DNA of 58,264 nt from Opitutaceae bacterium (GTDB taxonomy: Bacteria > Verrucomicrobiota > Verrucomicrobiia > Opitutales > Opitutaceae), in NCBI GenBank assembly GCA_016794625.1, contig JAEUGY010000031.1, forward strand, positions 1 through 58,264, written 5' to 3'. The notes below the pieces were generated by a model. It saw nothing but the letters and a program-made list of their open reading frames with translations, was not told the DNA's origin and searched no databases. Each line of letters opens with the position of its first letter. Position 1 is the stretch's first letter. The translations under genes were made by a program, and so were the position numbers. Positions 1 through 58,264 of the stretch are shown here, in pieces.

Positions 1-24
1 GGTTCTTCCGGTTTTCTAGTGGCA
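1..24 (+). repeat. Left terminal inverted repeat of the ISL3 element
   Basis: It begins GGTTCTTCCGG and matches the reverse complement of 1308-1331 except at positions 15 and 16. Confidence 0.85.
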
Positions 25-53
25 GGGATGCAAAAAGCTTAGTTTAGACGGGT

Positions 54-1316
54 GTGACAGAACACGAAGCAGAACAGGCAGTGGCGGCGCATTATGGGAT
101 GCTGTTGGGTATTCTGAGTCCGTGGAGGGTGAAGCGGGCGAAGTTGGACATGGGGCAAAGGATGGTGGACATCGAGGTGGAGCATGAGCCGGGAAAGCCG
201 GTGCGGTGTCCGCAATGCAAGCGGGAGTGCCCTCGACACGATCATGCGCCCGAGCGCACCTGGAGGCACCTCGATGTGATGCAGTTTACCACGCAGATTC
301 GAGCGAGCCTTCCAAGATGCGCGTGCGAAGAGCACAAGGTAGTGACCTTGGTGCCGCCGTGGGCCGAGACGGGCTCGCGTTTCACGCTGATGTTTGAAGC
401 CTTTGCCGTGCAGGTACTGCTGGCCAGTGGGACGCTGACTCAAGCCGCTGAGCTGCTGCGATTGGATTGGGACAGTGTGCAGAGGATCCTGGACCGGGCG
501 GTGGCACGCGGACTCCAGCGACGTTCGACCGAAGCGGTCACGCACGTCGGTCTCGACGAGAAGAGCTTTGGCCGTGGTCACAGTTACGTTTCGGTGATGA
601 CGGACCACAAACCTGCTCGCGTGCTGGAGGTAGTGCCGGATCGTACGACGGAGGCGGCGGTGGCCCTATGGGAGAGTTTGCCCGAAACACAGCGCGCAAA
701 AGTTATTGCCGTGAGCATGGACATGGGAGCCGGTTTCGCCACCGCCACCCGTCAGGCCGCACCCCAGGCTAAAATCGTCCATGATCGCTTTCACGTTTCC
801 CAGCACCTGAACAAGGCCGTCGACCAGGTTCGTCGAGACGAACATCGTCGTCTTTTGGAGAAAGGCGACGAGAGCCTCAAACACACCAAGTTCCTCTGGT
901 TGCAAGGAGCCGCCGTCGAGGGCGAACAGGCTTTATCGTTTGCGGAGCTTTGCGCCCGGGAACTGAAGACTGCCAAGGCGTGGGCATTTAAGGAGGTGTT
1001 CGTCGAGTTTTGGATACAGCCCGATAGCGTCTGCGCTCAACGCTTCTTTGAACAATGGCTCACCACGGTAAACCGCTCCAAGCTCGAGCCGCTCAAAAAG
1101 GTGGGCCGTATGCTTCAGTCCCATCTAAGCGGTTTGCTCAACTACTTCGACCACCCCATCACCAACGCCATCACCGAGGGCTTCAACTCCCGTATTCAGT
1201 CATTAAAAGCAGCCGCCCGCGGCTTCCGAAGCTTCGCCAACTACCGCACCCGTATTCTCTTCTTTTGCGGCAAACTCCATCTCGCTCCCGATTTGCCTCT
1301 ATCACCTTGCCACTAA
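54..1316 (+). CDS. ISL3-family transposase
   Basis: This 420-residue protein is the expected length for an ISL3 transposase. An N-terminal zinc-finger-like region carries CPQCKREC near residues 52-59 and a CAC motif near 88-90. It is followed by a helix-turn-helix-like stretch (TLTQAAELLRLDWDSVQRIL) and the DDE catalytic core, including VGLDEKSFGRGHSYVSV, a DRFHV motif and the C-terminal NAITEGFNSRIQSLK block that is highly characteristic of the family. The start is a GTG; no in-frame ATG lies between the upstream stop and the conserved region. The reading frame is uninterrupted and both inverted repeats are present, so the element could still be active. It inserted into hsdM. Confidence 0.92.
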   Translation: MTEHEAEQAVAAHYGMLLGILSPWRVKRAKLDMGQRMVDIEVEHEPGKPVRCPQCKRECPRHDHAPERTWRHLDVMQFTTQIRASLPRCACEEHKVVTLVPPWAETGSRFTLMFEAFAVQVLLASGTLTQAAELLRLDWDSVQRILDRAVARGLQRRSTEAVTHVGLDEKSFGRGHSYVSVMTDHKPARVLEVVPDRTTEAAVALWESLPETQRAKVIAVSMDMGAGFATATRQAAPQAKIVHDRFHVSQHLNKAVDQVRRDEHRRLLEKGDESLKHTKFLWLQGAAVEGEQALSFAELCARELKTAKAWAFKEVFVEFWIQPDSVCAQRFFEQWLTTVNRSKLEPLKKVGRMLQSHLSGLLNYFDHPITNAITEGFNSRIQSLKAAARGFRSFANYRTRILFFCGKLHLAPDLPLSPCH

Positions 1317-1331
1317 GAAACCGGAAGAACC
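1308..1331 (-). repeat. Right terminal inverted repeat of the ISL3 element
   Basis: It partners the left repeat at 1-24 (22/24 identical as an inverted repeat). It overlaps the last codons and stop of the transposase gene, and marks the exact junction with hsdM sequence at 1332. Confidence 0.85.
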
Positions 1332-2452
1332 TTCTTGGTGAAGAAGAGAATGTTGGTCTTGATGCCGGTGTAGGGGGCGAAGACGCCGTTGGGCAGGCGG
1401 ACGATGGTGTGAAGATTGCACTTCTCGACCAGGTCTTGCTTGAGGCGGGTCTTCATGCCTTCGCCGAAGAGAAAGCCGTCGGGTAGAACGACGGCGGCGC
1501 GGCCGTGGTTTTTGAGCAGCTTGATGATGAGCGCCATGAAGAGATCGGCGGTCTCGCGGGTGCGGAAGGTCGCGGGGAAGTTGTTCTCGATGCCGTCCTC
1601 CTCGGTGCCGCCGAAGGGCGGGTTGGTGATGATAACGTGGACGCGGTCCTTGTCGGTGTAGTCCTTGTAGGGACGGGCCAGGGTGTTGCCGTGGCGGATA
1701 TTGGTCGGCGTATCGATGCCGTGCAGGATCATGTTGGTCGTGCAGAGCATGTGGGGCAGGGCCTTCTTCTCGACGCCGTGGATACTCTCGATCAGGGCCT
1801 CCGCGTCCTGCGCGGATTTCACGTAGTGCTTGCGCTTGTGTTCGATGGTGCAGGCGAGAAAGCCGCCGGTGCCGCAGGCGGGGTCGAGCACGAGCTCCTC
1901 GAGCTTCGGGTCCACGCGATTGACGATGAACTGGGTGACGGCTCGCGGGGTGTAGAATTCGCCCGCGTTGCCGGCCGACTGAAGGTCTTTGAGGATCTGC
2001 TCGTAGATGCCGCCGAAGGTGTGGCGGTCCTCGGTGTTGTTGAAATTGATCTCGCTGATCTTGTTGATGACCTGGCGCATCAACGTGCCCGACTTCATGT
2101 AGTTGTAGGCATCTTCGAAGACGTTGCGGATGACCTGGGCGCGTTTGCCGGTCGGGCCTTCGAGAACGAGCTTTTCCTTGAGGGTGGGGAAGAGCTTGTC
2201 GTTGACGAAGTCGGCGAGCTCATTGCCGGTCATGCCTTCGGGGTCGGCGGCCCAGTTGCGCCAGCGGAGTTTCTCGGGGAGCGGCGAGGTGTAGTGGTCC
2301 TCGAGGAGTTCGATCTCGGCCTCGCGGTCGTCGTAGATCTTGAGGAAGAACATCCAGACGAGTTGGCTGATGCGCTGAGCATCGCCGTCCACGCCGACGT
2401 CCTTCCGCATGATATCCTGAATAGACTTAATCGCTCCGCTTACGTTGCTCAT
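1332..2452 (-). pseudogene. hsdM: Type I restriction-modification DNA methyltransferase HsdM, truncated by IS insertion
   Basis: HsdM is the N6-adenine methyltransferase subunit of type I R-M enzymes. About 373 residues remain: an HsdM N-terminal domain, the GGIYEQIL and GEFYTPRAVTQFIV segments, the SAM-binding motif DPACGTGGFL, and the catalytic NPPFGG motif (NPPY/F). The coding sequence then runs into the right end of the ISL3 element, and the frame stops at 1313 after a few IS-encoded residues (VLPVS). Family members usually have about 480-530 residues, so the C-terminal segment that contacts HsdS is missing. The start overlaps the hsdR stop by 4 bp (ATGA), indicating a coupled hsdR-hsdM operon. 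The rest of hsdM and any hsdS should lie beyond the left edge of the IS. Confidence 0.9.
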
Positions 2453-4797
2453 GCCGATGCTTTTTGATTAAAGAGTTCGCGCTCCAGATCTTGGAGGGCG
2501 CTTTCGTAGTTCGCCTTACCGCCGAAGGCGTCGTTGATGATTTCGACGGGGGTGCCCATCGTATTGAAAGGGGTGAGCTTGAGAACCTTGGGGCTCTCGA
2601 TGGTGAGGATGCCCTCGTCGGCGTATTTATCCAGGAGGGCGTCGAGGACGGCGCGGGCCTTGGCGCCGTATCGGGTGAAGTAGTCTCGCTTCCGGACCTT
2701 GTCGGCGCGCTCCTTGCGCGTGAGCGGCGGCTGGTCGTAGGCGATGTGGCAGATCAAGTCAAAGTCGCCGTAATCCTTGCCGACCTCCTCGGCAAGTTTG
2801 GGCAGCTCGATGCCGTACTCTTCGAGCTCCTTTACGACGGCCTCCTTTTTCTTGGCGGCGTTCCACGTGGTGATGAAGTCGTCGAGGGAGGCGTATTCCT
2901 TGCGGATGTGCTTACGGCTGTAGTCGCGGTAGGACTCGGTGACCATGCGGCCGTCGTCGGCGCGGTATTCGACCGTTTTGGCGAGGATGTTGACCTCCAC
3001 GGCGCTGACATGGAGTTTTTTGGAGCCGTATACCGTTGGGTCTTCTTCGACCCCGTCATCATCTTGCTCGGGCGGGTCAGGCGGCACCGGATCATCGTCG
3101 GGATCGGGCTCGTAGATGACGACGGGGTCGCCGTCGAAGTCGGGGTCTTTGAAGAGCTCGGTGGCGTTTTTGAAATCCATCACGGTGAAGAAGAATTTGC
3201 CGAACTCTTCCTCGATGCGTGTGCCGCGACCGACGATCTGTTTGAACGTGGTCATGGAGTTGATGGTCTTGTCCAGGACGATGAGCTTGCAGGTCTTGGC
3301 GTCCACACCGGTGGTGAGCAGCTCGGAGGTGGTGGCGATGACCGGAAATCTGGACTCTGGGTCGATGAAGTTATCCAGCTCGGCCTTGCCCTCGACGCTG
3401 TCGCCGGTGATGCGCATGACGTATTTGGGATGGTCGAGCGCGAGGCGGCCGGCGGCGTTGGTGATGGCGACGCGCATGCGCTCGGCGTGGTCGATGTCCT
3501 CGCAGAAGATGATCGTCTTGGAAAACGGGTCCGTGGCCCGGAGAAGCTCCATGACACATTTGGCGACGAGCTTGGTGCGCTGGTTGAGCACCAAGATGCG
3601 ATCCATGTCGGCTTGGTTGTACGTGCGCTGCTCGATCTCGCGGCCGAGGTCGTCGGTCATGCCCGGCGGGGGCGTCCAGCCGATCAGATCCTTGTCGAGA
3701 TGATAGCGGACGACCTTGTAGGGAGCGAGGAAGCCATCCTCGATGCCCTGCTTGAGTTTGTAGGTGTAAACGGGCTCGCCGAAGTAAGTGATATTGGAGG
3801 CGTATTTCGTCTCCTTGGGCGTGGCGGTGAGGCCGATCTGGATGGCCCCGGAGAAGTAGTCGAGGATCTCGCGCCAAGCGGAATCATCGGCGGCGCTGCC
3901 CCGGTGACACTCGTCGATGATGATCAGATCGAAGAAGTCGGGGGAGACGTTTTTGAAGATCTTGTCCTCCTCGTCGGGACCGGTGATGGCCTGGTAGAGG
4001 CCGAGGTAAATTTCGTAAGACGGGTCGATCTTGCGGTTCTTGATCTTGGTCATGACCGCGCCGAACGGTTTGAAGTCGTTCACGAGCGTCTGGTCGGCGA
4101 GGATATTGCGATCGACAAGGAAGAGGGTGCGCTTGGACTTTTTGGCCTTCCAGAGACGCCAGATGATCTGGAAGGTGGTGTAGGTCTTGCCCGTGCCGGT
4201 GGCCATGACGAGCAGGAGGCGTTTCTGGCCTTTGGCGATGGCCTCCAACGTGCGATTGATGGCCTCGCTTTGGTAATAGCGCGGTTCCTTTCCGTAAGCG
4301 TCCACGTAATACGGCTCGAGGACGAGTTCCTCCTCGGCGTCCTTGATATTCCGGTGCTTTTTGTAGCGCTGCCAGAGATCGTCGGGGGCGGGAAAGGAAG
4401 TGAGCGGAAATTCGCATTCAATCTCTTCGCCTATGGCAGGGACCTTGTTGTGCGAGGCGAAGGCGTCGCCGTTGGAGCTGAAGGCGCTAGGGACGTTAAG
4501 AATACCCGCGTAGCCCAGAGCTTGTTGAAGGCCGTGGCTGACGGTGTGATGGTTGTCCTTGGCCTCGACAATGGCGATGGGGACGCCTGCTTCTCGGAGC
4601 AAAACGTAGTCGGCGAATTTCTTCTTCTTTTTGTTCCGCGACGACATGTTGCCCCGGACGACGACAGGGCCGGGCGTCAAAGTAACCTCTCGGCGAATCT
4701 GAGTCAGCTGATTCCATCCGGCGTCCTTGATCGCGGGAGTGATGAAGAGATCGCAGATGTCGGATTCACTCAGCTGCTGTTTCTCTTTGTTCGTCAT
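2449..4797 (-). CDS. hsdR: Type I restriction enzyme R subunit (ATP-dependent translocase/endonuclease)
   Basis: This 782-residue protein is an intact HsdR of the EcoEI-like group. The N-terminal PD-(D/E)xK nuclease shows FADYVLL followed by AIVEAKD. The superfamily 2 helicase core shows Walker A ATGTGKTYTT, DECHRG for motif II, a TATP motif III, and QIVGRGTR for motif VI. A C-terminal helical domain follows. It is first in an operon with hsdM, sharing an ATGA overlap. Because HsdR cuts only as part of an HsdR2M2S complex, the IS insertion in hsdM should silence restriction unless a second M/S pair exists elsewhere. Confidence 0.93.
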   Translation of the reverse strand: MTNKEKQQLSESDICDLFITPAIKDAGWNQLTQIRREVTLTPGPVVVRGNMSSRNKKKKKFADYVLLREAGVPIAIVEAKDNHHTVSHGLQQALGYAGILNVPSAFSSNGDAFASHNKVPAIGEEIECEFPLTSFPAPDDLWQRYKKHRNIKDAEEELVLEPYYVDAYGKEPRYYQSEAINRTLEAIAKGQKRLLLVMATGTGKTYTTFQIIWRLWKAKKSKRTLFLVDRNILADQTLVNDFKPFGAVMTKIKNRKIDPSYEIYLGLYQAITGPDEEDKIFKNVSPDFFDLIIIDECHRGSAADDSAWREILDYFSGAIQIGLTATPKETKYASNITYFGEPVYTYKLKQGIEDGFLAPYKVVRYHLDKDLIGWTPPPGMTDDLGREIEQRTYNQADMDRILVLNQRTKLVAKCVMELLRATDPFSKTIIFCEDIDHAERMRVAITNAAGRLALDHPKYVMRITGDSVEGKAELDNFIDPESRFPVIATTSELLTTGVDAKTCKLIVLDKTINSMTTFKQIVGRGTRIEEEFGKFFFTVMDFKNATELFKDPDFDGDPVVIYEPDPDDDPVPPDPPEQDDDGVEEDPTVYGSKKLHVSAVEVNILAKTVEYRADDGRMVTESYRDYSRKHIRKEYASLDDFITTWNAAKKKEAVVKELEEYGIELPKLAEEVGKDYGDFDLICHIAYDQPPLTRKERADKVRKRDYFTRYGAKARAVLDALLDKYADEGILTIESPKVLKLTPFNTMGTPVEIINDAFGGKANYESALQDLERELFNQKASA

Positions 4798-4829
4798 GCT
4801 GCGAATGGTTCCGCGGTGGGTCCGGAGAT

Positions 4830-5042
4830 GATCGAACTCGTGCCAAGGGCGCGTCTAGAAAGTCGTGGGGGAAATGGCGGAAGGCCCGGGGGCGAGCGTC
4901 GTACTTTTCGGGGAGGGACTGCACGAAGCGCGATGCCGTGCCCGACCGAGAAATTGACGGGTGTGTAGTCCTGAACAATCCAGCCTCCGGCGACAAGTTC
5001 GACGTCGATTGTTTCGTGGGCAGATCTCTCAGGAGGGGACAT
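4830..5042 (-). pseudogene. Relic of a second hsdR-like gene (N-terminal fragment, frameshifted)
   Basis: The minus strand from 5042 encodes a fragment containing AHETIDVELVAGGWIVQDY followed by NFSVGHGIALRAV. This resembles the start of EcoEI/COG4096-type restriction R subunits, whose usual form is 'A...ID..L..AGW.VQD....N..AG.GVA.REF'. After this the frame breaks: the +1 frame continues with VQSLPEKYDA, reminiscent of the later 'VQSEKYA.GLP' segment of the same family, suggesting an internal deletion plus frameshift. It sits directly upstream of the intact hsdR. The match is from memory of family sequences, so the family call is moderate and the exact limits are approximate. Confidence 0.45.
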
Positions 5043-5160
5043 CCGATGGGGAAAGGAGAGGGGCGTAAACTTAGGAGATCGAACAAAGGTTTTCGGCAGG
5101 AGAGACTAGTCTTAGGCCAAATTTGGGTGACCTAACGGAGGGCAGACCAGGGTGCATTGA

Positions 5161-5173
5161 CTGAAATTTTCAG
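5161..5173. promoter_or_regulatory. Perfect short palindrome CTGAAA-T-TTTCAG
   Basis: This 13-bp palindrome lies in the intergenic stretch between the hsdR relic and the DUF5131 gene. It has the form of a protein-binding site rather than an RNA hairpin because there is no loop. No regulator gene is adjacent, so its role is unknown. Confidence 0.2.
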
Positions 5174-5250
5174 CTGGGCGTCCTGAGCATCAAGGTACAA
5201 CTATGAATGCGTAAACGCTTCTAGGTTGTTCAGTACATAAAGCCCAGCGG

Positions 5251-5409
5251 TTGAACGAGAACCAGGTTGATCAGCGTGTGTTGAGCATCGCAGTGGCTGC
5301 GGCGGGACTGCTATGGGTAGTCACTTGCATCGGATGGAAGCACCGCAGTGAGAGTGACTGGCGGCTGGAGGGCAATTCTCTAATTTCCGGTGGGATCGGG
5401 AAGAATTAG
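5251..5409 (+). CDS. Possible small membrane protein (52 aa, TTG start)
   Basis: A short open frame has protein-like composition: a polar N-terminus (LNENQVDQR), one hydrophobic segment (VLSIAVAAAGLLWVVTCIGW), then a polar tail ending GGIGKN before TAG. No ATG is available; TTG at 5251 or GTG at 5278 could start it, and the frame opens after a TAA at 5212. The ribosome-binding site is not convincing. It lies in a 750-bp gap between restriction genes and the DUF5131/TcmP pair. It may also be the decayed end of a longer gene. Confidence 0.22.
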   Translation: MNENQVDQRVLSIAVAAAGLLWVVTCIGWKHRSESDWRLEGNSLISGGIGKN

Positions 5410-5524
5410 CCGCAAGCACCCAAACCGTAGCGTATTTAATTACACTGAATTGCGTTTTATGTCGACATGCATCTCTCATGCGTTTCGACTTTAGACATGA
5501 CCCGACTGACGCAGTTGACCGGGG

Positions 5525-5540
5525 TGTTCAAGTGAACACG
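5525..5540. promoter_or_regulatory. Inverted repeat GTGTTC-N4-GAACAC just upstream of the DUF5131 gene
   Basis: A perfect 6-bp inverted repeat with a 4-bp spacer ends 8 bp before the ATG at 5549. The position suggests an operator or control element for the DUF5131-tcmP pair. No local regulator gene is present, so any binding protein would be chromosomal. Confidence 0.35.
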
Positions 5541-5548
5541 ATCCCGCC

Positions 5549-6337
5549 ATGAGCGCGAATTCCAAGATTGAATGGACGGATTCTACCTGGAATCCGGTTC
5601 GGGGGTGCACGAAGATCAGCCCGGGGTGTAAGCATTGTTATGCGGAGACGTTTGCGGAGCGATTCCGCGGGACGCCGGGGCACCCGTTCGAGCACGGTTT
5701 TGACCTTCGTTTGGTGCCGGAGAAGTTGGGCGATCCCGTCCGGTGGGGAACGCCTCGGAAAATTTTCGTCAACTCGATGAGCGACCTATTTCATCCCGAG
5801 GTCCCGGATAGTTATGTGGAGCAGGTGTGTCGCGTCATGCTCGCCGCGAATTGGCACACGTACCAAGTCCTCACGAAACGCGGGGAACGGATGAGCCAGT
5901 TGCTCCAGACAAAACTCAAGAAAGCGGCGAGCGCTTCCCATATCTGGTGGGGTGTCAGTGTGGAGAACAAGACTCACGGGCTTCCACGCATCGACCAGCT
6001 GCGGGAGGCGAACACCGCGGTTGCCTTCCTGTCCATCGAGCCGCTTCTGGAGGACTTGGGAGCGGTTAATCTTGAAGGGATTCATTGGGTGATCGTGGGC
6101 GGTGAAAGCGGTCACGGCGCGAGACCCATCGACGCCCAGTGGGTCCGGTCGATCCGGGCACAATGCCGAACACAACGTGTGCCGTTCTTTTTTAAACAGT
6201 GGGGCGGGGTACGAAAATCGGCCGCCGGCCGTGAGCTCGATGGGAAGACGTACGACGAGTTCCCTACGATGGTGGAGACCCGCGTACCTCCATCGGAGAC
6301 CCGCCTTAAGCTTTTGCATTCGCTGATGGAAGCGTGA
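5549..6337 (+). CDS. DUF5131 (phage Gp37/Gp68) three-Cys-motif protein
   Basis: This 262-residue protein opens with SKIEWTDSTWNPVRGC, the hallmark of the phage Gp37/Gp68 (DUF5131) family. The three-cysteine motif is C-x6-C-x2-C (CTKISPGCKHC), as in radical-SAM-like proteins that bind a 4Fe-4S cluster. Later family blocks are VNSMSDLFHPEVP, VLTKRGERM, WWGVSVEN, IVGGESGHGARP and FFFKQWGG. No reaction is established for the family. The next gene, tcmP, begins 3 bp after the stop, and these two families habitually occur together in mobile and defence-rich regions. Here they sit beside a type I restriction locus. Confidence 0.9.
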   Translation: MSANSKIEWTDSTWNPVRGCTKISPGCKHCYAETFAERFRGTPGHPFEHGFDLRLVPEKLGDPVRWGTPRKIFVNSMSDLFHPEVPDSYVEQVCRVMLAANWHTYQVLTKRGERMSQLLQTKLKKAASASHIWWGVSVENKTHGLPRIDQLREANTAVAFLSIEPLLEDLGAVNLEGIHWVIVGGESGHGARPIDAQWVRSIRAQCRTQRVPFFFKQWGGVRKSAAGRELDGKTYDEFPTMVETRVPPSETRLKLLHSLMEA

Positions 6338-6340
6338 GTT

Positions 6341-7531
6341 ATGTCCGACTGCTTCGACGTCAATTACGCCGGTCGTGAGCAGTCGCAGATCAAGCATATC
6401 ATTCTCGAGAAGTATCTGGAACGTTTTGCCGTCATCACGGGGAAGTGGTGTAGTGGCATCATCTATGTCGATGGATTCTCGGGTCCATGGAATGTTCAGT
6501 CGGAAAGTCTCGACGATGCGTCGTTCTCAATCGCCGTTCGGCAATTGCGGCGCGCTCGAGATACGGTCCGGACAACATTCAAAAAGGACCTTCAGGTTAA
6601 ATGTCTCTTCCTTGAGAAAGACCCACACGCGTTCGAGCGCTTGAAGACTTTTGCCGCTGCGCAGAAGGACGTTGATGTCGTCGCACTCAACCAAGAATTT
6701 GAACGTGCCATCCCGGAGTTGGTGAACCGAATCAAGGCGGCAGGAACCGGCTACTTCCCGTTCATCTTTATCGATCCCACAGGCTGGAAGGGTTTCGCCA
6801 TGAATACCATTGCGCCTCTTCTACGGCTCCAACCCAGTGAGGTACTGGTAAACTTCATGACCGGGTTTATCGTTAGATTTGCAGAAGATGCTCGCGCGGG
6901 AATTGACGCCAGCTTTCAGGAGACGTTCGGCGACGCGGAGTTTCGTGAATGTATCCGAGGGTTGGTCGGGCCGAGCCGTGAGGATGCTCTCGTGTTTGAG
7001 TATGCTCGTCGAATCTCCCAAACAGGGAACTTCCGGTTCACCCCAGTAACCGTAGTGCCACATCCAACGAAGGATCGAACTCATTTTCATTTGGTCTACG
7101 GGACGCGTCATATCCGCGGGCTCCAAGTCTTCAAAGAGGCCGAGCGTAGTGCGCTGAATATGACGGGGCGTATTCGGGGAGAGGCCAAGCGACGGGAGCG
7201 AGAGGCGCGCTCAGGACAACCTGAATTTTTTGGCGGTGCCGACTTCCCTGATGCGGACTATGTGGGGGCGCTGAGCACGCGCTACCAGACTCAAGCCCGT
7301 GAAGCGGTCCATCACCTGATACGCACTAAAAAGGAGCTGAGCTTCGATGACGTTTGCGGGACTGCGCTGGCCTATCCCACCGTTCAATTGGACTCAGCTC
7401 GCGCATGGGTGAACGAAATCGCGGATGTCGCGAATCTCGGTCCGCTCGAGCGAGTGGCGAAAATGGACGCTGGTCATCGGGTGAAGCTGCGAGAATCGAG
7501 CAATCGTGGAGAGCTAAATTTGGGATCGTGA
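6341..7531 (+). CDS. tcmP: Three-Cys-motif partner protein TcmP
   Basis: This 396-residue protein begins with a typical TcmP segment: QSQIKHIILEKYLERF, then YVDGFSGPW. It continues with FLEKDP, FIFIDPTGWKG and VLVNFMTGF, a Rossmann-like methyltransferase-type arrangement without a proven activity. TcmP is named for its constant genomic pairing with the three-Cys DUF5131 protein, which immediately precedes it here. The two form a two-gene operon. The C-terminus (from about residue 285) is basic and probably helical. A role in defence or nucleic acid modification is only a guess from neighbourhood. Confidence 0.85.
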   Translation: MSDCFDVNYAGREQSQIKHIILEKYLERFAVITGKWCSGIIYVDGFSGPWNVQSESLDDASFSIAVRQLRRARDTVRTTFKKDLQVKCLFLEKDPHAFERLKTFAAAQKDVDVVALNQEFERAIPELVNRIKAAGTGYFPFIFIDPTGWKGFAMNTIAPLLRLQPSEVLVNFMTGFIVRFAEDARAGIDASFQETFGDAEFRECIRGLVGPSREDALVFEYARRISQTGNFRFTPVTVVPHPTKDRTHFHLVYGTRHIRGLQVFKEAERSALNMTGRIRGEAKRREREARSGQPEFFGGADFPDADYVGALSTRYQTQAREAVHHLIRTKKELSFDDVCGTALAYPTVQLDSARAWVNEIADVANLGPLERVAKMDAGHRVKLRESSNRGELNLGS

Positions 7532-7637
7532 ACGCGAGACATCGATCAACGGGTTCAAACCTAGCCGCCTGATATCTGCCCGAACGGCGGCGGGTATCGA
7601 TTGGACGTGTCTGCTTGGTGGCACGGGTTTCGCAATG

Positions 7638-7670
7638 GAAGGAGTCGACCCACTCCGTGGGAACTCCTTC
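7638..7670. terminator. Strong hairpin between convergent tcmP and copA, possible bidirectional terminator
   Basis: The outer 8-bp arms GAAGGAGT and ACTCCTTC enclose a second stem, CCCAC-TCC-GTGGG, giving 13 bp in all with a small asymmetric bulge. It lies between two convergent gene ends (7531 and 7691). There is no T tract on either strand, so intrinsic termination is uncertain. Confidence 0.45.
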
Positions 7671-7690
7671 TGGCTTGCGACGCCCGGCGG

Positions 7691-9739
<2,049 letters not shown>

Positions 9740-9744
9740 GCCAG

Positions 9745-9773
9745 GGAGACGGAGACGATTGCGTCTCCTTACA
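9745..9773 (-). promoter_or_regulatory. Candidate ECF-type promoter / inverted repeat ahead of copA
   Basis: A perfect 7-bp inverted repeat GGAGACG-N4-CGTCTCC occupies 9751-9768. On the minus strand the sequence TGTAAG (9773-9768) is followed after 16 nt by CGTC (9751-9748), a spacing and -10 tetramer like those of ECF promoters. If so, the transcript would start almost at the ATG (9739). The hairpin could alternatively act on translation. This is pattern-based only. Confidence 0.28.
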
Positions 9774-9872
9774 ACCAGGCGAACCGCACACCGATCTCCG
9801 TGACTGACAACGGTGGCCTGCCTCGGGGGGAGGGGGGGGCGCCCCGGCGTCGCGATTTGCGCCCGCGCGCGA

Positions 9873-10433
9873 TTACGTCGACGCGCCCCGGTCGTCGCAG
9901 TCGCAATCGAGGCATGCGCCGTTCGCGCAGGAGCCACAGAATTCCTGAAGCTTCTTTCGCAACTCCGCGCGGGCGCGGTGGAGCGTGACGCTGGCGTTGT
10001 TGGCGGTCATGCCGAGCGCGATCGCAGCGGCTGAAACCGGCTGACCTTCAAGATCGACGCGGCGCAGCAGTGCGGCGTGAGTCGGTTTGAGCGACGGCAG
10101 GAGATGCGCGAAGCAACCGCACAATACGCGCTCGGCATCTGCGTCGTTGGCCAGCGTGACGGCCGTGGTTGTCCAGGCGTCCTCTCGCCGGCGTGTGGCG
10201 TTGCGGCTGCGCGCCTGATCGATGATGACATTCCGGAGAATCTGGTAGAACCAAGCGACGCTTTTTTCGCCGCTCTTCAGGTCGTCGGCGTGCTGGAGCG
10301 CTTTGATCAGTCCGTTTTGGAGCAGGTCGTCGGCATCGGCCTCATTTCCAACACGAGCGACCAGAAAGGCTTTGAAGGCACGGCGGTGGGCGAGCAGCGC
10401 GGATAGAACGTCGGAGGAACCGGGCGGCGACAT
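9873..10433 (-). CDS. ECF sigma factor with C-terminal Cys cluster (CorE-like)
   Basis: A 186-residue sigma-70 family protein. Region 2 is recognisable in [15 protein letters not shown] and [15 protein letters not shown], and region 4 as a helix-turn-helix near residues 120-160. The last 21 residues carry five cysteines, C166, C169, C174, C177 and C179 (C-x2-C-x4-C-x2-C-x-C). Metal-dependent ECF factors such as Myxococcus CorE have a C-terminal Cys-rich domain that binds copper and replaces an anti-sigma factor. No anti-sigma gene is adjacent here and the downstream gene is a copper ATPase, so the same logic is inferred. Start at the ATG 10433; a poly-G/C tract (9825-9839) follows the stop. 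Confidence 0.85.
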
Positions 10434-10541
10434 GCCACGAACGATAGAGGCGACCTGCCCCGCGTAAAGCGCCCGCTGACTTCGGGACCGAGTGGAGCGT
10501 CCCTGGTGGACGAGGACGGATAGCTCAGGCTCGGGCTTGGG

Positions 10542-11453
10542 CTAGGGGATCGTGAGGGCGTGCTGCAGCCTCGCGGCGATCTTGGCGGCATTGGGGCGGA
10601 CGCGGATCAGGCGCGGGTTCCAGGCGAGCATGGCTTCGCGGTTGAGCGGCGCGAGGGAGGCGTCTTCCAGGCGTTGCGCTGCGCCGGTTGGCAGGTCGCG
10701 GGTGGCGAGTTCGGGCAGGATCGTCCAGAAGCTGCCGGATCTGAGGGCGGCCATGGTTTGGGGGAAGGACTGGCACGCGAGCGCGGGACGGAGCGGCACC
10801 TGGAGTGTCTTGGCGATGGCCCGGAGTCCGGAAGTGAATTGGCCGTCGGTGGTTTGTGTGGCGAGGGGCAGCTCGGCGAGCGCTTGGCGGAGGGTGAGCT
10901 TCTTCTTGGTCCGCGCCAGAGGCTCCGGCACGAGGGCGACGTAGCGGACGATGCCGAGGGACACCGCCTTCAGGCCCGGCGCCAGGGCGTTCTTGCGGAT
11001 GATGCCGAAATCGAGGCGGCCTTCGGCCAGCTGTTGCACGATTTCCTGGGTGCGGAGGTTGAGGGTCGCGAATCGTGTGCCGGGAAACGCATCGATGATT
11101 GTTCCAAGTCGGGGGATCACGAGCCATTGAATCAGGCTGTCGCCGGCACCGAGGGTGAAGGCGACGTTGGTCTGTTTGCACTCGGCACGGAAGTCGTCGA
11201 GCGATCGCAGCTGTTCGCGGGCCAGCTCGGCGAGGCGCTCTCCTTGCTCGGTCAGCTTGAGCAGTTTCCCGCGGCGCTGCGCGACCTCACAGCCGAAAAA
11301 CTCCGACAGCTCGCGCAACTGCCGGCTGTATTGGCTCTGTCGCACGGGATCGCCCGGAGCGGCCTGGGCAATGCTGCCGGCATCGCGCACTTCGATCAAC
11401 ACCTTCAAGCGGTCGAGCGAGAGGCCACGCTCGGAAAACAGGGTTTCAAACAT
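10542..11453 (-). CDS. LysR-family transcriptional regulator
   Basis: A 303-residue regulator. The N-terminal winged helix-turn-helix covers roughly residues 12-70 (LKVLIEVRDAGSIAQAA, then SQYSRQLRELSEFFGCEV). The rest is a periplasmic-binding-protein-like effector domain (LRTQEIVQQLAEGRLDFGIIR). The open frame extends to 11645, but the start at 11453 gives the normal family N-terminus. It is transcribed away from the Y RNA/Ro60 locus. A TGCCACG/CGTGGCA inverted repeat lies 18 bp upstream of the start. The target is unknown; control of the divergent Ro60 locus is a possibility from geometry alone. Confidence 0.85.
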   Translation of the reverse strand: MFETLFSERGLSLDRLKVLIEVRDAGSIAQAAPGDPVRQSQYSRQLRELSEFFGCEVAQRRGKLLKLTEQGERLAELAREQLRSLDDFRAECKQTNVAFTLGAGDSLIQWLVIPRLGTIIDAFPGTRFATLNLRTQEIVQQLAEGRLDFGIIRKNALAPGLKAVSLGIVRYVALVPEPLARTKKKLTLRQALAELPLATQTTDGQFTSGLRAIAKTLQVPLRPALACQSFPQTMAALRSGSFWTILPELATRDLPTGAAQRLEDASLAPLNREAMLAWNPRLIRVRPNAAKIAARLQHALTIP

Positions 11454-11470
11454 GATTAAAGAGTCAGGTA

Positions 11471-11492
11471 TGCCACGAGAACTCCCGTGGCA
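11471..11492. promoter_or_regulatory. Inverted repeat TGCCACG-N8-CGTGGCA upstream of the LysR gene
   Basis: The perfect 7-bp arms have the dyad form of a LysR-type recognition box (T-N-A with interrupted symmetry) and lie 18-39 bp from the regulator's start, where autoregulation sites occur. It could also influence divergent transcription towards the Y RNAs. Confidence 0.4.
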
Positions 11493-11677
11493 ACGAAATC
11501 CCGTTTCGGCTAGACTGGCTTCGCATTCAGATGGCCCACACTCGCCAGGATACGCTGACCGCTCCTCCCGTTTGGTTTCGACCCTGGTACAAGCGCAACG
11601 TTGCCAAGCGAGAACGTCGGGCCGCCCGGAAGCACATCCAAACATTCCTCTTCAATCCAAATTCCAAAGCCAATCTT

Positions 11678-11768
11678 TCTGGGTAGTGAGGGTGAAGTTA
11701 CTTCGCTGAAATCGAAATCCAATGCCGCGGCGCGAGCCACGGCGACCTTCGCCTGAGTTTCTCCCAGA
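11678..11768 (+). ncRNA. Y-like RNA 1 (no tRNA mimic), tandem paralogue upstream of yrlA
   Basis: About 91 nt fold into an outer helix TCTGGG (11678-11683)/CCCAGA (11763-11768), an internal loop TAGTGAG (11684-11690) opposite TGAGTTTCT (11754-11762), and an inner helix GGTGAAG (11691-11697)/CTTCGCC (11747-11753). TTACTTC follows. The distal loop holds a hairpin GCCG/CGGC at 724-727/740-743 with inner GG/CC. The order, lengths (7-nt loop, 7-bp helix, 9-nt loop) and loop sequences match Y-like RNA 2 exactly 100 bp downstream, although the paired bases differ. That pattern of covariation argues for a selected RNA. It lacks recognisable T and D arms. Ends are inferred from pairing. Confidence 0.65.
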
Positions 11769-11776
11769 GTTCCCTT

Positions 11777-11910
11777 TTGCGGGCAGTGAGTCCTCGGTTA
11801 CTTCTAACCTGTCGGTCGGCGGTTCAAGTCCGTCCGCGCTTCGGCGCGTAGCTCAGTGGTAGAGCAACAGCGGTCGCAAGACCGTTCCCGAGGGCAGTGT
11901 TCTCCCGCAA
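11777..11910 (+). ncRNA. yrlA: Y RNA with tRNA-like module (YrlA-like)
   Basis: About 134 nt. The outer helix is TTGCGGG (11777-11783)/CCCGCAA (11904-11910). The internal loop CAGTGAG (11784-11790) faces CAGTGTTCT (11895-11903). The inner helix is TCCTCGG (11791-11797)/CCGAGGG (11888-11894). The apical part is a tRNA mimic at 11809-11870, followed by a CGGTC-GCAA-GACCG hairpin (11871-11884). Bacterial Y RNAs studied by Wolin and colleagues bind Ro60 orthologues through the end-pairing stem and carry a tRNA-like module. The gene lies 77 bp before the Ro60 start on the same strand. RNA ends are inferred from pairing. Confidence 0.85.
11809..11870 (+). other. Circularly permuted tRNA-like module of the Y RNA
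   Basis: The order is 3' half first, then 5' half. CTGT (11809-11812) pairs with ACAG (11867-11870) as an anticodon-stem-like joint. The T arm is GGCGG-TTCAAGT-CCGTC (11818-11834) with a standard T loop. The acceptor-like stem CGCGC/GCGCG (11835-11839/11844-11848) is closed by a UUCG tetraloop. Then come TA (the usual positions 8-9) and the D arm GCTC-AGTGGTA-GAGC (11851-11865). A normal tRNA reading fails because no 3' acceptor strand or T arm follows. Confidence 0.85.
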
Positions 11911-11922
11911 TTACCACCGTGT

Positions 11923-11965
11923 CCCGGCGTCCGGGCTATCCGTCCCTGAGCGAATGCTCGGGGAC
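11923..11965 (+). other. Two leader hairpins between the Y RNA and the Ro60 start
   Basis: CCCGG-CGT-CCGGG (11923-11935) is followed by a 10-bp stem GTCCCTGAGC/GCTCGGGGAC with a GAAT loop (11942-11965). There is no T tract, so read-through into the Ro60 gene is expected. The hairpins may protect or separate the Y RNA from the mRNA by processing. The Ro60 ribosome-binding site begins 10 nt after the second stem. Confidence 0.5.
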
Positions 11966-11975
11966 CCAGTAAGAA

Positions 11976-11982
11976 AAGGAGG
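11976..11982 (+). promoter_or_regulatory. Strong Shine-Dalgarno AAGGAGG of the Ro60 gene
   Basis: A near-perfect ribosome-binding site sits 5 nt before the ATG at 11988 and fixes the start codon. Confidence 0.85.
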
Positions 11983-11987
11983 CCGTC

Positions 11988-13427
11988 ATGGCCAAGTTCA
12001 GTTCTCTCATTCCCCTGTCGCGCGGTGCGTCCGCGCCCAACACGGTCAATTTCGAAGGTGGCCGCGCCTTCACGCAGTCCGCCAAGCTCGAGCTGGTCTC
12101 GGTGCTGCTCACCACGTTTCTCGAGGACGCGTTCTATCGGACCGAGAAGCAGACCACGGAGAAGCTCCGTGAGCTGATCACGAAGGTGGGCGACCCGCGG
12201 TTCGTCGCGAAGGCGGCGCTCTACGCGCGCCATACCCACGGTATGCGCTCGGTGAGTCACCTCGTCGCCGGCGAGCTCGCCAAGTCCGTCAAGGGCGAGC
12301 GTTGGACGAAGCGCTTCTACGCCCAGATCGTGCGCCGCCCGGATGATGTCATGGAGACGCTCAGCTATTACCTCGCGGTTTACGGTCGGCCCGTGCCGAA
12401 CTCCCTGAAGAAGGGGCTCGGGGCGGCGCTGGCGCGGTTCGATGCGCACCAGGTCGCGAAGTACCGTCGCGAGCACGGAGCCTTCAAGATGGTGGACGCG
12501 GTCAACCTCGTCCACCCGAAGGCCACGCCGGCGCTCTCGCAGCTGGTGCGAGGTGAGCTCGCGCCCGCGCAGACGTGGGAGACGAAGCTGACCCAGGCCG
12601 GTGCCGCCGCCACGGCGGAGGTGGTCGCGGCGGCCAAGTCGCAGGCGTGGGGCGAGCTGGTGCGCGGGCGCAAACTGGGTTACCTCGCGCTGCTCCGCAA
12701 TGGGCGCAACATCCTGGCGCAGGCGCCGGAGGTGGTGGACGACCTTTGCCAGCAGCTCGCCGACGCGCGCGCAGTGCGCACGTCGCTGGTGTTTCCGTTC
12801 CAGTTCCTGTCCGCGGTCGAAGCGTTGAAGCAGGGCAACCTGTCCGGCGCCGACCGCGTGATGGACGCGTTGAACACGGCCATCGATCACTCGCTGGCCA
12901 ACGTGCCAACGTTTGCGGGCAGCACGCTCGTCGCGCTCGATTCGTCGGCCTCGATGATGGGGCACCCGCAGGCGATCGGTTCGCTGTTTGCCGCGACGCT
13001 GGTCAAGGCCACGGGTGCCGACCTGATGCTCTTCAGCGACGACGCCCGGTACGTCACGCTGAACCCCCGGGACACCACGCTCACGGCGGCGCAGAGCATC
13101 CCCTTCATCTCTGGTGGTACGAACTTCGAGGCGATCTTCCAGCGCGCGAACCGCGCTTATGACCGCATCGTGATCCTGTCGGACATGCAGGGATGGATGG
13201 ACGGCGGTGCGCCCGTGCAGCCGTTCGCCGACTACCAGGCCCGGTTCTCGGTCGCGACGCGCATCTTCAGCTTCGACCTGAACGGCTACGGCACGCTCCA
13301 GTTTCCGCAGGAGCGCGTGTACTGCCTGGCCGGTTGGAGCGACCGCGTGTTCGAGATCCTGCAGAAGCTCGACCGCGATCCGGAGGCGCTCGTTCGTGAG
13401 GTGGAGTCCGTCCCGCTGGAGGACTAA
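11988..13427 (+). CDS. rsr: Ro60/Rsr orthologue, TROVE-domain RNA-binding ring protein
   Basis: A 479-residue orthologue of the Ro 60-kDa autoantigen. The N-terminal two thirds are the HEAT-like TROVE ring that holds misfolded RNAs and Y RNA; visible blocks include FLEDAFYRTEKQT and FVAKAALYARHTHGMRSVSH. The C-terminal third is a von Willebrand A domain with a complete MIDAS metal site: DSSAS (318-322), Thr378 in GGTNF, and Asp399 in LSDMQGW. Known bacterial orthologues pair with Y RNAs to remodel exoribonucleases such as PNPase in rRNA maturation and stress-time RNA decay. Two Y-like RNAs lie directly upstream on the same strand. No RtcB ligase or archease gene is near, so this is a stand-alone Ro RNP locus. 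Confidence 0.95.
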   Translation: MAKFSSLIPLSRGASAPNTVNFEGGRAFTQSAKLELVSVLLTTFLEDAFYRTEKQTTEKLRELITKVGDPRFVAKAALYARHTHGMRSVSHLVAGELAKSVKGERWTKRFYAQIVRRPDDVMETLSYYLAVYGRPVPNSLKKGLGAALARFDAHQVAKYRREHGAFKMVDAVNLVHPKATPALSQLVRGELAPAQTWETKLTQAGAAATAEVVAAAKSQAWGELVRGRKLGYLALLRNGRNILAQAPEVVDDLCQQLADARAVRTSLVFPFQFLSAVEALKQGNLSGADRVMDALNTAIDHSLANVPTFAGSTLVALDSSASMMGHPQAIGSLFAATLVKATGADLMLFSDDARYVTLNPRDTTLTAAQSIPFISGGTNFEAIFQRANRAYDRIVILSDMQGWMDGGAPVQPFADYQARFSVATRIFSFDLNGYGTLQFPQERVYCLAGWSDRVFEILQKLDRDPEALVREVESVPLED

Positions 13428-13479
13428 GCCAAACCGTTTGATGTTCGTCCGAAATACCGCCGGGAGTCACCCGAAGGTG

Positions 13480-16281
13480 CTAGAAATTCAGTCCGGTGGT
13501 CAGACTGACCGAGGTGCCTTCGGCCCAGCGGGCGGCGGTGATAAGCCCGGTGCCGTTGCGCGCCATGACGATGACCCGGCCATCCCAGTCTGTGAGATTG
13601 TTCACGGTGAGACGGGAGAACCAGGAGTACCCGCGCTTCGTCTTGTGCGAGTAGTTTGCGGTCAGGCCGGTGGTGAAGAAACCGTCCTCGACAAAGGGGT
13701 TGTCTGGGTTGGCGATGCCGCCGGCCACCGGCACGCCAACGTAGGCGTCACCCAGATACCGAACGTTGGCGGACAGTGAGAGGCCCTTGAAGCTCCCATC
13801 GATAAAACTGTAGGTGCCCACAAAAGCTCCGGTGTAGAGGCGGTTGTTGTACGACTGAATGCCCTCCTGTCCGAAGAACTGCTCCACCTGAGATTTGAGA
13901 CTGGCGAGCTGGCCTGCGACGGTGGAACCGCCCGCGGGCAGTGTTTGGTACCGCTGGTCGGACCAGGTTGCCATGTTGGTGTCCAGGTAGAGGCGGAGAT
14001 AGGGATTAACATTTGAAAGCTGCACGTCGGAACGGGACGCCGTCAGATAGAAACGAACCCTCTTGTTTGGATTGAACGTTGCCGTCAGCTCGTATCCGGA
14101 GCTCGCGTTGTCCTGCGTATCCCGCGTGGATGCGCCGGTCATGATGTTCTTGTCCTGCTGGCCAATGGCCTCCCAGATCGCATTGATGGTTGGGAGCGTT
14201 GAATTGATGTTGCTCGTGTACTGGTTGACGATGGTGCTTTCGTACTTGTTCAGCGAGAGGGACACCTTGTTGTCCCAGGCGTGGAGGCGCAAACCGTAGT
14301 CCTTGCCCTTTCCGCCGGTGGCTGGGAGTCCCTTGGTAAGGCCGATCGGGGACAGGGCCGCTGCTGCACCGGTGAAGTTCTCGGATTCGCTATAGGTGAG
14401 ATCCAGCCACTTTACGGGCAGCGGATGGATCACAAGTGCCTTCGTGATCGGCTCGAACTTCTGCGAAACGTCGCGGGTGACCGGATTGTTGCGGGCCAGC
14501 GTGAAAACACCATTGGGTCCGGCGACCGGCTTGGCGGTGGACGTTGTCGACTCGTCCGTACGAAGCCCGTAGGTGGCAATGATGCGACCGTCCCAGAATT
14601 GGCCCTCGAAACCGAAGGTACGCGACTTGATCTCAGTCAGAGCGGTGGTCTGGGTCAGGACGGGAAGCGCCGTGGCTTTGACGCCGTTGCTTTCGACCAC
14701 GTTGCGGTACGGCTGTGTTCTGAAGAACTTCACCCCATTGGCGAGGTCAAGATAGGCGCGATGGAAGACGCGATTCGAAGCGTCCGCCAGATTTGAAGAA
14801 GCACCAGGAAGCGGCGTTGTGTTTACTGTTTGAAGACGCTCCGTGGCCGTCCAGTCCGCGCGATCCTCAAGCAGGCCGAACACCTGAAGTTGGCCTATCC
14901 ACTTTCCGATCCGCGGATTTCGCCGCTCGATGTCCAACGTGTAGGATGCCTGCAGCCGATAGACTTCGCGGTTGCCAATCCGCGTGTCTGTCTGGCCTCC
15001 ATCTTCGACGTACAGTTTGCCGACATTGGGATTCGGCTGGCCATTGGGAAGCACGGCATTCGGGTCGGCCGAGATCGTCGCTCCAACCACCTTGATTGGC
15101 CAGTAGTTTTGTTCCTCCCCGCGGAAGTAGGCACCTTGAAGGATCAAATCTCTGCCGATCTCCTGGTCGAGATAGATCACGCCATTGCGCCAGCGATTGG
15201 GACCGACTCCATCCGGGCCCTTCACGTTGAGCGTATAGGGATAGACATCCTCAGTGAACACCGGTGTGGACGTCGTGGCTGATGTCGCCAGTTGGCCGGT
15301 CCAGTTCATGGTTGCGAGTCCAGGCTGCTGCACCAGCCGTGTACCGAGACGGGATGTGCCGGGAAGGGCGGTTGTGCCGGGAGAGGGTTGGATCGGACGC
15401 CCGGCGGCGATCCAATTGCCGACATTCTGCAGCGGCAGGACGACATTGCCGTAGAGGTTCTCGGCGTTGACCATCTCATAGCTGCCGCGAAGGGTGGTGC
15501 GGAAGTTTTCGCGATCCACCAGTTTTGCGGTGAGGGTGGTGAAAAGGCGCTTGTCCTTTTTCCACGTCGGTTTGATCGCGTAGCGCACATCCTGTTCCAT
15601 ACCGACCAGACGGATCGCGAGCCGCTTGTTCAGCAGCACACGGTTGACGTCGAGACTGCCGCGCCAGGTGCCCCAACTGTCGAAATGGCCTTCCAGCCCA
15701 ACCTTGTTGGAGAACCCGGCGGACTTGGCCGTGCCGGTGATGACGCCGGTGGGACTGCCGACGCCAAACAGGAAGGCGTTGGGGCCGCGCGCTACGCCGA
15801 TACGGTCCAGATTGTAGCGATCAAGATCGGTATAAACCGGGAAGAAGTCGATCGTCTGCGTGTTCAGAGATGACAGGCCTCGGATCGCGGGACGGACGTA
15901 GTCGATGTCGGGTGCGGCGGCGTTGAGATCGTCCGAGCGCACATTGCCCATGAAGTCGAAAGCAGCCGTGGCATTGAGTACGCCAATGTCATTGAGCAGT
16001 TCGCTGGTGAGCACATTGATCGGCGCGGCGATGTCACGCAGCGGCTTGTTGAGCCGGCTGCCGGAGACGTCGCGCTGCGGCACATAGCCCGTGTCCTCCT
16101 CAGCTTCCACCGTAAACGTCGGCAGTCGCATCGTCTCGGGCTCGGCGACCGCGCGGCTGGGTGCGGTCTGACTGCGGAGTGCGGTGACGGAAGAGAACGC
16201 GAGCGCGGAGAGACCGAAATGAAGAAGCGCTTTGACAACGGCAGCGACTGGCATCGTGCGCTGAGGATGAAGTGAGATCAT
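13480..16281 (-). CDS. TonB-dependent outer-membrane receptor (Opitutus type)
   Basis: A 933-residue outer-membrane importer. A signal peptide of about 35 residues (VVKALLHFGLSALAFSSVTA) precedes a short extension with LPTFTVEAEEDTGYVP, then the plug domain (VSGSRLNKPLRDI, later ARGPNAFLFGVGSPTGVI), then a large beta-barrel ending in the aromatic residue of GLNF as barrel proteins do. The ATG at 16281 is chosen because it starts the signal peptide; the open frame goes back to 16401. It is divergent from an AraC activator gene and across from a hydrolase/MFS/oxidoreductase operon, suggesting carbohydrate uptake. The substrate is not predictable from sequence. Confidence 0.9.
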   Translation of the reverse strand: MISLHPQRTMPVAAVVKALLHFGLSALAFSSVTALRSQTAPSRAVAEPETMRLPTFTVEAEEDTGYVPQRDVSGSRLNKPLRDIAAPINVLTSELLNDIGVLNATAAFDFMGNVRSDDLNAAAPDIDYVRPAIRGLSSLNTQTIDFFPVYTDLDRYNLDRIGVARGPNAFLFGVGSPTGVITGTAKSAGFSNKVGLEGHFDSWGTWRGSLDVNRVLLNKRLAIRLVGMEQDVRYAIKPTWKKDKRLFTTLTAKLVDRENFRTTLRGSYEMVNAENLYGNVVLPLQNVGNWIAAGRPIQPSPGTTALPGTSRLGTRLVQQPGLATMNWTGQLATSATTSTPVFTEDVYPYTLNVKGPDGVGPNRWRNGVIYLDQEIGRDLILQGAYFRGEEQNYWPIKVVGATISADPNAVLPNGQPNPNVGKLYVEDGGQTDTRIGNREVYRLQASYTLDIERRNPRIGKWIGQLQVFGLLEDRADWTATERLQTVNTTPLPGASSNLADASNRVFHRAYLDLANGVKFFRTQPYRNVVESNGVKATALPVLTQTTALTEIKSRTFGFEGQFWDGRIIATYGLRTDESTTSTAKPVAGPNGVFTLARNNPVTRDVSQKFEPITKALVIHPLPVKWLDLTYSESENFTGAAAALSPIGLTKGLPATGGKGKDYGLRLHAWDNKVSLSLNKYESTIVNQYTSNINSTLPTINAIWEAIGQQDKNIMTGASTRDTQDNASSGYELTATFNPNKRVRFYLTASRSDVQLSNVNPYLRLYLDTNMATWSDQRYQTLPAGGSTVAGQLASLKSQVEQFFGQEGIQSYNNRLYTGAFVGTYSFIDGSFKGLSLSANVRYLGDAYVGVPVAGGIANPDNPFVEDGFFTTGLTANYSHKTKRGYSWFSRLTVNNLTDWDGRVIVMARNGTGLITAARWAEGTSVSLTTGLNF

Positions 16282-16456
16282 GGGCAGGGGCAGACTTGAG
16301 TTGCAGTTTGGCCGGGTTGGATCGGCGTGGCTGGGGGTGTTCCACGAGGCTGGTGGAATCTGTCTGCTCTCCAAGGCGGACCAGTTATGCCAGTTACGCA
16401 TTGCCTTATGTTTTTCTTACACTCCACTGTAGGCGCCCCCGTGCCGCTCGCCATCC

Positions 16457-17497
16457 ATGCGCCGCTCTGCTCCCCCTTCCCGTGAAGCTATCGAGTCCCC
16501 CACGTCCGCCGAGGGATCGCCCGTCGAGACCGACGTGCCCCTTACCCATGCGACTCGCGAAGTGGCACCATTTCAGGACTGGGGATGTCTGCATATTTCG
16601 CTCGTATGGGCCTACGAGGGACTGGTGCGCCCCGAGGGCCGTCACCTCACACTCGAAGATTCGTACATCCGCTGTTGGTTGATCCGAAAAGGAAGCGTGA
16701 CGGTGACCGCACACGGTGAAAGACGAGAGGCAAATGTCGGACAGTGGGTCATTCTGAACGGTGGCCGGCATACCCAGGACTTCACCGATGATGCGCGAAT
16801 CCTTTCGGTGAAGTTTCAGCTCACGTGGCCAAACGGCGAATCGCTGTTTCCCCGGCTTCCGCCCTTGGTCATTGACTCTCCGGAGTACCCGGAACTGGAG
16901 CGCACGGGCGTTCCATTGATGCGCTTGGTGAAACGACACTTTCCCAGCGCGCATGACTACCTGCCACAACTCGCTTGCTCACTCGAAGTCTACTTCCGTG
17001 TGCAACACCTGCTGCCGCCCTGGCTGCTGGCGTTCCGACAAGTCATGGCGCGGAATAGCGTCGTTCCCTCCCGGCTGATGGTCGCCGATTCCCGTTCACT
17101 CGAAGCCGTCCGTATCCTTGATCACCATCCACTCGGCACGCGCTTTTCGGAGGGTGCTCTCGCAAAGAAGATCGGTCTGAGCCGAGCCCAGTTGAACCGC
17201 ATCCTGACTCGCGATTTCAGTGTGAGCACACGGACCTACCTTGAGCGGAGAAAGAGGGAATCCGCCTGTGAAGCTCTCCTCCACACGGACATCTCAGTTA
17301 AGGAGCTGGGCTACACCCTCGGCTTTCGCCACGTGTCCCACTTCTGCGCTTGGTTCAAGCGTCTGACGCGTTCTACGCCGTCTGAGTTTCGTCTTGGAAG
17401 TGAGACCCGCGTTCAGATTGCGGGGAAGCCGGCGAAGGGTGCCATCGAGGGTTTGTCGCCCCGCAGACGATCCCGGTCCAGCGCGACTCGATCTTAG
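16457..17497 (+). CDS. AraC-family transcriptional regulator
   Basis: A 346-residue protein. A cupin-like sensing domain spans roughly residues 50-130 (SVTVTAHGERREANVGQWVILNGG). The C-terminal double helix-turn-helix lies near residues 220-315 (EGALAKKIGLSRAQLNRI and ISVKELGYTLGFRHVSHFCA, followed by STPSEFR). A basic tail follows. It is divergent from the TonB receptor and convergent with the FAD oxidoreductase gene, the stops being 2 bp apart. The likely targets are these flanking carbohydrate genes. Confidence 0.9.
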   Translation: MRRSAPPSREAIESPTSAEGSPVETDVPLTHATREVAPFQDWGCLHISLVWAYEGLVRPEGRHLTLEDSYIRCWLIRKGSVTVTAHGERREANVGQWVILNGGRHTQDFTDDARILSVKFQLTWPNGESLFPRLPPLVIDSPEYPELERTGVPLMRLVKRHFPSAHDYLPQLACSLEVYFRVQHLLPPWLLAFRQVMARNSVVPSRLMVADSRSLEAVRILDHHPLGTRFSEGALAKKIGLSRAQLNRILTRDFSVSTRTYLERRKRESACEALLHTDISVKELGYTLGFRHVSHFCAWFKRLTRSTPSEFRLGSETRVQIAGKPAKGAIEGLSPRRRSRSSATRS

Positions 17498-17498
17498 C

Positions 17499-18923
17499 TC
17501 AATCCCAAAGCAGCCTGTCGCCGTGGAGATCCCCCACGAGCTGTTCGATGGTTCGCTCGCCCAATACGCCAGCACCTTTATCCATGAGGGTCTGCCGAAG
17601 ATGCACGCCGTCGAGTTGATGGGGCATCTTGTTCTCCGCCGCACACATCGCAGCCGCCAGCCCGGCGGCCTGTCCCATTCCCATGCAGGTACCCGTCACA
17701 CGGTACGAGGCATGTGCCTCGTGCGATCCGGAGATGCAGCGTCCCGCCACGAGCAACCCTTCGACATCGCGAGGCAGCATGGCTCGGTAGGGGATGCCGA
17801 ATGGACGCGTAGCGTGGATGCGGCCTGAACGGGCGGCCTCGTCCGGGTTCACCTCGTGTACGTCCAGGGGGAAATTGCCAAACGTCACGTCGTCCTCAAA
17901 AAACCGGCCTGTGCTGATGTCGTCCACCGTCAGCCGATAGTGCCCATGAATCCGGCGTGCCTCTCGCACACCGATGGCCGGCGCAGTCTGGACCAGGCGG
18001 ATGCTCTCCAGCCCTGGCACGCCGCGTAGCAAACGGGTGAGTTCGTGCGCTTGCCGGCGCGCCTCGACGGTGGCCCCCGTCAGCTCGCGGGTATCGAGCG
18101 CGTTCACCCGATAGACATGTGTGGCCTGCACGGAAGCGGTGTCGCGACGGGCATTGTGGATGATCCACGGAACGTTTTTGGCGCGTCCGAAGGGCAGGGC
18201 CGGGCCTCCGTGTACTTTTTGGCTCGCGAGCAGCGCGTCATAAAGTTCACCGGCATTCTGCTGCACCGGAAATGCAGTCACCCCGTCGACCTCGAACATC
18301 AGAGTCATGGGTTGGCATAGTCCGTCACCCTCGCGGCCTAACTCGTACGACGCGCCCGCGCGTGCGGCGACGTCACCATCTCCGCTGGCGTCGATGACAA
18401 CCTTGGCGAGAATGGCCTCACGGCCGGATTTGCTCTCAACGACCACTCCGCGAATGCGTCCATTCTCAACAATCGAGTCGACGACGTAACTGTAATACCA
18501 CCACTGAGCGCGGGCCTCCTGCATCATCTGCTCCAGGACGAGCTTCATCGTTTCCACATCGAACGTGTGTGTCCATTTCCAGGCTTGCCACGCATGGGCT
18601 TTTTCCAGACGACCGATGAGGTCAGAGATGAGCCAGCCCTTTCCAGGCGTATCAAAGAGTGGGTTGAGCAGACCTGCGGTCCAGACTCCACCGAGCATGC
18701 CGTGGCGCTCCACGCACAAGGTGCGCGCACCGCTCCGTGCCGCGGCGAGCGCCGCGGCAACGCCTGCGGGTCCGCCGCCAACGACGAGGACGTCGACGTC
18801 GGCCACGACCCGGGTGGAGCGTGGCCCCTCGATCACCCTGCTCCGAAGGCTGTCGACATTCATGGCGTGGGCCGGACCATCGTGTCGGTGCAGGCCGGCG
18901 CGGTTGGAGATGGAAGCGTTCAT
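17499..18923 (-). CDS. FAD-dependent oxidoreductase (FAD_oxidored family)
   Basis: A 474-residue flavoprotein. The N-terminal Rossmann motif is VLVVGGGPAGVAAALAAA, followed by ERHGMLGGVWTAGL. Further on come a VVIDASGDGDVAARAG block and the C-terminal FAD-contact segment GLLVAGRCISGSHEAHAS. Members of this family often accompany sugar or polyol catabolic genes in Bacteroidota and Verrucomicrobiota. The start at 18923 overlaps the upstream MFS stop by 4 bp (ATGA), so the two are translationally coupled. The open frame extends upstream to 19034 inside the MFS gene and that part is not used. Confidence 0.88.
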   Translation of the reverse strand: MNASISNRAGLHRHDGPAHAMNVDSLRSRVIEGPRSTRVVADVDVLVVGGGPAGVAAALAAARSGARTLCVERHGMLGGVWTAGLLNPLFDTPGKGWLISDLIGRLEKAHAWQAWKWTHTFDVETMKLVLEQMMQEARAQWWYYSYVVDSIVENGRIRGVVVESKSGREAILAKVVIDASGDGDVAARAGASYELGREGDGLCQPMTLMFEVDGVTAFPVQQNAGELYDALLASQKVHGGPALPFGRAKNVPWIIHNARRDTASVQATHVYRVNALDTRELTGATVEARRQAHELTRLLRGVPGLESIRLVQTAPAIGVREARRIHGHYRLTVDDISTGRFFEDDVTFGNFPLDVHEVNPDEAARSGRIHATRPFGIPYRAMLPRDVEGLLVAGRCISGSHEAHASYRVTGTCMGMGQAAGLAAAMCAAENKMPHQLDGVHLRQTLMDKGAGVLGERTIEQLVGDLHGDRLLWD

Positions 18924-20176
18924 AGACTGGGTTGAGTGCCGCGGGCGAAGCGGAGGATCAGGAGCATCCCGATCGGGTGCAGCAGCACCATGAAGAGAAA
19001 GCAATGGGTGTAGGAGGTGTGGCCAATGGCCCAACTCACCGCGCTATTCATGATGATGCCGCCGAAAGCGCTGCCCGCTGATATGAAGCCAAAGGCGGTC
19101 GCGAAAAGCGGCTTGCTCACCAGATCCATGACGAGCGCGGCATTGCAGGTAAGCCAGGCGGCATGCGCTAGTGCCACCACCATGGAAAAGGCGAATACGA
19201 ATTCGATCGCCGCGAGGTGAGGCACCCACCCGATGAACAACGGAACCACCAGCGCAGCTGCCCCCATCACCCATCGTCGGGCGTTGGCTGGCAGGCGACC
19301 GCGGCGGACGAGCGCGTCAGACATGAATCCTCCGCAAATGAAACCAACGTCCGCGGCGAGGAAGATCAGCCACAGGCTTGTGAGTTGGGCTTGGCTGAGC
19401 CCACGCTCTGAGTGGAGATACTTTGGCATCCAAAACTGAAGGAAGTACCACACGGGGTCCGTGAGCATGCGGGCAGCCATCAGCGCCCAGATCTGCGGTG
19501 AAGTCAGAATTGCCCGCCACCGGTCCACTTCAGTGAGGGGCTTGCCGACCGGCGACGGCAATTGACCCTCAAGAATGTGCCGGCGCTCCGTCTCACTGAC
19601 CCAGGGATGACGACTCAGCGGGCGGAAAAGCACCAACCACGGGATCACAAGGAGGAGTCCAAACGCGCCGGTAATGAGAAACGTCCCACGCCAGCCGTAC
19701 TGGCTGGCGAGCGCGATGATGATGATCGGGGCGATCGTAGCGCCGACGGAAGCGCCGATGGCGTAGATGCTGATCGCCGTGCCCCGTTCCTTGTCGGGAA
19801 ACCACTCCGAAACGACCTTCGGCGAGGCGGTGTAGCCTCCCGCTTCAAAGAGGCCGAGACATGCGCGGCACCAACCGATGCCTCCGATGCCCCGCGCGAG
19901 CCCGGTCAGTGCGCTCGCGGCCGACCAAAGACCCAGTGAGAATGCCATGCCAATGCGGGCACCCACGGCGTCCATGATGCGTCCGGAAACCAGATAGGAT
20001 ACCGTGTAGGCAGCCAGGAAGTAGCTTACGATCCGGCCGTACTCGGCGTCGCTCATTCCCAGATCCGCCTGGATCGTGGGCGCCAGGATGGAGAACATCT
20101 GGCGGTCGACGTAGTTGAGGATAGAGATCAGCAGGAGAAAGCCGACGATCCACCAACGGACGTGGCGGAACTTCAT
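18920..20176 (-). CDS. MFS transporter, anion:cation symporter-like
   Basis: A 418-residue inner-membrane protein with about 12 hydrophobic helices. The opening (FRHVRWWIVGFLLLISILNYVDRQ) and the motif GRIMDAVGARIG correspond to the hexuronate/sugar-acid group of the major facilitator superfamily. Other typical blocks are FEAGGYTASPKVVSEWFPDKERG. It is the middle gene of a minus-strand operon, 94 bp after the glycoside hydrolase-like gene and overlapping the oxidoreductase gene. A sugar-acid substrate is likely but not proven. Confidence 0.9.
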   Translation of the reverse strand: MKFRHVRWWIVGFLLLISILNYVDRQMFSILAPTIQADLGMSDAEYGRIVSYFLAAYTVSYLVSGRIMDAVGARIGMAFSLGLWSAASALTGLARGIGGIGWCRACLGLFEAGGYTASPKVVSEWFPDKERGTAISIYAIGASVGATIAPIIIIALASQYGWRGTFLITGAFGLLLVIPWLVLFRPLSRHPWVSETERRHILEGQLPSPVGKPLTEVDRWRAILTSPQIWALMAARMLTDPVWYFLQFWMPKYLHSERGLSQAQLTSLWLIFLAADVGFICGGFMSDALVRRGRLPANARRWVMGAAALVVPLFIGWVPHLAAIEFVFAFSMVVALAHAAWLTCNAALVMDLVSKPLFATAFGFISAGSAFGGIIMNSAVSWAIGHTSYTHCFLFMVLLHPIGMLLILRFARGTQPSL

Positions 20177-20270
20177 AGGGCGCTCCCGAGGGAAATGGCC
20201 GGTTCGATCTGCCGTGCACGCTTCGCACCGGCCCGGCGATTGCGGATGAGGTGGCTTCGCACGCGCACGT

Positions 20271-22397
20271 CTAGGTCTCGACTACAATCGCGCTATGGAT
20301 CTCGACGGTCGGCACGGTGACCGAGAGCGTGCCCTTGCTCCATTCCCACACGGGCTGCGCCGCGTCAGCGGGTTCGCAAACCACGCGGGTCGGACGGTTG
20401 GCGAGCTGCATCTTGACCTTGACCGGTCCGACGGGTGGAAGGTGCTCCACGTGCCGGCGCACGGTCGTCTCGCGCTGCGAGGTGATGGTCCGGTTGAGAA
20501 GATGCACGATGTACCGGCTGTCCTGCTTGCGAAGATTGGAGGTCAAGATGCCATTGCCGACCGAATCGATCAGCACCATGGGGTTGGGCCAAAGCGTACG
20601 GAAAAGCGTGCGTAGCGAGCGACCCAGCTGCGGACTGCGGTCGCGGGTGTAGGCTGCGAATGCGGCACCATGGATAACGGCAACCTGACCCTTGCCGAGG
20701 GCTCTCACCGTGATGGCGGGTGTTCCGGCGAAATCGCCGGCCTCGGGTGTAGCAAGCAGTCCGGAGAATTCCTTCGCACCCTTCAGGGTTACCGGCTGCC
20801 ACGGGCCCTTGATCTGGGACGATTCCGCGTCGGCGGGCAGGTAGTAGTAACCGCTGAGCGTTTCGCCTCGGGGTGCGACACCGGCGAACTCTGCGAGCGC
20901 GGGATCGCCTGCGACAAACGAGCCGCTGAGCACCACGCGGCCGCCGCCTTCAACGTATTTCGTCAGGGCACGCACCAGGCTTGCGGTTACGGGATTGGAC
21001 TCCGGCAGCACCACGAGACCGTACGCGTTGAGCTGGTCCTTGAGGTCCTCCTCGTTTCGAACGTCCACGCTGTAGCCGGCGTTGAGCAGGGAGTGGACGG
21101 CGCCAATCAGTGCCCCGCGATCCGCCAGATGGCCAGCGATCTCATTCACCCGGATCGAACGGGTATAGATTGAGGACGCACTGTTGAGCACCACCGCTTG
21201 CGGCACGCCAGAGCTGCCTTCGCTGATCGCGCGGCGCGCGTGAACAAATTCAGCCACGCGCGCGAGCTGGTCATGTTCCCAAGTGATCAAACGACCGGTT
21301 TGAGTTGGGCGCGCAAAAATGATCGCGCCACCTCCGACGGCGAGCGATTCGGCGGCGCCCTGGCAGGTCTCTGCATAGGCGCGAAACTGCCCGGTGGGGG
21401 CGCTCTTGTTGAGGCCACCCGTATTCTCGTAGGGCGGCGCAATGAAGCCCCACGTCATTACATTCCAAGGCAGTCCGCGGCCGGCAAAGAAACGAGACTC
21501 GACCGTGATTTGATCGTCGCTGTTGGCGTCGCCGCTAAGGAAATCGACACCGAGTGTGATGGGGTCAGGAATGGAGGCGCTGTAGAGCCAGTTAATGCAC
21601 ACCAGGCAGTCCGGTTTCCGGGCGTGTACGGCGTCGGTGTACGCCTTGGCGTACTCAAGATAGGAACGGCGGTGAAAGGCGAGCCAGGCCGGCCAGTGCG
21701 GATGGGTGGCAACCAGCGGAGGATCGCTGATGCCGCTTTCTGCCTCAAAGGCATCCCGACACCGGCGACAATAGCAGGGCTGCATCGTCCACACGTCGCC
21801 ATCGACCCAGAATCCATCGACTTCGTAGTCAACTGCGACCTCCAGCATTTGGGGAATGAGCCGCTCTTGAAGGTACGGACTCCGCACGCAAATCTTGCCC
21901 GTCTCGGCTTGGCCGCCGGCATCGCGCCGCGTCCACTCTCGGTGCTCCACGCTGGCCGCGAGATCCCAGATACCGCAGAAATGGACCAGCAGCGGCAGTC
22001 CAAGTTCTCGTGTGACTTCACGATGGATACGCAGGGGATCGTTGGTCAGCCCTGGCTTGGCCCTACCCACTTTGCTAGGGTAGGAGGAAAGCCCCGCGCT
22101 GCCTTTGCAGTCACACTGGATCCAGTCGGGTTTAACCTTCTTCCATTCGGTACGAAGATTTTCCGCAGACACGTCCTTGAGCCAGCGCGGGTCCGAGGAA
22201 TCGGGCTGCAAATCGTAATGAATCCCAAACATGCCCGGCCCGCTGAACTTGGCCACTTTGGCCACTCGCCGCTGCGCTGCCGACGCGGCGGTGCCGCTCT
22301 GCGCCAGCAGCCGCGGGACGATCAGGGTACTGGCACCTGCCGCAAGCATGGAGAGGGTGAAGTCGCGCCGATTCATCGAAGAGGACGGAGAGGTCAT
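20271..22397 (-). CDS. Secreted glycoside hydrolase-like protein (GHL6/GH42-like, Tat signal)
   Basis: A 708-residue protein. A twin-arginine signal is visible (MNRRDFTLSMLAAGASTLIV). The N-terminal part looks like a TIM-barrel glycosidase (FGIHYDLQ, DGFWVDGDVWTMQPCYCRRCRDAF). The second half is like the beta-galactosidase trimerisation/ThuA domain (LNAYGLVVLPESNPV, YVEGGGRVVLSGSF). Similar proteins are annotated as alpha-amylase-like or GHL6 family; the substrate is unknown. The start is either 22397 or the ATG at 22376 that opens the Tat motif; neither has a clear ribosome-binding site. It is first in an operon with the MFS transporter and FAD oxidoreductase. Confidence 0.78.
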   Translation of the reverse strand: MTSPSSSMNRRDFTLSMLAAGASTLIVPRLLAQSGTAASAAQRRVAKVAKFSGPGMFGIHYDLQPDSSDPRWLKDVSAENLRTEWKKVKPDWIQCDCKGSAGLSSYPSKVGRAKPGLTNDPLRIHREVTRELGLPLLVHFCGIWDLAASVEHREWTRRDAGGQAETGKICVRSPYLQERLIPQMLEVAVDYEVDGFWVDGDVWTMQPCYCRRCRDAFEAESGISDPPLVATHPHWPAWLAFHRRSYLEYAKAYTDAVHARKPDCLVCINWLYSASIPDPITLGVDFLSGDANSDDQITVESRFFAGRGLPWNVMTWGFIAPPYENTGGLNKSAPTGQFRAYAETCQGAAESLAVGGGAIIFARPTQTGRLITWEHDQLARVAEFVHARRAISEGSSGVPQAVVLNSASSIYTRSIRVNEIAGHLADRGALIGAVHSLLNAGYSVDVRNEEDLKDQLNAYGLVVLPESNPVTASLVRALTKYVEGGGRVVLSGSFVAGDPALAEFAGVAPRGETLSGYYYLPADAESSQIKGPWQPVTLKGAKEFSGLLATPEAGDFAGTPAITVRALGKGQVAVIHGAAFAAYTRDRSPQLGRSLRTLFRTLWPNPMVLIDSVGNGILTSNLRKQDSRYIVHLLNRTITSQRETTVRRHVEHLPPVGPVKVKMQLANRPTRVVCEPADAAQPVWEWSKGTLSVTVPTVEIHSAIVVET

Positions 22398-22745
22398 GGT
22401 GTGCGGTTGTCTGGGGGTTGGCTCGGGGCGCGCCGGGTACCACCCTGGGGGCGGGATTGTGCTGACGGGCCTCTCGCGAAGATCAAGTGCACGGCGCTTG
22501 CCCAAGCCAAGGGACGAAAATTACACAAACTGTCTGAGTTGTTATGGATTTTCTACAGACTTTTGGCGCTCGGCATTTTCCACGAGCAGGCAAAGGCGGC
22601 CCGCAACGAGTCGTTGGAAGGAAGCATTTACTGACAGAAACAGGGTTGGGGCTGCCGGCCACCGGAGCTGCGGTGACCGGCAACGGTACACCGACAACGG
22701 AGGTTGCGATCGCAAGCCAGGCTAGGTTCCGCTCTCGGCGGAGAC
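22398..22745. other. Intergenic region between the GHL operon and a hydrolase gene
   Basis: No gene was recognised in these 348 bp. The AT-rich part around 22518-22560 probably holds the promoter of the GHL-MFS-oxidoreductase operon on the minus strand, but no clear -35/-10 pair could be assigned. Confidence 0.35.
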
Positions 22746-23543
22746 TTACGGAGCCCGCTTCTCGTCGGTAAACAACGAGGAGTGATGACACAGGCGCCGC
22801 CAGAGCGCCTGCCAGGTCTTCCAGTCGTGGCCGCCGGGTTGGGAGAGCACCCGTTCTCTCGCGAGGAGGGGACCCAGCAGACGGTGTCCTTCCGCCAGAC
22901 GGTCGCTCTCTCCATAAGCCAGCCAGGTCGGTGGGAGGCTTCCGTGACTCCGGCCGAGAAACGTCCACAGCTCCGTCTCGACGGAGCCCGTCGCGTCGGT
23001 ATGGGACGCGGCCCAGGCTGCGGGCCCACCGGCGGCGGTGATCTCCGCGAAGTGCTTCCGGCTCTGCCCGAGGTACGGTGCGATCAGCACCAGGGCGTCG
23101 ATCTGCCCCGGTTGATCGCGTTCGTAGAGCAACCCGCCGAGCCCGCCGAGCGAGAGGCCGACGATCACGATGCGCCGGTAGCCGCGGGCGCGCGCCGGCG
23201 CGATCACGTCCTCCCGCAACCGGTCGATGACCGTGCGTTCGCGGTAGTAGCCCAGGTGCGCATCCACCGAGATCCAATCGGCGCGCACCCCGGCGCGCGC
23301 CAGCTCCGCGCTCAGACCCTGGCGCTCAAAATCCTCCATGCGATCCCCACGCCCCGGCAGGAACACCACCAGCGTCGAGGCCGCCGGTGCACCCGCACCC
23401 AGCGACCCCACCGTGGGAATCGGCTTCGGAGTGGCCCGCGGGAGAAACGAACACCCTCCGACCAGCCAAGCCAGCAGCCCGAAAAGAATGGCCACGCGCA
23501 CCCTTCGAACGTGTGTGGAGGCGTGGGGACAAGCGGGTGCCAT
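22746..23543 (-). CDS. Alpha/beta-hydrolase lipoprotein
   Basis: About 265 residues. A hydrophobic signal ending in the lipobox LVGGC predicts a lipid-anchored envelope protein. The catalytic fold is an alpha/beta hydrolase: VVFLPGRGDRMEDF near the start, the nucleophile elbow GLSLGG (G-x-S-x-G), a late Asp in YGESDRLAEGH and His in QPGGHDWKTW. The ATG at 23543 gives a sensible signal; GTG starts closer to the hydrophobic core are possible, while the longer open frame to 23804 shows no homology. The substrate is unknown. Confidence 0.75.
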   Translation of the reverse strand: MAPACPHASTHVRRVRVAILFGLLAWLVGGCSFLPRATPKPIPTVGSLGAGAPAASTLVVFLPGRGDRMEDFERQGLSAELARAGVRADWISVDAHLGYYRERTVIDRLREDVIAPARARGYRRIVIVGLSLGGLGGLLYERDQPGQIDALVLIAPYLGQSRKHFAEITAAGGPAAWAASHTDATGSVETELWTFLGRSHGSLPPTWLAYGESDRLAEGHRLLGPLLARERVLSQPGGHDWKTWQALWRRLCHHSSLFTDEKRAP

Positions 23544-23981
23544 GTAGGCACACAGAAGCACGACTCCGCCGGATCCGCCACCCCGAGATCGAGGTTCGGC
23601 TGATCGGTTCCCGCGGGACACTTCCATCCGTCCCTTCCACCAGCCGTGCCACCGGCCATACCCGACTGAACGTAGGGTTGCGCGCCGGCTCGACACGCTG
23701 CGCGCCGGGAATGGAGACGACGTGCGAGTTGCGCGTGGCGTTGAGGGAGACGGGTTGGCGTGGTGCCTTGGGCCCAGGCGCTGCGTTGGCTGGGCAAGCT
23801 GCATGGGTAGCTGCCGGGGTCGGTGTGGCGCTGGAGAAAACCGGCGGCACGGTGGTCCGAGTGCACGAATCTCGAACTGGGAAAGGGAAGCCCGGTGGCG
23901 GGGGACTTATTGAGGGCGGTATCGAAAGCGTGGAGCCAGGTTGGGTTCGTGGACCGACGGTGCCCGACGGGGCACGGATCG
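23544..23981. other. Gap without recognisable gene
   Basis: These 438 bp contain several open frames on both strands, but all have the Arg/Pro/Gly-rich composition of GC-rich shadow frames. No RNA structure or repeat was noticed. Confidence 0.4.
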
Positions 23982-24959
23982 TCACGGGCCGTGGGGCTCG
24001 AGACTTGGCCATGGCTGCTTGTCCCGCACGTAACGGTCCAGCCAGTCTTTCGTCAGGCGATTCACTTCCTCTGCATGCTCGCTCAGGCCGTGGTCGCCTC
24101 CTTCAAAGAAGACAAACCGAAAGGGGTGCTTGCTCTCATAGAGCTTGGAGGCCATCGCCAGCGCCCCCGACGGATGTACCCTCCAGTCCGAAGAGCCATG
24201 CAGCAGGAGGATGGGAGTCTGCTTGTGGAGTTTTTCGGGCCATCGCACCGCAGACCGGGCGACGAGTGCCGCTTCCCGATCCTCGGCGTAGTTTGGAATC
24301 AACTGGGCATATACATTTTTCTCCATGTCCGGCCGGCTCCGGATGTTCTCGAACGCGTCCGCCAGTCCGGCACTGATGATTGCCGCGGCGATCCGGTCAG
24401 TCCTGGCCAGAGCGAGGTACGCCATCATGCCGCCGCGACTCCATCCGATCATCCCAACCCGTGTGACATCGGCCTGGGGCACGGACTTGAGAAGGGGGAG
24501 CAGGTTGAGGACGTCGTTGATGTCCCGGCCGCCGAACTCCTCCTTTCCCTCGCCTCCCGCGTTGCCCCGATACTGACTCGCCACCACCACGTATCCCCAC
24601 GACGCGATGCGGCCCAGGTCGGCAGCCGCTTTCAAGTCGCTGATGGCACCGAACTCGCGGTTTCCGCCGCGGTTGTAGATGACACAGGGAAGGTTCCCGC
24701 CCTTGCGCGGCACCACCAGATAGCCCTTCACCTTCAGGCCGTCGCTCAGGTAGGTGATGGCCTTGATGTCGATCTCGCTCAGAAGCGCCCGGAACCCCGG
24801 TCGCCGCACCTCCAGCCTCTCGATATCCGCGCTCTTCAGCGAGACCTCGGAGCTGTCAACCAGGCTGCCGTCCTGCGGCGCCGCGATGCAGGCCAGTGCG
24901 GCGACGCAGAACAGCGCCAGACCTTTCCGGGTCGAGTTCGATTTCACGGGGGGATCCAA
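23982..24959 (-). CDS. Secreted prolyl-oligopeptidase-type alpha/beta hydrolase
   Basis: A 325-residue protein. A signal peptide (GLALFCVAALACIAA) is followed by a peptidase S9/dienelactone-type hydrolase: VKGYLVVPRKGG, CVIYNRGGNREF, VVASQYRGNAGGEGKEEFGG, the nucleophile elbow GWSRGG, ILLLHGSSDWRV with the acid residue, and GGDHGL with the catalytic His. The substrate could be an ester or peptide. It is on the same strand as the lipoprotein hydrolase downstream, 438 bp apart, so probably not one operon. Confidence 0.85.
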   Translation of the reverse strand: MDPPVKSNSTRKGLALFCVAALACIAAPQDGSLVDSSEVSLKSADIERLEVRRPGFRALLSEIDIKAITYLSDGLKVKGYLVVPRKGGNLPCVIYNRGGNREFGAISDLKAAADLGRIASWGYVVVASQYRGNAGGEGKEEFGGRDINDVLNLLPLLKSVPQADVTRVGMIGWSRGGMMAYLALARTDRIAAAIISAGLADAFENIRSRPDMEKNVYAQLIPNYAEDREAALVARSAVRWPEKLHKQTPILLLHGSSDWRVHPSGALAMASKLYESKHPFRFVFFEGGDHGLSEHAEEVNRLTKDWLDRYVRDKQPWPSLEPHGP

Positions 24960-25278
24960 CCCGATGCCATGGCGAGACTCAAGCCAAGACCCCCTGGGAT
25001 GAGTGGATCCGGGTGGTGGTGAGTCGTGTATGGCGGCCTGAAGGCAGGTGTAACAATAAGTTAGCGACAGCCGGAGGGACGGTTCAGTGAATCAGCGCTG
25101 GTGCTTGACGGGACGACATCCCGGTCGGATGCCCGCCGTCTGCGGCACCACGGATCGCGGACGCCACCCTTGACCCCGAGTCGTGCGGGCCGGGGCCGCT
25201 TCGCTCGCGGAGGCGAGGCGATTCCGCCTCAACACCATCGAGGCCGAATAGGAATACCGTCCGCCCTTTGCCTCTTAG
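24960..25278. other. Gap without recognisable gene
   Basis: Nothing coding was recognised. The minus-strand promoter of the secreted hydrolase presumably lies here. A degenerate coding trace follows at 25279. Confidence 0.35.
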
Positions 25279-25494
25279 CTCGGGCTGACCGGCGGCCTGG
25301 GCAAGTTCCACGAGCCGTGGGACTGGGCCCGTGCGGTGCATCTTGGCGCGGGGATCCAATGGCGGTCCGGCAGGGAATCGGTGATTGAGTTCGGCTGGCG
25401 CTATTCCCGCATGGACACGAGCGACGAGCGAGCTGGCGACGCACGGGATCTCGCGCTTCGGGGACCGTCCATCAGCTTCCGCCAATGCTTCTGA
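25279..25494 (+). pseudogene. Possible decayed C-terminal fragment of an outer-membrane barrel protein
   Basis: After an in-frame TAG (25276) a 71-codon frame reads GLTGGLGKFHEPWDWARAVH, then GIQWRSGRESVIEFGWRYS, and ends ALRGPSISFRQCF. The alternating hydrophobic/polar pattern and the terminal SISFR segment resemble the last strands of a small outer-membrane beta-barrel. There is no start codon or ribosome-binding site, so it would be a relic. The evidence is composition only. Confidence 0.22.
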
Positions 25495-25680
25495 TTCCGG
25501 AAGGCGGGTGCGTGGTTTGGCGCCCGACCTATTCCGCGTGCGCCAAGTCAAGAAAGGGTCAGGCCCGATCGATCACGCCGCGCTGGCGAAGGGCACGCCT
25601 GACTCGAGGTCGAGCAGGCGGAGCGGCCTGGTCGGATTCTTCTCACGTGCTGGGCGGCTGACTCCGTGCGCAACCTTGGT

Positions 25681-26157
25681 TCAAGGCACTCCGAGGTGTG
25701 CAGCCAGTTTGGCGAGGGTCTGGTAGCCGAGTTCCACCGCACCGAAACCGATGCCGGCCTGGCGTTGTTGTTTGGTTGGATGGAGCTGGCGCAGGGTGAG
25801 GACCGTTTTGCCGTCGCTCTGGGAGTCAAAGGTCAGGGTGACCCGAAACCGGCCGGGATCGTTGTCCTGGTCCACACCGTGCTCAAAGACCAGCAACTCC
25901 GGCTCTTTGATTTCCAGATAGACGACCCGGTTGGTGTACACGGTGCCATTCGGCGCCTTCATATCGAAGCGCCACCGGCCGCCCACGCGCACGTCCATTT
26001 CGTGCGTGGTGGTGACGAAGCCCTTGGGGCCGAACCACTGGGAGATGTGCGCGGCTTCGGTCCAGGCCTTGAACACCAGTTCGCGCGGTGCGTTGAAGAC
26101 GCGGGAAAGCACAATCTCACGGTCGAGCAGGCCTTCGTGGTTATACTGTGGGTACAT
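25681..26157 (-). CDS. SRPBCC (AHSA1-type START) domain protein
   Basis: A 158-residue protein of the activator-of-Hsp90-like START superfamily. Visible blocks are REIVLSRVFNAPRELVFKAW, WFGPKGF, VGGRWRFDMKAPNG and a late GAVELGYQTLAKL. Such proteins bind small hydrophobic ligands, but this subgroup has no fixed function. It starts 10 bp after the stop of an ArsR-family gene on the same strand; this two-gene pairing is very common, and the regulator probably controls both. Confidence 0.9.
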   Translation of the reverse strand: MYPQYNHEGLLDREIVLSRVFNAPRELVFKAWTEAAHISQWFGPKGFVTTTHEMDVRVGGRWRFDMKAPNGTVYTNRVVYLEIKEPELLVFEHGVDQDNDPGRFRVTLTFDSQSDGKTVLTLRQLHPTKQQRQAGIGFGAVELGYQTLAKLAAHLGVP

Positions 26158-26167
26158 AAAGTGAATT

Positions 26168-26515
26168 CTATTTCTTTGTTTTGGTCGGGGACTGCAAATA
26201 CTGGAGATAGTCCTCCAGGCGGTCGAAGCGCTCCTCCCAGGTGCGACGCGTCGCTTCAGCCCACGCGGTGACGTCGGCGAGCGCCTCGGTCCGGAGGCGG
26301 CAGGGCCGGCGCTGGGCGTCGCGACTGCGGGTGATCAATCCGGCCTTTTCCAGCACCTTGAGGTGCTTGGAAATCGCCGGAAGGCTGATGTCGAAGGGTT
26401 CGGCCAGTTCCTGCACCGTTCCCTCGCCGGTCGCGAGCCGTGCCAGGATCGCGCGACGCGTGCCGTCGGCGAGTGCGGAAAAGGTGGCGTCGAGGGTGGG
26501 GGTGGCGGAGGTCAC
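26168..26515 (-). CDS. ArsR-family winged-helix regulator
   Basis: A 115-residue repressor-type protein with a typical ArsR winged helix: LDATFSALADGTRRAILARL, VQELAEPFDISLPAISKHLK and VLEKAGLITRSRD. No metal-binding cysteines are visible, so it belongs to the non-metal group found with SRPBCC genes. It is first in a two-gene operon, and a symmetrical TTTAAC-N6-GTTAAA site lies 16 bp before its start codon. Confidence 0.92.
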   Translation of the reverse strand: MTSATPTLDATFSALADGTRRAILARLATGEGTVQELAEPFDISLPAISKHLKVLEKAGLITRSRDAQRRPCRLRTEALADVTAWAEATRRTWEERFDRLEDYLQYLQSPTKTKK

Positions 26516-26530
26516 CGAGGAGGGTTTGTA

Positions 26531-26548
26531 TTTAACCTAGTAGTTAAA
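26531..26548. promoter_or_regulatory. ArsR-type operator TTTAAC-N6-GTTAAA
   Basis: A perfect 6-bp inverted repeat separated by CTAGTA lies 15 bp upstream of the ArsR start at 26515, in an otherwise GC-rich region. Its position fits autorepression of the arsR-SRPBCC operon. Confidence 0.65.
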
Positions 26549-26794
26549 CAAGCTGGATGGAGCCTGGTGACAAGCTCGATTTCCCCGGGGCGCCGGACGG
26601 TCGAGTCAAGTCGTGAAGGCTCATGCCGATGCGTGGGTTGCGAACGGAGCTGCGAACCGCTCCGTGCCGAGTGATGCGCAGTCGCGATTGGCATCGTCTC
26701 TCCCCGGCTCTCCCCCTGCCGGCTCGGGCCGATCCGCGGGGTGTGGGGTGCGGGCCCCGGGTCGGTCCGCGCGAGCGTGACCCCAGGCGCGTCT

Positions 26795-28801
26795 TTACTG
26801 CCGGTGCTGGTTGAACGTGAGGACCTGAGGTGGGAAGGTCCGGCCGGTGCGGCGCGCCTCGATCGTGGCCTTGCGCTCGTCCTCGTCGATCCAGAAGGTG
26901 AACCACTCGTGGGCCAGCCGGCTCTGGGCGGGGTTGAAACCGGCGGGCCACTTGACGTAGCGGGCGTATCCTACTCTGTAGTACGGGAGCGACCATCCGT
27001 TGACCCAGGTGGCGTCGTTGAAAATGAACTCCTCGATCGGGACGGCCAGGCGTTTGATCTCCTCCATGGTCGAGGCCCGGTCGTAGGCCTCGATCAGCCG
27101 GTCGAGTTCCGGGATGAAGGTCATGGTCAGGTTGTTGGACTGGACGCGGACCTTCCGGGGACTCGGATTGGGGTGTCCGGCGGAGCTGGTCGTGACCGGA
27201 TTGCCGGCGGCGTCGAGGTAGGCGTCCTCGAAGGCGTTTGATCCGTGATAGGATTCCCAATACCGAGGGTAGGGTTCCGTTGCCTGCATCAGTCCGACCA
27301 GGGCGATCTCGTGGTTCTTCTCCTGCATCTTTTTCCAGCCCGTGGTCTGGTCGAGGACCTCGATCCTCAGCTCCAGTCCCGCCTTCACGGCCTCCTGCCT
27401 CAGGATGGTGAGCACATCGGCGAATTCCGGGCGGGGGGTGGTGACGGTGAAGGACAACCTTTCACCCTTGGCGTTGCGCAGGATGCCATCGTCGCCCTGG
27501 CTGCCGAAGCCGGCCCGGGCAAAGTGGGCCCGGGCCTTTTCCGGATCAAAACGGCGGTAGGTCAGGGTGGGATGCGTTCGGAAAGGAAAACCGTCGGACT
27601 TGGTCTCAAGCCGGACTGCGTCCCCGCGGAAAAACTGCTGGCAGACGAGATCGAAGTGGGTCGCGTGCTGAATTCCCAGACGCACCTCACGCTGGTTGAG
27701 CAGCGGCTTGTGCGAGTTGATGTAGAGACCCCAGTCCGTCTGGGGAAAGCGGTTGTAGAAGGTGGCCTTGACGATGGTGCCGTTTCGAACGGCAGGGTGG
27801 TTTTCGGATAGCGTCTCATACCAGAGCTTCGGCGTGGCCAGAGGATAGAGATCGAGATCGTTGCGCGCAAAGGCCTCCGCCGCCTTGTCGGCGTCGCGGA
27901 TGACCTCGAGACGAAAGACGTCCGGATTGTAGCGCCCGCGGTAGAAGCGCTTGTCCCGCGCCCACCAGTCTGGGTTCCGCCGAAAGGTCAGGGAGCGGCC
28001 CTTTTCGATGTCCCGGTCGGCGAGGAGGTAGGCGGCGGTGGTGGGCAGGAAGCGCCACTGATACCGCTCGATCCAGCCTGGTCCGAAGTCCTTGTAGGTG
28101 TGCCGGGGAAAGGGGGTGAACTGGCACAGGGCGTTCAGCAAATCGGGTTTCGCCTGCTGACCGGTGACCGCGAAGGTGAGCCGATCGTAGACGGTGATGG
28201 ATTCGTAGTTGATCGTGTAGTAATTGTTGAACCACGGCTCCATCAGGTGCGGGCTCCGGAGAAAGTAGAAGGTGAAGACCACGTCCTCGGTGGTGATGGG
28301 ACGGCCGTCGGACCAGCGGGCGTCGGGATCGATTCTGAAATAAGCGGTCCTGGCCGCCGCATCGACGGCCCAGGAGCGGGCGATTCCAGGCATCATGCGT
28401 TCCGGATGGTCCGGATGAGGCTGCACCACCCGGACCGCGGTGAAATCGTGCAGGTACTGCCGGAAGCTGGCCGCGGCGTCGGGACCGATCGTGCGCAGCG
28501 TGCGGGGAAAGTCCTGCAAGTAGTAGGTAAAGGTCCCGCCCTTCCTGGCGTTCGGGTCGGCGAACTCGGGCAGGTCGGATCCGTCCTCCCAGCGGAGATT
28601 CGCAGGAAGATCGGCCGCTGTCTTAAAGAGGAAAAAAGCGCGCTGTTCCTGCAGCGTACGGGCAAGATCGGCTTCCATGTCTGGAAGCGCGGTTTCTGCG
28701 ACTGGCGCCGCGTTCTTGCCGCAACCCGCGAGCAACGTGAGTGCGAAGACGGCCAGGAGCACGGGGGAGGGACGGAAGCGGGTGTCGGTCGGACGGTGCA
28801 T
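26795..28801 (-). CDS. ABC transporter substrate-binding lipoprotein, family 5 (YejA-like)
   Basis: A 668-residue lipoprotein: signal VLLAVFALTLLAGC with the lipobox LAGC. The mature part is a family 5 (peptide/oligopeptide/microcin C-type) binding protein with ARKGGTFTYYLQDFPRTL, IARSWAVD, ARWSDGRPITTEDVVFTF, WGLYINSHKPLLNQREVR and a C-terminal INDATW-type segment (EEFIFNDATWVNGW). The length and the FPRTLRTIGPDA block match YejA rather than DppA. No permease or ATPase gene follows, so the transporter partners must be elsewhere. The start is set at the ATG 28801 that opens the lipoprotein signal. Confidence 0.88.
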   Translation of the reverse strand: MHRPTDTRFRPSPVLLAVFALTLLAGCGKNAAPVAETALPDMEADLARTLQEQRAFFLFKTAADLPANLRWEDGSDLPEFADPNARKGGTFTYYLQDFPRTLRTIGPDAAASFRQYLHDFTAVRVVQPHPDHPERMMPGIARSWAVDAAARTAYFRIDPDARWSDGRPITTEDVVFTFYFLRSPHLMEPWFNNYYTINYESITVYDRLTFAVTGQQAKPDLLNALCQFTPFPRHTYKDFGPGWIERYQWRFLPTTAAYLLADRDIEKGRSLTFRRNPDWWARDKRFYRGRYNPDVFRLEVIRDADKAAEAFARNDLDLYPLATPKLWYETLSENHPAVRNGTIVKATFYNRFPQTDWGLYINSHKPLLNQREVRLGIQHATHFDLVCQQFFRGDAVRLETKSDGFPFRTHPTLTYRRFDPEKARAHFARAGFGSQGDDGILRNAKGERLSFTVTTPRPEFADVLTILRQEAVKAGLELRIEVLDQTTGWKKMQEKNHEIALVGLMQATEPYPRYWESYHGSNAFEDAYLDAAGNPVTTSSAGHPNPSPRKVRVQSNNLTMTFIPELDRLIEAYDRASTMEEIKRLAVPIEEFIFNDATWVNGWSLPYYRVGYARYVKWPAGFNPAQSRLAHEWFTFWIDEDERKATIEARRTGRTFPPQVLTFNQHRQ

Positions 28802-29030
28802 GGGGAAACTAGGTTCGAGCTCGGTTCCAGACCGCGGGCGGGGGTGGAAGGCCCGCCGGCTGGGCTGCGTCCGGCGACCTGACTTCCGCAAGCGGCCACC
28901 GGCAAGGACTATGGCCAGCACATAGGGCGGAGGCGGCGAGTCAATGTTCCCGGGGCTAAACGGGGATTTTTCCCAAAAAAGACCCAAATACGGCTGGCCG
29001 CCGTCCACGGCAGCCGTTCATCGTGGCGCC

Positions 29031-29381
29031 ATGTTTGAGATCACCGGCACGGTCAAAAAAATCTTCGACGAACAGACGTTCGGCAGCGGCTTCAACAAGC
29101 GTGAGTTTGTGCTTACCATTGAGTCGGGCAAGTTTCCCCAGGATATCAAGTTCGAGTGCGTCAAGGACAAGGTTGCCCTCGTCGCCGCGCTCAAGCCGGG
29201 AGCCAAGGCGAAGGTGTTTTTCGATCTGCGCGGTCGCGAGTGGAAGGAGAACTATTACGTGAATCTCAACGCCTGGAAAATCGAGGCGGTCGGCGCCGCC
29301 CCGGCTGCGCCGGCGGATGAGGAAGAGGGGCCGTTGCCGGAGGAGCCTGGTCAGCCCGTGGATGAAGATGTGCCGTTTTGA
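29031..29381 (+). CDS. DUF3127 protein with SSB-like acidic C-terminal tip
   Basis: A 116-residue protein. The first 85 residues are a DUF3127 OB-fold-like domain ([57 protein letters not shown]). A linker rich in Ala, Pro and Glu leads to the end DEDVPF, which closely resembles the DDDIPF tip of single-stranded DNA-binding protein SSB. The family is proposed to bind nucleic acid but has no established function. The ATG at 29031 starts the conserved domain. It is a single gene, divergent from the YejA-like gene. Confidence 0.85.
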
Positions 29382-29557
29382 TACTCCGCTTTTCGCCGCG
29401 CGAAGTTCCCGGGAGAGTCAGGTGAACGGCTGGTGATGGGGTGGATGCTGTCAGTCTTTGTTCCCGCACTGTGTGCGGGTTGCTTAACTACCCGGCGTCG
29501 TTGAGCGGGGTGCGTCCCCCGGCGTCGACGGAGCGACGCCCTCCAAGGGCTTCCATG

Positions 29558-29645
29558 GTAGGGCCGGCCCTTGCGGCCGTGCCGGGTGTGGGACGCCTGA
29601 CGCTCGCGCGAAAACCGAGGCGTGCCCGCGAGGGGCAGCCCTACA
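29558..29645. repeat. REP-like intergenic repeat, copy 1
   Basis: It starts GTAGGGCCGGCCCTTGCGGC and ends GGGGCAGCCCTAC, with complementary outer ends GTAGGGC/GCCCTAC. The block CGAGGCGTGCCCGC lies just before the end. It is preceded by CCTCCAAGGGCTT, shared with copy 2. The outer ends can pair into a long imperfect hairpin. Confidence 0.65.
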
Positions 29646-29700
29646 ATAGGGAGGATCGGGACCTGGTCCCGATGGAAGTCCTCCAAGGGGTTGTCGCATT

Positions 29701-29807
29701 GTAGGGCCGGCCCTTGCGGCCGCGCCGGCGCCGCGGAGCGGTGAAGTGTGGAAGGTCGAAGGGGGTGAAGCGTGGAAGAGCGAGGCGTGCCCGCAAGGGG
29801 CAGTCCT
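29701..29807. repeat. REP-like intergenic repeat, copy 2
   Basis: It shares with copy 1 the first 21 bases from GTAGGGCCGG, the internal block CGAGGCGTGCCCGC, and the end AGGGGCAG. The right end has diverged (TCCTTCG). It is preceded by CCTCCAAGGGGTT. Confidence 0.6.
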
Positions 29808-29963
29808 TCGACAGGCTCAGGACTTGCAGCCCTCCGACGGGCGCAGGGCTTGGCTCGTGGGCGCTTACCAGTGCAAACGGACGCGTCGTTGTTGGTCTGA
29901 CCGGGCTGGGCTAAGGCTGGGGGCTCCGGCTCTCCCCGCATGCCGGCTGGCCTGGTTTACCCC

Positions 29964-31772
29964 ATGATCACTGTTTTCGACTCCCTCAATATCGGTTTCT
30001 ACTTCGCGTTCATCGTGGGGGTGGGGCTTTATTTCGCTCGCAAGAGCAAGGACACGTCCGACTATTTTCGGGGTGGCGGGGTACTGCCGTGGTGGATCAC
30101 CGGGACCTCGGCGTGGATGGCGGGTTTCTCGGCTTGGACCTTCACCGGGGCGGCCGCGAAAATCTACGAAACGGGGACCTACGCGCTCGGGCTCTATTAT
30201 TCCAATATCATTCCGCTCGTGGTGCTGCTGCTCGTCGGCTGCTACCGTTTCCGCCGGCTGCGGGTCATCACTCCGCTGGAGGCCCTGCGGCTGCGTTTCG
30301 GGCCGGGCGCGCAGCAACTCTACACGTGGTTGCGCCTGCCAATCATGATGATTTTCGGCGCCTTTGGCTTGAACGCGGTGGGCGTCTTCATGGCGGCCGT
30401 GTTCGCGCAGGATGTGACGGTGGTGATCGTCATCCTCGGCGTGCTCGTCGCCGCCGTCTCCATGCTTGGCGGATCCCTTGGCGTGGCCGCGAGCGACTTC
30501 GTGCAGATGCTGCTCGTGGTGACGGTGACGATCATCACGGCCGTCCTCGCGCTGGCCCAACCCGCGGTCGGTGGTCTCACCGGTTTGATCGAGCGCGTGC
30601 CGGCGGAACACTTCGCGTGGGGCGCGATTGCGCGGCCCGAGTTCATCGCGCTCTGGTTCCTCGCCCTGTCGCTCAACACCACGTTCGCCCGCAACAGCCT
30701 CGCGGACGAGGGCGCCGCCAAATACATGATGACCCGCAACGACCGGGATGCGCGTCGCATGGTCCTGATCCCGCTGATCGGCTCGCTGCTTGGACCGTTG
30801 ATCTGGTTCATCCCGTCGATGGCAGCGGCGATCACGCACCCGAGCCTGGCGGGCGAGTTCCCCTTGCTGCGCTATGCCAACGAGGCCGCCTTCCTGGTCA
30901 CGGCCCGCGATGTCCTTCCGCAGGGCATGCTCGGCCTGCTGATCTGCGGTATTTTTGCCGCCACGCTGACCACGATGGACGCGAGCGTGAACCAGGGAAC
31001 CGGCATTTTTGTGCGGAGCTTTTATCTGCCGGTGATCCATCCGACCTGTCCGGAGAGGCGGTTGCTCATCGTCAGCAAAGTCGTGGCCGGGTGCTTCGGC
31101 GCGCTGATCATTATCCTCGCGGTGGTGGTCAATCGCTACCGGTCCCTCGGTCTCTTTGATCTGCTGAACCAACTCGGTGTCAGTCTTGCCATCCCACTCG
31201 CGCTTCCGGCCTGTCTCGGACTGTTCTACCGACGCACGCCGGCCTGGTCGGCCTGGTCGACGGTGCTCATCGGGTTTGCCGCGTCTTACACGGCGAAGTT
31301 CCTTGTCACCATCGACGTCCTCAACGCCGTGCCCGGTCTGGGCGGACCCCATACGCCGGAGGAGATCACGGTGTTCTCGATCATTGCCACCGTCGCGCTG
31401 GTGGTCGCCAGCGGCACCACCTGGTTCTTCTTCACGTCGCTGTTCTACGACCGTTCAACTCCTGCCTACCGGGCCGACGTCGACGAATTCTTCCATCGAC
31501 TGAGCACGCCGCTCCCGCCCGATCACGGCCGGAGCGTGCAGGAGAATCATGCCTTTCCCGCGACGGTGGGAAAACTGTCCCTCGCCTACGGGCTCTTTGT
31601 CGCACTCTTTGTCCTTATCCCCAACAGCCTGGGCGGCCGGCTCTGCTACGCCGCGGCCGGCGGCTCCATGTGTCTGATCGGAGGGCTGCTGATCCGGCGT
31701 TACGGGCGGCGGTCCGTCGAGCCGGCCGCGCCGGAAAAGGCCGTCGCGAAGCCAGGACAGAACATCGCGTAG
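29964..31772 (+). CDS. Sodium:solute symporter (SSS family)
   Basis: A 602-residue inner-membrane protein with about 13-14 hydrophobic segments. The N-terminus VGVGLYFARKSKDTSDYFRG followed by the GTSAWMAGFSAWTFTGAAAK segment is diagnostic of Na+/solute symporters. Other signature parts are YRFRRLRVITPLEALRLRFG and LTTMDASVNQGTGIF. The ATG at 29964 is preferred; an in-frame ATG at 29940 lacks a better ribosome-binding site. Likely substrates in this family are sugars, sugar acids or amino acids, and context does not decide. Confidence 0.9.
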   Translation: MITVFDSLNIGFYFAFIVGVGLYFARKSKDTSDYFRGGGVLPWWITGTSAWMAGFSAWTFTGAAAKIYETGTYALGLYYSNIIPLVVLLLVGCYRFRRLRVITPLEALRLRFGPGAQQLYTWLRLPIMMIFGAFGLNAVGVFMAAVFAQDVTVVIVILGVLVAAVSMLGGSLGVAASDFVQMLLVVTVTIITAVLALAQPAVGGLTGLIERVPAEHFAWGAIARPEFIALWFLALSLNTTFARNSLADEGAAKYMMTRNDRDARRMVLIPLIGSLLGPLIWFIPSMAAAITHPSLAGEFPLLRYANEAAFLVTARDVLPQGMLGLLICGIFAATLTTMDASVNQGTGIFVRSFYLPVIHPTCPERRLLIVSKVVAGCFGALIIILAVVVNRYRSLGLFDLLNQLGVSLAIPLALPACLGLFYRRTPAWSAWSTVLIGFAASYTAKFLVTIDVLNAVPGLGGPHTPEEITVFSIIATVALVVASGTTWFFFTSLFYDRSTPAYRADVDEFFHRLSTPLPPDHGRSVQENHAFPATVGKLSLAYGLFVALFVLIPNSLGGRLCYAAAGGSMCLIGGLLIRRYGRRSVEPAAPEKAVAKPGQNIA

Positions 31773-31911
31773 GCCTAGCGAGTCCGGGCGTTCTCCACAC
31801 TTATGCCAGTCCGCGTGCTGGGCTGCGAGGCAGGAACATGCTTGGCCTTGACAGTCTAGGCAAAGGAGGGCTCGCTTCGGATCTGGCCTAGACCGTCTGG
31901 GTCAATTGTTC

Positions 31912-32244
31912 ATGACCAAGGAAAAGTCCGACCTGATCTACGGAACGCTCGACATGCTGATCCTGCGCGCCCTTCAGCACGAGCCGCGACACGGGCTGGC
32001 CATTGCGGATCGCATCCACCTGGTCTCGGCCGACGTCCTCCGCGTCGAGCAGGGGTCGCTCTATCCGGCGCTGTACCGGCTTGAGGCGGAGGGACTGATC
32101 CGGGCGGAGTGGGGTGTATCCGAGAAGAACCGCAAGGCCCGGTTTTACGAGTTGACGGCGGCGGGCCGGAAGCGGCTGGCCTCGGAGATCGAGCACTGGG
32201 AACGGATGGCGGCGGCGGTGCGGGTCGTTCTGTCCAAAGCCTGA
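31912..32244 (+). CDS. PadR-family transcriptional regulator
   Basis: A 110-residue winged-helix protein: LIYGTLDMLILRALQHEPRH, VEQGSLYPALYRLEAEGLI and ARFYELTAAGRKRL are standard PadR blocks. It starts 13 bp before, and in the same direction as, an ADOP permease gene. This PadR-ADOP coupling is very common in Acidobacteriota and Verrucomicrobiota and suggests the regulator controls the permease. Confidence 0.93.
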   Translation: MTKEKSDLIYGTLDMLILRALQHEPRHGLAIADRIHLVSADVLRVEQGSLYPALYRLEAEGLIRAEWGVSEKNRKARFYELTAAGRKRLASEIEHWERMAAAVRVVLSKA

Positions 32245-32257
32245 CCTTCCTCCGTTC

Positions 32258-34996
32258 ATGCGACGCCTTCGATCCCTGTTCTTTCGCATCGGGGCGTTTT
32301 TCCGGCGACGCGGGCTCGAGGACGAGATGAAGGCCGAGCTCCAGTCGCATCTGGACGGACTGGTGGATCGTCATCTGGCCGCAGGCATGTCGCCGGAGGA
32401 GGCCCGCGACGCGGCCCGACGGGAGTTTGGCGGGATTGCGCAGATTCAGGAAGAGGCGCGCGATGCACGAAGCGTGGTGTGGGTGGAGCATCTCGTGCGC
32501 GATGTCGGTTACGCGGTGCGTACCTTGCGCAAGAATCCGGGCTTCACCCTCGTCGTCGCGTTCACGCTTGCGCTCGGCTTGGGGGTCAATACCGCCCTCT
32601 TCACCTGGTTCAACGCGGCCGCCTTCCGCCCGTTGCCGGTGCCGGAAAGTGAGCAACTGTTCGCAATCACCCGGTTGGACAAGAACGGCAATGAGACGAA
32701 GGCCATGTCCCTGGTCGACTTCGTCACGTATCGCGATCACCAGAGCGTCTTCTCCGGCTTGGTCGCCGTGCGCAATATGGGCGTGGAACCCGCGGACGCG
32801 ACCGAGTTCATGGATGCCAGAGGCGCGAAGAGCTCCGGATTTCGTGTCGAAACGGTCTCACCCAATTACTTCGCCGTGCTCGGCGTACCGATGGCGCTGG
32901 GTCGGCCGCTCCTACCGAGTGATGAGGACGCCTCCCGCGCCCAGCCCGTGATCGTGCTCAGCCATCAATTCTGGCAAAACTATCTGGGCGGTGATCCGAA
33001 TGTGATCGGCCGGACCTTGCGTTTCCGCGGCCTGGCTGAAGAAGCGTTGAGCATCGTCGGTGTGGCCGGTCCGGACTTCTACGGCACCGGACCCGGAGCT
33101 CGGGTGGGGTGGGTTCCCACGTTGATGCGCCCGGGTGAGTCGTGGCGAACGGATCTGACGGCCACGGATTTCACCTTGACGGGCCGACTGCGCGCTGGAA
33201 TTTCGCCGGAACAGGCCGCGGAGGAACTTCAGGCGATCGCCAACACGATGCTGGTCCGGCGTCATGAGGGTGCCCGAACCGGTGAGGTCATTGTTTTATC
33301 CAAGGCTTCAAGGTACCTCAACCTGAGCCCGCGGCAGCTGGTGTTGATGCTACCGCTGATCTGCATGTTCGGTGCCGTCTTTGTCATCTCCTGTGCCAAT
33401 GCGTCCAATCTGATCCTGGCGCGATCGATGACGCGTCAGTTTGAGTTCGCGGTGCGGAGCGCGCTCGGAGCCACTCGCCGCCGTCTCCTGGCGTTGCTCG
33501 TCACCGAGAGTGTCGTGCTCGGGCTCCTCGGAGGAGCCCTGGGCTGGGCCCTGGCTGCAGCCATGCTTCGATTCGTGTGGCCCTGGTTGCTCGACATGCA
33601 GCCCCATGCTCGCGACGGCACCGCAGGGTTGGTTCTCACGGCGGACTACCGCGTATTCGCCTTTACGACGACCGTATCGGTGTTGGCGGGTTTGGCGGGA
33701 GGGCTCCTGCCCGCGTTGCACGTGACCCGCCGCAACCTCCTGCCGGCGCTCAACCGCGAAGGATCCGCGTTCGGTCGCAGCATCAGACTCTCGCGGGCTC
33801 GGAACTATCTCGTGGTCGCGCAGCTCGCGCTGAGTTCCGCGCTGATCTTCATTGCCGGGCTGCTGGTGCATCGCGCTTTGCGGACGCAGTTTTACGACCC
33901 CGGCTTTGACCTGTCCCGATTGCTCACGCTGGAGGTCATGGTGCCGCGCACGTTTGGAGCCGGCCAGATCGACGCTGCGCGACGGCAGGTGTGGGAGCGA
34001 GTCCGGGAACTGCCTGAGGTGGCGGCGATCAGTGAAACTCCCCGCTTTCCGTTTAGTTCGACGCCGGCGAAGGTCTCCGTTCACGACCCCGGAACGGCAG
34101 GGGTGCGCACGGTGCAGGTCCTGCAACTTGCCGTACCGGCCAGCTACTTGAGCACGCTCCAACTCCCTTTGGTCCAGGGACGCTTCTTCAACCGGGATGA
34201 CACCCCGGCCGACCGGGTGGCGGTGATCAGCGAAACGGCAGCACGGGAATTGTGGCCCGGCCGGGATGCGTTGGGGCAGCGTTTTGAGGTTCCACGCTCT
34301 CTCGTCGCCGGGAACACGGCCTCCGGTGTGGAACGTCGGAACGAGGCGGACACGCCCCACACGTCCCTCACGGTGGTCGGCATTGCCCGTGATTCGCGGG
34401 TGTTTGATCCCTGGGAGCGCAGTCGTTCCATCGTCTTCCTGCCCGCTCCGCCGCAAACCCAAGCCGGCGCCTACCTGCTTATCCGCACCCCCCATGCGGC
34501 CGAGCGAACGGTCGCGACGCTGCACCAGATCGGACGGGACGCGACGGGAATGGCCCCCCGGGTGTTTACGGTGAAAGAGTTGTTCGCCGAGGTCTACCTG
34601 CAGTACCGCGTCGTGGCCTGGGTGGCGGGCATTCTCGCCGGTCTCTCGCTGATCGTCGCGGTCACCGGGCTTTACGGAGTGATGACCTATGCGGTCCATC
34701 AACGCGTGAAAGAGATCGGCATCCGGGTCGCCCTGGGAGCCTCGCCGCGCCGCGTGGCAACCGGAGTCCTCTATGAAACTCTTCGTCTCGTGGTCTGGGG
34801 CACGGTTTTGGGCTATGCGTTGAGCGTGGTGCTCGCCGTGTTTGCACGGGTGTATCTGTTCGGCGTGAGCCCGTTCGATCCTGTGGCCTGCGGCCTGGTG
34901 GCCCTGTTTCTGGCGATCGTAGGTCTTCTCGCCTCGTGGGTGCCCGCCCGTCGTGCGGCCCGCGTGAATCCCGTGGTTGCTCTGCGGGCGGAGTAG
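32258..34996 (+). CDS. ADOP-family ABC permease (MacB-like, duplicated)
   Basis: A 912-residue inner-membrane protein of the acidobacterial duplicated orphan permease type. The N-terminal prefix domain (residues about 1-80, EDEMKAELQSHLDGLVDRHL) is followed by two MacB-periplasmic-core plus FtsX units: the first begins at VRTLRKNPGFTLVVAFTLAL and the second at SRARNYLVVAQLALSSAL. It ends with the family block RVKEIGIRVALGASPRR and VPARRAARVNPVVALRAE. No ATPase gene is adjacent, as is usual for orphan permeases. Function is probably export or envelope stress, not established. Confidence 0.92.
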   Translation: MRRLRSLFFRIGAFFRRRGLEDEMKAELQSHLDGLVDRHLAAGMSPEEARDAARREFGGIAQIQEEARDARSVVWVEHLVRDVGYAVRTLRKNPGFTLVVAFTLALGLGVNTALFTWFNAAAFRPLPVPESEQLFAITRLDKNGNETKAMSLVDFVTYRDHQSVFSGLVAVRNMGVEPADATEFMDARGAKSSGFRVETVSPNYFAVLGVPMALGRPLLPSDEDASRAQPVIVLSHQFWQNYLGGDPNVIGRTLRFRGLAEEALSIVGVAGPDFYGTGPGARVGWVPTLMRPGESWRTDLTATDFTLTGRLRAGISPEQAAEELQAIANTMLVRRHEGARTGEVIVLSKASRYLNLSPRQLVLMLPLICMFGAVFVISCANASNLILARSMTRQFEFAVRSALGATRRRLLALLVTESVVLGLLGGALGWALAAAMLRFVWPWLLDMQPHARDGTAGLVLTADYRVFAFTTTVSVLAGLAGGLLPALHVTRRNLLPALNREGSAFGRSIRLSRARNYLVVAQLALSSALIFIAGLLVHRALRTQFYDPGFDLSRLLTLEVMVPRTFGAGQIDAARRQVWERVRELPEVAAISETPRFPFSSTPAKVSVHDPGTAGVRTVQVLQLAVPASYLSTLQLPLVQGRFFNRDDTPADRVAVISETAARELWPGRDALGQRFEVPRSLVAGNTASGVERRNEADTPHTSLTVVGIARDSRVFDPWERSRSIVFLPAPPQTQAGAYLLIRTPHAAERTVATLHQIGRDATGMAPRVFTVKELFAEVYLQYRVVAWVAGILAGLSLIVAVTGLYGVMTYAVHQRVKEIGIRVALGASPRRVATGVLYETLRLVVWGTVLGYALSVVLAVFARVYLFGVSPFDPVACGLVALFLAIVGLLASWVPARRAARVNPVVALRAE

Positions 34997-35068
34997 GAGC
35001 GGCCTAGGCTTGATTTACCGGATTCGGTGATCGATGATCGGGTTCCCTTCCACCCTTCCTCCACCGTT

Positions 35069-35986
35069 ATGCGTCCCCCTTCGCGCTGGTGCCGGTTGTT
35101 TTTGCTGGTGTGTGTGTGCATTCCGGTCGTGCGGGCCGAACGACTGGTCCTCGCTCGAAGCACGGTCACGAACGACTACCTTGAGAACCGCATGAAGGAC
35201 GGAAAACTCCAGCCGCAGACGTACGTTTTCATGCCCGGCCGTTTTCTGCCCGGCACCACGCGCGACAAGAGCCTCGAGAGGATGTCCTTTCGGGCGATCG
35301 CCGAGCGGCTGGCGGTTGATTTGCGGCGCCAGGAGTTTCATCCCGCCGCGGCCCTGCAGAAGGCGGACCTGCTGCTGGTGGTCCATTGGGGGGCCACCGC
35401 GGGACGAAATCGCGACTCCGTCGAGCTGTCCCATGGCTTTGAGACGCTGGCCAACATGAATCACGAAGCAGAGGAAGCGCGTGGCGCCTTGGCGGAGGCG
35501 GTCGAGGCGGGCGATTTCATGAAGGCAGCCCTGGTCCGGGAAAACCTCGATTCCCTGGCGAGCCAGTCCGCGGTGGAAGCTCAATCCCTGCTCGGCGAAG
35601 GGCGCGGTCCTGGAGGGGCCGATACGGCGGCGCTCCTGGGGCTGACGACGGAGCTGCAGAAGGAAGGAGGCACCCTGGCCGAACAGGAACGAAGGAAAAC
35701 GCTGCACGACATGACACGGGAGGAGTGCTACTTCGTGATCGTGATGGCGTATGATGCGCGCACGCTGGTTGAGACCCGGAAGTTCAAGCGCGTCTGGTCG
35801 CTCCGCGCGAGCATCAACACCGCCGGAGTCAATTTCCCGGAGGCGCTGGACCGCGTCGCCCAGGTGGCGGGCCAGTACTTCGGCACGCGGCAGAAAGGGG
35901 TCTCCTTCGACTACCCGCCCGAACGCCGGCGCAAGGAGACCGTCACCGTGGAGGACATTGTCGTCCTGGGTACGGTCGACCCCTGA
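35069..35986 (+). CDS. Secreted protein of unknown function
   Basis: A 305-residue protein with a signal peptide (WCRLFLLVCVCIPVVRA). The mature part begins LVLARSTVTNDYLENRMKDG and contains ERLAVDLRRQEFHPA, LLLVVHWGAT and CYFVIVMAYDARTLVE. The last two resemble lipoprotein-like 'DUF4136-type' sheet proteins of Verrucomicrobia, but I do not recognise a named family. A helical middle (about residues 140-215) is rich in Ala, Glu and Leu. The ATG at 35069 opens the signal peptide. It follows the ADOP gene by 72 bp on the same strand. Confidence 0.65.
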   Translation: MRPPSRWCRLFLLVCVCIPVVRAERLVLARSTVTNDYLENRMKDGKLQPQTYVFMPGRFLPGTTRDKSLERMSFRAIAERLAVDLRRQEFHPAAALQKADLLLVVHWGATAGRNRDSVELSHGFETLANMNHEAEEARGALAEAVEAGDFMKAALVRENLDSLASQSAVEAQSLLGEGRGPGGADTAALLGLTTELQKEGGTLAEQERRKTLHDMTREECYFVIVMAYDARTLVETRKFKRVWSLRASINTAGVNFPEALDRVAQVAGQYFGTRQKGVSFDYPPERRRKETVTVEDIVVLGTVDP

Positions 35987-36116
35987 GACAAGTTGCGCGA
36001 GGGAGGGTCAACCGCGGCCCCGCACCTGGACCCCGGGTTGACCCTTCTTTGCCTTTTGCCCGTGCAGTCCTCGCTTTGCCGGGTATGCTGAGGACCCACG
36101 TCGGCTCCCACCTCTC

Positions 36117-36524
<408 letters not shown>

Positions 36525-36548
36525 CCGCGCCGGCCGGCTTGGGCGTCT

Positions 36549-38384
36549 TCAGGCGCGGGCGCGGGTGCGACGCGGCCCGACCTTTGCCACCCATTGCACC
36601 AGGGTCTTGCGCTGTGATGGGGTCGCATCGTGCATCAGGCGGCCGAGATCGATCGCACACAGGGATGCGGCCCGGTGGGAAACAACGCCGGGATGCCCGT
36701 TGGAAAGCCGAGTCCGCACCACGGAACCGGGGTGGGGCAGGAGTTCGCGCCAGCCGCGGAGCGTGGGCAGTCCCGGCGCCGTCGGGAGCGGACCGGTGTC
36801 GCGCCAGAGTCCGTAATCCACTCCCCAGGCCCGGGCCAGGGCAGGCGGGAGGCGGGTGGGGTGGAGGTGACCGTGTTCGTTGCAGCCGGCGGTCATCGGC
36901 CCGGCGATCACGGGGCCGGCGTGTACGGAAAGACTGGCGACCAGCGTGTCGTCGGCGACGAGGGTAAACGGCAGGACCAGGAGGGCGTCGGTCTCGGGTC
37001 CGAGATTGCGCAGGCCGTCGTCATTCAAAAAGTCGATACGATATCCGGCGGTCTCCAGCAGCGCATGCCAGCCGCTGAGCGTTTCCTCCGCGGACTGGGC
37101 GTCGCCCGAAAAGGCGGAGGCGAGCCGCAGGCTGTCGCGGGAGTAGTGGACCACCGCCAGCGGCCGGCGCAGAAAACGCGTGCGCAAGGCGGCGAGCTGT
37201 TTCCCCTCGCGGGCGAGCCGGCCGGCCTCGGCGGTGCGGGGCGTGTCGGAGCCATCGAGGGCCTGCAGGCCGTTCATGCCGATCTCGTGACCCCCGAGGG
37301 TGGGGCGCCAGAGGAACCACCAGACTTGCTCGGCGCCCCGGGCGGCGAAGACCTGCGTGCAGTCCCGCAGGTAGTCCGGGCCGAATCCTTCGGGCGCGAA
37401 CGGGTTCGGCCAGTGACGCTCATGCGGACCGGCCTGGGTTTCGCTCACATAGAACGCGGCCCCGGAGGCCTTCGCCGCGCTGCGCAGCAGATCGGTGCTG
37501 TAGGCGTGCCGGGCGAGATCGCGGGTGCGGTCGCCGGTGGCCTGGTACAGGTCCGTTCCAACCCAGTCGAGCCCCGCCGCCTGCGCCCAATAGTCCTGGC
37601 CAATGGCGAGGGACAGGGGGGCGCCGGTCTCCGGAATGTTGCAACCGATCAATTTCTCGGGACAAAGCCGCCGCAGCAGCTCGTGCTGCCGGGCGACAAA
37701 CTCGGCGAGGTTGGCTTCGCGCCAGCGCATCCAGTCCAGCCAGGTGTGCGGATTCGTCCGGCCCCGTGGCACGAGCAGGTCGTCCCACGTGCCGTAGCGT
37801 TGCGACCAGAAGTTCGTCCACCAGGCGCGATTCAGTTCGTCGAGCGAGTCGCCATACTTCCCGCGCAGCCACTCGATCCACGCTTCCCGCGCGTAGGGAT
37901 TGTGGTCGTACATCCGTTCCGGATCGGCCAGATGGTTCTGCTCCGCGTAGTTCGGTTCATTGTCGATCTGCCAGCCCCAGAGACACGGACGGTCGCGGTA
38001 CTGCACCGCGAGGCGGGTGATGGTGGCGGCGGCCTGGGCCCAGGAAGCAGAGTGGTTCCAGCACCAGAAGTGCCGGTGGGAAAGACAGCGCCGGCCGTGC
38101 ATGTCGAGAAGACGACCGTCGGGATACAGCCGATCGAACCAGGGCGGCGGGGTCGCCGTCGGCGTGCAGAGGCACAGCTGAAGCTTACGCTCCTCGACGG
38201 CGGCGACGAAGCGGTCGAAGGCGTCGAAATTGAATTGTCCCGGACCCGGCTCGTACCACGACCAGGAGAATTCGCCGAATCGCACCATGGTCACACCGGC
38301 GGCGGCCATGCGGTCGAGATCCCGGGCCCAGTCGGACTCCGGCCAGTGATCGGGGTAGTAGGCGGTGCCAAAGGTCAGGGCCAT
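36549..38384 (-). CDS. Beta-galactosidase, GH42
   Basis: About 611 residues of glycoside hydrolase family 42, hydrolysing beta-galactosides. The N-terminus is typical (FGTAYYPDHWPESDW, VTMVRFGEFSWSWYEP). The acid/base Glu lies in WGWQIDNEPN and the nucleophile Glu in FYVSETQAGPHE. The C-terminal part is a trimerisation domain. No signal peptide is seen, so it is cytoplasmic. The open frame begins at 38441 with 19 extra residues lacking homology; the ATG at 38384 is preferred. Neighbouring sugar-binding protein, kinase and regulators support a galactoside/oligosaccharide locus. Confidence 0.92.
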   Translation of the reverse strand: MALTFGTAYYPDHWPESDWARDLDRMAAAGVTMVRFGEFSWSWYEPGPGQFNFDAFDRFVAAVEERKLQLCLCTPTATPPPWFDRLYPDGRLLDMHGRRCLSHRHFWCWNHSASWAQAAATITRLAVQYRDRPCLWGWQIDNEPNYAEQNHLADPERMYDHNPYAREAWIEWLRGKYGDSLDELNRAWWTNFWSQRYGTWDDLLVPRGRTNPHTWLDWMRWREANLAEFVARQHELLRRLCPEKLIGCNIPETGAPLSLAIGQDYWAQAAGLDWVGTDLYQATGDRTRDLARHAYSTDLLRSAAKASGAAFYVSETQAGPHERHWPNPFAPEGFGPDYLRDCTQVFAARGAEQVWWFLWRPTLGGHEIGMNGLQALDGSDTPRTAEAGRLAREGKQLAALRTRFLRRPLAVVHYSRDSLRLASAFSGDAQSAEETLSGWHALLETAGYRIDFLNDDGLRNLGPETDALLVLPFTLVADDTLVASLSVHAGPVIAGPMTAGCNEHGHLHPTRLPPALARAWGVDYGLWRDTGPLPTAPGLPTLRGWRELLPHPGSVVRTRLSNGHPGVVSHRAASLCAIDLGRLMHDATPSQRKTLVQWVAKVGPRRTRARA

Positions 38385-38565
38385 GCAGCGACGGCACTCA
38401 GGACGCGGGACGTTCGGCTGGCAATCCGTCGTTTCGCTCATCGCCCGGTGAGCGGGAGGCCGATGCGTGACATGGGCCCCGCTCGTGGCGACCGAAGGAA
38501 CGCTCGCCGCGACCTGAGCGAACTAAGGGGTTGAGTGAGGACCGGCGACCGCTTCACTCGGCGGA

Positions 38566-39420
38566 ATGGCGACCGCTCCGGTGCACGTTTTCCCCCGGTG
38601 GGTGCAATCCCTGCTCCTCGTTGGCGCCGTGCTGGCGCGGATCGCGACGGTCGCGGCCGCTCCCGCCGACACGACACCGGCGGATGCCTGGCGGGAACTG
38701 GCCGCCGGCAACGCCCGCGAAGCACGAGCGCTCTTCCTGCGCGCAAGGACCAGCCAACCCGCGGCCTTGCGTGAGACCCAGATGGGCGAGGCGGTCGCGT
38801 TGCTCAACCTGCAACCGGTCACGACCCGCAACCGCGATGCGGCGCGCCGGCTTTGTGCCGAGGTGGCGGCCGCCAGCCCCGCGGACGCGTGGAACGTCTA
38901 TGCCCGCTACCTGCTCGGACGCATCGCCGAGATCCATTCCAACCCGTCCGACCTGGCCGGTGCCGCCGGACACTATGAGTGGGTGTTCACCCGTCATCCG
39001 GATTCGGAGTGGGGCCAGACCGCGTTGGTCAAGTATGCGATCGTCCAACTGCAGGCGACGGTGACCGCTGAGGAGACCGCGCGACGTTACCAGCGGCTCG
39101 TCGAGCTGGAGCCGCGGTTGGCGGAGCCCTCGGCCCGACGCGATTTTCACCTCGTGCTCGCCGCGGCCTGCTTTCAGCACGGCTTCGGACGCGAAGCGGC
39201 GCTGAGGCACCTGTTGATCGCGGAGGCGGCCGGGGTGAAGCAGCCGATTCGCGCCGCGACGGTGCAGATCCAGATTGCCGAGCTGTCGCGGGAACTCGGA
39301 CACCTGCCGCAAGCCCGGGCGTACTATGAACGCTTTCTGGCCGAGGCGGGCGAAGGCGACACGCGGGCACTCCTCGTAAAAGAGCGCCTCGCAACCTTGC
39401 CGGCGGGGGCGAAGCCATGA
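38566..39420 (+). CDS. Secreted TPR-repeat protein
   Basis: A 284-residue protein with an N-terminal signal (VQSLLLVGAVLARIATVAAA). The rest is alpha-helical with tetratricopeptide-like repeats: AWRELAAGNAREARALFLRA, AAGHYEWVFTRHPDSEWGQT and RELGHLPQARAYYERFLAEA. Its stop overlaps the start of the sugar-binding protein gene by 4 bp (ATGA), so the two are made together, and it may assist that protein in the periplasm. Exact role unknown. Confidence 0.78.
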   Translation: MATAPVHVFPRWVQSLLLVGAVLARIATVAAAPADTTPADAWRELAAGNAREARALFLRARTSQPAALRETQMGEAVALLNLQPVTTRNRDAARRLCAEVAAASPADAWNVYARYLLGRIAEIHSNPSDLAGAAGHYEWVFTRHPDSEWGQTALVKYAIVQLQATVTAEETARRYQRLVELEPRLAEPSARRDFHLVLAAACFQHGFGREAALRHLLIAEAAGVKQPIRAATVQIQIAELSRELGHLPQARAYYERFLAEAGEGDTRALLVKERLATLPAGAKP

Positions 39421-41030
39421 GGTGGGCTGCTCGCAGGGTGGTCGCGTTTGTCTGGGGCTGGGCGCTGCTGGCCGCAGCCAGCCCTGCGTTGCGCGCGGCG
39501 GAGGCGCCGCGGCCTGCCGCGGATGGCTCCACCGTCATTCGTTTCGCCCACGCTCAACTCGAGCCAGGCTTGCGCGAAGCGTTTGACGCGCTGGTGCGGG
39601 ACTACCGGGCCGTCCGCCCCCACGTCCGCGTGGAACAGATCGCCGTGCCCCGTCGCGTCTGGGCCTCCTGGCTCCGGACCCAGCTGGTGGGTGGCACGGC
39701 GCCGGACCTGATCCAACTCGTCGACAACGATCCCAACATCATTCTGCAAAACTTCCGGCCGCTCGATGCGTGGATGGCGGAGCCGAATCCGCACAATGAG
39801 GGCACACCGCTCGCCGGCGTGCGCTGGCAGGACACCTTTGTGCGACCCTTGGCGGCCCCGCCCGCGTATTGGCCCGTGTATCTGGGGTACTACGCGGCGC
39901 CCATGACGATCTTCACGATGCGGCTCTACTACAACCGCGCGCTGCTGCGCACGACCACGGGACGCGAAACGTTGCCGGACTCGTTCGATGAGTTTCTGGC
40001 GGTTTGCGAGCAGGTGCGCAGCTGGTCCAAAGGTCGGTCGCAGCCTGTGTACGCGGTGGCGAGCGCCCGACCCACTCCCTCGACCGATGTGCTGTTTCAA
40101 AACCTGATGGCGGCGACGTCGCAGCGCTTTGTCACCGATCAAGACCCGGCGTACTCGCTAGGAGGCGGCACCATTGATTCCGGACGCTACATGATCCACG
40201 ACGCCCTGTTCACCGGGGCGCTGACCCTGCGCGATCCGGCGATCCAGGCGAGCCTGCGGCTGGTGCGGGACGTCGGCCAGAACTTCCAACCCGGCTTCCT
40301 CGCCGCCGACCGTGATGACGCGATGTTCTACTTTCTCCAGCAGCGGGCCGTCATGATGGTGACGGGCAGCTGGGACTATCCCAGTTTGAGCAGCCAGGCG
40401 AAATTCGACACCGGCGTGCACGCGATCCCGTTGCCGGGCCCGGAGCATCCGGTTTATGGCCGCTTTGTGCGGGGCGAAACCTCGGAGGCCGACATGTCCT
40501 TCCGCGGAGCGTTCGCCCTGACCAAACGGTCGTCACAGTCCGAGGCCGCGATCGACTTCCTGCGTTACCTCACCAGCGTCAAGGCGCACGCCCGCTTCTC
40601 GCAGCTGAGCGGCTGGGTGCCGGCGGTGCGCGGCGTGGAGCCCTCGGCGAACGTGGTCGCGTTCTACCCGCGGCTGACCGGGTATCCGCGCGGTTTCGGA
40701 TGGACCGTGGGCGTCGAGACCCAACGTCTCTGGCAGAATCATGCGTACCTCTTGTTCGCGAGTGACGACGGCGTTGAACGGCTGACCGCGACGCTGGAGC
40801 CGCTCCTGCACCAGGCGCTCATCGGTGACGAACTGAAGGAGACGCGGGAGTCACTCGGCAACCTCTCCAACTATGACACGCGCGCCGTGGCGGACTGGGC
40901 GCTGCGCCAGGCTGGCGCCGAGCCGCTTTTCCGTCCTGAACGGCGCAGTGAACTGCACGAGGCGCAGACGGCGCTGGAGCAGGACTACTTCCGGTCGCGG
41001 TACCTGCTCGCCAAGCACACGAAGCCCTGA
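39417..41030 (+). CDS. Extracellular solute-binding protein, family 1 (sugar ABC transporter)
   Basis: A 537-residue periplasmic protein with a Sec signal (VVAFVWGWALLAAASPALRA). The mature part is a family 1 sugar-binding fold: VRVEQIAVPRRVWASWLRTQ, GTAPDLIQLVDNDPNI, LYYNRALL, MVTGSWDYPSL and AFALTKRSSQSEAAIDFLRY. It is long for the family (usual 400-450), with an extended C-terminus after about residue 430. It overlaps the TPR gene. No permeases are adjacent, but a MalF/MalG/MalK-type operon lacking its own binding protein lies at 50539-53513. Confidence 0.88.
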   Translation: MRWAARRVVAFVWGWALLAAASPALRAAEAPRPAADGSTVIRFAHAQLEPGLREAFDALVRDYRAVRPHVRVEQIAVPRRVWASWLRTQLVGGTAPDLIQLVDNDPNIILQNFRPLDAWMAEPNPHNEGTPLAGVRWQDTFVRPLAAPPAYWPVYLGYYAAPMTIFTMRLYYNRALLRTTTGRETLPDSFDEFLAVCEQVRSWSKGRSQPVYAVASARPTPSTDVLFQNLMAATSQRFVTDQDPAYSLGGGTIDSGRYMIHDALFTGALTLRDPAIQASLRLVRDVGQNFQPGFLAADRDDAMFYFLQQRAVMMVTGSWDYPSLSSQAKFDTGVHAIPLPGPEHPVYGRFVRGETSEADMSFRGAFALTKRSSQSEAAIDFLRYLTSVKAHARFSQLSGWVPAVRGVEPSANVVAFYPRLTGYPRGFGWTVGVETQRLWQNHAYLLFASDDGVERLTATLEPLLHQALIGDELKETRESLGNLSNYDTRAVADWALRQAGAEPLFRPERRSELHEAQTALEQDYFRSRYLLAKHTKP

Positions 41031-41036
41031 CGGAGC

Positions 41037-43220
41037 TCACTTGCGGCAGCGGATCCACCGGGCTCCGTGCGGAGGAAGAGGAATCACCGCGCCGCGGACG
41101 AGGGGTTGGCCGGAGACCGGATCCTCCCAGGAGTGATAGCGGTAGGCGTGTGGGTCCAGCCGGGCCCGGACCGGCGTGCCGAGGTCGTTCAGGAGAAAAT
41201 AATGGTCCGCCGCCGGCGCCGCGAGCCGGTAGGCGATGGCGCCACGGCAGGTGTATGGAGACCGATGCCGGCCCAGGACGTAGCGCACGATGTGCGACTG
41301 GAGCCTGCGGTGGCCCGGCTGCCAGCAGGCGAGGGCCGCTTCGTAGCCGATCACGACTGCGGTGCCCCGGCCGAGCCGGTGCTCGGTCACGGCGGCGCCG
41401 CCACGCGAGAAGGTCTCGACCGTGCGGGCCGAAGTGGGCTGCAGGTCGAGAACGAAACCGTCGAGCACCTGCCGACCGATGGACCGGGTGACGTGGTTGC
41501 CGCGCGAGTACTGGAAATCGCCGATCCGCGTGCCGAAGAGCGCTTCGAACGGCGAACCGTCATGCGTGGGCAGGAGACGACCATCGTAGCCGTACCACGC
41601 GCACGGAGCGTCCAGGACCACGCGACCGCCTCGCTCCACGTAGCCGCGCAGCAGGTCGAGCAGCGCCGGATCAACCGCGAGCGCCGCCGGCAGGTAGATC
41701 ACGGCGTAGCGATCGGCCAGCCCGGCGCGCAGATTGCGCGCGGTGACATGCTCCCACGGCACATTGGCATCGATCAAAGCGCGGGCGGCACCGATGCGGG
41801 CGCGTTGCGGCCAGTGCTTGTAGACGTCGCGTCCGCCGACCGCGAGCGCGGCGTAGAACGCGTCCGCTTCGAAGTCCTGGAAGACGCCGACCAGCGGTTC
41901 TTTGGCGGCCGACCACAGTTCGTCGCGGAGCCGCGAACACGCTGCGCCGATCCGCCCGGCCGCCACCGTCCGGGCGCAGGGCTTTTGGTTGCGATCGAGC
42001 AGCGCGTACTCACCGGCCTCCCAGCCGAAGCTCCGCGCGTTCCAGCACCATTGACCGAATCCCTTGAAGCCTCCGGCCACCCAGCTGAGCATCAACTGCT
42101 GGATCGTATTTTCGTCGATGGTGAAACCGGCGACCTGACTGCGCACCTCGGGAACGAACGGGGCTTTGCCCCCGCTCAATTGCTGGGGACCACCCGTTGA
42201 TTCCCAACTCGCGGCCCAGCCACCCTTGAACCAGTCGGCGGCGAGTGACGCCTGCATGTAGATCGGGCGGGTGAACTCAAAACCGACCTCCTCGAAGTGC
42301 CAACCCGGATGGATGGATGGGTAGAACGAACCGCCGTCGGCCATCAAACCCGCCAGCCCTTCCATGTCGGTGGAGCGGGCGGCAAAGGGAAGAAACAGCC
42401 CCATTTCGCCGCCGGTGCGAAACGGTGCGTTGGGGTCATAGGCCAGCTGGGCGTCGCGCGTGCGGGCGATCTTTTCCAGGTGGGCGTCGGCGCGAAAACG
42501 CAGCACGTCCACCATGCGCCGGTATTCCTGCCGCTCGGCGCTGACGAAGACGGCAACCTCCCGCCGGACCTGCGACCACGTCCGCCACGGACGCGTGTTG
42601 ACCATGGCATGGCCGAAATTCCAGGCCTCCTTCAACGCAGCCACGGTCCCGTATTTCTTCCGCAGCCAGGTGGTGAACAGACCGGCGGCTTCGGGCGCGA
42701 TACCGTAGTCGTCGCGCTTCAGCGTACCGGGCAGACCATCCGTCTCATGAGCCGCCGCAGCCGACGGCGGCGGATCCCGGCGATCGATACGCGCGCGCAG
42801 GATCCGCTCCTGATATGCGAGCCAGGCGGGGTGAACGCGGAGCTGCTCCGGCGCGAGCCCGGCCGGCAGACCGAGCGTGCGCAGGAGGGCGGGAGTCGGT
42901 TCCTCCCAGCCGGCCTCCCCGTACCACCACGGAATGATGCCTTCGTCGAGGGCGGCATGGAGCACCGCGCGACGGTCCGTGCCCGGGCAGAGTTCACACT
43001 GCTTGAGGCAGTTGAAACCGAGCTCCTTCATCAGGCGGAAGTGGCCGCGAATCTCCGCCAGTGTCATGCCCGGCCGCTCGATGAACACGACGCCCACCGG
43101 CCACGGCCGGATCGCGCGCAGTTTCGCCTGCTGCGGGGTGGCGTGCAGGGCTTCACACCGCGACCGCAGCCACGGATCGGGGTTTCGGCTTGCGGAGGCC
43201 GTGTGATTGCTTTTGAGCAT
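41037..43220 (-). CDS. GH42-like protein with beta-galactosidase trimerisation domain
   Basis: About 727 residues. The N-terminal half is a TIM-barrel-like region (GVVFIERPGMTLAEIRGHF, FNCLKQCELCPGTD, WWYGEAGWEEP, and a C-terminal barrel segment AASWESTGGPQQLSGG where Glu is placed like the GH42 nucleophile). The second half is a trimerisation/ThuA-like domain (GLADRYAVIYLPAALAVDPA, YVERGGRVVLDAP). The ATG at 43238 would overlap the divergent DeoR start, so 43220 is chosen. No signal peptide is seen. It is divergent from the DeoR gene, which probably controls it. Confidence 0.78.
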   Translation of the reverse strand: MLKSNHTASASRNPDPWLRSRCEALHATPQQAKLRAIRPWPVGVVFIERPGMTLAEIRGHFRLMKELGFNCLKQCELCPGTDRRAVLHAALDEGIIPWWYGEAGWEEPTPALLRTLGLPAGLAPEQLRVHPAWLAYQERILRARIDRRDPPPSAAAAHETDGLPGTLKRDDYGIAPEAAGLFTTWLRKKYGTVAALKEAWNFGHAMVNTRPWRTWSQVRREVAVFVSAERQEYRRMVDVLRFRADAHLEKIARTRDAQLAYDPNAPFRTGGEMGLFLPFAARSTDMEGLAGLMADGGSFYPSIHPGWHFEEVGFEFTRPIYMQASLAADWFKGGWAASWESTGGPQQLSGGKAPFVPEVRSQVAGFTIDENTIQQLMLSWVAGGFKGFGQWCWNARSFGWEAGEYALLDRNQKPCARTVAAGRIGAACSRLRDELWSAAKEPLVGVFQDFEADAFYAALAVGGRDVYKHWPQRARIGAARALIDANVPWEHVTARNLRAGLADRYAVIYLPAALAVDPALLDLLRGYVERGGRVVLDAPCAWYGYDGRLLPTHDGSPFEALFGTRIGDFQYSRGNHVTRSIGRQVLDGFVLDLQPTSARTVETFSRGGAAVTEHRLGRGTAVVIGYEAALACWQPGHRRLQSHIVRYVLGRHRSPYTCRGAIAYRLAAPAADHYFLLNDLGTPVRARLDPHAYRYHSWEDPVSGQPLVRGAVIPLPPHGARWIRCRK

Positions 43221-43236
43221 TTGCCGAGAAACAACC

Positions 43237-44001
43237 ATGTTCGCTCAGGAGCGCCAACACAAAATCACCGAGTTGCTGGAGCAGCGGCGCAAGATCGGCG
43301 TGTACGATCTGCAGCAGCTGCTGGGCGTTTCGCCGGCCACGCTCCGGCGCGATCTGGCGCAGTTGCAGCGTATCGGGAAGCTGGTGCGCACCCATGGCGG
43401 CGTGCTGCACACGAATTTTCGCACGGGAGAGCCGGCCTTCGAGCGCAAGGTGCGCGAGGCGTCGGCGGCCAAGGCCCGGATCGCCGAGGTCGCGGTGCGG
43501 CTGGTCCCGCCGAATGCCACGGTCTTTGTTGACGCCGGCACGACGACGCTCGAAGTGGGCCGCCGGCTGCTGGGGCGTGACGACCTGACGATCTTCACCA
43601 ACTCGCTCCCCCTGCTCAATGAGCGCCGCACCGGCAAGTCCGCCCTCGTTTCCATCGGCGGCGAGATGCGCGAAATCAGCCGCGCCCTCGTGGGCAGCGT
43701 GGCGCTGGACTGGCTGCGGCAGCTGCGCTTTGACCTCGCGTTCGTCGGGGCCTCCGGGCTCGACGCGACCGATGGCGCCAGCACGACGGAGCTGATGGAG
43801 GCGGCGGTAAAAAAGGGCATCGTCACGCGGGCGCGACGGGTGGTGCTTGTGGCCGACAGTTCGAAATGGGACAAGCCCGCGCCGATCCTCTTCGCGGGGT
43901 GGCGGGACTTTTCGGACTTTGTGACCGACCAGCGCCCGTCGCGGACACGAAGCGAGGCGCTCCAGCGGCATCGGGTGCACTGGCACGCCGACGCCGGCTG
44001 A
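43237..44001 (+). CDS. DeoR-family transcriptional regulator
   Basis: A 254-residue sugar-phosphate-responsive repressor. The N-terminal helix-turn-helix is QHKITELLEQRRKIGV and LGVSPATLRRDLAQL, followed by the THGGV hinge. The DeoR sensor domain has VDAGTTTLEVGRRL, FTNSLPLL, SIGGEMREISRALVG and the VADSSKWDK motif. It starts 17 bp from the divergent GH42-like gene and precedes a dehydrogenase and a sugar kinase whose phosphorylated product is a plausible inducer. Confidence 0.93.
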   Translation: MFAQERQHKITELLEQRRKIGVYDLQQLLGVSPATLRRDLAQLQRIGKLVRTHGGVLHTNFRTGEPAFERKVREASAAKARIAEVAVRLVPPNATVFVDAGTTTLEVGRRLLGRDDLTIFTNSLPLLNERRTGKSALVSIGGEMREISRALVGSVALDWLRQLRFDLAFVGASGLDATDGASTTELMEAAVKKGIVTRARRVVLVADSSKWDKPAPILFAGWRDFSDFVTDQRPSRTRSEALQRHRVHWHADAG

Positions 44002-44049
44002 ACCGGTCATCCACGAATTTTCCCCCGCTGCCGTGCCCACGCTCCTCCC

Positions 44050-45192
44050 ATGATTCCTCCCGCCTCACCTCCGCCGGTCCGTGTCGCCGTCATTGGCGCC
44101 GGCCTCATGGGCCGCGAAGTGGCCAGCGCGTTCGGTCGCTGGTTCGCCCTGCTCGATTGTCCCGTGCGGCCGGAGCTGGTGGCGGTGTGCGATGTCCATG
44201 CCGCGGCCCTCGATTGGTTTCGTCAGGTGCCGACCGTCAAACATTTCGACCTCGACCACCGCGTGCTGCTGGCGCGGTCGGAGATCGACGTCGTGTACGT
44301 CGCGGTGCCGCACCATCTCCACGAGCCGATCTACCTCGATGTCCTGCGGGCCGGGAAGGATTTGTTCGCGGAAAAGCCCTTTGGCATCGACCTGCCCGCG
44401 GCGCGGCGGATTCGCGACGAAGGGAAACGGCTCGGACGCTTTGTGCGTGTATCCTCGGAGTTTCCCTTTCTGCCCGGGGCGCAGCGGGCGTTCCAGCTGG
44501 CGCGATCCGGGGCGCTCGGCCGCCTGCTCGAGGTCCGCAGCGCGTTTTTGCATTCGAGCGATCTCGATCCGGCCAAAGCGATCAACTGGAAGCGCCAGTC
44601 GAAGTTTTGCGGTGAGGCGGGTGTGATGAATGATCTGGGGCTGCACGTGGCGCACCTGCCGCTGCGCCTCGGCTGGAAGCCGGCCCGGGTCTATGCGCAG
44701 CTGCAGCGCATCTATGCCGACCGTCCCGACGGCAAGGGTGGCCGGGCGCCGTGCGACACGTGGGACAATGCGGCGTTGCACACGACCGCGACGATCGCCG
44801 GGCAGCCGGTTCCGCTCACGTTGGAGATGAAGCGACTCGCGCCGACCGAGACCAATACCTGGATCTTTGAAGCCCTCGGCACCGATCGTGGTGTGAGGTA
44901 TTCGACGAAGGAACCGAAGACGCTCTGGCTCTACCGGCGCGACCAGGAGCAATGGTGGGAAAAAACGGATCTCGGCTTCGGCACCCCGTTCAAGACCATC
45001 ACGGGTCACATCTTTGAGCCAGGTTTCCCGGATCTATTGCAGCAAATGTGGGCGGCGTTTCTCGCCGAGCGCGCCGGGCTGCTCGGCGAACGCTTTGGCT
45101 GCGCGACGCCCGACGAGGCGGTCGCGCACCACGAGATCTGGACGGCGGCGTTGGCCAGCCAGCGCGATCAAAGCGTGGCCGCGATCGACTAG
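44050..45192 (+). CDS. Gfo/Idh/MocA-family oxidoreductase
   Basis: A 380-residue NAD(P)-dependent sugar dehydrogenase-like protein. The Rossmann motif is VAVIGAGLMGREVA near residues 11-24, followed by VYVAVPHHLHEPI and the catalytic-site EKP in DLFAEKPFGIDLPAARR. The C-terminal sheet domain contains MNDLGLHVAHLPLRLG with the expected His. It follows DeoR by 48 bp and precedes the PfkB kinase by 26 bp, forming a three-gene operon. The substrate is probably a sugar or inositol derivative. Confidence 0.9.
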   Translation: MIPPASPPPVRVAVIGAGLMGREVASAFGRWFALLDCPVRPELVAVCDVHAAALDWFRQVPTVKHFDLDHRVLLARSEIDVVYVAVPHHLHEPIYLDVLRAGKDLFAEKPFGIDLPAARRIRDEGKRLGRFVRVSSEFPFLPGAQRAFQLARSGALGRLLEVRSAFLHSSDLDPAKAINWKRQSKFCGEAGVMNDLGLHVAHLPLRLGWKPARVYAQLQRIYADRPDGKGGRAPCDTWDNAALHTTATIAGQPVPLTLEMKRLAPTETNTWIFEALGTDRGVRYSTKEPKTLWLYRRDQEQWWEKTDLGFGTPFKTITGHIFEPGFPDLLQQMWAAFLAERAGLLGERFGCATPDEAVAHHEIWTAALASQRDQSVAAID

Positions 45193-45218
45193 GCGACGAG
45201 CCACGACGTTTACGCACC

Positions 45219-46238
45219 ATGTCGCGCACAGGCCTCATCGCAGGTGGCAATTGGATCACGGATCACGTCAAACTGATCGACACCTGGCCGCCGCAGGATG
45301 CGCTGGCGAACATCCTCGGGGAATCCGCCGCCAACGGCGGTTCCGCGTACAATGTCCTCAAAAACCTCGCGCGCCTGGGCGCCCCTTTTCCGCTCGAGGC
45401 GGTGGGACTGGTCGGGGATGACGCGGATGGCCGTGCCATCCTGGCGGATTGCGCGGTCCATGGCATCCGCACGGACCAGTTGCGCACGACCCGGGCGGCG
45501 GCGACGAGCTACACGGATGTCATGACCGTGCAGTCCAACGGCCGCCGGACCTTCTTCCACCAACGCGGGGCGAATGCCTTGTTGCGGCCCGAGCACTTCG
45601 ATTTCACGGGAACCCGGGCGCGATTTTTCCACCTGGGCTACCTGCTTCTGCTGGATGGACTCGATGCGCTTGAGCCCGACGGACGCCCCGCGGCGGCCAC
45701 CGTGCTGGCGCGGGCCCGGGCGGCCGGTTTGATCACCTCCGTGGATTGCGTGAGCGAAGCCGGGTCGCGCTTCCGGTCCCACGTGGTTCCGGCCCTGTCG
45801 GAAGTCGATCTCCTGTTCGCCAATGACTTCGAGACGGAACAGCTGACCGGCGTGACCGTCGGACGGGGCGATGGACTCGACCGGCGGGCGGTGGAACGGG
45901 CGGCGCGGGCCTTGCTCGCGCTGGGGGTGAGATCGTTGGTTCTCGTGCATTCACCTGAGGGAGTGTGCGCCTGTTCGGCGACGGGCGAGACCGTCTGGCA
46001 GCCGGCGGTGCGCGTGCCGCCCGAGCTGGTGGCGGGGACGACGGGGGCGGGAGATGCGCTGGCCGCCGGGGTGCTGTATGGCCTGCATCAGGCATGGCCG
46101 CTGCCACGCACGCTGGAGCTTGGCGTGTGCGCCGCCGCGGTGTCGCTCGGCAGTCCGACCTGTTCGGACGCGCTCGTCCCGGCCGAGGAGTGTCTCGCGT
46201 TTGGACGACGCCATGGTTTCGCCGTGCCACCGGCTTAG
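45219..46238 (+). CDS. PfkB-family carbohydrate kinase
   Basis: A 339-residue ribokinase-like kinase. The N-terminal signature includes ESAANGGSAYNVLKNLARLG; LEAVGLVGDDADGR follows. The C-terminal anion hole/catalytic base motif is GTTGAGDALAAGVLYG. The open frame reaches back to 45048, but the ATG at 45219 begins the typical N-terminus. Third gene of the DeoR-dehydrogenase-kinase operon; likely phosphorylates the sugar handled by this locus. Confidence 0.92.
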   Translation: MSRTGLIAGGNWITDHVKLIDTWPPQDALANILGESAANGGSAYNVLKNLARLGAPFPLEAVGLVGDDADGRAILADCAVHGIRTDQLRTTRAAATSYTDVMTVQSNGRRTFFHQRGANALLRPEHFDFTGTRARFFHLGYLLLLDGLDALEPDGRPAAATVLARARAAGLITSVDCVSEAGSRFRSHVVPALSEVDLLFANDFETEQLTGVTVGRGDGLDRRAVERAARALLALGVRSLVLVHSPEGVCACSATGETVWQPAVRVPPELVAGTTGAGDALAAGVLYGLHQAWPLPRTLELGVCAAAVSLGSPTCSDALVPAEECLAFGRRHGFAVPPA

Positions 46239-46296
46239 GACCGATCCCGGTCGTTGACGCGGTCCGGTTCAGGCCGCCCGATCTCCTGGATACGGC

Positions 46297-47369
46297 CTAC
46301 GCCGGTGGATGGGCGTTGCGTTGGGAGGCGCGTTCACGACTGAGACGTGACGCCGGCCGGATGGTCCGACCCTCGTGCCAGCGGCCCTCGACAAACTCGG
46401 TCCTGGGGTGAGGGGAGAACCCGAAGTCCCGCTGGCTGATACGCGCCATCAACATGTCGATGCTGCACCGGCCGATGAGCTCGTGGTCCTGTCCCATGCC
46501 GGCGTAGCGGGCCGGCCCCGTCCGCACGCCCAGCGTGGCCACGCCGAGGTCGCGGGGAAGCCGGATACCCTCCCGCCGAAAGTAGTCCTCGAGATCCTGG
46601 TAGAAAGCGGTCGGCTGGTTGATCACGATCACATCGGGCTGGTGCTTCCGTCGCCACTGGCGGAGCGCCGCTTCATCCCAGCCCTCCATGTGCAGCACCG
46701 GCACGGTGATCTGCCCGTCGGTCTGGGCCTGAAAGAAAAGCAAGGCGGCCGAGTAGATGTGGGCCGTGCGCTTTTCCCAGTCCGGGTGAATGAGCAAGCC
46801 GGGGCGACGGTAGCCCCGCGCGGCGAGCTGGTCGATCAGCACCTTGGCATCGGCATGGTGGTGGCTTGCCACCCGGTGGATGGGAGCGGCCACCGTCAAA
46901 CCATGGGTCACCAGGGCAAAGCGGTCCAACTCCCGGGGAAACGATTCCTCCACGTCCGATCCACCGAGACAGAGAATGCCCGTGATACCCCTTGCCTCGA
47001 GGATGCCGCGCAGCCGGCGCGGAGTCACCCCGGGGCCCGCAGCCAGAACCGCTCGAGCCGGTAGCCCACCTCGGCCGCGCGCCGCTGGGCGCCCGCGATC
47101 AAGGTGCGCAGGTGCGGATGCAAGCGCTCCGGGTCGGGCTCCGGAAAAAGCCCGATCAGCGCGAGCGTCCCATGCGTCCCCGTGGAGCGCACCTGACGAA
47201 GCTCCCGCATGAGTTCGCTGACCCGCGGGTTGAGCACGTGCCCGCGCGCGCGGGCCAGGGCGTGGATCCGGTCGCGGACGGCCTTCGACACGCGGGCGCT
47301 GTGGCGTAGCGCCAGCGAAACCGTCATGGGGGATACGCCGGCCTCCCGGGCGAGGGAACGCATGCTCAT
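46297..47369 (-). pseudogene. LacI-family regulator, split by a frameshift
   Basis: Two adjacent frames together make one normal-length LacI repressor (114 + 243 residues). The upstream part (47369-47025) has the helix-turn-helix MRSLAREAGVSPMTVSLALR and hinge. The downstream part (47028-46297) has the periplasmic-binding-like effector domain (RGILEARGITGILCLG, HADAKVLIDQLAARGY). The junction reads CCCGGGGTGACTCC: inserting one G in the G run would fuse ...RAPG with VTPRR. So there is either a one-base deletion or sequencing slip, or two proteins coupled by a GTGA overlap. It is divergent from the second TonB receptor gene. Confidence 0.8.
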
Positions 47370-47499
47370 GCCCCTCTCCTAGGCGACAGGTTTACGTATA
47401 GCAATGAATCGTTTGAGAAAGCCGGGCCCCCGGGGAGGCTGGTACCGACCCAACGCGCCGGCGGTCCCCAAGCCCGCGGCCCAACCCCGTCAAACTCCC

Positions 47500-50415
47500 A
47501 TGAATGCTACCTTGCGATTGCTTGTGCGCGGGCCCCTTGCGGCCCTGCTGATTGGACCAAGCGTAACCTCGCTGTCCGCCCAAACCGCCCCCGCCAAGGA
47601 GGAGCCGGTTCAGCTTTCCCCCTTCCGCATCGATACCTCCAAGGACAAGGGCTACCTTGCGACCAATGCCGTCTCCGGCACGCGCCTCAACACGGCGATC
47701 AAGGATCTGCCGATGCCGATCGAAGTCGTGACGAGCGAGTTCATCCGCGACATCGGGGCGAGCGACATGAAGGACGCGCTCGCGTTCAGCGCTGGCATCT
47801 ATGGCAGCGACAACTTCACCGCGGAAAGTGGAGGCCCCGGTCTCTTCGACTTCTCGCCCTCCCGGCCGACCAACAAGCCGCTTTCGCAGCTGCCCACTGC
47901 GGTCAACATCCGCGGCTTTTACACCGGCACCCAGTTGCGCCTCGGTTTCCGCAATGGGACGCAGTTTGACGCGACCGTCCTCGGCGCGCCCGTGGATGCC
48001 GTGGACATCGACCGCGCCGAAGTGGTCCGCGGCCCCGCCGCGCTGCTGTACGGCGTCAGCACCCTCGGCGGTGTGGTGAACATCCTGCCGAAGATGCCCT
48101 CTCCCAAACGGCGCTATGAAGTGTCGCAGACCTTCGGGAGTTTCGACTACAGCCGCACGACCATCGACGCCACCGGACCGCTGCTCGCCGACGGCACCCT
48201 GAATTATCGCGTGTTGGGCACCCATCAATCCGGCGGAGCCGAGACGGACTTCTACGAATTGAATGTCAACTACCTGGCCGCCAAGCTCGAGTGGCGTCCC
48301 TTCAAGCACACCAGCGTCTATGGCGAGTACCTCTGGCAGGACTCGAAGCAGGAAGGTCTTGGTTTTGGCGCCAGCACGACGAACCGCGACATCTTCGACA
48401 ACAATGACACGACCCTCGCGCGCAACCGCTACAACGAACTCTACAACTGGACGCGCGATGGGGGCGGCCGTTCGCGACGCACGTTCAATCTGGCCGGTCC
48501 GGATACGTTTGAGCGCAACAAGACCTGGAGCACCCTCCTCCAGCTGGAGCAGAGGCTCTTCGAGGGCCTGACCTTCGTCGCTGGCTACCAGTTCTTCAAT
48601 TCCGACATCACCCAGCGCCGCATCATCAGCCAGCAGACGCTGAGCCTGACCAGCGCGCAGTACAGCCAGGTACCCGACCAGTCGCTGCTCACGATCTATC
48701 CGAACGGCCAGGCCAAGGTCATCCGCTACGACTGGGACAACGACCCGTTCGACGTCGATTCCCAGCAGTATCGGGCCGAGCTGACCTACAAGTTCTCGGT
48801 GGGATCCACCAACCACAACCTCCTGATTGGCCGCCAGAGCACGCGGGATGAAGTTTTCCGGCCCAACAACAATCCGACGATCCAGAACACCTCGACCAAT
48901 GCGGGGCTGATCCGCACGGAGTTCCGCAAGGTCACCGACTACAGTCCCATCCGCTATGACGGCACGACGTATGAGCGTGCCCGCGACACCACGCAGTGGA
49001 ACTGGTTCGATGGTGACTATGCGGTCTACAACGGGAAGTTCTTCTCCGACCGGCTCACGCTCATCGCTGGTGGACGACGCGACCGCTTCGCCTCCCGCGT
49101 ACTCGATTTCGACTATGTGGGCGGGGTGCGGAACGCACTCCCGACCAACCCGGACAACGGACCCGGAACCCCGCGCGTCGCCGCCGCCCCGCAGCGCGCC
49201 GGTTACCGTTTCGGTGGCCGCCCGCAGAAGGAGACGACCGGCACGCTCGGTTTGAACTTCAAGATCAACAAGGCGGTCTCGGTCTATGCATTGACCGCCC
49301 AGGGCCTCTTCCCCAACCCCGGACAGCGCGACGGAGCTTCGCGTAACTTCGATGCCGAGACCACCCTCAGCGAGGAGATCGGCGTGAAGGTCGACCTCCT
49401 GGACGGCAAGATCTCCGGCACGATCTCCGGCTTCCGGATCAGCCGCGAGAATGCCACGTACTTCTACAGCAACGCCCCGGCGCCGCGCGCCAACTATGCG
49501 CCCTCGATCGACCTCGTGGCGAACAACGCGAACTTCAATCCGACCCGTCCCCGCACCTTTGCCGTGCGCTCGCAGTACTTCCCTGCTGGTTACACCGGAA
49601 CCCCGGCCGCCTCCGCCGGCTACTTCCTGGTCAACTACGAGACGCTGGGCAGTAATGCGGTGGAGAAGGCCGCGATCGATGCGGCGTTCCGGGACACGCA
49701 GACGACCACGCCGATCAACTATGGCGACACCGCCAGCAACAATCCGAACCGGGGCCGCGGATCCGATGTTTCCTACGAGGAGGAGTCGAGCGGGATCGAT
49801 GCCCAGGTGATCTTCTCGCTGCGCCCGAACTGGCAGGTGATCACGAGCTTTGCCCACATCACGAAGGAAGTCTCCGATGGCTTCAGCCTCGTCGATGCCG
49901 TGGACCTGAATGACAGTAAGAACTACGGCACGGAGTACGACGCGTGGCTCTACGAGCTCGGTCGCGACAACTTCAGCGATCCCAAGCGCGCCTCGACCTG
50001 GAATCGCCAGAGCATCGTCGGCAAGACGCTCGACCTTGGGCCCAAGCAGACCGCTTCCTTCTTCAGCAACTACAAGTTTGAGGAAGGTGCGCTGAAGAAC
50101 CTGAGCGTTCGCATCGGGGCCATTTACACCGGATCCCGTCCGACGACGGTCGACTTCGGCGGCGGCAATACCAACGTCAACCTGCTGCGCACCCCCGACA
50201 CCTCCAGCCGGATCGAGCTGCGCGGCGGCTTTGGTTACCAGTACCGGGTGGGACGTCAGAACTGGCGCTTCAACCTGTCCGTCGACAACCTGCTCGGCGA
50301 TGTGAAGGATGAGACGGTCACCAGCTACACCCTGCCGACCGGCACGACGGAGCGGCGTCAAATCTCGTATTTCCGCCCGCGTAACATCCGGTTCTCGGCA
50401 TCGCTCGACCTGTAG
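47500..50415 (+). CDS. TonB-dependent outer-membrane receptor (Opitutus type)
   Basis: A 971-residue outer-membrane importer. The signal peptide is LRLLVRGPLAALLIGPSVTS, followed by LSPFRIDTSKDKGYLATNAV and the plug (VSGTRLNTAIKDLPMPIEVV, EVVRGPAALLYGVSTLGGVV). A long barrel ends with the segment IRFSASLDL, its last strand. The ATG at 47500 begins the signal; an in-frame ATG at 47404 adds 32 unlikely residues. It is divergent from the LacI gene and followed by a terminator, then by an ABC sugar transporter operon. The substrate is probably the oligosaccharide used by the GH42 genes. Confidence 0.92.
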   Translation: MNATLRLLVRGPLAALLIGPSVTSLSAQTAPAKEEPVQLSPFRIDTSKDKGYLATNAVSGTRLNTAIKDLPMPIEVVTSEFIRDIGASDMKDALAFSAGIYGSDNFTAESGGPGLFDFSPSRPTNKPLSQLPTAVNIRGFYTGTQLRLGFRNGTQFDATVLGAPVDAVDIDRAEVVRGPAALLYGVSTLGGVVNILPKMPSPKRRYEVSQTFGSFDYSRTTIDATGPLLADGTLNYRVLGTHQSGGAETDFYELNVNYLAAKLEWRPFKHTSVYGEYLWQDSKQEGLGFGASTTNRDIFDNNDTTLARNRYNELYNWTRDGGGRSRRTFNLAGPDTFERNKTWSTLLQLEQRLFEGLTFVAGYQFFNSDITQRRIISQQTLSLTSAQYSQVPDQSLLTIYPNGQAKVIRYDWDNDPFDVDSQQYRAELTYKFSVGSTNHNLLIGRQSTRDEVFRPNNNPTIQNTSTNAGLIRTEFRKVTDYSPIRYDGTTYERARDTTQWNWFDGDYAVYNGKFFSDRLTLIAGGRRDRFASRVLDFDYVGGVRNALPTNPDNGPGTPRVAAAPQRAGYRFGGRPQKETTGTLGLNFKINKAVSVYALTAQGLFPNPGQRDGASRNFDAETTLSEEIGVKVDLLDGKISGTISGFRISRENATYFYSNAPAPRANYAPSIDLVANNANFNPTRPRTFAVRSQYFPAGYTGTPAASAGYFLVNYETLGSNAVEKAAIDAAFRDTQTTTPINYGDTASNNPNRGRGSDVSYEEESSGIDAQVIFSLRPNWQVITSFAHITKEVSDGFSLVDAVDLNDSKNYGTEYDAWLYELGRDNFSDPKRASTWNRQSIVGKTLDLGPKQTASFFSNYKFEEGALKNLSVRIGAIYTGSRPTTVDFGGGNTNVNLLRTPDTSSRIELRGGFGYQYRVGRQNWRFNLSVDNLLGDVKDETVTSYTLPTGTTERRQISYFRPRNIRFSASLDL

Positions 50416-50444
50416 GATTGAGTGTTGACGGGATGATTCATCAG

Positions 50445-50479
50445 AACCGGGAAGCCCCCTCGGGCCTCCCGGTTTTTTG
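50445..50479 (+). terminator. Rho-independent terminator after the TonB receptor gene
   Basis: The hairpin AACCGGGAAGCCC / GGGCCTCCCGGTT with a CCTC loop, followed by a TTTTTT run, lies 29 bp after the stop codon. It should end the receptor transcript before the ABC operon. Confidence 0.9.
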
Positions 50480-50498
50480 TTCTCCAGGCGCTTGCCTC

Positions 50499-50514
50499 GA
50501 AACGAATTCGTTCC
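50499..50514. promoter_or_regulatory. LacI-type operator-like palindrome ahead of the ABC sugar transporter operon
   Basis: GAAACGAATTCGTTCC has a perfect 12-bp core (AACGAATTCGTT) centred on AATT and matches at 7 of 8 dyad positions. It lies 25-40 bp before the permease ATG at 50539, as expected for a repressor site. The nearby LacI-family gene is the obvious candidate regulator. Confidence 0.55.
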
Positions 50515-50538
50515 GCTCATAGAGGCGCATCGCTCCCC

Positions 50539-51489
50539 ATGGCTACTCCCATTTCCGCGAAAAAGGCGCTTCGAGAGTGGAGGCTCTACTGCTTCGTGGT
50601 GCCGTCGCTGGTGCTGGTGGCGACCTTTGCCTATTTTCCGGCGGTGAGCGCCGTTTATCATTCGTTCTTTGACTGGGCCGGAGGGGAGGCGAAACAGTGG
50701 GTCGGTCTCGACAACTTCCGGCGGGCGTTCCGGGACCAGGTGCTCTGGGACTCCTTTCGAACCGTCTCGGTCCTGATGGTCTTCAATCTGTTCAAGATGA
50801 TTCCGGCGATCCTGCTGGCCGTCCTCATCCACCGGCTCCGCAGCGATCGCTGGCAGTACGTTTACCGCGCGTTGCTGGTCGTGCCCATGATCGTGCCGCA
50901 CCTGGTGACCCTCTTTATTTGGAAGTTCTTTTTCGATCCGAATTTTGGCGTGCTCAATCGCATGCTCGACGTCACCGGATTCAAGCGCGTCCTGGTCTGG
51001 CTCGATCAAAGCGTGTTTCACTGGAACGTGTTTTCCCTGGACGCACCCATTGGATGGTTGTCCCAGCCGAATCTGATTCTGCCCTCGCTGTTCATCTGGG
51101 GCTTCCCCTGGATTGGCACCGTTGGCGTGTTGATTTACCTCGCCGGTCTCCAGTCGATCAGCACCGAGGTGTACGAAGCGGCGGAGCTCGACGGGGTGGG
51201 GCCGGTGGGGAAGTTCTTCTACATTGAGCTGCCGCTGATCCTGACCCAGGTGCGGCTCAACCTCATGCTGTTGATCGTTGGGACGCTGCAGGGCTACGGC
51301 CTCATGCTGCTGCTGCTCGGCGAGTCGGGTGGTCCCGGCGGGCGCGGCATGGTGCCGGGACTGTGGATGTACAACCGGGCCTTTATCGCCGGCGAGTTCG
51401 GCTACGCCTGCGCGGTGGGCATGGTGCTTTTCGGCTTCATCCTCGCCCTGACGTGGGTGAACAACCGCTACGTGCGGGTGGAAAAATGA
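50539..51489 (+). CDS. Sugar ABC transporter permease (MalF/UgpA type)
   Basis: A 316-residue inner-membrane protein with six hydrophobic segments (the first LYCFVVPSLVLVATFAYFPA). The cytoplasmic EAA loop is EAAELDGVGPVGKFFYIELP. It starts an operon with a second permease (ATGA overlap at 51486-51489) and an ATPase. A palindromic operator-like site precedes it. No binding protein gene is in the operon. Confidence 0.93.
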   Translation: MATPISAKKALREWRLYCFVVPSLVLVATFAYFPAVSAVYHSFFDWAGGEAKQWVGLDNFRRAFRDQVLWDSFRTVSVLMVFNLFKMIPAILLAVLIHRLRSDRWQYVYRALLVVPMIVPHLVTLFIWKFFFDPNFGVLNRMLDVTGFKRVLVWLDQSVFHWNVFSLDAPIGWLSQPNLILPSLFIWGFPWIGTVGVLIYLAGLQSISTEVYEAAELDGVGPVGKFFYIELPLILTQVRLNLMLLIVGTLQGYGLMLLLLGESGGPGGRGMVPGLWMYNRAFIAGEFGYACAVGMVLFGFILALTWVNNRYVRVEK

Positions 51490-52343
51490 AACCCGCGTCC
51501 CCGGCAACCGCTCCAGGCCCGCGTTCCGCGCGAACGGACTGGCCCAAGCATGTCGTGATCCTGGCGGTGGTGGCCGTGGAGTTGTTTCCGCTCTACATGA
51601 TGCTGCAGGTTTCGTTCAAGGACAACAACGGCTTTGTCCAGCAGCCCTGGCTTCCCAGCCATCCCTCGACCTGGCAGTGGGAGAACTGGGTGTTTGGATT
51701 CAAGCTGATCGTGCCGTACCTGGCCAACACGGCGTTCGTGGCGCTGGGCGGGACCCTGGCTTCGTTGGGGCTGGCGATCCTTGGGGCCTACTTTTTTGCA
51801 CGTTATCGGATGCCAGGTGGACACATCCTTTGGTCCCTGTTCCTCGTTCTGATGCTGCTGCCAAGCGTCGCGAACATTGTTCCCCTGTTCCTCCTGCTGA
51901 AGTCCCTTTCCCTGCTGAACACACTCTGGGCCTTGATCATCGTGGGCGTCGCGGCCGGGCAGGTGTTCAATATCTTTGTGCTCCGGAATTTCATCGAGGA
52001 GTTGCCGAAAGACCTCTTTGAGGCGGCGGAGATCGATGGGGCGGGCCACCTCCAGCAGATCCGTCATGTCGTGATCCCGCTCTCGGGCCCGATCATTGGC
52101 ACGCTGGCGATTCTCGCCTTCCTGCAGGCCTGGAATGAGTTCCTCCTGCCGCTGATCGTGCTGCGCGACCCGAGCCGGTTCACGCTCGGCGTGGGTTTGA
52201 TCTACCTCGATGGTGAATATGTGAAGCAGTGGGGCCAGATCATGGCTGCCTATTTCATTGCGGCGGTGCCGCTCATCGGCATTTTTCTGTTCACCATGCG
52301 CCTTTTCATCCGTGGTTTGTCCGCGGGTGCGATCAAGGGCTGA
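51486..52343 (+). CDS. Sugar ABC transporter permease (MalG/UgpE type)
   Basis: A 285-residue inner-membrane protein. Hydrophobic segments begin at VVILAVVAVELFPLYMML. The periplasmic/cytoplasmic landmarks include NTAFVALGGTLASLGLAILG and the EAA loop EAAEIDGAGHLQQIRHVVIP. The start overlaps the stop of the first permease (ATGA). With that protein it forms the heterodimeric channel energised by the ATPase encoded next. Confidence 0.93.
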   Translation: MKPASPATAPGPRSARTDWPKHVVILAVVAVELFPLYMMLQVSFKDNNGFVQQPWLPSHPSTWQWENWVFGFKLIVPYLANTAFVALGGTLASLGLAILGAYFFARYRMPGGHILWSLFLVLMLLPSVANIVPLFLLLKSLSLLNTLWALIIVGVAAGQVFNIFVLRNFIEELPKDLFEAAEIDGAGHLQQIRHVVIPLSGPIIGTLAILAFLQAWNEFLLPLIVLRDPSRFTLGVGLIYLDGEYVKQWGQIMAAYFIAAVPLIGIFLFTMRLFIRGLSAGAIKG

Positions 52344-52382
52344 ACCCCGTCGGCGCTGTTGCACGCATCCCCCTCCTCCGCC

Positions 52383-53513
52383 ATGGCCCGTGTCGTCCTT
52401 GAGAATCTCCGGAAGACGTACTCTGACAAGACGGGCACCCTCGTCACTGCGGTCAAGGGAGTGAATCTCGAAATCCGCGATCGCGAATTCATGGTGCTGG
52501 TGGGTCCATCCGGATGTGGCAAAAGCACCACGCTGCGCATGATCGCGGGTTTGGAGGAGATCTCGGGCGGCGCGATCACGATCGACGGCGAGACGGTGAA
52601 CGACGTGCTGCCGAAGGATCGGGACATCGCGATGGTGTTCCAGAACTACGCTCTGTATCCGCACATGTCGGTGTATGATAACATGGCATTCGGTTTGAAG
52701 CTGAGGAAGTTTTCCAAGGGGGAGATTGACGTGCGGGTGCGGGAGGCGGCGGCCATGCTGGGTCTGACCGACTACCTGGACCGCCGGCCCAAGGCGCTGT
52801 CGGGCGGACAGCGCCAGCGCGTCGCGGTGGGACGCGCCATTGTGCGCAAGCCGAAGGTGTTTCTCTTCGATGAACCCCTGTCGAACCTCGATGCAAAGAT
52901 GCGTGTGAGCACGCGGACGGAGATTTCCAAACTGCATGGGCGCCTCGGGGCCACGATGATCTATGTGACGCATGATCAGGTGGAGGCGATGACGATGGGC
53001 GACCGCATTTGCGTGATGAAGGACGGAGAGATCATGCAAGTGGCCGCGCCCCTTGAACTCTACCACCGCCCGGCGAACCTGTTTGTCGCCGGTTTCATTG
53101 GATCACCGGCGATGAACCTCTTTCGCGGCACGCTGGTGCAGAAGGACGGAGCGCTGCTGTTTGTGGAGGACAATCCGGGAGCGACGCCGCTGGTCGTGGC
53201 CTGTGCAGGAACCCTGGCCGCGGCGGCGGCGTCCCGGGCGGGACACCGTGTCGTGCTCGGAATCCGTCCGGAGGATGTGCACGACCTGCCGGGCGCGGCT
53301 CCGTCGCCGTCCCCGGACACGGTGGACGCCACGCTCGAGGTCTCCGAGCCGATGGGCGCGGAAACCTATCTCCACCTCACGACGGGTGCGACGGCCTTTA
53401 TCGCACGCGTGGGGCCGATCGATCGTTACCGGGCAGGAGAGCGCATCCGAGTCCGACTCGATCCCACAAAGATCCACCTTTTCGATCCGACCACGGAACA
53501 GGCCATCGTCTGA
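52383..53513 (+). CDS. Sugar ABC transporter ATPase (MalK/UgpC/MsmX type)
   Basis: A 376-residue ATPase. Walker A is [10 protein letters not shown], the Q-loop [11 protein letters not shown], the signature [14 protein letters not shown], Walker [15 protein letters not shown] and the H-loop [15 protein letters not shown]. The C-terminal third is the OB/TOBE regulatory domain of the MalK group (GIRPEDVHD). The ATG at 52383 opens the domain; the 24-residue-equivalent upstream extension is not used. Third gene of the permease operon. Confidence 0.95.
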
Positions 53514-53720
53514 GCCGCTGGCGTGGCCGAAGCGGTGAGGGCGCTGGACCGGGGCGGGCTAGGAGCGCCGTCTGGTTTGCGTTCGAGTGTGCTTGCGACG
53601 ACCTCGGTCACCCCCTCTACCAGGAGCCGTGGAACGGAGCAGGACGGGGGCCCTGGCGGTGGAGGCCAAGGCCGAGGAATTCGGGTTGTTGAACGGTCGA
53701 CTTGCAGATGGGATGGGCCC

Positions 53721-54944
53721 GTGTCCTCTGCCACGCCAACGCCGCTAGCGTCCTTGCCTCCGGCGTTCGCCCGACGGGCCTTTGGGGTCGCGCTGGCTTT
53801 TCTCGTGGTGGTCGCTGGGTTGGGTACCTTGCTTCGCTGGCAGACACCGTGGCAGGGGGCGGGATTCCACTACGGCTTTTTTCTTCACGCGCATTCGCAC
53901 GTGGCTTTCCTGGGTTGGGTCTTCAACGCGTTCTTCGCGCTCGCGTGGGTGCATTTTATTCCCACCGAGCACCACCGAGGCTACGCCTGGCTCTTCGCGG
54001 TGTGGCAGGGTTCCGTGCTCGGCATGCTGGTCGCATTTCCCGTCCAGGGCTATGGCGCGGTCAGCATTGCCTTTTCGGCGCTGCACATGGCCGGCTCGTG
54101 TGTCTTTGTGTGGCGACTGTGGCGAAGCAACCTGGCGGTGCCGATCGCGCGCGGAACGTTGCGGGTTGCGCTCGTATTCCTGGTCGTATCCGGACTCGGC
54201 CCGCTTTCGTTGGGGCCGCTGGCGGCCGCCGGACTGCGCGACACACCCGCCTACGCCCTGTCCGTGTATTTCTATCTCCATGCGCAGTACAATGGATGGT
54301 TTCTCTTTTTCCTGCAGGCCGTGTTGCTGCAGTCCGCGGTTCGGCGCGGCCTCGCGGTGGACGAGCACGATGCGCGCCGAGCGCTGGTCTGGCTCACGGC
54401 GGGCACGATCCTGACCTTTGCCCAGTCCACCCTCTGGCTGGCGCCCTCCGCCTGGATCCATGCCCTCGCCGGGCTCGGTGGTGCGGCCCAACTGGCGGGT
54501 TGCCTGTTCCTGGCGCGAAGTTTCCGCGGCGCGAGGATCCGGCTCAGCGGCGTGCATCGGGTTCTCGTGGGACTCGCGGTGGCGGCCTTTCTTTTCAAGC
54601 ACGTGCTGCAAGCGGCGGCCGCCTGGCCGGGCCTTCTGGAATTGGGCAGCCACCGGTTCATCGTCATCGCCTTCCTGCACCTCGTTTTTCTCGGGGTGGT
54701 GACCCCGGCGTTGTTTGCGTGGGCGCTGGCGCTGGGCTGGCTGCCCGAGGGCAGACTTACGCACCTGGGGCTGACCCTTTTCCTCGCCGGGGCCGCTGCG
54801 ACCGAGCTGCTCCTGGTCGCCGTGCCCTTTGGATTGCCGGCGGAGTTCCCGCTGACTTCCAGCCTCCTCGGCGCCGCGACAGCCATGACCACCGGCGCCA
54901 TCGCGCTCCTGGCGGCCTATGTTTTTGGACGGAAAGCAGAGTGA
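53721..54944 (+). CDS. Multi-spanning membrane protein with conserved His motifs
   Basis: About 407 residues with roughly 11-12 hydrophobic helices. Distinct features are FFLHAHSHVAFLGWVFNAFF, with three His close together, and YFYLHAQYNGWFLFFLQAV in a later helix. The pattern recalls haem- or metal-binding membrane proteins related to haem-copper oxidases/NnrS, but I do not recognise a named family. The GTG at 53721 is chosen as start; the open frame to 53523 has no homology upstream. It stands alone between the ABC operon and the osmolyte cluster. Confidence 0.65.
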   Translation: MSSATPTPLASLPPAFARRAFGVALAFLVVVAGLGTLLRWQTPWQGAGFHYGFFLHAHSHVAFLGWVFNAFFALAWVHFIPTEHHRGYAWLFAVWQGSVLGMLVAFPVQGYGAVSIAFSALHMAGSCVFVWRLWRSNLAVPIARGTLRVALVFLVVSGLGPLSLGPLAAAGLRDTPAYALSVYFYLHAQYNGWFLFFLQAVLLQSAVRRGLAVDEHDARRALVWLTAGTILTFAQSTLWLAPSAWIHALAGLGGAAQLAGCLFLARSFRGARIRLSGVHRVLVGLAVAAFLFKHVLQAAAAWPGLLELGSHRFIVIAFLHLVFLGVVTPALFAWALALGWLPEGRLTHLGLTLFLAGAAATELLLVAVPFGLPAEFPLTSSLLGAATAMTTGAIALLAAYVFGRKAE

Positions 54945-54964
54945 CCGCGAGGGAGCGCCTCGGG

Positions 54965-57067
54965 TTATTCGCGATCGAGGCTCTTCGGTTCGGTCTCGAG
55001 TTCGTGGCAGGCGCGGAGGAAGGAGGCTGCACTCCAGGCCTGGAAGGCCTTGCCCATGGGTCGGCCGGTCTGGCCGTGCGCCCATTCATTGAACTCCCAC
55101 TCCTGGTCGCGCCCGAGCTTGTTGAGCTCGGCGAGACGGACGAGTTCGCGGCAGGCGACTTCATGGAACCCGAGCCGGTGGATGAATCGCACCCACAGGC
55201 CGCCGATGAAGGGCCAGATGCCGCCGTTGTGGTAGTGGTGTGGGAGGTTGAGCAGGTTGACGGTGTAATACGCGCGCCAGTCGGGATCGCCGGCTTGCAC
55301 CACGGGATAGAGATTGGCGACCGGCCAGGGCTGGTTGACGCCCACCCCCCACATGAAGCGGAACGCCGTGCGCGCGCGGTCCACGTCGAGCACGTTCATG
55401 AGGAAAGCGAGGATGTTGCCGTAGGGATCGCAGCGCCAGTTGAAGGCAAACGGCGTGATCTCCGCCAGCAGGTATTGAGCGTCGCCGAGTCCGGACTGAC
55501 GCTCGGCGAATCGATTCCGGCTCGGCGTGTGCACGTCCGGGGTCGTCGTCGGCCAGAAAACGTCGAGAATGCGGCTGCGGATCTTTTGTGACCAGCGAAG
55601 GTAGTCGGCGGCGCGGTCAAACCGGCCCATCAGTTCGAGGATTCGACCGTAGCAGACGTTGGCCCGGAACCAAAGCACCTCGTCATAGAGGACATTGTAG
55701 CTCCGTCCAAAAAGATCGGTCCAGTCACCCGCCTCCGGAATTTCCAGGAGGCCGTCGTTGTTGGAATCCTGGGCGCTCAGCCAGTTCATGATCGTCTGAA
55801 GCCGGTCGGCGTGCCGATAGAGCAGGGACAAATCGCCGGTGTGGTGCGTGAAATTGTAGAGGGCGATGATGACCCAGAGGCCGCTGTCGATGGAGGCTAT
55901 GTTGCCGACGCCGGAATAGTCGGGTTCTCCGTCATCGAGACGGACATTGGCGGGGATTTGGCCATTGGGAGTGGCGGCGTTGAGCAACGTCTCAAGCGTC
56001 GCCACCTGGGCGGCGCGCACATCTTCGTCGTCGACGTGCAGAGTGTTCCAAACGGTGATGGCACCGTCGCGGGCCCAGACGCTGCGGTAGTTGGCATCGG
56101 TGCCGGTGACTGTGTTGTCGGAGAGCGAGCAGGCGGAGAAGCCGCGCGGCGTGATGTTTTTTTTGAGTGCGATGAGGGCCTTTTCGTAGGCGGTGGCAAG
56201 AAACGACTTCTCCCTTTCCGAGAGTGATCCGAGCTTGGTGCCGGTGAAGAGCATCCGAAAGCCCGGTTCCATATCCATCGGCTTGAGACGCGTCCCCTCC
56301 TTGGTGGGAAGAACGCGAACAACACCATAGTGGCAGAGGCCGTCGAGCACGCCGTCGGCGAGAATCTGGCGAGAACTGTAGGTTGGTACATCGACCGTGG
56401 CCTCGTAGAGTTCAGGCAGGGCATTCTCGACTATGATGCCTCGAACGCCGGGAAGTCGGAACATGGAGGCGTCGTTGCCCGTATCGCCGGCCACCAGCAC
56501 GGTGTCGAGCGGCACACCCAGTCGTAAGCACAGCCATGATAGCGCTCCGCTTTTGGTGGCATTGTGTGGCAGGACGTCGAGATCGCGGGAGCTGGAATAC
56601 ACCAGCTTCACCTTCAACCCGGAGTTATCGAGCCTTCGTTTCAACTCTCGGATCGAGCCCGGTGTGGCCCGCTCAAGAAACCAACTGGACTTGAACTCGT
56701 GTTGGAACTCGGCCGGCTGGGGTCGGGCCCCGGGAAAAGTCGCCACAAGCTGCTCCACTGCCGCGCGATTCCACCCTTCGGCAAGATGGGCGCGCAACTC
56801 GTCGATCATCCGGCCGGCCTTGACGTCGAACACCTGGGTGCCCACTCCACCGATGTAAAAGTCCGCAGCGGGAAGGGTGCCATTGTCCACGAAGCGCCTC
56901 AGGTCGTGGACCAGTCGACCGCTGTTGTAGACCAGCAAAGGACGTGCCTCGGGGGAAAGATCGGTCCATGCGGTCATGAATCGATGGGTTGCCTCGGGGT
57001 TGCCGAGAAGAGTGCCGTCGAGATCGGTACTGAAGAGCCGGACTGGCGCTGGAGGTGGGGAGTGCAT
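54965..57067 (-). CDS. Fusion of sucrose-phosphate-phosphatase-like HAD and GH100/invertase-like domains
   Basis: A 700-residue two-domain protein. Residues about 1-255 are an HAD-IIB phosphatase of the sucrose-6-phosphate phosphatase group: nucleophile motif FSTDLDGTLLG with Asp15 and Asp17, NSGR in motif II, and GDTGND in motif IV. Residues about 290-690 are an (alpha/alpha)6-barrel glycosidase of the neutral invertase/debranching type (SVWARDGAI, GEPDYSGVGNIASIDSGLW, EIPEAGDWTDLFGR, NLPHHYHNGGIWPFIGG). On the same strand lie an MscS gene and a sucrose/mannosylfructose-phosphate synthase-like glycosyltransferase, so a role in making and recycling a compatible solute is inferred. Confidence 0.88.
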   Translation of the reverse strand: MHSPPPAPVRLFSTDLDGTLLGNPEATHRFMTAWTDLSPEARPLLVYNSGRLVHDLRRFVDNGTLPAADFYIGGVGTQVFDVKAGRMIDELRAHLAEGWNRAAVEQLVATFPGARPQPAEFQHEFKSSWFLERATPGSIRELKRRLDNSGLKVKLVYSSSRDLDVLPHNATKSGALSWLCLRLGVPLDTVLVAGDTGNDASMFRLPGVRGIIVENALPELYEATVDVPTYSSRQILADGVLDGLCHYGVVRVLPTKEGTRLKPMDMEPGFRMLFTGTKLGSLSEREKSFLATAYEKALIALKKNITPRGFSACSLSDNTVTGTDANYRSVWARDGAITVWNTLHVDDEDVRAAQVATLETLLNAATPNGQIPANVRLDDGEPDYSGVGNIASIDSGLWVIIALYNFTHHTGDLSLLYRHADRLQTIMNWLSAQDSNNDGLLEIPEAGDWTDLFGRSYNVLYDEVLWFRANVCYGRILELMGRFDRAADYLRWSQKIRSRILDVFWPTTTPDVHTPSRNRFAERQSGLGDAQYLLAEITPFAFNWRCDPYGNILAFLMNVLDVDRARTAFRFMWGVGVNQPWPVANLYPVVQAGDPDWRAYYTVNLLNLPHHYHNGGIWPFIGGLWVRFIHRLGFHEVACRELVRLAELNKLGRDQEWEFNEWAHGQTGRPMGKAFQAWSAASFLRACHELETEPKSLDRE

Positions 57068-57096
57068 ACCGGTGTGGATCAGGTTAGGTTGACGGA

Positions 57097-57666
57097 TCAG
57101 GATCCCGCTTGGTCCTGCATAGGCTTGCCCTGCCTCAGTTGGTGGTCGAGACCGATGGTGACAGCCCCGACCCGGCGCTTGAAGGATCGTTGGAAGAACG
57201 TGTTATTGGGCACGAGGACCGTTTCTTCCGGGCTGACTTCCAGGGTCGTAAAGATCAAACTGAGGTCGATCACTTTGCCTTTCACGCCCTCCCCTCCAGT
57301 GAGCTCCACCTCGTCTCCGACCGAGAACGGTTTGAAGAGGACGAGTACAAAGGCGCAGAGAAAGTTGCTCAACACGCTCCACACCGCCACGAAGCCGATG
57401 GCAACGAGCCCCAACACGGTTCCGAGTAGAGCGATGATGGTGCCGAGCTGGAAGCCCCACAGGCTCAAGATCAGTGCGCTTCCCACCACCAGGATTGCGT
57501 AACGAAGCATCAGCCGAACAGGTGCGAACGCCAGCCGGGGCAGGCCAGCCCACTGGGCGAAGCGCAGGATCTTGCCGCGCAGCCCAAAGAACAGGATCAA
57601 TGCGATCCCGCCGATGACGATACTCTCGATCAGCCGGATCAGGGTTTCCTTGTCGAAATAGTCCAT
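57097..57666 (-). CDS. mscS: Small mechanosensitive channel, MscS family
   Basis: A 189-residue protein, about the minimal MscS size. Hydrophobic helices are near residues 13-28, 52-68 and 75-105, the last being the pore-lining helix rich in Gly and Ala (LLGTVLGLVAIGFVAVWSVLSNFL). It is followed by the beta domain FKPFSVGDEVELTG and the VPNNTFF segment. It lies 29 bp upstream of the phosphatase-glycosidase fusion and downstream of the glycosyltransferase on the same strand. Release of solute on hypo-osmotic shock fits the neighbourhood. Confidence 0.9.
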   Translation of the reverse strand: MDYFDKETLIRLIESIVIGGIALILFFGLRGKILRFAQWAGLPRLAFAPVRLMLRYAILVVGSALILSLWGFQLGTIIALLGTVLGLVAIGFVAVWSVLSNFLCAFVLVLFKPFSVGDEVELTGGEGVKGKVIDLSLIFTTLEVSPEETVLVPNNTFFQRSFKRRVGAVTIGLDHQLRQGKPMQDQAGS

Positions 57667-57861
57667 TGGATGAAAAGTGAGAAAATTGGGTTGCTTACTC
57701 GCAAAGACTGCAGCCGCAGGAGACTGCGGAACACCACCGGGCCGAGACCCGGACGCTTGGCTTGCCCATGTTGGTGCTGAGCGACCCGCTTCGATGGTGA
57801 GGCACCTCGGCTCTCTGAGATTTCTATCAGCGTTCGGTGCGGTCGAGCGGCCGAAGTTCGG

Positions 57862-58264
57862 TCAATCGCCGTCGTTCCAGGGCTCGTCCCATTCCGTGTC
57901 GGTAAAGGCGAGGGCGGTGGTGCGCTCTTCGATCAGGCTGGTGAGTTGCTGGGCGATCCCGGTCCACGTAAAGAGACTGCGGGCCTTATGGGCGCCCATG
58001 CGTCCGAGACGGCTGGAGAGACGCGGGTGCCGAAGAATTTTCACGATGGAGATCCCGAGGTCCTCCTTGTCGAGTGAGTCGGCGTACAGTGCGTGGCGTC
58101 CGAAGGTGACGGCGCGGAACAGACCTCCGTGGGTGGTGATGACCGTCGGCGTGCCGCAGGCCATGGCCTCGATGGCGGTCATGCCGAACGGCTCATAGCG
58201 GCTGCTCAGAACGAACACATCGGCCGCCCGATAGTGGTCGGCGAGGTCGTTGTCCGCGACGAAG
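57862..58264 (-). CDS. Sucrose/mannosylfructose-phosphate synthase-like glycosyltransferase, C-terminal part
   Basis: About 133 C-terminal residues of a GT4-type retaining glycosyltransferase; the start lies beyond the window edge. The nucleotide-sugar-binding E-x7-E motif is visible in SSRYEPFGMTAIEAMACGTP, followed by GGLFRAVTFGRHALYAD. KARSLFTWTGIAQQL near the C-terminus closely recalls sucrose-phosphate synthase and mannosylfructose-phosphate synthase (MfpsA) sequences known to me. It is upstream of MscS and of a cognate-type phosphatase fused to a glycosidase. Confidence 0.85.
   Translation of the reverse strand, partial: FVADNDLADHYRAADVFVLSSRYEPFGMTAIEAMACGTPTVITTHGGLFRAVTFGRHALYADSLDKEDLGISIVKILRHPRLSSRLGRMGAHKARSLFTWTGIAQQLTSLIEERTTALAFTDTEWDEPWNDGD

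What the first reader, a model, noticed from the sequence alone, without database searches (positions are those of the whole stretch)
11678..13427. Ro60 RNP locus with two tandem Y-like RNAs
Two RNAs only 8 nt apart precede a complete TROVE/Ro60 gene. Both have outer helix ending GGG/CCC, 7-nt loop YAGTGAG opposite a 9-nt loop ending TTCT, a 7-bp inner helix, then TTACTTC. The helices have different sequences yet stay fully paired, i.e. compensatory change between paralogues. One copy has a tRNA-like effector module, the other not. Known bacterial loci usually show a YrlA RNA; a pair of shared-stem RNAs with different heads suggests that one Ro60 is loaded with alternative effectors. The conserved internal loop is the best candidate for the Ro60 contact.
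Basis: partly seen in the sequence, partly recalled or inferred. Interest (0 to 1): 0.95.

Follow-up and report, generated by a model that had tools for sequence, protein, structure and literature searches.

The report
Ro60 with interchangeable Y RNAs
This bacterial genome carries a gene for a Ro60-type RNA-handling protein next to two short sequences predicted to be its partner RNAs; they share one stem, the likely dock, but carry different heads, and relatives keep up to six such sequences in a row, so one protein likely changes tools by changing its RNA.

Summary
Window 11677-11769 and 11777-11910 are two tandem Y-RNA-type units before a TROVE/Ro60 gene (11988-13427): same outer helix design, YAGTGAG/9-nt internal loop, 7-bp inner helix and TTACTTC, with different but fully paired helices. 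Only the second has a permuted tRNA-like head. In 17 Opitutaceae Ro60 loci 63 of 69 motif copies have a paired 3' partner (33 of 3450 in shuffles), and up to six units with unlike heads stand together; 14 of 16 multi-unit loci mix tRNA-like and other heads. The bank usually lies in a tRNA array behind a divergent LysR gene; array tRNAs carry G55 (163 of 164). The window is a reduced form: no tRNAs, but LysR, a conserved promoter-like element, two units and Ro60 kept. The same stem occurs in viral contigs; 11 of 12 of these encode TROVE. The distal unit has the stem of a three-way-junction class but a trimmed head, shared with a second species. Most likely one Ro60 is loaded with alternative RNAs. 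Expression and binding are untested. Several Y RNAs per locus are known, so this is a new variant of a known kind.

The parts
10542..11453 (-). LysR-family regulator, divergent from the Y RNA/Ro60 genes
   Evidence: Pfam LysR_substrate 73.1 bits and HTH_1 36.8 bits (on 10542-11459); a LysR relative of 50-76% identity lies in the same divergent place in the 11 other Ro60 loci whose contig reaches that far
11462..11473 (+). conserved element AGTCAGGTATGC in the LysR/Y RNA intergenic region; possible LysR site (inferred)
   Evidence: AGTCA lies 26 nt before the -35-like box in 13 of 13 loci with LysR
11488..11516 (+). promoter-like element: TGGCAA (11488-11493), 17 nt, TAGACT (11511-11516)
   Evidence: 13 of 13 loci have TGG[CA]A[AG], 16-17 nt, TANNNT at this place; 18 of 2600 shuffles do (pattern written after reading the 13 sequences). 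The strict sigma-70 scan finds no promoter here
11677..11769 (+). RNA1, distal Y-type unit: outer helix 11677-11683/11763-11769, loop TAGTGAG 11684-11690, inner helix 11691-11697/11747-11753, TTACTTC 11698-11704, 9-nt loop 11754-11762; head is one short hairpin
   Evidence: sequence, fold, scanner, counterpart L001 5458-5545
11777..11910 (+). RNA2, proximal Y-type unit: outer helix 11777-11783/11904-11910, loop CAGTGAG 11784-11790, inner helix 11791-11797/11888-11894, TTACTTC 11798-11804, 9-nt loop 11895-11903
   Evidence: sequence, fold, scanner, YrlA match 11791-11897, 43.6 bits
11818..11865 (+). permuted tRNA-like head of RNA2: T arm 11818-11834 (loop TTCAAGT), capped acceptor-like helix 11835-11848, D arm 11851-11865 (loop AGTGGTA)
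   Evidence: sequence and YrlA alignment
11923..11974 (+). two hairpins in the Ro60 leader (11923-11935 and about 11942-11965) before the ribosome site AAGGAGG 11976-11982
   Evidence: sequence; the second hairpin has a different but paired stem in L001
11988..13427 (+). Ro60-family (TROVE) protein, 479 aa
   Evidence: PF05731 74.1 bits against a cut-off of 23; PDB TROVE protein 9l5y E 8e-26 over residues 7-467; dN/dS 0.13-0.22 against five relatives

Best explanation
The window holds a Ro60-family gene preceded by two tandem Y-RNA-type sequences that share one covarying stem and carry different heads, a permuted tRNA-like module on one and a short hairpin on the other, and the pair likely lets one Ro60 ring be loaded with alternative RNAs. 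Shown by sequence: the common stem with its conserved internal loop, the compensatory changes, the head difference, and the fact that relatives carry banks of up to six such units inside a tRNA array behind a divergent LysR gene, of which this locus is a reduced form. Inferred from studied Ro60/Y RNA particles: the stem docks on Ro60 and gates its cavity, while a head tethers a partner (a tRNA-like head binds PNPase or tRNA-modifying enzymes), so units with unlike heads would compete for one protein and steer it to different work. RNA2 would be the tethering form; RNA1, whose head is trimmed to a hairpin, would be a near stem-only form that loads Ro60 without that tether. A LysR-responsive promoter upstream of RNA1 probably transcribes both units and the Ro60 gene.
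For: Both units have the same two-helix design with different paired helices. In 17 Opitutaceae loci 63 of 69 motifs have a 3' partner against 33 of 3450 in shuffles; over 41 distinct stems 273 of 287 inner-helix cells pair, with all four Watson-Crick pairs at several positions, while CAGTGAG/TAGTGAG, TTACTTC and the closing TTCT stay. Heads over 62 units: 37 with a canonical T arm, 2 with TGC T loops, 13 long non-tRNA heads, 10 short; 14 of 16 loci with two or more units mix tRNA-like and other heads. Units found by RNA pattern alone in IMG/VR predict the protein: 11 of 12 records with units encode TROVE, 10 over the Pfam cut-off, against 2 of 50 other records with the 5' pattern, one of which has two units by eye that the scanner missed (L080). 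In 387 genomes of the phylum the exact pattern occurs in 3: two have Ro60 and units, the third is a lone coding hit. Three loci (window, L219, L224), in different places of the Ro60 tree, have lost the tRNAs yet kept LysR, 2-3 units and Ro60. Ro60 is under purifying selection. From papers (passages only): Rsr binds the lower stem of bacterial Y RNAs (PMC4726728); the basal stem of YrlA holds Rsr and its tRNA-like domain binds PNPase (PMC8394870).
Against: No expression or binding data. RNA1's head lacks the conserved core of the class whose stem it shares, so it may be decaying. RNA2 is below the Rfam YrlA gathering score and RNA1 has no Rfam match. RNA1's folding energy is not exceptional with wider flanks (z -1.8). 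The strict promoter scan finds nothing, and no terminator on the + strand. One viral record with a unit has no TROVE hit (L078). The scanner and the promoter pattern were fitted to these loci. Six of 69 motifs lack a partner at my threshold. In L219 both heads are tRNA-like, so mixed heads are not obligatory. Partner enzymes of the heads are not known here.
Confidence: 0.62

Rival explanations
1. Only RNA2 works. RNA1 is a decaying copy left when the array was lost; its stem survives by chance or for lack of time.
For: RNA1's stem equals that of long-headed units (GGTGAAG/CTTCGCC in L027, L215, L218, L225, L227, also L028, L222, L223), but its head has lost their core. The window has lost the tRNAs and the other units.
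Against: The same trimmed form is present in L001, whose Ro60 differs by 48% estimated synonymous divergence, with both helices paired and the hairpin GGCGCGAGCCACGGCG kept. Short-headed units occur elsewhere: 10 of 62.
Confidence: 0.22
2. The two stems act in cis, as leader elements of the Ro60 mRNA that Ro60 binds to control its own making; they are not free RNAs.
For: Both lie within 320 nt upstream of the start codon on the same strand, with two more hairpins in the leader. No separate promoter or terminator lies between them.
Against: The tRNA-like head matches the known trans-acting YrlA RNA. In relatives units lie among tRNA genes, one 2.8 kb before Ro60 (L220 4945-5012); in the viral contig G394 motifs lie among tRNAs downstream of Ro60.
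Confidence: 0.12
3. The heads are decoys: tRNA-like heads soak up nucleases or toxins that attack tRNA, and Ro60 merely stabilises them.
For: The units lie in tRNA arrays; 37 of 62 heads keep a canonical T arm while the neighbouring array tRNAs do not. A competitive-inhibitor role of the YrlA tRNA-like domain is proposed in PMC7790460 (passage).
Against: 23 of 62 heads have no T arm, and most tRNA-like heads lack an anticodon arm, the usual target of such nucleases (inferred from the sequences).
Confidence: 0.2

Closest known systems
YrlA/YrlB Y RNAs of the Salmonella rsr-yrlBA-rtcBA operon and Rfam YrlA (RF02553)
   Same: Ro60 gene with adjacent Y RNAs; basal stem of two helices; a permuted tRNA-like head with T, acceptor-like and D arms in RNA2; two RNAs of which one carries the tRNA-like domain (YrlA). 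Sources: passages of PMC7790460 and PMC8394870.
   Different: Different internal-loop letters: YAGTGAG / TTACTTC / ...TTCT here, AATGC / ACTACAT / CTTGT in the classic Verrucomicrobiota YrlA copies. RtcB is not adjacent. LysR instead of RtcR (RtcR from PMC7790460). Below the Rfam gathering score.
Deinococcus radiodurans Rsr / Y RNA / PNPase particle (RYPER)
   Same: Ro60 ring with a Y RNA whose stem docks and whose head tethers a partner; the model used here for mechanism (PMC4726728 and PMC8394870, passages).
   Different: Here several unlike heads per Ro60; the window protein misses the NCBIfam Rsr cut-off by far (23.8 against 900 bits); no PNPase link tested.
tRNA arrays: Anabaena trn operon, mycobacterial tRNA array units, archaeal tRNA clusters with TROVE
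   Same: Long one-strand tRNA array with an HNH gene; archaeal clusters hold a TROVE gene in 20 of 29 (PMC6333295, one passage); the Anabaena array is induced under translational stress (PMC10272220, passages).
   Different: Opitutaceae array tRNAs carry G55 in 163 of 164; Nostoc and Mycolicibacterium arrays have TTC in 18 of 21, 19 of 20 and 29 of 29. Y units of this stem were not found in the two archaeal plasmid clusters checked, and the window itself has no tRNA.
Phage-encoded TROVE proteins and putative Y RNAs
   Same: 92 phage records hold a TROVE relative; Listeria phage CKA15 makes three abundant RNAs near an Rsr-like gene and tRNAs (PMC12282133, passages).
   Different: The stem motif was not seen in the two parts of Listeria phage P100 fetched; the closest phage protein is 44.6% identical (LR745206).

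Membership tests
Ro60/TROVE proteins | TROVE domain (PF05731) over the curated cut-off | tested here: met
   74.1 bits, cut-off 23; PHROG 850 RNA-binding protein 142.8 bits
Ro60/TROVE proteins | C-terminal vWA domain | tested here: inconclusive
   No Pfam vWA match for the window protein; the alignment to TROVE structures runs through that part (residues 7-467) and DSSAS is in the sequence (motif recalled as MIDAS-like)
Rsr, NCBIfam NF041674 equivalog | score at or above the curated cut-off of 900 bits | tested here: not met
   23.8 bits
YrlA, Rfam RF02553 | score at or above the gathering score of 69 bits | tested here: not met
   RNA2 43.6 bits, RNA1 no match
YrlA, Rfam RF02553 | tRNA-like head with T, acceptor-like and D arms | tested here: met
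   RNA2 11818-11865; not met by RNA1
bacterial Y RNA as a functional class | encoded next to a Ro60 gene, with a conserved two-helix basal stem | tested here: met
   both units; covariation over 41 stems
bacterial Y RNA as a functional class | RNA is expressed and bound by Ro60 through the stem | not testable with these tools
   needs small-RNA sequencing and pull-down
RNA repair operon rsr-yrl-rtcBA | RtcB gene in the same operon | tested here: not met
   the one RtcB match in the genome is on another contig, G000:C109
tRNA array island (L-array) | long run of tRNA genes at the locus | tested here: not met
   0 tRNA genes in the window; met in relatives such as L001 with 21 and L002 with 24

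The most novel reading that the evidence does not exclude
A programmable Ro60 with its own tRNA world: a swappable bank of Y RNAs (canonical tRNA-elbow heads, a T arm alone, a new three-way junction, stem-only) loads one Ro60 with different effectors, while the array's parallel tRNA set with the swapped elbow (A18-G55 in place of G18-U55) is invisible to whatever the canonical-elbow heads recruit. Under stress or phage attack the particle would act on ordinary tRNAs or their handlers while the swapped-elbow set keeps translation going; viral contigs and bacterial chromosomes exchange the whole device, and the window keeps its stripped core.
Probability: 0.2. Interest if true: 0.93.

Novelty: new variant of a known kind. 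Interest (0 to 1): 0.78.

Why it matters
What bacterial Ro60 particles do, and why a genome would keep several Y RNAs, is open. A set of natural units with one constant stem and unlike heads separates the dock from the effector and gives ready-made pairs for swap experiments. It also points to a head fold absent from Rfam at threshold, and ties Ro60 to tRNA arrays with an altered elbow, so that the old suspicion that Y RNAs work on tRNA or tRNA enzymes becomes directly testable.

Tried and rejected
Rejected: chance similarity. A free-standing duplication of this genome. A 51-codon reading frame 11532-11685 ending in RNA1: the frame I translated was off by one base, so its tblastn says nothing; the frame was left unexamined. 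The G223 pattern hit: coding sequence without a unit. Resemblance of GGYAGTGAG to vertebrate Y RNA: recalled only, and PMC4726728 states that bacterial Y RNAs are not homologous to vertebrate ones, so not used. A search of viral contigs with the Ro60 protein found no relative. The P100 regions gave no unit. Two archaeal plasmid clusters gave no unit.

Limits. The Ro60 tree (30 rows) puts the 14 rows with the new stem and the 11 with classic YrlA on two sides of one branch, but that branch is very long, so it does not prove co-evolution of stem and protein; one new-stem row (vG389) falls with crAss-like phage rows. Of 21 family genomes with Ro60, 17 loci were counted; G538 and G569 (33-34% identity) were looked at but left out of counts, G582 and G555 (protein cut by the contig end) were not fetched, and L214 and L217 repeat L001 and L002. 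For one search I chose 12 of the records by eye from the first scan, leaving out eight loci (L046, L058, L084, L086, L092, L094, L096, L104) that carry one repeated, coding-looking sequence with many G-U pairs; the second scan did not report them; four of them were (0 TROVE). Seventeen of the 79 pattern records were tested for TROVE in neither call. Three of the 12 records (L065, L066, L077) carry the same array. In one search tRNAs on the minus strand and those overlapping units were dropped, and the D loop was assigned by my own rule. Head classes are regular expressions; by eye L028 and L222 belong with class B2.
Full report
What is there. The window carries a Ro60-family gene (11988-13427, PF05731 74.1 bits) preceded by two tandem structured units, RNA1 (11677-11769) and RNA2 (11777-11910), 7 nt apart. 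Each has an outer helix ending GGG/CCC, a 7-nt loop YAGTGAG facing a 9-nt loop ending TTCT, a 7-bp inner helix, then TTACTTC and a head. The helices differ in sequence and stay fully paired. RNA2's head is a permuted tRNA-like module (T arm, capped acceptor-like helix, D arm) and gives an Rfam YrlA match of 43.6 bits, below the gathering score of 69; RNA1 has no Rfam match. Folding supports both designs, RNA1 less strongly when wider flanks are included. ARAGORN finds no tRNA in the window.

Not chance. A scanner for the complete design finds no unit in 1.07 Mb of Markov-shuffled sequence. With real 5' motifs and shuffled downstream sequence 33 of 3450 trials give a partner, against 63 of 69 real motifs in 17 Opitutaceae loci. 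Over 41 distinct stems 273 of 287 inner-helix cells pair, with strong covariation, while the loop letters stay. The scanner was designed on these loci, so this is not blind. An independent test is the viral collection: the 23-base 5' pattern alone (79 records) was sorted by presence of the full unit; 11 of 12 records with units encode TROVE (10 over the Pfam cut-off), 2 of 50 without. Of those two, L080 has two units that the scanner missed and L036's pattern hit looks like chance, while the Ro60 of that contig has variant units (by eye). One record with a unit, L078, shows no TROVE. Three of the 12 are near-copies of one array.

Relatives. Ro60 relatives at E <= 1e-20 occur in 21 of 252 Opitutaceae genomes. 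The maps of 17 loci hold 62 units, from one (a cut contig) to six per locus. Where the contig reaches far enough (12 of 17) a LysR gene lies divergently upstream, and 10 loci have an HNH gene downstream. Twelve loci hold tRNA genes, up to some two dozen, on the same strand and with short spacers; units can lie among them (L220 4945-5012; L001, where a tRNA-like stretch separates the first two units). G099 has LysR, 25 array tRNAs and HNH but no Ro60: there tRNA-Thr(tgt) and tRNA-Arg(gcg) are 5 nt apart, the place where the whole Y/Ro60 cassette sits in L002. Window, L219 and L224 have LysR, 2-3 units and Ro60 with no tRNA; they lie in three places of a Ro60 tree, the window beside L001 and L219 beside L215, both of which have full arrays. 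So tRNAs were lost repeatedly while units and Ro60 stayed. A remnant array with an HNH gene lies on another contig of the window's genome (C49).

Promoter. In 13 of 13 loci with LysR an AGTCA element lies 26 nt before TGG[CA]A[AG], 16-17 nt, TANNNT; 18 of 2600 shuffles show the box pair. In the window this is 11462 and 11488-11516. The pattern was written after reading the sequences, and the strict sigma-70 scan finds nothing.

Heads. Of 62 heads, 37 carry a T arm with TTC, 2 with TGC, 13 are long and not tRNA-like, 10 are short; 14 of 16 loci with two or more units mix tRNA-like and other heads. Ten of the long heads share a three-way junction with an invariant core (TGCRA..ACGAGCG ... GGAARGGC); RNAalifold gives 28 pairs, 15 with changes on both sides; Rfam has no match near threshold (18.1 bits against 37.8). 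RNA1 has the stem of this class (GGTGAAG/CTTCGCC, as in L027, L215, L218, L225, L227) but only one hairpin of its head. L001 5458-5545 has the same trimmed form. In L028, L222 and L223 one head is permuted at another point and includes an anticodon arm, so that ARAGORN calls a tRNA inside it in L028 and L222.

How it most likely works. Shown: common stem, covariation, head diversity, retention. Inferred from studied particles (passages of PMC4726728, and PMC8394870): the basal stem binds the Ro60 ring and the tRNA-like head binds PNPase and tRNA-modifying enzymes. Units with unlike heads would then give one Ro60 alternative partners. In the window RNA2 would tether and RNA1 would occupy Ro60 without that tether. 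Purifying selection on Ro60 (dN/dS 0.128 against L001, 0.14-0.22 against four others) fits a working protein.

The tRNA setting. 163 of 164 array tRNAs of 14 loci have G at position 55 and 151 lack the D-loop GG; the 28 housekeeping tRNAs of the window's genome have 0 and 1. Nostoc and Mycolicibacterium arrays are canonical in 18 of 21, 19 of 20 and 29 of 29. The viral contig G394, whose near-copy carries the Ro60 that is sister to the Opitutaceae ones (97/99), has 18 of 18 tRNAs with G55, together with units and Ro60; other viral contigs near Ro60 do not (L050 5 of 5 and L138 3 of 3 TTC; L115 five TTC and four TCC). The Y heads keep the canonical T loop. This is the basis of the novel case, which is speculative.

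What is known. Multiple Y RNAs per Ro60 locus are in print (yrlBA, PMC7790460) and seen here in 10 of 11 other Verrucomicrobiota loci with YrlA. TROVE genes in archaeal tRNA clusters are in print (20 of 29, PMC6333295). Chen 2014 and the Sim and Wolin reviews are not held; from memory, Chen 2014 reports that at least one Y RNA per species has a tRNA-like domain. In ten paper searches I met no report of head-diverse Y RNA banks in tRNA arrays or of G55 array tRNAs; most subscription papers are outside that library.

Verdict. It is a new variant of a known kind, with expression and binding untested.

Noticed in passing
L001, L002, L027, L028, L215, L216, L218, L220, L222, L223, L225, L227, L189, L172 (array tRNAs): 163 of 164 array tRNAs carry G55 and 151 lack the D-loop GG, against 0 and 1 of 28 housekeeping tRNAs in the window's genome: a near-complete parallel tRNA set (18 isotypes) with a swapped elbow.
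   Followed up: partly
L233 (viral contig G394:C1:156000-172000): 18 tRNAs, 18 of 18 with G55, together with Ro60 and Y-motif copies; links the swapped elbow to a viral contig.
   Followed up: partly
L227:1859-2008 and nine others: Long Y heads with a covarying three-way junction and an invariant core, no Rfam match near threshold.
   Followed up: partly
L189:7410-13355 (G099): LysR, 25 array tRNAs and HNH without Ro60 or Y units; tRNA-Thr and tRNA-Arg 5 nt apart where relatives hold the cassette.
   Followed up: yes
L172:1532-2164 (G000:C49): HNH gene ending the remnant tRNA array; its HNH part resembles that of Cas9d and IscB below the curated cut-offs.
   Followed up: no
L136:3461-3592 and 3749-3878; L137:896-963: crAss-like phage csAssE and haloarchaeal virus HGTV-1 have units of the same design with variant loops (TGGTGAT, ACGACG) next to TROVE.
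   Followed up: partly
L133:11001-12010 (LR745206, 634-kb phage): By eye, Y-type units before the closest phage Ro60 (44.6% identity); the scanner missed them.
   Followed up: no
L008-L018: 10 of 11 other Verrucomicrobiota Ro60 loci hold 2-5 tandem YrlA matches, up to five in L016.
   Followed up: partly
window 5549-7531: DUF5131 gene (PF07505) followed at once by a 396-aa frame without a Pfam match; possibly a mobile or defence pair (recalled).
   Followed up: no
L237:16528-23091 (Listeria phage P100): RNA-binding protein gene on one strand with an annotated tRNA splicing ligase and an RNA ligase, beside a tRNA cluster.
   Followed up: no
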